Shown: positions 1 through 24,961 of the stretch, piece by piece
How positions within the stretch are numbered: position 1 is the stretch's first letter
How the letters are laid out: every line of letters begins with the position of its first letter
Virus record (IMG/VR): IMGVR_UViG_3300003873_000058
Location: 1 to 24,961 of that record
Length of the DNA stretch: 24,961 bases
Direction: 5' to 3' (one strand)
Origin: a virus
Translations under genes and position numbers: made by a program
The notes under the pieces: model-generated
The model's input: only the letters and a program-made list of their open reading frames with translations
What the model was told of the DNA's origin: nothing
Databases searched by the model: none

Positions 1-13
1 CAGTAAATAAGAA

Positions 14-82
14 CATATATACTTTATATATGATTATATAAATTTGTATACTTTATACAAATTTATATTTCTTTGTTATTAT
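14..82. repeat. 69-bp inverted repeat, left copy, with two hairpins
   Basis: Bases 14-82 are the exact reverse complement of 24893-24961 at the other end of the window. Inside are two perfect hairpins that share a CTT loop: 14-32 (8-bp stem CATATATA) and 40-64 (11-bp stem AAATTTGTATA). They sit upstream of the capsid gene's late promoter and could terminate transcription arriving from outside the window. The right copy covers the 3' end of the last gene. Confidence 0.85.
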
Positions 83-98
83 GTACTACTTTAGTAAA

Positions 99-106
99 TA
101 TAAATA
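99..106 (+). promoter_or_regulatory. Late promoter element TATAAATA before the capsid gene
   Basis: Perfect match to the T4 late promoter -10 motif TATAAATA, 32 nt (start to start) before the capsid ATG. T4 late promoters need no -35 box, and none is evident here. The motif alone is common by chance in such AT-rich DNA; its place before a capsid gene is the support. Confidence 0.6.
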
Positions 107-130
107 ATATTAAAAATAGGAGAAAGATAA

Positions 131-1030
131 ATGAATGATATCACTTTAAATGAAGATATTGCAATGGTTTATCAACCTGAATTATTAGGTGCGATAGATA
201 AAATACTTGTAAAAGATAGTATAGCAAGAAGAGTATCTGATGAACAAAAATTAACAGGTCCACTTGGTATAATTACTGGAGCTTCTTGGGATAAGATTAC
301 AGATAAAATGACATTAGCAACAGCAGATGTTTCAGCTATTACTAGAAAAATAAGAACTCAATTTACATTAGAATCGTTACAAGATCTAAAAAATACTTAT
401 AAAGAGTCTTTTTATGACTTATTAGCGAGATACATTGTTGATGAGTTAGCATATAGAATAGATGCAGACTTTATAACAATGATATCTACTAGAGCACCAT
501 TAGTAGATTCTTTAGTTTTTGACGCAGCAAATTATAATAATGCATTATGGGCTGTTGCTCAATCTATTAGTATAAGAGTTAATAAAGGTCTTGCTGATTT
601 ACCTATATCTGATAATAGAAGTCAATTAGGATGGGCTGTAGTTAGTTCAAATGTTGCTTCATTATTAGCAGGTACATTAAACGATAATGGAGATTCTGGT
701 ACAGGAGAAGTATCACCATCTTATTTAGGTAGAATAGGTGGAGTAGATTACTATATAGATTATACTAATCCTAATACAGGTGTTGATTCTGTTATATTTG
801 GAATAAAAGGTAATGGTTTTTCTAAAGGGAGTACTATATATTCACCATATAAGCAAGAGTGGATAGATACAATAGACCCGTCTACTGGAGAAAGTGTTTT
901 ATTTTTACTTGATAGAACAGGGATGTCAATTAATCCTTTAGATAATGCATATTATAATAATGGGGCTGGTTTGTCTGGATTTTTAGGTAAATTTAATGTT
1001 GACGTGAGTACTTTACAGGTTTTTAACTAA
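131..1030 (+). CDS. gp23: Major capsid protein, T4 gp23-like
   Basis: Predicted T4 gp23-family major capsid protein, forming the head lattice on the HK97 fold. The best match is residues 70-115 (TRKIRTQFTLESLQDLK, followed by a helix with DELAYRIDADF), which corresponds to the gp23 segment with AKYTxELAQDL and the later EINRE helix. Residues near 165-180 (GWAVVSSNVASLLAG) match the gp23 strand that reads VxSxNVxxxL. At 299 residues it is far shorter than T4 gp23 (521) or gp24 (427), so the N-terminal scaffold-interacting part and the insertion domain are probably missing or reduced. AGGAGA lies about 8 nt before the ATG, and a TATAAATA late motif lies upstream. Virion genes follow directly. 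It could instead be a gp24-like vertex protein; only one such gene is present here. Confidence 0.75.
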   Translation: MNDITLNEDIAMVYQPELLGAIDKILVKDSIARRVSDEQKLTGPLGIITGASWDKITDKMTLATADVSAITRKIRTQFTLESLQDLKNTYKESFYDLLARYIVDELAYRIDADFITMISTRAPLVDSLVFDAANYNNALWAVAQSISIRVNKGLADLPISDNRSQLGWAVVSSNVASLLAGTLNDNGDSGTGEVSPSYLGRIGGVDYYIDYTNPNTGVDSVIFGIKGNGFSKGSTIYSPYKQEWIDTIDPSTGESVLFLLDRTGMSINPLDNAYYNNGAGLSGFLGKFNVDVSTLQVFN

Positions 1031-1049
1031 AATAATTAAGTAACTAGAT

Positions 1050-1511
1050 ATGATAAAAAGATATGTACCAGGAATACCTGACGGGATAAAAACGAGATTT
1101 TCATTACCGTCAGACTATGTAAAAGGTACCAATATAACACTCTTTGCTAATGGACAATTAGTAGATGTTATGGATGATAATACGCATCCATACGGTTATT
1201 ATATAGATGTAGATTCTTTTGTATTTTATAGTGCGCCACTTTCTATAGATACATTGTATGTTATGTACGAGGTAAAAGACCTCGCCGCGAATTTTTTCAA
1301 TAATATAAATTGGTCAAAAAATATAATAAAAATAGACTTTTATCCTAAGCCTATATCTAAAACATGGTCAACAAAAGTTATACAAAAATTATGGCCTCTC
1401 AATATAAAGCAGAAGAATTGGTCAACAAAAGTTATACAAAAAAAATTCGATAGAAAAGTTGTTAAAATAAATTTTAAATATAAAACGTGTGTGTATAATT
1501 ATAAATATTAA
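1050..1511 (+). CDS. Virion-associated protein with basic 18-residue repeats
   Basis: No family assigned with certainty. The first 85 residues (YVPGIPDG, then GTNITLFANGQL and VMYEV) look like the small beta domains common in phage tail, baseplate and decoration proteins. From residue 88 the protein changes into a Lys/Trp-rich tail of three tandem 18-residue units, each starting WS[KT] and containing VIQK or IIKI; the second and third share the octamer WSTKVIQK. The 54-bp period is visible in the DNA. The gene lies 20 nt after the capsid gene with only a weak ribosome site, so it is probably translated from the same late message. A virion surface or DNA-contacting accessory protein is inferred from position and composition. 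Confidence 0.6.
   Translation: MIKRYVPGIPDGIKTRFSLPSDYVKGTNITLFANGQLVDVMDDNTHPYGYYIDVDSFVFYSAPLSIDTLYVMYEVKDLAANFFNNINWSKNIIKIDFYPKPISKTWSTKVIQKLWPLNIKQKNWSTKVIQKKFDRKVVKINFKYKTCVYNYKY
1311..1472 (+). repeat. Three tandem 54-bp units in a virion gene
   Basis: Units begin at 1311, 1365 and 1419. The 24-bp stretches 1365-1388 and 1419-1442 are identical, while the first unit is diverged (TGGTCAAAAA). Each encodes 18 residues starting with Trp-Ser. The exact 54-bp period keeps the reading frame, as expected of a coding repeat that expanded by unequal exchange. Confidence 0.8.
1500..1507 (+). promoter_or_regulatory. Late promoter element TATAAATA
   Basis: TATAAATA lies 26 nt (start to start) before the ATG at 1526, nearly the same spacing as at four other genes in this window. 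It overlaps the last codons of the preceding gene. It would give the downstream virion genes their own late transcript. Confidence 0.55.
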
Positions 1512-1525
1512 AAAAGGAGAATAAT

Positions 1526-2143
1526 ATGGAAGAAATTCCTTTAATACAAGGTGATAATTCTGATATATATGAATTTTCTACAAAAGATATAACTAATTTA
1601 GACACCAGTTGGGAAGGTTCTTGGGCCGTTTCAGAGGCTTTGGGATTAGCACCTATAATATCTGGCACATTAACAAAAAATCCAGATATATTTAATTTAG
1701 ATTCTTTAGTAGGCGAAGAAATTAGAGAGTCTTATAAGATATTTGAGCCTACTAATGAAATAGTTACGTTTAATAAAACAAATATAAATGGTACAATTGC
1801 AACTGTTAGTGGAACTTGTACAGATGCAAATGGTTTAATTGTTCCTAATAAGTACATATATATAACATTAAAAGGTATATTTGTTCCTCATTTTAGGACT
1901 ATACTTGTTAAGACGGATCTTAATGGATTATTTAGTGTTGATATTGATTTATCACCGACAGTAAAAATGCCTGCGAATTCATTTTTTATATTTCAAATAA
2001 TGCCAAACGATTCAGCATTATTAGACTATAAAAAATATTTTCTTACTGTAGAGGTAAGACAGTTAGATTCTAGTTCTAACGTTATATTTAGAAAAGAAGT
2101 ACTACAAGCAAAATTAGTAGTAAATAAACAAGGAGTATTATAA
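1526..2143 (+). CDS. Virion structural protein with an inserted Ig-like domain
   Basis: Probable virion protein; no exact family recognised. The outer parts (residues 5-60, with LIQGDNSDIYEF and WEGSWAV; and 165-205, with YKKYFLTVEVRQLD and VIFRKEVLQAKLVV) resemble the small beta domain at the N-terminus of baseplate or decoration proteins that starts with a GD...F...D pattern. Between them, residues about 88-150 (GTIATVSGTCTDANG through TDLNGLFSVDIDLSP) look like an Ig-like beta sandwich of the invasin/carboxypeptidase-regulatory type. This suggests an Ig domain inserted into a structural domain, a common arrangement in surface-exposed phage proteins. AAAGGAG precedes the ATG, and the stop overlaps the next start by one base. 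Confidence 0.6.
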   Translation: MEEIPLIQGDNSDIYEFSTKDITNLDTSWEGSWAVSEALGLAPIISGTLTKNPDIFNLDSLVGEEIRESYKIFEPTNEIVTFNKTNINGTIATVSGTCTDANGLIVPNKYIYITLKGIFVPHFRTILVKTDLNGLFSVDIDLSPTVKMPANSFFIFQIMPNDSALLDYKKYFLTVEVRQLDSSSNVIFRKEVLQAKLVVNKQGVL

Positions 2144-2604
2144 TGAAAAAATTTAGAGAAATGATAATTGAAGGCGTTTCGGCTGAAGAGATATGGACTA
2201 AGGAAGACCTTATAGAACTAATATCAGAATTAGATGAAGATGATATAGCAGTTGTTTCTAATTATGTACTAGAAATATTATCTTATGATTATGATTATGA
2301 TTGGGACGAGATGGAAGATACAGATTGGTCTCAATACGATTACGACGAAAATATAGAAGAAAAAATGAGTATTGACTCAAAGAGAGCAGCCGCAAAAAGA
2401 AGAAGAAAACCTACCTTTAAAAAAGCGCAAAGACTAAAGAAGAAATGTATGAGTAAATATGGCGACAAAGTTAGAAAGACGGCTAACTCAGGGGTACCTT
2501 TTGTATGCAGTACAGATGGTAAGTTACATAAAGGTATGAAAAAAGCTGATAGAAGAAAATTATTAAAAACTAGAAAGAAAAACAAAAACAAAATTATAAA
2601 ATAA
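2143..2604 (+). CDS. Charged capsid-targeted protein, acidic then basic
   Basis: Unknown function. It begins MKKFREMIIEG, which fits the MKxF...[LI]xE pattern shared by many genes here and by T4 internal head proteins; cleavage after IIE would be expected. Residues 15-75 are strongly acidic (DEDD, DYDYDYDWDE, DENIEE). Residues 78-153 are strongly basic (AAAKRRRKPTFKKAQRLKKKC and a Lys/Arg-rich end), with a conserved-looking centre containing YGDKVRKTANSGVPFVCSTDG. The basic half could bind packaged DNA; the acidic half recalls prohead core proteins such as T4 gp67. The ATG overlaps the previous stop (TAATG) with AAGGAG upstream, so it is part of the capsid operon. The role is inference. Confidence 0.6.
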   Translation: MKKFREMIIEGVSAEEIWTKEDLIELISELDEDDIAVVSNYVLEILSYDYDYDWDEMEDTDWSQYDYDENIEEKMSIDSKRAAAKRRRKPTFKKAQRLKKKCMSKYGDKVRKTANSGVPFVCSTDGKLHKGMKKADRRKLLKTRKKNKNKIIK

Positions 2605-2615
2605 AAGGATAAAAA

Positions 2616-2969
2616 ATGCAAGATCCTATAGGTATGACAAATAATAGTACATTCTATTTAGAAATAGATAAAAAAGTAAATAGTTTTTATGATATAATTA
2701 AGAATAAAAATATTTTACCTAAGACCTTAAATGATTTATGTAAAATAGAACCTTTATTTAGTAAATGTATAAATGATATATGTATATTAATAGATAAAGA
2801 AGAAAGTCTGCATCCAGAGTTTAAAGAAATATTAAAATCTAGATGTACGATAGATATGTATGGTAAATTAAGCGAGAATTTTAACTTAGATTTTCTAAGT
2901 ATACCTGAATATATGGGACCAGCTTCAATTGAACAATTTACAAAAGCTTCACAAAATATAAACTTCTAG
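2616..2969 (+). CDS. Hypothetical protein, 117 residues
   Basis: Not recognised. It is a soluble-looking mixed helical protein with several Cys (LCKIEPLFSKC, ICIL, RCTID) and no signal peptide or membrane segment. AAAGGAT sits at the right distance before the ATG, 11 nt after the preceding stop, so it probably ends the virion-gene transcript. A promoter and an RBS hairpin follow it. Confidence 0.6.
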   Translation: MQDPIGMTNNSTFYLEIDKKVNSFYDIIKNKNILPKTLNDLCKIEPLFSKCINDICILIDKEESLHPEFKEILKSRCTIDMYGKLSENFNLDFLSIPEYMGPASIEQFTKASQNINF

Positions 2970-2979
2970 ATTACTTTAA

Positions 2980-3031
2980 TATTCCTTTAAAATTAACATA
3001 TTATAATATTTTCATAACTTTTAAAGGAATA
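2980..3031 (+). promoter_or_regulatory. RBS-sequestering hairpin with a promoter in its loop
   Basis: Bases 2980-2992 (TATTCCTTTAAAA) pair perfectly with 3019-3031 (TTTTAAAGGAATA). The right arm carries the AAAGGA ribosome site of the gene at 3035. The 26-nt loop contains a TATAAT box (3002-3007). Read-through transcripts would hide the ribosome site, while transcripts starting in the loop, near 3013, would lack the left arm and be translatable. T4 uses this logic for genes such as e (lysozyme). Confidence 0.7.
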
Positions 3032-3034
3032 AAA

Positions 3035-3247
3035 ATGTTAAAAAATACGTTTTATAAACATAGTATATATATAAAAAAAGACTCTGAAAAAGAACTAAAA
3101 GAAAATTGGAAAAAAGTAAAAAATAATGGTAATGTAAATGTTATTTTTAAATATAATCCTATTTCACTAGACACATTTTTGTCAATAAAAACAGATATAA
3201 AACCGTCAAACGAAACATTAGAAACTAATAAGGATATAAATGCTTAA
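3035..3247 (+). CDS. Hypothetical protein, 70 residues
   Basis: Not recognised. A Lys-rich small protein (YIKKDSEKELKENWKKVKNNG). The start is fixed by AAAGGA 5-10 nt upstream, within the right arm of an RBS hairpin. Its last codons overlap the next gene by 8 nt and contain that gene's AAGGA site, so the two are translationally coupled. A TATAAT promoter sits immediately upstream. Confidence 0.55.
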   Translation: MLKNTFYKHSIYIKKDSEKELKENWKKVKNNGNVNVIFKYNPISLDTFLSIKTDIKPSNETLETNKDINA

Positions 3248-3704
3248 AGATTACGTATTAGGTGTTGAGATATGTGCTGCGGGAGATATGCATATAGGTA
3301 ATATTAGTATGACTATAAAAGATACTTGTATGATAGACGGGATTGATTATCTTAAGTTTGGCGGTGTTGTTCTTCTAAATAAAAATTCGGATAAGTTGCC
3401 CAATAACCTTGTTCAAATTATAGAAAATAACGATATGACAGATTTAAGTGAATATATTCCATATATGTATATACATTCATTATGCGAAGGAAATGTGTCT
3501 AAAATTAATAAACGTTTAGAAAGAAAAAATATATCTGGAAAACAGTTCGTTAAAGTTATAGACAAAGAGTTAAAAGAGGTTCTTTTTAATGAAAGTCTTA
3601 TAAAATCTACTATAGATAGTAGTGAAGTAGATTCTCTTGTTGAAGATAAATCTATAAAAGGATATTTAAAGCTAAATAATTCTAAATCTTTGTGTTGGTA
3701 TTAG
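3240..3704 (+). CDS. Hypothetical protein, 154 residues
   Basis: Not recognised. The N-terminal half (VLGVEICAAGDMHIGNISMTIKD, then FGGVVLLNKN) looks like a compact beta domain; residues 90-150 are helical and charged. It overlaps the previous gene by 8 nt, with AAGGA inside that gene. It is followed by the 221-bp gp32 leader and is probably the end of this short transcription unit. Confidence 0.55.
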   Translation: MLKDYVLGVEICAAGDMHIGNISMTIKDTCMIDGIDYLKFGGVVLLNKNSDKLPNNLVQIIENNDMTDLSEYIPYMYIHSLCEGNVSKINKRLERKNISGKQFVKVIDKELKEVLFNESLIKSTIDSSEVDSLVEDKSIKGYLKLNNSKSLCWY

Positions 3705-3925
3705 GTTTTTAGTCGATTTTTAAGTGAAATTTTATTATAATATACATCTAAATACATAATAACAATTTTTATAAATAGTTATAAGTTTTATGTATTAGTA
3801 AGCATTTTAAATTTAATTTAAGTGCTAAATGTTTATAATATATAAGGTTTCGATTAATTCGATTAAAAAAATACGTTTAAAATACGTTTAAAATACGATA
3901 ATACACGATAAAAAGGATATATAGA
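3705..3925 (+). promoter_or_regulatory. gp32 leader with promoters, hairpin and 11-bp repeats
   Basis: This is the longest stretch without a gene in the window. Two TATAAT boxes are present at 3736-3741 and 3834-3839, and a TATAAATA at 3770-3777. An imperfect hairpin spans 3801-3826 (AGCATTT against AAGTGCT with one G-T pair). Just before the ribosome site, an 11-bp unit AATACGTTTAA begins at 3870 and 3881, with a partial third at 3892. In T4, gp32 represses its own translation by binding cooperatively to an unstructured, repetitive A/U-rich leader downstream of a pseudoknot; the repeats could serve that role here. No clear pseudoknot was found. Confidence 0.5.
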
Positions 3926-4924
3926 ATGTCATTAGATTTTACAGCAGGCTCACTAGATTGGGGAGCATTAGAAAAAAACCTCGGTGCTAATATCACCAAA
4001 GAAAAGAAAAACTACTCAGACGACCGTTTCTGGTCACTTTCAAGAGATGAAAACGATAATGGTGGTGCAATAATTAGATTATTACCTGATCCAGAAGGTA
4101 CACCTTTCATTCAATTATTTAACCATGCATTTCAATCATTTGACGCAGTTAATAAGAAAAAGAGATGGTATATTAATAATTCACCGTCAACTATTAATGA
4201 ACCTTGTCCAGCCTCAGAACTTTGGTCAGCATTATACAATGTTGGAACAGAAGAAGGTAAATTGGAAGCTAAAAATTTCTCTAGAAAAATTAGTCACTAT
4301 GTTAACATTAAAGTAATTAAGGACCCACAAAATCCTCAAAATGAAGGTAAGATTTTCCTTTGGAAATTTGGTACTAAACTTAAAGATAAGTTCATGGCAG
4401 CATTAAATCCTTCAGATACAGAAATTGAAATGGGTGAAGAACCTAAACAATTATTCAACCCATTAAGCGGATGCAATATTAAACTTAAAATTAAGAAAGC
4501 AGCAGGCTTTCTTAATTATGATGATACGGAAGTAATGGGTGTTAGCTCAGCTTATGAAAGTGCAGAAGATGCAAAAGCAGATATTCTTGCTAATGCTTAT
4601 AAACTTTCAGAGTTTATGACACCAGATGCGTTTGATACATACGATGAACTAAAAGGCAAAATGAAATATATTTTAGAAGCATACTCTCCTAAGTCCATGG
4701 ATGCAGGATTATTTAAAAATATTGTAGATAATATTATAGGTAATGAAAATACACAAGTAAATCAAACACCTGTACAAGAACAAGTTCCTGTTCAAACACC
4801 TGTACAAGAACAAGTTCCTGTTCAAACACCTGTACAAGAACAAGCTCCTGTTGAAGCTGTTAATAAACCTGAACCAGTTAAACCAACACAAGATTCTGCT
4901 TTAGATTTCTTGGACGATTTGTAA
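3926..4924 (+). CDS. gp32: Single-stranded DNA-binding protein, T4 gp32-like
   Basis: Binds single-stranded DNA in replication, recombination and repair, and in T4 contacts polymerase, helicase loader and RNase H through its acidic tail. The OB core aligns with T4 gp32: GGAIIRLLPD (46-55), LFNHAFQ (64-70), RWYINNS (80-86), then SHYVNIKVIKDPQNPQNEGKIF (123-144) and FMTPDAFDTYDEL later. Of the four T4 zinc ligands (H64, C77, C87, C90), only His67 and Cys94 remain; the other two positions are Ser86 and Ser97, so the zinc site is probably lost. Residues 281-310 are TPVQEQVPVQ repeats forming a flexible linker, and the protein ends ALDFLDDL, the acidic interaction tail. AAAAGGA precedes the ATG. 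The gene is followed by a hairpin and RNase H, consistent with the replication block. Confidence 0.93.
   Translation: MSLDFTAGSLDWGALEKNLGANITKEKKNYSDDRFWSLSRDENDNGGAIIRLLPDPEGTPFIQLFNHAFQSFDAVNKKKRWYINNSPSTINEPCPASELWSALYNVGTEEGKLEAKNFSRKISHYVNIKVIKDPQNPQNEGKIFLWKFGTKLKDKFMAALNPSDTEIEMGEEPKQLFNPLSGCNIKLKIKKAAGFLNYDDTEVMGVSSAYESAEDAKADILANAYKLSEFMTPDAFDTYDELKGKMKYILEAYSPKSMDAGLFKNIVDNIIGNENTQVNQTPVQEQVPVQTPVQEQVPVQTPVQEQAPVEAVNKPEPVKPTQDSALDFLDDL
4766..4855 (+). repeat. 30-bp tandem repeats in the gp32 linker
   Basis: Two identical 30-bp units (4766-4795 and 4796-4825) are followed by a diverged third (4826-4855). They encode TPVQEQVPVQ twice, then a degenerate copy. They lengthen the Pro/Gln/Val-rich linker between the OB core and the acidic tail. 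Identity at DNA level implies recent expansion and likely length variation between strains. Confidence 0.85.
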
Positions 4925-4947
4925 AATAAGAGCTTTACGCTCTTATT
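4925..4947 (+). terminator. Hairpin after gp32
   Basis: A perfect 9-bp stem (AATAAGAGC/GCTCTTATT) with a TTTAC loop overlaps the end of the gp32 stop codon. A long U run does not follow on the + strand (GAAAAAGG does), so it may act as a weak terminator, mRNA 3'-end stabiliser or processing site that separates abundant gp32 message from the RNase H message. Confidence 0.6.
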
Positions 4948-4961
4948 GAAAAAGGAAATTA

Positions 4962-6089
4962 ATGAAACCTTTAATAATAGTAGATTATTCTCATACTTCA
5001 ATGAGAATGGTATTTACTGCTATAGCCCAAATGAAACCTAAAAAGAAAGATGGTAAATTTATAACATCTGATTATATTCAATATTACAAATATCTTTTAT
5101 TTAATTCTTTGCAAGCAGTAAAAAATAAGATAAAAGGCGAAGTTATTTTAGCTATAGATAGTAAAAATAATTGGCGTAAGGATTTTTATTCAGAATATAA
5201 ACTTAATAGAGTTAAATCAAAGGATGATTCTGACATAAATTTTGATGAATTTTTTGTTGAAAATGATAAAGTTATAGAAACAATAAAATCCACTTTTCCA
5301 TTTAAGGTTTTAAAAGTTGAAAAGGCAGAAGCAGATGATATAGCAGGTACAATTGCTTTAAAATATGGTAATAATAGACCTATAACAATGGTTACGTCTG
5401 ATCATGACTGGTCACAAGTTTTATCTTGGTCAGAAACAAAAATGTGGGACCCTATGAAAAAAGTATTTGTTTCGTTGACAGATTACGAAAAAGAAATAAT
5501 AGAAACAGATTTTGGTAATATGTCTAGATTTACAATAATACATTCTTTAATAGGCGATAAAGGCGATAATGTACCAGGTATAACAAATAATACAAAGTTT
5601 ACAGATGACTTTATATTACATTTAAAGAAGAACGGTATATCTACAACAGACGTTAAAGAATTTAATTCTCTTGATTCTAAAGATGATATAATAGAAAGCT
5701 TTAATGTGTTTAAAATAACAAAAAGTGGTCATAAAAAAGGTCAGGTAACAGACATAAAAGATATTTATAAAACTGTTCCTTTTGGTATAAAAAAAGCAGA
5801 AAAAGCAAGTGAGAATTCAGATACATTAAATACTTTATTAAATTCGCATAATATGTATAGAGACGCATTTGAAAGAAATAAAACTCTTGTCGATTTTTCC
5901 ATGATACCAAATAATATTATAGAAAAAATATTATTAGAATTTAATAATGTAGATGTTAATTATGATCCAGATAAAATGTTAGAATATTTTATGAATGAAG
6001 GTCTTGGTCAACATGTTTCAGGAATAAATAAATTTTATGACGCATCTTACGAAGTACAAAAGAGTTCGTCTTTAGACGACTTCTTTTAA
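4962..6089 (+). CDS. rnh: RNase H / FEN-1-type 5' nuclease, T4 Rnh-like
   Basis: Removes RNA primers from lagging-strand fragments by 5'-to-3' exonuclease and flap cleavage. The acidic motifs of the 5'-nuclease family are in order: VDYSH with Asp8; AIDSKNNWRKDFYSEYKLNR with Asp66 and the basic arch segment; EADD (Asp125, Asp126); TSDHDW (Asp147, Asp149); and GDKGDNVPGI (198-207, Asp199 and Asp202), the helix-hairpin-helix entry. At 375 residues it is longer than T4 RNase H (305), with extra sequence after residue 210. The C-terminus is SSSLDDFF, an acidic/aromatic end like that of gp32. AAAGGA precedes the ATG. It lies directly downstream of gp32, its functional partner in T4. Its stop overlaps that of the convergent gene on the minus strand. 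Confidence 0.92.
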   Translation: MKPLIIVDYSHTSMRMVFTAIAQMKPKKKDGKFITSDYIQYYKYLLFNSLQAVKNKIKGEVILAIDSKNNWRKDFYSEYKLNRVKSKDDSDINFDEFFVENDKVIETIKSTFPFKVLKVEKAEADDIAGTIALKYGNNRPITMVTSDHDWSQVLSWSETKMWDPMKKVFVSLTDYEKEIIETDFGNMSRFTIIHSLIGDKGDNVPGITNNTKFTDDFILHLKKNGISTTDVKEFNSLDSKDDIIESFNVFKITKSGHKKGQVTDIKDIYKTVPFGIKKAEKASENSDTLNTLLNSHNMYRDAFERNKTLVDFSMIPNNIIEKILLEFNNVDVNYDPDKMLEYFMNEGLGQHVSGINKFYDASYEVQKSSSLDDFF

Positions 6090-6349
6090 TTAAAAGCGAT
6101 TTTTGCGAAAGATAAGTCTGCCCATTGTTTACTTTTATTATTAGTAATATTAATAAATGAGGCTAGCCTATCAGGATATTTGTATCTATTCACTCTAGCT
6201 AAAGCTTTTTCGTCTAGAGTTTTAGATACAATTACTTTTTTGTCACCTAATATAGCTAAACAATTTAACATTATAAGATTTGAGTCTTCTACTGTATGGG
6301 TTTGTAATAGTTTATCATACGCTTCTTTTACAATATCACTTTTTATCAT
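6086..6349 (-). CDS. Hypothetical protein, 87 residues, convergent with RNase H
   Basis: Not recognised. The minus-strand reading is preferred over the overlapping + strand frame because AGGGGAC stands 6-12 nt before this ATG and the protein looks globular (NLIMLNCLAILGDKKVIVSKTLDEKALARVN, ending KQWADLSFAKIAF). The stop codons of this gene and RNase H overlap in TTAA. A minus-strand TATAAATA (6389-6396) and an ATTATA box (TATAAT on the minus strand, 6385-6390) lie about 40 nt upstream. It is a single opposite-strand gene inside the replication block. Confidence 0.6.
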   Translation of the reverse strand: MIKSDIVKEAYDKLLQTHTVEDSNLIMLNCLAILGDKKVIVSKTLDEKALARVNRYKYPDRLASFINITNNKSKQWADLSFAKIAFN

Positions 6350-6380
6350 AATTTGTCCCCTATATTAATTAAAGTCTTGT

Positions 6381-6386
6381 TATAAT
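6381..6386 (+). promoter_or_regulatory. -10 box (extended) before the primase gene
   Basis: TGTTATAAT is an extended -10 element, 38 nt before the primase start codon, in the divergent region between the minus-strand gene and primase. No strong -35 hexamer is apparent. Confidence 0.45.
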
Positions 6387-6418
6387 TATATTTATAACTA
6401 TAAAAATAAGGAAAAGAA

Positions 6419-7576
6419 TTGGCTAAATTATCAGAAATAGATAAACGATATTTTATTATGGCTATCGGTTATGCTGATATAGGAAATATTGGCGAATCAG
6501 ATATATCTGCAACATGTCCAGTTTGTAATGAAGGTAAATCTAGAGGAAGAAAACATAGATTTCATCTTTATATAAAAGAAACATATGATAATGCCAGTTT
6601 AGCATGTTTTAACTGCGACTACTCTGCTAATATGTTTTCTTTTCTAAAAGACCATTCACCAGCAGAATATGTTTTATATAAAAATGAAGTTAGAGGTCAG
6701 AACTTTACTGAATTAAAAATGAAAAATCTTAGTACTAATAAAGAAAGTTCTATAGATGACTTTGATATAGAGTCAGGTTTAGATTTTTCTTCTAGTGATA
6801 TTATAGAAAATAATATTATAAAAGATAACGAACAAGATATGCCAACAACAAAAAAAGATATTAATTCTATATCTACGGGTTTAGATTTTTCTTGTAATAC
6901 TATAGAAAAAACAATAATAAAAGACACATCAGAAAAGCCAATATTAATAGAACCTGTTAAAGGATTTATTAAATTACCTGAAGAGGCTATTGAATATATA
7001 AGATCTAGGGGAATAGAACAAAAAGATAATTGGCTTTATTCGCCGTTAAAAAATAAAATATTATTCAATGGTGTAAAACAAGAATTGAGTGAATATATAA
7101 TAATACCTTTAACAATTGATAATAAATGGTATGGTTTTCAAGCACTCGCATGGAAACAAAAGAAATTCTTTGTATATATGGTAACAGGTAATTCAGGTTG
7201 GAAAGTTTGGAACTGGGATAATATTAATAAAGATGAACCAGTGTATATATTTGAATCGATATATGACGCTATTAGTTCAGGCTTGGATAATGTCATCGCT
7301 CAATTAGGAGCTAATCTAGGTGAAGAGAGATTAAAACAGTTAAAACAGCCTATATTTTGTTTAGATAATTTTAGAGTAGATGATAAAGCTAGAGAAGAAT
7401 TATTAAAATACTCTGAACTAGGCTATAAAGTGTTTATATGGCCAGAAGGCAGTGAAGCATTTAAAGATACAAACGATTTAAGAAAAATAAAAGTTCCTTA
7501 TGAAAAAATAGCAGATATGATAAATAAAAACATATACTCTGGTATAAGAGCCCAAATAAGGCTAAAATTAAAATAG
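6419..7576 (+). CDS. gp61: DNA primase, T4 gp61-like
   Basis: Synthesises the short RNA primers for lagging-strand replication together with the replicative helicase. The N-terminal zinc ribbon has Cys33/Cys36 (CPVC) and Cys63/Cys66 (CFNC). The C-terminal TOPRIM part has VYIFESIYDA (Glu279, Asp283), QLGANLG (295-301) and FCLDNFRVDD (313-322, Asp316). Between them, residues 119-136 and 154-169 are an imperfect internal repeat (GLDFSS...IIE...IIKD) in a charged linker, not expected in T4 gp61 (342 residues against 385 here). Translation probably starts at TTG 6419, with AAGGAAAAG upstream; no in-frame ATG lies before the zinc ribbon except Met14, which lacks a ribosome site. The gene closes the replication block. 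Confidence 0.88.
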   Translation: MAKLSEIDKRYFIMAIGYADIGNIGESDISATCPVCNEGKSRGRKHRFHLYIKETYDNASLACFNCDYSANMFSFLKDHSPAEYVLYKNEVRGQNFTELKMKNLSTNKESSIDDFDIESGLDFSSSDIIENNIIKDNEQDMPTTKKDINSISTGLDFSCNTIEKTIIKDTSEKPILIEPVKGFIKLPEEAIEYIRSRGIEQKDNWLYSPLKNKILFNGVKQELSEYIIIPLTIDNKWYGFQALAWKQKKFFVYMVTGNSGWKVWNWDNINKDEPVYIFESIYDAISSGLDNVIAQLGANLGEERLKQLKQPIFCLDNFRVDDKAREELLKYSELGYKVFIWPEGSEAFKDTNDLRKIKVPYEKIADMINKNIYSGIRAQIRLKLK

Positions 7577-7602
7577 TATTTTCACCTAATAGATTATCGT
7601 TA

Positions 7603-7610
7603 TATAAATA
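7603..7610 (+). promoter_or_regulatory. Late promoter element TATAAATA
   Basis: TATAAATA starts exactly 27 nt before the ATG at 7630, the same spacing as at 10904, 15834 and 23354. It likely drives the late operon 7630-10908 of head-associated proteins, the M15 peptidase and the nuclease. Confidence 0.65.
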
Positions 7611-7629
7611 AATTAAAAGGTGTTTAATT

Positions 7630-7974
7630 ATGAAACTAAATGAAGGTTATCAGAGACTAGATGAAGATATGAGATTCGAAGCATTAGGTCAATTAAGAGA
7701 AATCCAATCAAATTTAGTAGGAATTTCTTTTTTACCAGTTATAGCTATAATGAAGAGTGAGAATCCTCTAAGAAAGGATGTATTAAAATTTCAAGACGAT
7801 TTAGATGAATTAACAATGTCTATCCAATCATTTATATCTGAGGCAAAGAATGAAATAGATTATCAACCCGCAGAAGATGAAACTATAGATGATACAGAAG
7901 AAGATGATACTAAAGACGAGAAACCTAAAGATATTGAAGTAGAAGATTCTACAGAAACAAAGGAGGAAAAATAA
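7630..7974 (+). CDS. Acidic-tailed protein, possible prohead core component
   Basis: Not firmly recognised. Residues 1-80 are helical (MRFEALGQLREIQSNLVG, then LRKDVLKFQDDLDELTMSIQSFISEAK). Residues 82-114 are almost wholly acidic with Thr and Lys (DETIDDTEEDDTKDE and similar). T4 prohead core gp67 also combines a helical part with an acidic tail, and the gene opens a late operon of capsid-targeted proteins, so a core/scaffold role is possible but unproven. AAAGGTG precedes the ATG, and the stop overlaps the next ATG (TAATG), giving translational coupling. Confidence 0.6.
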   Translation: MKLNEGYQRLDEDMRFEALGQLREIQSNLVGISFLPVIAIMKSENPLRKDVLKFQDDLDELTMSIQSFISEAKNEIDYQPAEDETIDDTEEDDTKDEKPKDIEVEDSTETKEEK

Positions 7975-8540
7975 TGATAAAATACAGTAGCTTTTTAAAA
8001 AATCAAATAGAAATAAATGAAGAATACGCAGATAAAGTTTATTCTTTAATGTACATATTAGAAAATCAGGATATGTTAAACGAATCTACATTTAGTGACG
8101 AAGAATTAACAGAGGGTGTTAACGACTGGTTAAATAAAATAGGTCTAAAACTACATAAGGGTGATGGTTTGGCTAGTTATATAAAACAGTTTACTACTGG
8201 CTCAGGTAAATTAATTATTGCAGCTATAAAAGGCGATAAAGATAAAGTAAAAGATATAGCAAGCGGATTAACAGCAGATAAAGTTCTTGATTTTATATTA
8301 AAATTAGATATGGTAACAATGCATTTATTTACTGGTCCTATACATATGATAGATGCTATAACAGGTTGGGACTTAACAGCTAATATACAACATATGGCTA
8401 AAAAATCAAAATCTGTAGTAGATATAATAAAACATGCTTTTGATACTATTAAGTCTAATGCAAGTAAACTTATAGGCAAAAAAGATACAATAATAAAATC
8501 TATTGAGAATTTAGAACGTTCTCTTATACCGAGTATATAA
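7974..8540 (+). CDS. Probable head-associated helical protein, 188 residues
   Basis: Not assigned to a family. It starts MIKYSSFLKNQIEINEE, a looser version of the capsid-targeting pattern, with further LNE and LTE sites at about residues 36-47 that could be cut by a gp21-type prohead protease. The remainder is helical, with two hydrophobic stretches (GKLIIAAIKGDKDKVKDIASGL; FILKLDMVTMHLFTGPIHMIDAI) and a basic C-terminus. A strong AAAGGAGG site precedes the ATG, and the next gene starts on the base after its stop. An internal head protein is an inference from operon and N-terminus. Confidence 0.6.
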   Translation: MIKYSSFLKNQIEINEEYADKVYSLMYILENQDMLNESTFSDEELTEGVNDWLNKIGLKLHKGDGLASYIKQFTTGSGKLIIAAIKGDKDKVKDIASGLTADKVLDFILKLDMVTMHLFTGPIHMIDAITGWDLTANIQHMAKKSKSVVDIIKHAFDTIKSNASKLIGKKDTIIKSIENLERSLIPSI

Positions 8541-8783
8541 ATGAAGACATTTTCACAGTTCTTAAATGAATCTAGTAATATTATACTAGGTGATGGCTCT
8601 AAAGTAAATATTAAAATAGATTCTATTATAAGAGCTTATGGTAAAAATTGGAAAGTTAAACAAATAGGTGGCTCTGGAGGTAATTCTTTAGAAATATATT
8701 CAATAACAGATGAGGTACCCAAAGGTAAAAAAAATGAAGAAATGTGGATACCAATAAAATCAATAGAGAGGTTAATAAAATGA
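8541..8783 (+). CDS. Small capsid-targeted protein, 80 residues
   Basis: Begins MKTFSQFLNESS, a near match to the capsid-targeting sequence of T4 internal proteins (MKTYxEFIAEA), with LNE as the likely prohead-protease site. The remaining 70 residues form a small predicted beta domain (GSKVNIKIDSII, YGKNWKVKQIGGSGGNSLEIYSI, EMWIPIKSIERLIK) of unknown function. The start directly follows the preceding stop and the stop overlaps the next start (ATGA). The prediction is that it is packaged in the head and trimmed. Confidence 0.65.
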   Translation: MKTFSQFLNESSNIILGDGSKVNIKIDSIIRAYGKNWKVKQIGGSGGNSLEIYSITDEVPKGKKNEEMWIPIKSIERLIK

Positions 8784-9271
8784 GACTATCAAAACATTTT
8801 GTTCTAAAAGAATTTACAAAATCATCAACAGCAATAAGATTAGGTATAGATAATACGCCTACAAAACAACAAATAGAAAATATTAAAAAGCTTGTAATTA
8901 ATATATTGGAACCACTTAGATTACAAGTAGGAAGATTGAATATAAATTCAGGATTTAGGAAACCTGAATTATGCGAAGCTATTGGCTCTAGTAAGCATAG
9001 TAATCATGCTTTTGGTTTTGCTGCTGATGTAGAACCAAATGATCCTAACGAGACTTTTGTGACAAATTTAGATTGTTTGAATTGGATAGCAGAAAATGTA
9101 GAATATAAAGAACTTATAGCAGAATACTTTAACTCTAATGATAAAGATGCTGGTTGGGTTCATGTTGCATATCAAGAAGGTAACAATAAAGGTGTTATAA
9201 AACTTAAAGATGAAAAACATAATTATGAGGTAGTTACATTAGAATATATAAATAAATTATATGGAGAATAA
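8780..9271 (+). CDS. Peptidoglycan peptidase, M15 family
   Basis: Zinc-dependent cell-wall peptidase of the M15 (D-Ala-D-Ala carboxypeptidase / L-Ala-D-Glu endolysin) type. The family motif is SNHAFGFAAD at 74-83 (zinc ligands His76 and Asp83), the third ligand is His128 in GWVHVAY, and the upstream strand is INSGFR (55-60). The 163-residue length is usual for single-domain phage forms, and there is no signal peptide. The ATG at 8780 is chosen over one at 8744 because it overlaps the previous stop (ATGA) and has GAGAGG upstream. It could be the lysis endolysin or, given its capsid-targeted neighbours, a virion-associated enzyme; no holin is recognisable nearby. Confidence 0.88.
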   Translation: MRLSKHFVLKEFTKSSTAIRLGIDNTPTKQQIENIKKLVINILEPLRLQVGRLNINSGFRKPELCEAIGSSKHSNHAFGFAADVEPNDPNETFVTNLDCLNWIAENVEYKELIAEYFNSNDKDAGWVHVAYQEGNNKGVIKLKDEKHNYEVVTLEYINKLYGE

Positions 9272-9272
9272 A

Positions 9273-9602
9273 ATGAAAACTTTTAGAGATTTACTTGAAG
9301 ATAAAGATAATTCTGAATATGGTTTAACTATATATGGAGAAGCATTGAATGTAAGCATAAAAAAAGCTAAATTTAATGACTTAATGGAAATAAATTTTTC
9401 AGGATCTAGAATATTACCATCTCTAAAATCTGTAGAAATGCTTAAAAGTGAATATAACGATTATGATTACTTAGCTATAGATAAAATATATGATAAGATA
9501 ACAAAGAAAGCTTCCATAGATATAGAGAAATTAACGAAGGCTTTCGAAAAAGATTTAAACAAAATAATTGTTTCAATGGAAAAAGAAACAAAAAAATTAT
9601 AA
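9273..9602 (+). CDS. Small capsid-targeted protein, 109 residues
   Basis: Begins MKTFRDLLEDKD, matching the capsid-targeting pattern with a cleavage candidate after LLE. The remainder is a mixed small domain (YGLTIYGEALNVSIKKAKFNDLMEINF) followed by a long charged helix (KASIDIEKLTKAFEKDLNKIIVSMEKETKKL). The start at 9273 is preferred over 9261 because GGAG lies just before it and because it aligns the N-terminus with its neighbours. The function after processing is unknown. Confidence 0.65.
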   Translation: MKTFRDLLEDKDNSEYGLTIYGEALNVSIKKAKFNDLMEINFSGSRILPSLKSVEMLKSEYNDYDYLAIDKIYDKITKKASIDIEKLTKAFEKDLNKIIVSMEKETKKL

Positions 9603-9614
9603 GGAGAATATACA

Positions 9615-10076
9615 ATGAAATTTAGAGATTTAATAGAAGCAAAGAGAAATTACGATAAAAATAGTAAACCGTTAACAAAGAAAGGATTTGAAAAATTACT
9701 TGTTTCTGGTGAACATATACAAACAGATGATGAAGTAGGCGGAAATACACTATGGTATAATTCAGATAAAGAATGGATGCTAGATATGAAGGTTTCTACA
9801 TTTGATATATTATATAAAAAGTATATACAAAATAAAGAATATTTATATGACTATACACATAATTTAACAGAGTCTAAAGATAAAAAATTGTCATATCAAG
9901 ATATTGTAAAAAAGTTTGACGAAATAGAAGATGTTATAATTCAACCAGACGGAAAATCTATAAGAGTTAGAGGTACAAAGAATAATAAATTTGCAGACTT
10001 TTACGAAACATATTCTAATAAAAAAATAGCAACAGAAATATTTAAAAAAATAAATAATTTTGTTAATATAAAATAA
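9615..10076 (+). CDS. Capsid-targeted protein, 153 residues
   Basis: Begins MKFRDLIEAKRN, a compact capsid-targeting sequence with LIE then Ala, the preferred T4 gp21-type cleavage context. The body has two parts: residues 15-75 (KPLTKKGFEKLLVSGEHIQ, then GGNTLWYNSDKEWMLDMKVS) and, after residue 90, a small domain (YQDIVKKFDEIEDVIIQPDGKSIRVRG). Neither is recognised. AAGGAG precedes the ATG. The secreted nuclease starts one base after its stop. Confidence 0.65.
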   Translation: MKFRDLIEAKRNYDKNSKPLTKKGFEKLLVSGEHIQTDDEVGGNTLWYNSDKEWMLDMKVSTFDILYKKYIQNKEYLYDYTHNLTESKDKKLSYQDIVKKFDEIEDVIIQPDGKSIRVRGTKNNKFADFYETYSNKKIATEIFKKINNFVNIK

Positions 10077-10077
10077 T

Positions 10078-10686
10078 ATGAAAAAACTATTAGTTCTATT
10101 ATTTCTATTAAATAGTATTTTATTCTCTTCTGATTATGTATTAGTTAGTACGCCTATATATACAAATATATATTCAGTAACTAATAAGATACCAGAAATT
10201 GGCATTGTTCATTTAAAATGGGACATTGTCAAACAAAAGACAAAGAGAATTAACAATTTTCATCAAAATAAGTTAATAACGAGTAATATTCAAGCTACTA
10301 ATAAGGATTATGCACATTCAGGTTTTGATAAAGGACATTTTTCTGCTAGTAATGCTGATTGGGACAATAATAAAAGTAATATGGCTTATACATTTGCATT
10401 TACAAATATGACACCACAATACCCTAAAACTAATAGAGTTTCATACAGAAAAGTTGAGGGGTATGGTAGGAGTCTTGTGGAAAAGTACCAAGATATATTC
10501 GTTATAAATATAGCAGTTCTGGGAACTCATTACATGAAAGGACATATAAATATTCCATCAGAGTATATAAAAATATTTATTCATGGTAATTCAAAAGAAT
10601 GTTATAGAATACCAAACGATAATAAAGTTTATACATTAGAAAAAATGAAAATTGATTGTAATAGTATAAGAATAAATAATTTATAG
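10078..10686 (+). CDS. Secreted DNA/RNA non-specific endonuclease
   Basis: Serratia/NucA-type metal-dependent nuclease. The active-site motif is DKGH at 84-87 (His87 the general base, Lys in place of the usual Arg), and the metal-binding Asn is in TNMTPQ (109-114). Residues 1-17 (MKKLLVLLFLLNSILFS) are a typical Sec signal peptide, so the enzyme should act in the periplasm or outside the cell. The mature start (DYVLVSTPIYTNIYSV) resembles exported nucleases of Campylobacterota, suggesting capture from the host. The catalytic domain is slightly short (about 185 residues). It has almost no ribosome site of its own and probably depends on coupling with the preceding gene, one base away. Destroying competing or leftover DNA outside the membrane is a possible role. 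Confidence 0.85.
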   Translation: MKKLLVLLFLLNSILFSSDYVLVSTPIYTNIYSVTNKIPEIGIVHLKWDIVKQKTKRINNFHQNKLITSNIQATNKDYAHSGFDKGHFSASNADWDNNKSNMAYTFAFTNMTPQYPKTNRVSYRKVEGYGRSLVEKYQDIFVINIAVLGTHYMKGHINIPSEYIKIFIHGNSKECYRIPNDNKVYTLEKMKIDCNSIRINNL

Positions 10687-10695
10687 GAGAATTAT

Positions 10696-10908
10696 ATGAA
10701 AACTTTTAAAGAATTTTTGTTTGAAAAAGATGAAACAGAAATTATTAAAAACAAAATACTAAACACTAATAAAATGTTCCAAATGGCTATGAGAGCAAAA
10801 AATAAAGATGAGTTGCAAAAAACTATGAGCAAAATGTTAGATAATACAGATTTGAACAAAATTAACTGGAATAGTCTATATACAAAATTAAATGAAACTG
10901 CTATATAA
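10696..10908 (+). CDS. Small capsid-targeted protein, 70 residues
   Basis: Begins MKTFKEFLFEKDE, one of the best matches to the T4 internal-protein targeting sequence, with LFE as the likely cut site. After cleavage about 60 residues remain, highly charged and helical (KNKILNTNKMFQMAMRAKNKDELQKTMSKMLD). TAGGAGA precedes the ATG. The stop region contains the late promoter of the terminase gene. Size and composition resemble T4 internal proteins I-III. Confidence 0.65.
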   Translation: MKTFKEFLFEKDETEIIKNKILNTNKMFQMAMRAKNKDELQKTMSKMLDNTDLNKINWNSLYTKLNETAI

Positions 10909-10911
10909 ATA
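10904..10911 (+). promoter_or_regulatory. Late promoter element TATAAATA before terL
   Basis: TATAAATA starts 27 nt before the terL ATG and overlaps the stop codon of the preceding gene. AAAAGGAT lies between the motif and the ATG. Confidence 0.65.
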
Positions 10912-10930
10912 TATATAAAAGGATATATAT

Positions 10931-12814
10931 ATGTCCGGTATATTTGACGAATTAAAAAAAGCAAATAACGATATAGAAATAGAAAACGAACTTAAAGATA
11001 AATTTCTAGAAGAAATAGATACAGAAAAGAACCAAGAAGGTTATTATTTAGATGCCTTTGGTTATCCTATTTCTTTTAATGGTATAAGACAATTAAAAAG
11101 ACCTTATACAAAAATGGAACTAAATAAAATCCACCAACAAGAAATTATTAAATGCCAAACAGATTATTACTACTTCAGAAAAAACTACTGTAAAATTCTA
11201 ACTAAATCAGGTATAGGTAGACCAGAACCCCGCGACTATCAAAAAAGAGCAGAAGACGCATTACTAAAAGGTGAAGATACTATATTATTTTTCCCTAGGC
11301 AATGTGTCATAGGTGATACTATAATAAATGTAGATAATAAAGATATAACTATAAAAGAATTATATGATTTATATTCTAATACAAACAATATAATTAATAA
11401 TGATGAACTATTTATAGAAGGTTTTAATACAAAACCCCACAAAATAAAATCTAACTCTAATACAAATCTATCTTGTATAATGAAAACAAAAAAATTAAAA
11501 ATATATCAAATAGAACTCGCAGATGGAAAAACCCTTAAAGGCGCAGAAAATCATACAATAATAACTAAGGATTATGAAGAAGTTACTATTAATAATTGTT
11601 TAGATAAAGAGATAATAACAACAGATGGATATAGTAAGGTTATAAAGGTATTAGATTTAGGATATGAAGATAATTGTTATGATATAACACTTGATAATCT
11701 AGATGAATTATATTATACTAATGATATACTTAGTCATAATTCCGGAAAAACAGTAACAATTGCAACTTACCTGTTGTGGAAAGCTCTAACAAAAGAAAAC
11801 ATAACTATAGGTATATCAGCAAATGTTGTTTCTTTAGCTAGAGAAGTTCTAGATAAAATTAAAAAAATATATATCGAATTGCCTATATGGTTACAACCTG
11901 GTTTAATGTCTTGGAATAAAGGTTCTATAGAATTCGATAATGGTAATAAAATACTTACAGCAGCATCTAACTCTAATGCCTTTCGTGGATATAGCCTAAG
12001 TATACTTTATTGTTCTCACGAAGAGGAGATTGTTACTGTAAAGAATAAAAAAACCGGGTTAGTAGAAAATATATCTTTAAAGGAATTAAGGGCGAGATTA
12101 GATGAAGGTGTCCAAATGATAGTAAATAACGATTATGAAATATTAACTCACAAAGGTTTTAGAGACTTTAAAGGCCTCAAGGAATCCAAACACAACGAAT
12201 ACATAAAAATATATTATCATGATGGAAGTGACTTTACTTGTTCTAAGGACCATAAAATGATTATAGATGACGAAATAGTAGAGGTCATGTCGTTATTGCC
12301 TGGGACAACTATAGGCAATAAGATAATAAATTCAATAGCTATTATATCTAGTGCTAATAATGAAACGTTCTATGATCCTGTTGCAGTTGAATTTACTGGG
12401 TCATATTTGATAGATGGTGTCATACAAAAAAATTGCGATGAGGCTGCGTTCTTGAGAAATTCAGACTATGAAGAATTCATGGATTCAGTTATGCCTGCTA
12501 TGGCTGCTATACAAGATAGTCAAGCTATATTTAGTAGCACAGCTAACGGTTTAAATTTCTTTTATCACATGGTCCAAGGTGCTATAAAAGATATAAATGG
12601 TTATAATTTGGTTCAAGCAGATTGGAAGGAAGTACCGCGATGGGATAAAGATGGTAGTATACTCTCTCATGAAGAATTTAAAAGAAGAGAAGTAGCAAAA
12701 AATGGACTTATACACTTCGAACAAAACTTCGGCAACTGTGTATGTTTTGATACAAAGATAGAAATAGAAGGAATGGGAGAATTAAAAATAGGAGAGCTGT
12801 ATGAGTCACTCTAA
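10931..12814 (+). CDS. terL: Terminase large subunit, N-terminal half, with three intein parts
   Basis: DNA-packaging motor ATPase, T4 gp17 family. Extein segments are residues 1-124, 271-360 and 502-602. Removing two mini-inteins restores Walker A (FPRQ joined to SGKT) and Walker B (LSILY joined to CDEAAF). The coupling motif FSSTANGLNFFYHM follows. From Cys603 the last 25 residues are the N part of a split intein, after which the frame stops at TAA. The downstream gene is in another frame with its own ribosome site, so the break is real unless mis-sequenced. The spliced N extein is 315 residues and contains the ATPase centre; the nuclease is on the other polypeptide, so trans-splicing is required to join motor and nuclease. 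AAAAGGA and a TATAAATA late motif precede the ATG. Confidence 0.93.
   Translation: MSGIFDELKKANNDIEIENELKDKFLEEIDTEKNQEGYYLDAFGYPISFNGIRQLKRPYTKMELNKIHQQEIIKCQTDYYYFRKNYCKILTKSGIGRPEPRDYQKRAEDALLKGEDTILFFPRQCVIGDTIINVDNKDITIKELYDLYSNTNNIINNDELFIEGFNTKPHKIKSNSNTNLSCIMKTKKLKIYQIELADGKTLKGAENHTIITKDYEEVTINNCLDKEIITTDGYSKVIKVLDLGYEDNCYDITLDNLDELYYTNDILSHNSGKTVTIATYLLWKALTKENITIGISANVVSLAREVLDKIKKIYIELPIWLQPGLMSWNKGSIEFDNGNKILTAASNSNAFRGYSLSILYCSHEEEIVTVKNKKTGLVENISLKELRARLDEGVQMIVNNDYEILTHKGFRDFKGLKESKHNEYIKIYYHDGSDFTCSKDHKMIIDDEIVEVMSLLPGTTIGNKIINSIAIISSANNETFYDPVAVEFTGSYLIDGVIQKNCDEAAFLRNSDYEEFMDSVMPAMAAIQDSQAIFSSTANGLNFFYHMVQGAIKDINGYNLVQADWKEVPRWDKDGSILSHEEFKRREVAKNGLIHFEQNFGNCVCFDTKIEIEGMGELKIGELYESL
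11303..11740 (+). other. Mini-intein 1 in TerL Walker A, 146 residues
   Basis: Starts at Cys125 (CVIGDTIINV, block A) and ends YYTNDILSHN before extein Ser271. Block B is TLKGAENHTIIT, with the conserved Thr...His, and block F begins NCYDITLDN. No LAGLIDADG or HNH endonuclease fits in the length. It separates FPRQ from SGKT, so unspliced protein cannot bind ATP. Its last ten residues are identical to those of the split intein downstream. Confidence 0.93.
12011..12433 (+). other. Mini-intein 2 in TerL Walker B, 141 residues
   Basis: Starts at Cys361 (CSHEEEIVTVKN) and ends YLIDGVIQKN before extein Cys502. Block B is FTCSKDHKMII (Thr...His), and block F is FYDPVAVEFTGSYLIDG. The penultimate residue is Lys rather than the usual His, and block F lacks the common His, as in some functional non-canonical inteins. 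It splits LSILY from CDEAAF, the Walker B motif. The alternative boundary, moved by a residue, is unlikely because Cys occurs exactly at both the first and the +1 position. Confidence 0.9.
12737..12811 (+). other. Split intein 3, N part (25 residues)
   Basis: Residues 603-627 of the first TerL polypeptide: CVCFDTKIEIEGMGELKIG, then ELYESL and a stop. It has intein block A with Cys1. The break comes right after block A, unlike the usual position near the endonuclease site. The same atypical layout, with a 25-residue N part, is known from the AceL-TerL intein in another phage terminase. The N-extein residues before it are FGN. Confidence 0.92.
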
Positions 12815-12843
12815 TATAAAGATAAAACGAAGGAGATTGAGAG

Positions 12844-13161
12844 ATGCTTAAAGTTCTTAAAAGACCAATAAAAGTTCAGACACCAGAAGGCTATAAAAGC
12901 TTTACAGGAATACAGAAATACTTCAAGAAGACAATAACTATAAAAACTGAAGATAAATCTATAGATGTTGCAGAACTTCATAGATTTGTTGTTGATAAAG
13001 AAGAAATATTTGCAAAAGACCTAGAAATAGGGAGTATACTACAAACAAAAGAAGGAAAAGTTAAAGTTATAGATGTATCTGAGGGCCCAGTTAGAGACGT
13101 ATACGACCTTATAAATGTCGATGGCGAAGTTTACTATACTAATGATATATTGAGTCACAAC
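12844..13161 (+). other. Split intein 3, C part (106 residues)
   Basis: It has its own ATG and a strong AAGGAG. It carries block B-like VAELHRFVV and ends VYYTNDILSHN before extein Ser107 (SFLGSS). The segment VQTPEGYKSFTGIQKYF corresponds to the opening strands of the C part of atypically split TerL inteins. The gap to the N part is only 29 bp and contains no homing endonuclease gene. Confidence 0.92.
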
Positions 13162-14010
13162 TCGTTTTTGGGCTCTTCGTCAACACTTATATCTAGCGAC
13201 GCTCTTAAATCAATAGATACGTATAATGATGAAGATATAATTTTTGATTCTCTATTTGACGGATTAAGAATATTTAAAGAACCTATTCCTGGAAGACACT
13301 ATATATTAACATCAGATCCTAAAAAAGAAGGACTAGATGCTGCAGGACTCCAAGTTATAGATGTTACAAATTTACCTTTTGAACAAGTAGCAGTAGCCCA
13401 ACTTCAAGAAAGTTACTTAATGATACCAGGTAGATTATTTGAATTAGGTAATTACTATAATAACGCTTTAGTAGTATGCGAAAATAATATAGGCGAAAGT
13501 ATTCCAAGTACCTTGTTCTATAACTATGAATATGAAGGCGAAATTTTCATAGAATTAGACAAAAATGGTAAACAAAAGAAAGAAATGGGTATAAGAACAA
13601 CAGTTAAAACAAAAAGACTCGGTTTAACTCTATTAAAGAAATTTATAGAAGAAGGTAATTTTATAATAAATGATAGAAAAACCCTTGACGAACTATTCAA
13701 CTTTATAAAAAAGAAAAATGGTACATATAGCGCAGAAGAAGGCTATCACGATGACTTAGTTATGAGTTTAATGCTAACATTTGCACCATTTCTAGACTTT
13801 AAAAATTGGGATAACTTCGTTGGCTTCGTCCAATACTTGGAAAAATCAGCTAAAGAAAAAGAAGAACAAATACAGGAAAGTGCAGAATTTTTAGATTTAG
13901 GCTTTGGGCCAGATGATAATACAGATTCATCGCCTTTTACAGAAGATATATGGGAAAATTCAGATATGGGTATAACTGCCATGGAAGATTGGAATCAAGA
14001 TTTCAACTAA
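12844..14010 (+). CDS. terL: Terminase large subunit, C-terminal half, with split-intein C part
   Basis: The second TerL polypeptide. Residues 1-106 are the intein C part; residues 107-388 are extein. The first extein residues SFLGSSSTLIS continue directly from FEQNFGN of the upstream half, matching the T4 gp17 region that reads FLGSSxTLIS. The headful nuclease (RNase H fold) follows: TSDPKKEG with Asp158, VVCENNIGES with a catalytic Glu candidate, and YHDDLVMSLML with the final Asp pair. Joined to the N exteins, the product is 597 residues against 610 for T4 gp17. The tail (FLDLGFGPDDN through EDIWENSDMG) is acidic. GAAGGAG lies 8 nt before the ATG. The stop overlaps that of the convergent minus-strand gene. 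Confidence 0.93.
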   Translation: MLKVLKRPIKVQTPEGYKSFTGIQKYFKKTITIKTEDKSIDVAELHRFVVDKEEIFAKDLEIGSILQTKEGKVKVIDVSEGPVRDVYDLINVDGEVYYTNDILSHNSFLGSSSTLISSDALKSIDTYNDEDIIFDSLFDGLRIFKEPIPGRHYILTSDPKKEGLDAAGLQVIDVTNLPFEQVAVAQLQESYLMIPGRLFELGNYYNNALVVCENNIGESIPSTLFYNYEYEGEIFIELDKNGKQKKEMGIRTTVKTKRLGLTLLKKFIEEGNFIINDRKTLDELFNFIKKKNGTYSAEEGYHDDLVMSLMLTFAPFLDFKNWDNFVGFVQYLEKSAKEKEEQIQESAEFLDLGFGPDDNTDSSPFTEDIWENSDMGITAMEDWNQDFN

Positions 14011-15368
14011 ATAAATGTACCTATACTCATATAATTCTTACCCTTATATGACGCTTTTAATTCAGCAATTTTTATATCATATTTAATAATAGCCTCAGGT
14101 CTTTTACATCTTTTTCTAATAGACCTAGCCTTTATAAGCTCACATTCATATTGATTTTGTCTATTTCTTATGTCTCGCTCTTTTATAAAGTCCTCTTTAG
14201 ATAGATTATTTACCCTATTAGCAAATACTAATCTCTCTTCTATAGTTTCCATATCATACATGGATGGTATATAATGTATTTGCTCAGATTTATGTATTAA
14301 TAACTCGTCATGATTAGATATATACTTAGTTAAACCATTTATATCTATTATAGACTGATTCATCTGTCTTTCCCATATTTCGTATTCATGGAATAATGTA
14401 TATTTAAACGTTTTTATTATTTCTTTTATTTCTATATATAAACCATTTAAAATTGTATTACTTATATCAGGTTTTATACCTTTTTCTATTTGATAAGGTA
14501 ATTTATTTAAAGTTTTCTTGGTTATAAACATTCTTACCTTTTCCTTATTTTCTATATAGTATTTTATATTTGCAGACTCTAAATTAAATTTTTCTGCTTG
14601 AATATATAAAAATTGATATATAGCAGTACTCATGTCAATAGAATTATAGTCGGGAAATAAGTTTATTTTATCCACTTTTGATAAATTATTCCAATATTTG
14701 TTATATAATCTACCTTCGCCTTCAGATTTACTAGACGGATACTGTATAAGAAACGTACTATCTTGTATATACTTTATCGACTCTTTCTTTTTATCATCTA
14801 CCCAACAATTTGGTTCATATTCTTTATTAGGCTGTATTTGTTGTATATCTACATTGTTAAATTTTTTAATGCTTCTTATATTCATTTTTTCTACATGCTT
14901 AATTATAATATTCTTATAAGGTTCTGATTGTAATAGTATAATAATTTTTGCTAAAAAATCATTACTATCTCTATCAACATTATATTCACTATTGCTAGAA
15001 TTTTCTTTATCGTTTTTATATATACTATATCCCTTTACAGTTTCCTCTATAAAACCAAAAAGATACGATTTATTTTTACATTTGTTTGTTTTAGCATTTT
15101 TTATTTTGTTATATTTTACAAGATGGAGATATCTCGTTTGTATATACGCTAGTTCGAAACTAGAAATATATTTTCTTTCGTTTGCGGAAAACTTAGTAAA
15201 AACACCTATAAACTTCATTAATTCTTTTTCTGATATAATTTCAAAGAATTCTATCATATTTTTCATAGCTTTTATTCTATCTTCGTTAAAATTACAAAAG
15301 CTATTCACGTCGTCATTCTGGTATTTTAAAAGTTGAGACTTGTATAGATTAATGAGTTTTGTACGCAT
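14007..15368 (-). CDS. Unknown 453-residue protein, convergent with terL
   Basis: The largest unrecognised protein of the window. It is soluble, very rich in Lys, Ile and Asn, with no signal peptide. A distinctive central stretch has GEGRLYNKYWNNLSK, NLFPDYNSIDMSTAIYQFL and YYIENKEKVRMFITKKTL (about residues 216-287). An order of GRxY, then a hydrophobic ID strand, then a Lys-rich helix faintly recalls nucleic-acid polymerase-like or replication proteins of mobile elements, but no catalytic set can be shown. The C-terminal 80 residues are helical and basic (ECELIKARSIRKRCKRPEAI). Start: AAAAAGGA precedes the ATG inside the loop of a small CAGTATT/AATACTG hairpin, and a short upstream frame ends one base before it. 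It differs from its neighbours in strand and in its long structured leader, suggesting an acquired unit. Confidence 0.65.
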   Translation of the reverse strand: MRTKLINLYKSQLLKYQNDDVNSFCNFNEDRIKAMKNMIEFFEIISEKELMKFIGVFTKFSANERKYISSFELAYIQTRYLHLVKYNKIKNAKTNKCKNKSYLFGFIEETVKGYSIYKNDKENSSNSEYNVDRDSNDFLAKIIILLQSEPYKNIIIKHVEKMNIRSIKKFNNVDIQQIQPNKEYEPNCWVDDKKKESIKYIQDSTFLIQYPSSKSEGEGRLYNKYWNNLSKVDKINLFPDYNSIDMSTAIYQFLYIQAEKFNLESANIKYYIENKEKVRMFITKKTLNKLPYQIEKGIKPDISNTILNGLYIEIKEIIKTFKYTLFHEYEIWERQMNQSIIDINGLTKYISNHDELLIHKSEQIHYIPSMYDMETIEERLVFANRVNNLSKEDFIKERDIRNRQNQYECELIKARSIRKRCKRPEAIIKYDIKIAELKASYKGKNYMSIGTFI

Positions 15369-15369
15369 A

Positions 15370-15516
15370 TCAGTATTCCTTTTTAGAAATACTGACTGTC
15401 AAGTTTGGTATTTCTATTTTATAATTATTTATATCATTATATATGTGGTGCCACCAAACTTGACTGAAAAGGACACCACATATATAATAGTATAAATTAA
15501 TGAATTTTGTTTGCAT
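15370..15516 (-). CDS. Upstream short frame, partial copy of the next gene's start
   Basis: A 48-residue frame starting MQTKFINLYYYICG, close to the MRTKLINLYKSQ start of the downstream 453-residue gene. Its leader, with AAAAGGG before the ATG, is also a diverged copy of that gene's leader, with a period of 148 bp. It ends TGA, one base before the next ATG, so translation could be coupled. Most of its body is the hairpin sequence at 15436-15488. It may be a leader peptide or merely a decayed duplication. Confidence 0.45.
   Translation of the reverse strand: MQTKFINLYYYICGVLFSQVWWHHIYNDINNYKIEIPNLTVSISKKEY
15398..15488 (-). promoter_or_regulatory. Pseudoknot-capable leader of the 453-residue gene
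   Basis: On the minus-strand RNA, 15488-15474 pairs with 15450-15436: a perfect 15-bp stem (ATTATATATGTGGTG) around a 23-nt loop. Within the loop, 15464-15453 (GTCAAGTTTGGT) is perfectly complementary over 12 bases to 15409-15398 (ACCAAACTTGAC), about 11 nt before the AAAAAGGA ribosome site. Loop-to-downstream pairing gives an H-type pseudoknot topology, or alternative hairpins that could switch translation. Confidence 0.7.
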
Positions 15517-15601
15517 ATTAATATTCCCTTTTAAATACTGGTTGTCAGACTCGGTGTTTATATTAGGGTACGTTATTTATATAATGATATAAATTTATTT
15601 A

Positions 15602-15619
15602 TATAGTTTAAAAACTATA
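15602..15619 (-). terminator. Hairpin over the stop of the 52-residue gene
   Basis: TATAGTTT and AAACTATA form an 8-bp stem in 15602-15619, spanning the TAG stop of the minus-strand gene. It is AT-rich and weak, without a clear U run. It may reduce read-through into the structured leader. Confidence 0.35.
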
Positions 15620-15773
15620 CTTCGTATGTTGAACCATCTTTTCTAACATAGACACCTTCGCAAAGATATCTGTCACTGTAATTATCTGGTCCATCAAGAG
15701 AATACCATAAATTCTCTTCGATATTTTCTTCAGCTGAGTCTTTTTCTAAATCATCTTTGGTAATTTCTTTCAT
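15615..15773 (-). CDS. Hypothetical acidic protein, 52 residues
   Basis: Starts MKEITKDDLEKDSAEENIEE and ends GVYVRKDGSTYEV. AAAAGGAAT precedes the ATG, and a minus-strand TATAAT (15795-15800 on the + strand) lies 22 nt before the ATG. The end (RYLCEGVYVRKDGSTYEV) looks like a small beta hairpin. A hairpin covers its stop codon, and two minus-strand TATAAATA motifs (15574-15581, 15596-15603) lie after it. Function unknown. Confidence 0.6.
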   Translation of the reverse strand: MKEITKDDLEKDSAEENIEENLWYSLDGPDNYSDRYLCEGVYVRKDGSTYEV

Positions 15774-15833
15774 ATTTATTCCTTTTATAGATATATTATA
15801 ATAAAAATGTACTTAAATAATCTTTAGATGTTA

Positions 15834-15841
15834 TATAAATA
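15834..15841 (+). promoter_or_regulatory. Late promoter element TATAAATA
   Basis: TATAAATA starts exactly 27 nt before the ATG at 15861, divergent from the TATAAT box of the minus-strand block. It would drive 15861-18312, which contains gp14. Confidence 0.65.
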
Positions 15842-15860
15842 ATATAAAAAGAGGCATTAA

Positions 15861-16094
15861 ATGAAAAGTTTTAAAGAAATTGATTGTCAAGATATTACGG
15901 AAGCAAATTGGGACGACGCTGAAAAGTATACGGACGTCTTAAAGTATGCTATAGAAACAATAGCAAAGAAAAAAGAGTTTTTAATAACTGACGTAAAGAG
16001 AGACGGTACGAACAGTATAAAAGTAAAAATGAAAGACAAAAACTTTGATGAGATAGTAGCAAATATTACTATAGATCCAACATATAAATTTTAG
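15861..16094 (+). CDS. Small capsid-targeted protein, 77 residues
   Basis: Begins MKSFKEIDCQDITEANWDD, a longer variant of the targeting sequence with ITE then Ala as the probable prohead-protease site near residue 14. The remaining 63 residues form a small alpha/beta domain (YTDVLKYAIETIAKKKEFLITDVKRDG, NSIKVKMKD, EIVANITIDPTYKF), not recognised. AAGAGGC precedes the ATG. It is the first gene of a late operon. Confidence 0.65.
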   Translation: MKSFKEIDCQDITEANWDDAEKYTDVLKYAIETIAKKKEFLITDVKRDGTNSIKVKMKDKNFDEIVANITIDPTYKF

Positions 16095-16103
16095 GATAAA
16101 TAA

Positions 16104-16505
16104 ATGAAAACATTCAAACAATACTCTAGCACAAAGCTAGTTGAGGCTAAAGACGAAATTAACTATAAGAATCTAGTTAGATATATTCCAACGGGTTCTA
16201 CTATTAAAACAAGTATAGGACAAAAATCTATAAAAATAATGGTTATTAAACCCATTTCTGCACCGCCACTAACAACTAAAGACATACCTGGAGCAGAAAA
16301 AAGACTTCTTAAAGATGTAGATAGTTTTATTAATGACGTCGAAAAAGTTATTAAAATAAAAAAGGTCGAAAAAGATACATATGTTTTTATTAAAGGCGTA
16401 GATAAAGGAATAGAATTAATTTATGAGTTTAGCATTTTAGTTGGTACTGCTGCTGAGGTAAAAAAATTAATTAAATTAGACGATGCGATGGCTTTTTATA
16501 AGTAA
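16104..16505 (+). CDS. Capsid-targeted protein, 133 residues
   Basis: Begins MKTFKQYSSTKLVEAKDE, with LVE then Ala as the likely cut site after residue 14. The body (YIPTGSTIKTSIGQKSIKIMVIKP, then RLLKDVDSFINDVEKVIKIKKVEKDTYVFIKG and IELIYEFSILVGTAAEVKKLI) reads as a folded alpha/beta domain of unknown function. AGGATAAATAA precedes its ATG, as it does for the next gene. Confidence 0.65.
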   Translation: MKTFKQYSSTKLVEAKDEINYKNLVRYIPTGSTIKTSIGQKSIKIMVIKPISAPPLTTKDIPGAEKRLLKDVDSFINDVEKVIKIKKVEKDTYVFIKGVDKGIELIYEFSILVGTAAEVKKLIKLDDAMAFYK

Positions 16506-16524
16506 AAAATATAAGGATAAATAA

Positions 16525-17265
16525 ATGAATTTTGGTATAAGTGACGATAGTGCTTTAAATAACGAGTATAATTTATTTAGATCTACTACAGAAGAGTTAA
16601 TTAATCTTTATGGTATAGAGATTACATATATATTAACTGCTAAAGTAAATCAGGATGACATATTTGGAGAACATTCGCATATAAAGATAGATAACGAGAA
16701 AATCTTTAAATTTTTTGCTAAACCAGAAGAAACTGAGACATTTGGTGGCGAGGGTGATTTATATTCTAAGTTTGGTTTACAAAATTTAGATACAATGTCA
16801 TTTTACGTATCTAGAACTGATATGGAAAAAATTCATCCTGAGATAGTAAATAGAGCAGGTAAAGCGACTGTGGACAATTTACCATTCGGGAACATAATAA
16901 AGTTGCCTAATAATAAATTATTAGAGGTAACAGATATGAAGTTACAGTCGGATACATTTGGTAACAATAATTCATTTACAACAGATAGACATAAGAATGT
17001 TTATAAGTTAGTTACTAAGTCATATTTTTATAATCATGACGATTTAGAAAAGTCTGCAGATATAACAACATCAGACAAGTTCGATTATACAGATTTCGGT
17101 AACTTAGATGCTATATTTAGTGATGAAAATACACAAAGAGATAATGTTACAACAAGGTCAGAAAGTACTATATTAGCTGATGAGACAATATATCCTGCAG
17201 AGATAAGAAAGAAACCTGTTAGAATAAAAACAGACGAGACTAATCCTTTTGGGGATTTTGGATAA
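16525..17265 (+). CDS. gp14: Neck protein, T4 gp14-like
   Basis: Head-completion neck protein that, with gp13, closes the filled capsid and provides the tail attachment site. It is close in length to T4 gp14 (246 against 256). Family-typical segments are INLYGIEITYILTAKVNQDDIFGE (26-49), GGEGDLYSKFGLQNLDTMSFYVSR (74-97), and PFGNIIKLPNNKLLEVTDM in the middle, followed by KNVYKLVTKSYFY. The C-terminus is disordered and ends NPFGDFG. AAGGAT lies upstream of the ATG. The gene is downstream of terL, separated by a minus-strand insert, and gp13, gp15 and gp16 are not seen around it, so gene order differs from T4. Confidence 0.85.
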   Translation: MNFGISDDSALNNEYNLFRSTTEELINLYGIEITYILTAKVNQDDIFGEHSHIKIDNEKIFKFFAKPEETETFGGEGDLYSKFGLQNLDTMSFYVSRTDMEKIHPEIVNRAGKATVDNLPFGNIIKLPNNKLLEVTDMKLQSDTFGNNNSFTTDRHKNVYKLVTKSYFYNHDDLEKSADITTSDKFDYTDFGNLDAIFSDENTQRDNVTTRSESTILADETIYPAEIRKKPVRIKTDETNPFGDFG

Positions 17266-17269
17266 AAAT

Positions 17270-17746
17270 ATGATATATGAAACGTTTAGAGAAATAGTAG
17301 AAATCGATATATTAATAAATGCTAAAAAATCGTATTCTGTATTAGGTTCTAATGAGAGTAAAGGTATTTTTTCTTGGGATATGGATAAGAAAAAAATGCT
17401 AGTAAAAGATATAAAGAAACGAAAACCTGTCATTGCATATAGAACATATTCCTTATCTGAAAAAGAATGGAATAAGTATTTTGACGGAGGTTATACAGAG
17501 ATAGGAAACAAAAATATAGAGAAAGGTCTTACTTCTCTAACACTAGATAAAAAAATGCTAAATAGATTTAAAGGCGGCGGCGATATTACTATTGAGCTTG
17601 AAATTAAAATGAAAGAGTATACTGAGATTTTGGACGATAGTATATATCCAGAAGAAAAAGAAATTTTAGGTAATGATATAAAATGGAAAGTAACAGATTT
17701 AGATGATAACACTAGAAACTGGTATATTATAGGCGAACAAATATGA
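17270..17746 (+). CDS. Hypothetical protein, 158 residues, after gp14
   Basis: Not recognised. It is an alpha/beta protein with SYSVLGSNESKGIFSWD near the start, a Lys-rich centre (DKKMLNRFKGGGDITIELEIKMKEYTEI) and the ending RNWYIIGEQI. The ATG at 17270, 4 nt after the gp14 stop, is preferred; a TTG at 17249 inside gp14 is also in frame. Its TGA overlaps the ATG of the ADP-ribosyltransferase-like gene. A structural or head-packaged role is possible from its position only. Confidence 0.55.
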   Translation: MIYETFREIVEIDILINAKKSYSVLGSNESKGIFSWDMDKKKMLVKDIKKRKPVIAYRTYSLSEKEWNKYFDGGYTEIGNKNIEKGLTSLTLDKKMLNRFKGGGDITIELEIKMKEYTEILDDSIYPEEKEILGNDIKWKVTDLDDNTRNWYIIGEQI

Positions 17747-18312
17747 AATTTAAAGACTATATAACGGAAGGAAAATTACAAACAATTTACCATGGTGATA
17801 ATTTTAATACGAAGAAATTGATACCTAAATTGATGATGCAGGAATCAGGAAATAGTCAGGAAGGTGTAGGAATATATTTTTCTAACAAAATAGAAACAGC
17901 AGAAAGTTACGGTAAAGATGTTATAAGCATTAATGTAGATACAAAGAAACTTATACCTAGTAGAGGTTATATTGGAGATGAAATAGGAATAAAAAATATT
18001 GCTAAAATTCTGCGAGATATGTACAAAATAGATGAAGAGGAAATGTACTATTATATAAGCGATTGGCTTGAAATAATGGAACCTGAAGATATTAGGGATT
18101 ATCATTTTGACAAAATGGCAAAAAATATTAAAGATACACAGGTTAGAAATTTCCAAATAGACATTTCAGAAAAGTTTGGTGTTGTACATTTTGTAGAAAG
18201 TTGGAATAAAGTTACAAGGATTGACGGTACATACGAAAAAGTGTCGCAAGATGAGACATGGTATGCTATAATAAATCCTTATATTAAGGTGAAAAGTATT
18301 AATATAATTTAA
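17743..18312 (+). CDS. Capsid-targeted ADP-ribosyltransferase-like protein
   Basis: The N-terminus MKFKDYITEGK fits the capsid-targeting pattern (ITE then Gly, the preferred cut context). The body resembles ADP-ribosyltransferase (ART) domains of the type found in phage polyvalent proteins: IYHGDNF with His17, then QEGVGIYFS (39-47) and the helix ETAESYG (51-57), and a final strand WYAIINPYIKVKSINI like the family's conserved xYxVxxPxxIK end. A third catalytic Gln/Glu is likely just before that strand (SQDE) but cannot be fixed by eye. T4 Alt is a head-packaged ADP-ribosyltransferase that modifies host RNA polymerase immediately after injection; an equivalent role is inferred. The ATG overlaps the previous stop. 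Confidence 0.72.
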   Translation: MKFKDYITEGKLQTIYHGDNFNTKKLIPKLMMQESGNSQEGVGIYFSNKIETAESYGKDVISINVDTKKLIPSRGYIGDEIGIKNIAKILRDMYKIDEEEMYYYISDWLEIMEPEDIRDYHFDKMAKNIKDTQVRNFQIDISEKFGVVHFVESWNKVTRIDGTYEKVSQDETWYAIINPYIKVKSINII

Positions 18313-18335
18313 TATAGGTTTAATAAATACTATTT

Positions 18336-18359
18336 TATAATTTTTATAATTAATTATAA
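18336..18359 (+). promoter_or_regulatory. -10 box and 16-bp palindrome before the small-gene cluster
   Basis: TATAAT at 18336-18341 is followed by the perfect palindrome TTATAATTAATTATAA (18344-18359), immediately upstream of AAGGAT and the ATG at 18370. The palindrome could be an operator or simply AT-rich sequence at the transcript's 5' end. Confidence 0.4.
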
Positions 18360-18369
18360 GGATTATAAA

Positions 18370-18534
18370 ATGTCAGAAAGAAAGAAATATTTAAGTAAAA
18401 GAATGGACGAACTAAAAACTAAATATAAAGTAAATTACTTTAGATATTGTAAATGGCAAGCAACAGAAGAAGAATTAAAAGAAATAAAAGAATATGAATT
18501 ATTCCCACAAAACAGACAAGGCGTATTAATATGA
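18370..18534 (+). CDS. Hypothetical protein, 54 residues
   Basis: A small basic helical protein (MSERKKYLSKRMDELKTKYKV, ending ELFPQNRQGVLI). AAGGAT precedes the ATG, and the stop overlaps the next ATG (ATGA). It is the first gene of a chain of overlapping small genes. Not recognised. Confidence 0.6.
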   Translation: MSERKKYLSKRMDELKTKYKVNYFRYCKWQATEEELKEIKEYELFPQNRQGVLI

Positions 18535-18905
18535 TCGATAAAGACAAAAAATTAAAAGAACTTTTAGAAAAAAAGGCAAAAGAAAAATTTAATTTAGTAG
18601 ATAATAAGTTTTTAAACTTACTAAACAAATCTAAATTTTATTACTCTTCTAATAATCAACTATTAGAGCATATTGCAACATATAAAAATTATTGTATTTT
18701 GCTAAAAAGCTCTAATCTTAAAAAAGATATAGATAAAAATAATACAGAAATGTTTCCTACTCTTGTTAAAACAGATGAGATAAAAGGTTTAAAAAGAGTA
18801 AACGGTAATATAGTAAGAAAATTAAAACCTGATACGTTAAGCAATCTTGAAAAACTAGCGTTAATAAATTCCGTTGTTGGGAAAATAGATGAGGATTTCT
18901 CGTGA
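18531..18905 (+). CDS. Hypothetical protein, 124 residues
   Basis: Not recognised. The N-terminal Lys-rich helix (DKDKKLKELLEKKAKEKF) precedes a mixed domain with NQLLEHIATYKNYCILLKSS and a C-terminal helix, SNLEKLALINSVVGKI. Its start overlaps the previous stop, and its own stop overlaps the GTG start of the next gene, so all three are coupled. Confidence 0.6.
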   Translation: MIDKDKKLKELLEKKAKEKFNLVDNKFLNLLNKSKFYYSSNNQLLEHIATYKNYCILLKSSNLKKDIDKNNTEMFPTLVKTDEIKGLKRVNGNIVRKLKPDTLSNLEKLALINSVVGKIDEDFS

Positions 18906-19114
18906 AAAATATATTATATGCAATTAGATTACTTATAGGTAAAAAAACAATAACATTAAGAAATAAAAAAGTATTTATTAGAAAAAGAATATTTCATAGT
19001 GGGTATCAAATTTCATTAATAGTCTGGAATGGCTTCTATAAAGAGGAGCTATATTACTTTCAAACTAATGTTAATACTCTTGAAGATGTTAATGTATGGT
19101 TAAGAACTCATTAA
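18902..19114 (+). CDS. Hypothetical protein, 70 residues, GTG start
   Basis: A basic small protein with strands around IRKRIFHSGYQISLIVWNGFYKEELYYFQ. The GTG at 18902 overlaps the preceding TGA and has GAGG 8-11 nt upstream, which favours this unusual start. Not recognised. Confidence 0.55.
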   Translation: MKNILYAIRLLIGKKTITLRNKKVFIRKRIFHSGYQISLIVWNGFYKEELYYFQTNVNTLEDVNVWLRTH

Positions 19115-19118
19115 TTTG

Positions 19119-19601
19119 ATGTTAGATTATAAAAATTTAAACGAACATGTGGGTTTTATGTTAAAACTTATGAATGTATCCATGTATCCAAGCGAAGATT
19201 TTTATACATATCTTACTATTTTTAAACAGAGAGATAAAGAATGTAGTATATACTACGATTTAGCTAAAAATATGGATAGATTAAAAAGCGAATTCGATAT
19301 AGTATATAAACCTATATTTAAAGAATTTCCTGATGAATTTGAAAAAATTAACAAAGAACATTTTACTTATAAACATTTCGAGTTAACCCATAGTACCTAT
19401 TTAAAGATTTATTTAAGTATAAAAGAACATTTAGAAAATACGGATAGTATTAATGATCAAATTACAGACGTTATAGAGTGGCTAGATTATTTTAAAGATA
19501 CTGTTACAGTAGAAGGAATGTTTAACTTTTTACGTTCTGGAAATTATAATTATAAAATAACGCAAGACATTTTATTAGAAAAAGAAGGAATACCGTTTTA
19601 A
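19119..19601 (+). CDS. Hypothetical helical protein, 160 residues
   Basis: Not recognised. Largely helical and acidic, with DYKNLNEHVGFMLKLMNVSMYPS and IYLSIKEHLENTDSINDQITDVIEWLDYF. The ATG at 19119 is chosen over the TTG one codon earlier; neither has a good ribosome site, so coupling with the upstream gene, 2-4 nt away, is likely. Confidence 0.55.
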   Translation: MLDYKNLNEHVGFMLKLMNVSMYPSEDFYTYLTIFKQRDKECSIYYDLAKNMDRLKSEFDIVYKPIFKEFPDEFEKINKEHFTYKHFELTHSTYLKIYLSIKEHLENTDSINDQITDVIEWLDYFKDTVTVEGMFNFLRSGNYNYKITQDILLEKEGIPF

Positions 19602-19611
19602 AGGAATAAAA

Positions 19612-19932
19612 ATGAAAGTAAAAATGTTAAGTACAAGTAATAAAGTTTTAGAAGAGCTAATAGGTAAAGAAATGGAATTAAGAATAGATACAATAGCGTC
19701 TTATACGTTTGATCCTAAAGGCTGTTCATTCGATTTTAGACGAGGTAATTGTACGACATCCCAAATTAAATCTATAGTTTATGACGAAGTATCTATGGGT
19801 TGTACAAATATAATTATAAAAACCAGAAATTCTGAATATATATTTCAACATGGTGAACCGTCAAATAAAAAACCTCTTACAGACGAAGAGATACTAAATT
19901 ATCAACTTGCATTAGGAATGTATTTGTTTTAA
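19612..19932 (+). CDS. Hypothetical protein, 106 residues
   Basis: Not recognised. A small beta-rich domain (LIGKEMELRIDTIASYTFDPKG, FRRGNCTTSQIKSIVYDEV, TNIIIKTRNSEYIFQHGE) ending in a helix. AAAGGAAT sits well placed before the ATG. It ends the chain starting at 18370; a TATAAT (19956-19961) follows for the next unit. Confidence 0.55.
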   Translation: MKVKMLSTSNKVLEELIGKEMELRIDTIASYTFDPKGCSFDFRRGNCTTSQIKSIVYDEVSMGCTNIIIKTRNSEYIFQHGEPSNKKPLTDEEILNYQLALGMYLF

Positions 19933-19955
19933 TAAAAGTTTAAAGTTAATATATT

Positions 19956-19961
19956 TATAAT
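19956..19961 (+). promoter_or_regulatory. -10 box before the coiled-coil/smpB unit
   Basis: TATAAT, 33 nt before the ATG at 19989, in the 56-bp gap between two small-gene runs. No clear -35 box. Confidence 0.4.
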
Positions 19962-19988
19962 ATAGTATATAAAATAAAAAGGTATAAA

Positions 19989-20402
19989 ATGTTTAGTAAA
20001 AAATACATAAAGATAACAAAAGAAGATTGGGATAAAATAAATTCTCTTTTTAACGATAAAGATTCTGAAATAAAAACATTAAAGACTTTTGTATCAGTCG
20101 CTAATGACGAGTTAAAAGAATTAGAAGCATTGAGAAAAGAAGTTGAAACATTGAGAAAATATAAAGAAAAAGACGATCTATTATATTCTTATGAATTATC
20201 TTTAAAATCAGCTCAAGAAAATTTATTATTACTTTCTTATGAAAATTCTATGCTAACAAATACAATTGCTCAAATGGAAAAAAAGTTAGATGATACTGTA
20301 ATGCTTGAAAAATTATATCTAAATAAAATATCTGATTTATCATCTAAAAAATGTAAAGAATATCAAACATATTCAGTAAATGATTTAGATGTGATGGCTT
20401 AA
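19989..20402 (+). CDS. Coiled-coil protein, 137 residues
   Basis: Function unknown. Residues 25-120 are a long coiled coil, with heptad-like runs LKELEALRKEVETLRKYKEKD and ENSMLTNTIAQMEKKLDDTVMLEKLYLNKI. The N-terminus (KKYIKITKEDWDKINSLF) and C-terminus are short and uncoiled. AAAAGG precedes the ATG. The next gene starts 2 nt after its stop and is also helical, so the two could form a complex. Confidence 0.6.
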   Translation: MFSKKYIKITKEDWDKINSLFNDKDSEIKTLKTFVSVANDELKELEALRKEVETLRKYKEKDDLLYSYELSLKSAQENLLLLSYENSMLTNTIAQMEKKLDDTVMLEKLYLNKISDLSSKKCKEYQTYSVNDLDVMA

Positions 20403-20404
20403 TT

Positions 20405-20683
20405 ATGTCTAAAATTAAACATATAAAAAATATAAATTTACTCGTTCATGAATATAACAAAAAATTGAGTAACTGTAGAACGCAATATAATAAAGCTGTA
20501 GAAGAAGAAAACAGAACAAATAATTTATTTAATAACCCTAAACTTATAGATGAAGAAAATTTGATTTTGGAAACACATTTAAAAGAACTTTATGAAATTA
20601 GAGAAATGCTAAACGTTGAAGAAAGTTTATTAGAAGGCTTTATAGAAGACTTAAATTCTCTATTGGAACAATTAAATGAATAA
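20405..20683 (+). CDS. Helical protein, 92 residues
   Basis: Mostly two long helices (NINLLVHEYNKKLSNCRTQYNKAVEEENR; LILETHLKELYEIREMLNVEESLLEGFIEDLNSLLEQL) resembling a coiled-coil hairpin. It has no strong ribosome site and is probably coupled to the preceding coiled-coil gene. Its last 8 nt overlap smpB. Not recognised. Confidence 0.55.
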   Translation: MSKIKHIKNINLLVHEYNKKLSNCRTQYNKAVEEENRTNNLFNNPKLIDEENLILETHLKELYEIREMLNVEESLLEGFIEDLNSLLEQLNE

Positions 20684-21134
20684 AGATTATGCTAAAAATA
20701 AAAAAGCTTTTTTTGATTATGAAATGCTGGAGACTTACGAAGCAGGTATTTCATTAAGCTCTTCAGAAGTAAAGTCTATAAGAGAATGGAAAGTTACGTT
20801 ATTAGGTTCTTATGCTTCTGTAGATGGAAATAGTATAATTTTAAAACAATGTTCTATATCTAAACCTGATAATATAACATATAATTCTAATGAACATTCT
20901 GAAAATAGACATAAAAAACTATTATTAAATAAAAAAGAAATAGAAAAAATAAAGAAACGCGTTTCAGAAAAAGGTATATCATTAATAGTAACAAAAATAT
21001 ATCAGAGGGATAACACAAAGTTTATAAAATGTACTCTTAACGTTGCTAAAGGTAAAAGAAATTATGATAAACGAGAAACTATTAAAAGAAGAGAATCAGA
21101 TATAGATACAGCAAGACAACTTAAAGATTATTAA
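20676..21134 (+). CDS. smpB: SmpB, tmRNA-binding protein homologue
   Basis: SmpB binds tmRNA and brings it to stalled ribosomes for trans-translation. The full family layout is present in the normal length (152 residues): NKKAFFDYEMLETYEAGISLSSSEVKSIREWKVTL (8-42) matches the bacterial motif with ETYEAGIxLxGTEVKSLRxGKVxL, followed by GSYASV (44-49), KKLLLNKKEIEKI (80-92), VSEKGISLIVTKIY (96-109) and VAKGKRNYDKRETIKRRE (123-140), which includes the DKRxxIK tail element entering the decoding centre. The usual Gly-Thr before EVKS is Ser-Ser here. The start overlaps the previous gene by 8 nt. No tmRNA gene is visible in the window, so it would use the host's or one elsewhere in the genome. Confidence 0.93.
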   Translation: MNKDYAKNKKAFFDYEMLETYEAGISLSSSEVKSIREWKVTLLGSYASVDGNSIILKQCSISKPDNITYNSNEHSENRHKKLLLNKKEIEKIKKRVSEKGISLIVTKIYQRDNTKFIKCTLNVAKGKRNYDKRETIKRRESDIDTARQLKDY

Positions 21135-21147
21135 ATAGGAATATATT

Positions 21148-21366
21148 ATGATAAGATATTTTGTAGCTTATACAGCCATAGATAAAGATGGTGCTGAGTA
21201 TAACAGAACATATTCAACAATCTATGAATCAGAAGAACCTATAGAAGAATTAAAATCTTTGGAGAATTATTTTTTAGAGCATAAGCATTCTGGCTCAGAC
21301 TATAATGCAATAACAATAAATTCTATAAATCTACTTTTTAATATTCCTGATAAAATATACATATAA
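21148..21366 (+). CDS. Hypothetical protein, 72 residues
   Basis: A small alpha/beta protein: a first strand (IRYFVAYTAIDKDGAEYNRTYSTIY), a helix (PIEELKSLENYFLEHK) and a final strand (NAITINSINLLF). TAGGAAT precedes the ATG, 13 nt after smpB. Not recognised, although a compact strand-helix-strand fold of this sort is common in small phage proteins. Confidence 0.55.
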   Translation: MIRYFVAYTAIDKDGAEYNRTYSTIYESEEPIEELKSLENYFLEHKHSGSDYNAITINSINLLFNIPDKIYI

Positions 21367-21401
21367 TTAAAAAATAAAGAGAATAAGCAAAAGGAATAAC
21401 A

Positions 21402-21809
21402 TTGAATAAACAAGAATATTTTAATCCATTAAATGACGTTCATTTAATTTTAGTTAATCGATATAAGGAGATGTTTGAGCATGAGCAAAGAACCCCATAT
21501 ACACGTTTTTCTATGGACGTAGCAAGATCACAAGGTTCACCAGATACAAAACAAGAGTCTTTGAAAATATATTCCATGTTATTTGCTATTGAAGAAAACA
21601 TTGATAAATTTCCTCCTGATAAAAGTAGTAGGTGGATAGGTTATATCCAAAGATACTTAATAGAACAGGAATTAACAAGTGTTCAAGCAGAACGAGATTT
21701 TTCAAGACCATTATTTCATGTAGCCTATAAAGAGCTTGGTTATGAAATACCGGAAAAAATAGACGTTGAGCATAAAGTGCAAAATAACTCGCTTCAAATT
21801 TTAACATAA
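21402..21809 (+). CDS. Hypothetical protein, 135 residues, TTG start
   Basis: Not recognised by family. It contains FEHEQRTPYTRFSMDVARSQGS, RWIGYIQRYLIEQELTSVQAERDFSRPLFH and YKELGYEIPEKIDVEHK, a helical layout. Other phage proteins with WIGxxQ...R...R are of unknown role. AAAGGA lies 6-11 nt before the TTG, supporting that start; no earlier ATG fits. Confidence 0.6.
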   Translation: MNKQEYFNPLNDVHLILVNRYKEMFEHEQRTPYTRFSMDVARSQGSPDTKQESLKIYSMLFAIEENIDKFPPDKSSRWIGYIQRYLIEQELTSVQAERDFSRPLFHVAYKELGYEIPEKIDVEHKVQNNSLQILT

Positions 21810-21818
21810 GGAATATTA

Positions 21819-22079
21819 ATGAATTTAGAAAAATTTTTGAATGAAATCGCAAATAAATACTCTTATGAATCAACAAATAAATTGGAATATTTAGAAAGGG
21901 ATATTAATGATTATTGTAACATAAATGACATTATTGTTACAAGAGAAGATAACATAAAAACAAAAGACTTAAAATATGAAGATTTTTCATATGAAATGCC
22001 TTATAAGAAAATTAAAAATTATTATTTTTTGGAAAGAAACGGGAGAAAATCAAAATTTAGTTTTGATTTTATGATATGA
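21819..22079 (+). CDS. Hypothetical protein, 86 residues
   Basis: Acidic N-terminal half (EKFLNEIANKYSYESTNKLEYLERDIND) and a basic end (RNGRKSKFSFDFMI). AAGGAAT precedes the ATG. Its TGA overlaps the next ATG. It begins MNLEKFLNEIA, which only loosely recalls the capsid-targeting pattern. Not recognised. Confidence 0.55.
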   Translation: MNLEKFLNEIANKYSYESTNKLEYLERDINDYCNINDIIVTREDNIKTKDLKYEDFSYEMPYKKIKNYYFLERNGRKSKFSFDFMI

Positions 22080-22177
22080 TAAATAAAATAGTTTATATTG
22101 GTTCAATAGTTTTATATGGCTTTGGAATGATATATCATGAATTAAAGAAAGAATTAAAAAAATATATTAACTACTAA
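22076..22177 (+). CDS. Possible small membrane peptide, 33 residues
   Basis: MINKIVYIGSIVLYGFGMIYHEL followed by a Lys-rich end. One short hydrophobic segment (residues 5-20) could span the membrane. The ATGA overlap with the previous gene is the only start evidence. Short, so uncertain. Confidence 0.4.
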   Translation: MINKIVYIGSIVLYGFGMIYHELKKELKKYINY

Positions 22178-22200
22178 AATATAAAAATAAGGAAAATATC

Positions 22201-22452
22201 ATAATTAAAAAAATATTAAAAAATATATTGTATATTTTAGTAATTATTATTTTATTAAAGTATATAGGGATAGCAATTGCATTGGGAACTCTTGTATTAA
22301 TTATAATTTATCATAAAAAATACGAATGTAAATATAATACAAAAGAATGGTACAAAAAAGAAAATGAAGATTTATATAGATTTATAGATAAAAGTATGAA
22401 AAATTATAAAAAGGATGATTATGAAAGAACATGTATTATTAAAAGAGATTGA
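22201..22452 (+). CDS. Small membrane protein, start uncertain
   Basis: One membrane helix (LVIIILLKYIGIAIALGTLVLIIIY), then a charged cytoplasmic tail with KEWYKKENEDLYRFIDKSM. The frame is open from 22201 (ATA), 6 nt after AAGGAAAA, and gives a typical positive lead IKKILKN before the helix. The only standard start, TTG at 22228, has no ribosome site and would begin inside the hydrophobic run. Either AUA is used or a base is misread. The end overlaps the next gene by 32 nt. With the 33-residue peptide upstream it could be holin- or exclusion-like, but nothing specific supports that. Confidence 0.45.
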   Translation: MIKKILKNILYILVIIILLKYIGIAIALGTLVLIIIYHKKYECKYNTKEWYKKENEDLYRFIDKSMKNYKKDDYERTCIIKRD

Positions 22453-22579
22453 CGAAGGAACTAATACAGTAGAAGATTTTATTGAAGAATGTCTTATACG
22501 AGATATTGATTATGAGATATTTTTCGAATTTGAAGATACGATAAAAGAATTAATGGAACTTAATATCCAAAAGAGTTGA
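22421..22579 (+). CDS. Acidic small protein, 52 residues
   Basis: MKEHVLLKEIDEGTNTVEDF, then IEECLIRDIDYEIFFEFEDTIKELMEL. Strongly acidic and helical. AAAAGGAT stands 5-10 nt before the ATG, inside the previous gene. Acidic proteins this small in phages are often inhibitors or DNA mimics, but no such role can be shown. Confidence 0.55.
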   Translation: MKEHVLLKEIDEGTNTVEDFIEECLIRDIDYEIFFEFEDTIKELMELNIQKS

Positions 22580-22614
22580 GTAAATTAATATATATATATT
22601 TAATTTATTAGTGT

Positions 22615-22620
22615 TATAAT
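22615..22620 (+). promoter_or_regulatory. -10 box before the frameshifted gene
   Basis: TATAAT, 30 nt before the ATG at 22645, with AAGGAG in between. An AT-only run (22586-22606) precedes it, and no -35 is clear. Confidence 0.4.
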
Positions 22621-22644
22621 TATAGTAACTTAAAGGAGTTATAT

Positions 22645-23009
22645 ATGATAAACACTATATTAGCGGAAAGCAATAAACCAGATGAAGAAATAGTAATTGG
22701 AACCCCAGCAACATTCCTGTTATATTCAGATAGAAGTCCTGGTGTAGTAGCAGTTCATTCTTCTACATGTATTGAAATAGCATCGGTTGAAGCAAGAGCA
22801 AAAGTAAATCCTCATTCAAAAGATGGTAAATATCAATATGGCGAATATATTGAGTATGATTATTTTCCAGATTTATCTAAAAAAGTTCTCTTTACACAAA
22901 GAGAAAAAATGGCAAATACCAGGCTAAAGGACATGCTTATGATAAAGGTAATGGAACAGGAAGAGTTGCTTTAGGATATATGGAAAAATATCGAGACCCA
23001 TCTTTTTAG
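22645..23009 (+). CDS. Conserved phage protein, frameshifted at an A run
   Basis: The first frame encodes TPATFLLYSDRSPGVVAVHSSTCIEI and later YDYFPDLSKKVLFTQREK, then turns into a poor sequence ending at 22974. A -1 shift at the six A's (22904-22909) opens a frame reading NGKYQAKGHAYDKGNGTGRVALGYMEKYRDPSF and stopping at 23009. The joined product (about 120 residues) resembles a widespread small phage protein with SDRxPxxVxxV, FTxRxNGxW and a final G...YxDPSF-like end. Causes could be a base lost from an A7 run, a sequencing error or programmed slippage. Function of the family unknown. AAAGGAG precedes the ATG. Confidence 0.65.
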
Positions 23010-23064
23010 GATGAGTTTCTATGAGCTTATTCAGGCTAACAGACATAATCCAAAAGGAAACAAA

Positions 23065-23358
23065 ATGAGAATAACAACGCCCAAACCAAAATTTACACCA
23101 CCAGCACAATTAAACTTTTTAAAACGAAAAGAAATGAATTATGACAGTAGAAAACTTCTCATAAAACACTACTGGGATGACGTCCAAACAGAATATACTG
23201 AGGCCAATCAACCAACAAATATTTACAATATGTTCTGTGAAATGCTAGAAAGTATGCCTAAGGATATTATATCTGGGTGTGAAACTCAAGGATTATTCAA
23301 AGATGCCTTGGAAACAGTTATAGGAAAAGAAGCTACAAAAAGCAAAAAATATATATAA
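23065..23358 (+). CDS. Hypothetical protein, 97 residues
   Basis: A basic N-terminus with ITTPKPKFTPPAQLNFLKRKEM, then a helical acidic part (YNMFCEMLESMPKDIISGCETQGLFKDALETVIG). The ATG at 23065 is chosen over 23011 because AAAAGGAAAC lies just before it; the 23011 start has AGG too close. Not recognised. Confidence 0.55.
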   Translation: MRITTPKPKFTPPAQLNFLKRKEMNYDSRKLLIKHYWDDVQTEYTEANQPTNIYNMFCEMLESMPKDIISGCETQGLFKDALETVIGKEATKSKKYI

Positions 23359-23361
23359 ATA
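23354..23361 (+). promoter_or_regulatory. Late promoter element TATAAATA
   Basis: TATAAATA starts exactly 27 nt before the ATG at 23381. A second TATAAATA (23374-23381) overlaps the start codon and is probably fortuitous. Confidence 0.6.
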
Positions 23362-23380
23362 TTAGTAAAAGGGTATAAAT

Positions 23381-23941
23381 ATGTATTTCAAAAATAAACT
23401 TATAGAGAGTTCTATAAAGAATAATAAACCTCAATTTATCATTACAAATGAAGATTACGATACAATAAAAAGTAAATTTGGCAACTATGACAGAGGTTTG
23501 GATACAATAAAACCAGGACTAATGTTTCTTTTACAGCTTACATCTTTTGGTGATAGTGAATTTATTGATGCTGATAAAATAAAAAATAAACAAGATAGAA
23601 TTGATAAAACTAAAGAGATACTTCTGAATGCATCTAAAATGCCTGCAATAGTTTTATCTAAAAATAGTGTACCTGATGGAAGTTTTGATTATCCTACATA
23701 TGAAATAGCATTTTGGACAAAGTCTCATAATGGAGAAGGTTCTGGTTTATTAAGGATGAAAGAAGTATGCATTTGGAGATATTTTGGTGGTGACCATAAA
23801 AATAACCAAGAAGGCGCGCTGCCAAATTGGTTTATAGATATGTGGAGAGACGAAACAGAAGATATAGTTGATGGTCCTATTTCACTTAGTCCAAAAGAAT
23901 TATTTTATATCAAAGATGGTGAGGAAGTTTACATAAATTAA
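23381..23941 (+). CDS. Hypothetical protein, 186 residues, probably late
   Basis: Not recognised. It appears globular, with ITNEDYDTIKSKFGNYDRGLDTI, KPGLMFLLQLTSFGD, YPTYEIAFWTKSHNGEGSGLLRMKEVCIWRYFGG and NWFIDMWRDE. The run of Trp and aromatic residues after 120 suggests a compact beta core. AAAGGG precedes the ATG, and a late motif stands 27 nt before it, so it is predicted to be a late or virion gene despite small-gene neighbours. Confidence 0.6.
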   Translation: MYFKNKLIESSIKNNKPQFIITNEDYDTIKSKFGNYDRGLDTIKPGLMFLLQLTSFGDSEFIDADKIKNKQDRIDKTKEILLNASKMPAIVLSKNSVPDGSFDYPTYEIAFWTKSHNGEGSGLLRMKEVCIWRYFGGDHKNNQEGALPNWFIDMWRDETEDIVDGPISLSPKELFYIKDGEEVYIN

Positions 23942-23999
23942 TATTCATTTAATAATAATTTAATAATAATAATTTATAAAATAAATAAAGGAAGTTTAG

Positions 24000-24179
24000 A
24001 TGAAAACTTTTGAAGAAAAATATAAAGAATTATTAAAAATGGTTAAAGAAGAAACTGAATATCCATGGATTCAAGAATATGCAGGAGCTAACTATGAATG
24101 TAAGTTTTGTGGTAAATATGAAGGTCATCATAAAGATTGCTTCGTACAACAAATAGAAAATTTTTGTGAATTAAAATAA
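24000..24179 (+). CDS. Small zinc-finger-like protein, 59 residues
   Basis: A helical first half (MKTFEEKYKELLKMVKEE) followed by YECKFCGKYEGHHKDCFVQQ, a C-x2-C...H-x3-C set (Cys34, Cys37, His45 and Cys49) like small zinc ribbons of the form CxxC...GHxxxC. AAAGGAAG precedes the ATG. MKTF recalls the capsid-targeting start but no clear [LI]xE cut site follows. Possibly nucleic-acid or protein binding. Confidence 0.6.
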   Translation: MKTFEEKYKELLKMVKEETEYPWIQEYAGANYECKFCGKYEGHHKDCFVQQIENFCELK

Positions 24180-24202
24180 AAGATTTATTTAAAGGGTAAA
24201 AC

Positions 24203-24697
24203 ATGCAAATAATAAACGATGGAAGAACAAATAATGTTATTATTACTGATCATCTGAATGACATAAGAACTCATGAAAATAAAAGTAGAGCCTATAATTA
24301 TTCAGAAGAAGATATATTGGAAATTTTAGATATTTCATTCAAACAAGGTTTATCTTCATTTAGGAATAAAGGTACAGTAAAAATTAAATATAAAGACGAA
24401 GAAGGATATCTTTGTTTTATGATATTGAAAATAGATGATAATGATATAAGAGTAATAACAATAATGGATAGTAGACATAAAAACGATGACTTTTATGCTT
24501 TTATTAAGGTTCAGAATATAATTGATATAACTAGATTTTATATTCATGAAGAAAGATATGAATTAAAAATAATTAATGTATCAGCGCCAACTCGCCAGAA
24601 GATTAAAAAAGTAAATAAAAAAATTCATAAAAACAAACCCAAAATTCAAGATGTCACTCAAGATGAAATAGATGAGTTTTTGTCAGCTCTAAGATGA
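24203..24697 (+). CDS. Hypothetical protein, 164 residues
   Basis: Not recognised. An alpha/beta N-terminal domain (EEDILEILDISFKQGLSSFRNKGTVKIKYKDEEGYLCFMILKIDDNDIRVITIM) is followed by a basic linker (RQKIKKVNKKIHKNKPK) and an acidic helix ending DEFLSALR. The helix-then-strands order recalls RelE/BrnT-like small folds but no motif confirms it. AAAGGG precedes the ATG. Confidence 0.55.
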   Translation: MQIINDGRTNNVIITDHLNDIRTHENKSRAYNYSEEDILEILDISFKQGLSSFRNKGTVKIKYKDEEGYLCFMILKIDDNDIRVITIMDSRHKNDDFYAFIKVQNIIDITRFYIHEERYELKIINVSAPTRQKIKKVNKKIHKNKPKIQDVTQDEIDEFLSALR

Positions 24698-24714
24698 TTT
24701 AATATTAGTTTAAA

Positions 24715-24720
24715 TATAAT
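24715..24720 (+). promoter_or_regulatory. -10 box before the last gene
   Basis: TATAAT, 28 nt before the ATG at 24743, with AAAGGAT in between. No -35 evident. Confidence 0.35.
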
Positions 24721-24742
24721 ATAAAAATAAAGGATATAAAAG

Positions 24743-24922
24743 ATGAATTTCGGAGAATTAAATATATTAGTTAAATATATAAGCAACAGAGTCGACCAAT
24801 TAAAATTTCAGGAATTAATGTATCCTAGATATAATGATCCTAAATATATCATGAATTTATGGCCGTCATTTAGAAATAATCCAACAATGTTTATAATAAC
24901 AAAGAAATATAAATTTGTATAA
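24743..24922 (+). CDS. Hypothetical protein, 59 residues
   Basis: MNFGELNILVKYISNRVDQL, then YPRYNDPKYIMNLWPSFRNN. AAAGGAT is 8-14 nt before the ATG. Its last nine codons and stop lie within the right copy of the terminal inverted repeat, and the hairpin 24911-24935 spans its stop. Not recognised; the sequence NDPKYIMNLWPSFRNNP looks like a genuine conserved core. Confidence 0.5.
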   Translation: MNFGELNILVKYISNRVDQLKFQELMYPRYNDPKYIMNLWPSFRNNPTMFIITKKYKFV

Positions 24923-24961
24923 AGTATACAAATTTATATAATCATATATAAAGTATATATG
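24893..24961. repeat. 69-bp inverted repeat, right copy, with two hairpins
   Basis: Exact reverse complement of bases 14-82. Hairpins at 24911-24935 and 24943-24961 mirror those at the left end. The window stops inside or at the edge of the repeat, so its full length is unknown. It can serve as a terminator for the last gene. Confidence 0.85.

What the first reader, a model, noticed from the sequence alone, without database searches (positions are those of the whole stretch)
10931..14010. Terminase interrupted by three inteins, at Walker A, Walker B and the motor-nuclease junction
Seen: Cys-started, Asn-ended blocks split FPRQ/SGKT, LSILY/CDEAAF and FGN/SFLGSS. Removing them gives 315 + 282 = 597 residues, near T4 gp17 (610). 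All three are mini-inteins without a homing endonuclease. Each insertion blocks a catalytic or structural step, so packaging activity depends on two cis and one trans splicing events. Inference: splicing may time packaging or keep nuclease and ATPase apart until late.
Basis: partly seen in the sequence, partly recalled or inferred. Interest (0 to 1): 0.9.

Follow-up and report, generated by a model that had tools for sequence, protein, structure and literature searches.

The report
Phage DNA-packaging motor with three inteins
The gene for a T4-like phage's DNA-packaging motor is cut by three self-removing protein inserts, one of them shared between two separate genes, so the motor must be spliced together from two polypeptides; each insert belongs to a known family, related phages carry the same kind of pile-up, and nothing here shows that it controls packaging.

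Summary
The gp17-type terminase is encoded in two ORFs (10931-12814 and 12844-14010) and carries three inteins without a homing endonuclease: 146 aa in Walker A (RQ/SGKT), 141 aa in Walker B (LSILY/CDEAAF) and a split 25+106 aa intein at the motor-nuclease junction (FGN/SFLGSS). Removing them leaves 597 residues that align to T4 gp17 with no gap at any junction. Models of inteins 1 and 2 fold as HINT domains; the split IntC matches CatC, the consensus of the AceL-TerL/GOS-TerL atypical split inteins (E 6e-12). The split is not a simple frameshift: the C-ORF has its own ribosome site and an in-frame stop just upstream, and relatives share the split point. In IMG/VR relatives these sites are hot spots: of 53 terminases, 24/15/11/3 have 0/1/2/3 sites filled, and a later scan added two more triples. 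L121 repeats the two-cis-plus-one-trans layout, with an endonuclease gene still in the split. Close relatives lack some or all inteins, so a timing role is unsupported; a stack of mobile elements, one of which lost its endonuclease, fits better. Each part is known; the triple mixed cis/trans terminase is a new variant. No splicing was tested.

The parts
10931..12814 (+). TerL N-ORF, 627 aa: exteins 1-3, inteins 1 and 2, IntN of intein 3
   Evidence: ORF; Terminase_6N; phrog_5989 terminase large subunit E 3.5e-52
11303..11740 (+). Intein 1, cis mini-intein, 146 aa, in Walker A (RQ/SGKT; gp17 Q163|L164)
   Evidence: C1, block B His, C-terminal HN/S; NCBIfam intein_Nterm E 1.1e-8 above cutoff; AF2 pLDDT 92.8 and Foldseek hits to inteins from E 4.5e-9; site-1 inteins form one clade 99/97
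12011..12433 (+). Intein 2, cis mini-intein, 141 aa, in Walker B (LSILY/CDEAAF; gp17 Y253|I254); penultimate Lys instead of His
   Evidence: AF2 pLDDT 90.9, Foldseek hits RadA intein 3.4e-7, VidaL 6.6e-7, Cat 2.3e-6; same-site homologs in L031, L056, L090, clade 100/98
12737..12811 (+). IntN of split intein 3, 25 aa (CVCFDTKIEIEGMGELKIGELYESL), followed by TAA
   Evidence: aligns with the N part of the contiguous intein of L022 and the 25-aa IntN of L030
12812..12843 (+). 32-bp gap: TAA, Shine-Dalgarno AAGGAG (12830-12835), in-frame TGA (12838-12840) upstream of the C-ORF ATG
12844..14010 (+). TerL C-ORF, 388 aa: IntC of intein 3 plus nuclease domain
   Evidence: ORF; Terminase_6C; phrog_24361 terminase
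12844..13161 (+). IntC of split intein 3, 106 aa, ending LSHN/SFLGSS (gp17 A354|A355)
   Evidence: IntN+IntC query matches PDB 6dsl_B CatC over the IntC part, E 6.3e-12; clade with L022, L053, L030, L100, 98/90
11297..11302 (+). Walker A, first half (RQ)
   Evidence: aligned to gp17 RQLGKT
11741..11752 (+). Walker A, second half (SGKT)
11996..12010 (+). Walker B, first half (LSILY)
12434..12442 (+). Walker B, second half (CDE)
13162..14007 (+). Nuclease extein, 282 aa, with residues aligned to gp17 D401/E458/D542

Best explanation
A T4 gp17-type large terminase whose gene carries three self-splicing mini-inteins from three site-specific lineages. Inteins 1 and 2 are predicted to splice in cis inside the N-terminal polypeptide, restoring Walker A and Walker B. 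The 25-residue IntN at its end binds the 106-residue IntC at the start of the separately translated C-terminal polypeptide and joins motor to nuclease by class 1 trans-splicing, giving one 597-residue terminase. The elements are best read as remnants of mobile inteins, maintained because failure to splice would inactivate an essential enzyme; at site 3 the split once held a homing endonuclease gene, as in L030 and L121, which this phage has lost. Splicing is probably constitutive. Shown here: sequence anatomy, fold, homology, occupancy in relatives, own ribosome site. Inferred: actual splicing, order of events, absence of regulation, endonuclease loss.
For: Gapless restoration of gp17 across all junctions and 58-67% identity to the spliced relatives L022 and L004. 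HINT-fold models and CatC homology. Site-specific clades: each window intein is 33-52%, 37-52% and 53-61% identical to same-site inteins of its close relatives, against about 17-39% to inteins at other sites. L022 holds site 3 as one uninterrupted intein; L030 and L121 hold it as IntN + endonuclease-like ORF + IntC; L100 has the same short IntN and stop with no endonuclease. The L030 ORF matches DUF559/MTES_1575. Site-1 intein under purifying selection (L004 vs L090: dN 0.037, dS 0.39). TerL P-loop and Walker B inteins are published for mycobacteriophages, with splicing shown (PMC5050341).
Against: No splicing was observed. Intein 2 has Lys at the penultimate position and its catalytic fitness is unknown, although phage inteins with Lys or Gly there are published and a Gly one splices well. 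IntN alone is not recognised by any profile or PDB search; its identification rests on alignment to homologs. dN/dS was measured on relatives, not on the window. Loss of the endonuclease is inferred from relatives.
Confidence: 0.87

Rival explanations
1. Splicing is a regulated step: slow or conditional excision (for example of the Lys-Asn intein 2, or the trans-splicing step) delays active terminase until late in infection or keeps ATPase and nuclease apart.
For: Sites lie in catalytic motifs and at the domain junction; intein 2 differs from its three same-site homologs by Lys for His; changing the penultimate residue of a phage intein strongly alters splicing rate (PMC5050341); about five TerLs in the set carry three inteins.
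Against: Occupancy is sporadic: L023 has none, L030 only site 3, L022 lacks site 2, L004 lacks site 3, so no conserved role. Inteins favour conserved catalytic motifs because these are invariant homing targets.
Confidence: 0.07
2. Site 3 is a contiguous cis intein (as in L022) and the apparent split is a sequencing or assembly error.
For: L022 and L053 hold this intein uninterrupted.
Against: One indel does not open a frame: the N frame stops at 12812 and the C frame has stops at 12802, 12817, 12823 and 12838; AAGGAG lies 8 bp before the C-ORF ATG; L030, L100 and L121 stop at the same place after IntN.
Confidence: 0.04
3. The blocks are ordinary, non-spliced terminase insertions and the enzyme works as two non-covalently joined pieces.
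For: Some phage genes in pieces work unspliced (split NrdA with mobE, cited in PMC7344957).
Against: Inteins 1 and 2 would sit unspliced inside Walker A and Walker B; all blocks are HINT-like with splicing residues and are absent as precise units in relatives.
Confidence: 0.02

Closest known systems
AceL-TerL and GOS-TerL atypical split inteins and their engineered consensus Cat-TerL (review PMC11766414; PDB 6dsl)
   Same: In a terminase large subunit; short IntN (25 aa in AceL-TerL, 25 here) and long IntC (104 vs 106 aa); IntC homologous to CatC, E 6e-12.
   Different: +1 residue is Ser here, Cys in those; here two further inteins sit in the same gene. That the insertion site is the same was not checked against their sequences.
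Mycobacteriophage TerL inteins (PMC5050341)
   Same: Inteins in the P-loop and in Walker B of TerL, some with a non-His penultimate residue.
   Different: Those are in terminase_1, terminase_6 and terminase-like proteins, all in the ATPase domain; no split intein at the motor-nuclease junction appears in the passages I read.
Aeromonas phage PX29 17A/17B and similar T4-like phages (Va1, EniLVp02, PSTRCR_127, 92A1, K469)
   Same: Terminase split in two genes with N- and C-intein parts at the junction before the nuclease; PX29 is annotated so.
   Different: Only that site seen filled in those I read; several keep an endonuclease domain or ORF in the split (GIY-YIG in PX29).
Campylobacter phages CP220, CP21 and IBB_35 terminase (PMC3322345)
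   Same: Intein at RQ/S in Walker A (CP220, CP21); IBB_35 terminase published as holding an intein plus an intron with an endonuclease.
   Different: No intein at the motor-nuclease site in CP220 and CP21; the second interruption of CP21 lies upstream of Walker B.
Fractured genes with split inteins and an endonuclease between the halves (Dassa et al. 2009, cited in PMC10448857)
   Same: Split intein with separate ORFs; L030 and L121 show the arrangement with a DUF559-like ORF between the halves.
   Different: In the window no endonuclease lies in the 32-bp gap.

Membership tests
Class 1 inteins (HINT splicing domain) | Nucleophile at position 1 (Cys/Ser) | tested here: met
   Cys in all three
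Class 1 inteins (HINT splicing domain) | Block B histidine | tested here: met
   AENH, SKDH and AELH in inteins 1, 2 and 3; His invariant in the alignments of inteins 1, 2 and IntC 3
Class 1 inteins (HINT splicing domain) | C-terminal Asn and Cys/Ser/Thr at +1 | tested here: met
   HN/S, KN/C, HN/S
Class 1 inteins (HINT splicing domain) | Penultimate histidine | tested here: inconclusive
   Present in inteins 1 and 3, Lys in intein 2; known to vary in phage inteins
Class 1 inteins (HINT splicing domain) | HINT fold | tested here: met
   AF2 models of inteins 1 and 2 match solved inteins; for intein 3 by sequence to 6dsl only
Class 1 inteins (HINT splicing domain) | Precise removal restores the host protein | tested here: met
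   No gap against gp17 at any junction
Class 1 inteins (HINT splicing domain) | Protein splicing activity | not testable with these tools
   Needs expression
AceL-TerL/GOS-TerL atypical split inteins | Short IntN (25-37 aa) and long IntC (104-115 aa) in separate ORFs | tested here: met
   25 + 106 aa with own ribosome site
AceL-TerL/GOS-TerL atypical split inteins | Sequence homology to the family | tested here: met
   CatC 6dsl_B E 6.3e-12
AceL-TerL/GOS-TerL atypical split inteins | Same insertion site in TerL | not tested
   Their native extein sequences were not at hand; agreement is from memory only
AceL-TerL/GOS-TerL atypical split inteins | Trans-splicing | not testable with these tools
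   Needs expression
T4 gp17-type large terminase | Terminase_6N motor with Walker A/B and Terminase_6C RNase H-like nuclease with three acidic residues | tested here: met
   Pfam above cutoffs; gp17 alignment including D255/E256, D401, E458, D542
Fractured-gene arrangement (split intein with endonuclease gene between halves) | Homing endonuclease ORF in the split | tested here: not met
   Gap is 32 bp in the window; an endonuclease-like ORF is there in L030 and L121

The most novel reading that the evidence does not exclude
The stacked inteins act as a maturation timer: a slow step (the Lys-Asn intein 2 or trans-splicing) keeps the motor inactive and apart from the nuclease until late in infection, an advantage that would explain why several phages of this group hold three inteins in one terminase.
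Probability: 0.06. Interest if true: 0.85.

Novelty: new variant of a known kind. Interest (0 to 1): 0.47.

Why it matters
It gives a natural series for one essential gene (no intein, contiguous intein, intein split with endonuclease, intein split without) from which intein splitting and endonuclease loss can be read, and a set of new short-IntN split inteins of the kind used for protein labelling. Relatives such as L100, whose terminase comes as three polypeptides with two split inteins, would let one test whether two different split inteins pair correctly in one cell.

Tried and rejected
Assembly frameshift at the split: rejected, needs more than one error. RNA element: no Rfam hit in the window. 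Plain-protein scans of viral contigs found few relatives; a pattern for N/CDEAAF gave one unrelated intein-bearing terminase and two chance hits. A genome-contig scan found no relative. My first occupancy scripts were faulty (a wrong option; one search called some filled sites empty because alignments ran into inteins) and were replaced by flank profiles. Sites 1 and 2 are filled together more often than independence gives (12 vs 5.7), but shared descent and scan bias are not corrected, so I draw nothing from it. IntN alone has no PDB match. Literature searches found no paper on this triple layout in the held library, which lacks most subscription journals.

Full report
Anatomy. The window is a virus record of 24,961 bases. 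The terminase is encoded by 10931-12814 (627 aa) and 12844-14010 (388 aa). Removing 11303-11740, 12011-12433, 12737-12811 and 12844-13161 leaves exteins of 124, 90, 101 and 282 residues, 597 in all. The product aligns to T4 gp17 at E 1.9e-68 (3ezk) with no gap at the junctions. Counting on that alignment, the sites fall at gp17 Q163|L164 in Walker A, Y253|I254 in Walker B and A354|A355 at the end of the motor domain. Before splicing, Pfam finds Terminase_6N on the first ORF and Terminase_6C on the second.

Are they inteins? Intein 1 passes the NCBIfam intein_Nterm cutoff. Inteins 1 and 2, predicted with alignments of relatives only, reach pLDDT 92.8 and 90.9 and their top Foldseek hits are solved inteins, including VidaL, gp41-1 and, for intein 2, Cat. 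The split intein matches CatC of 6dsl (E 6.3e-12), the consensus of GOS-TerL and AceL-TerL (PMC11766414). None of the three holds an endonuclease domain. Intein 2 ends Lys-Asn/Cys; its three same-site homologs end His-Asn/Cys. Non-His penultimate residues are known in phage inteins, and in one the native Gly splices better than His.

Is the split real? After IntN comes TAA; the C-ORF has AAGGAG 8 bp before its ATG, and its frame is closed by TGA at 12838 and other stops upstream. L030 has an equal 25-aa IntN and stop, then a 340-aa ORF with DUF559/MTES_1575 similarity, then an equal IntC. L121 has the same with a similar-looking ORF. L100 has the stop at the same place, overlapping the next start, with no endonuclease. 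L022 and L053 have the same intein unbroken. This is a natural series in which the window looks like a split that lost its endonuclease.

How common is it? A scan of viral contigs with spliced terminases gave 80 relatives. Reading the sites with flank profiles, of 53 terminases with all three sites readable 24, 15, 11 and 3 had none, one, two and three filled; the set is not corrected for relatedness and the scan's patterns may bias it. The triples are the window, L099 and L100; a second scan added L121 (two cis plus one trans, like the window, but with site 2 upstream of Walker B) and probably L123. L100 makes its terminase from three polypeptides with two split inteins. None shows the window's exact set (RQ/S, Y/CDE and split GN/S). 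Site 2 is really several neighbouring points: Y/CDE (window, L031, L056, L090), DE/C (L004, L087, SRB7757, VmeM-32) and just after RGFS or RGFT, upstream of Walker B (L055, L058, L099, L100, L121).

Where do they come from? In a tree of 33 inteins, site-1 inteins form one clade (99/97), the window's intein 2 groups with the other Y/CDE inteins (100/98), and its intein 3 with L022, L053, L030 and L100 (98/90). They are three site-specific lineages, not recent copies of one another. A site-1 intein pair (L004/L090) is under purifying selection (dN/dS about 0.1), as expected if failure to splice is lethal.

Function. The simplest account is constitutive autocatalytic splicing of remnant mobile elements.

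Known or new? TerL inteins in Walker A and B (PMC5050341), TerL atypical split inteins (PMC11766414), a T4-like terminase annotated as split with N- and C-intein parts (PX29) and an intein plus intron in a Campylobacter phage terminase (PMC3322345) are all known. Three in one terminase with mixed cis and trans splicing I did not find described; it is a new variant.

Noticed in passing
L100 2423-5813: Terminase of a related phage encoded as three ORFs: a split intein in Walker A, a cis intein upstream of Walker B and a split intein at the motor-nuclease junction, i.e. two trans- and one cis-splicing events.
   Followed up: partly
L099 2218-6554: Terminase with a split intein in Walker A, a second split intein upstream of Walker B with a T5orf172/MUG113-type endonuclease ORF between the halves, and a contiguous intein at the junction site.
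   Followed up: partly
window 2143, 8541, 9261, 9615, 10696, 15861, 16104, 17743 (ORF starts): Eight ORFs begin with similar N-termini of the type MK(T)F(K/R)(E/D)(F/L)..E, reminiscent of the capsid-targeting sequences of T4 internal head proteins (from memory).
   Followed up: no
window 20676-21134: Phage-encoded SmpB (PF01668, E 2.2e-42), with no tmRNA in the window.
   Followed up: no
window 17743-18312: Weak ART-PolyVal ADP-ribosyltransferase match (E 7.8e-6, below cutoff) behind one of the shared N-termini.
   Followed up: no
window 10078-10686: DNA/RNA non-specific endonuclease (PF01223, E 9.9e-26) with a signal-peptide-like N-terminus, shortly upstream of the terminase.
   Followed up: no
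window 13126-13163 and the end of intein 1 (about 11705-11742): The DNA of the C-terminal blocks of inteins 1 and 3 is 82% identical over 38 bp, more than their overall similarity suggests.
   Followed up: no
L004 4180-5130: A DUF7487-matching ORF interrupts the terminase between GASKK and GENGYNL, at a point unlike any intein site; no intein signature was seen there by eye.
   Followed up: no
window 14007-15368, - strand: 453-aa ORF on the opposite strand just after the terminase, without a Pfam or PHROG match; the neck protein, which follows the terminase directly in L030, lies beyond it at 16525.
   Followed up: no
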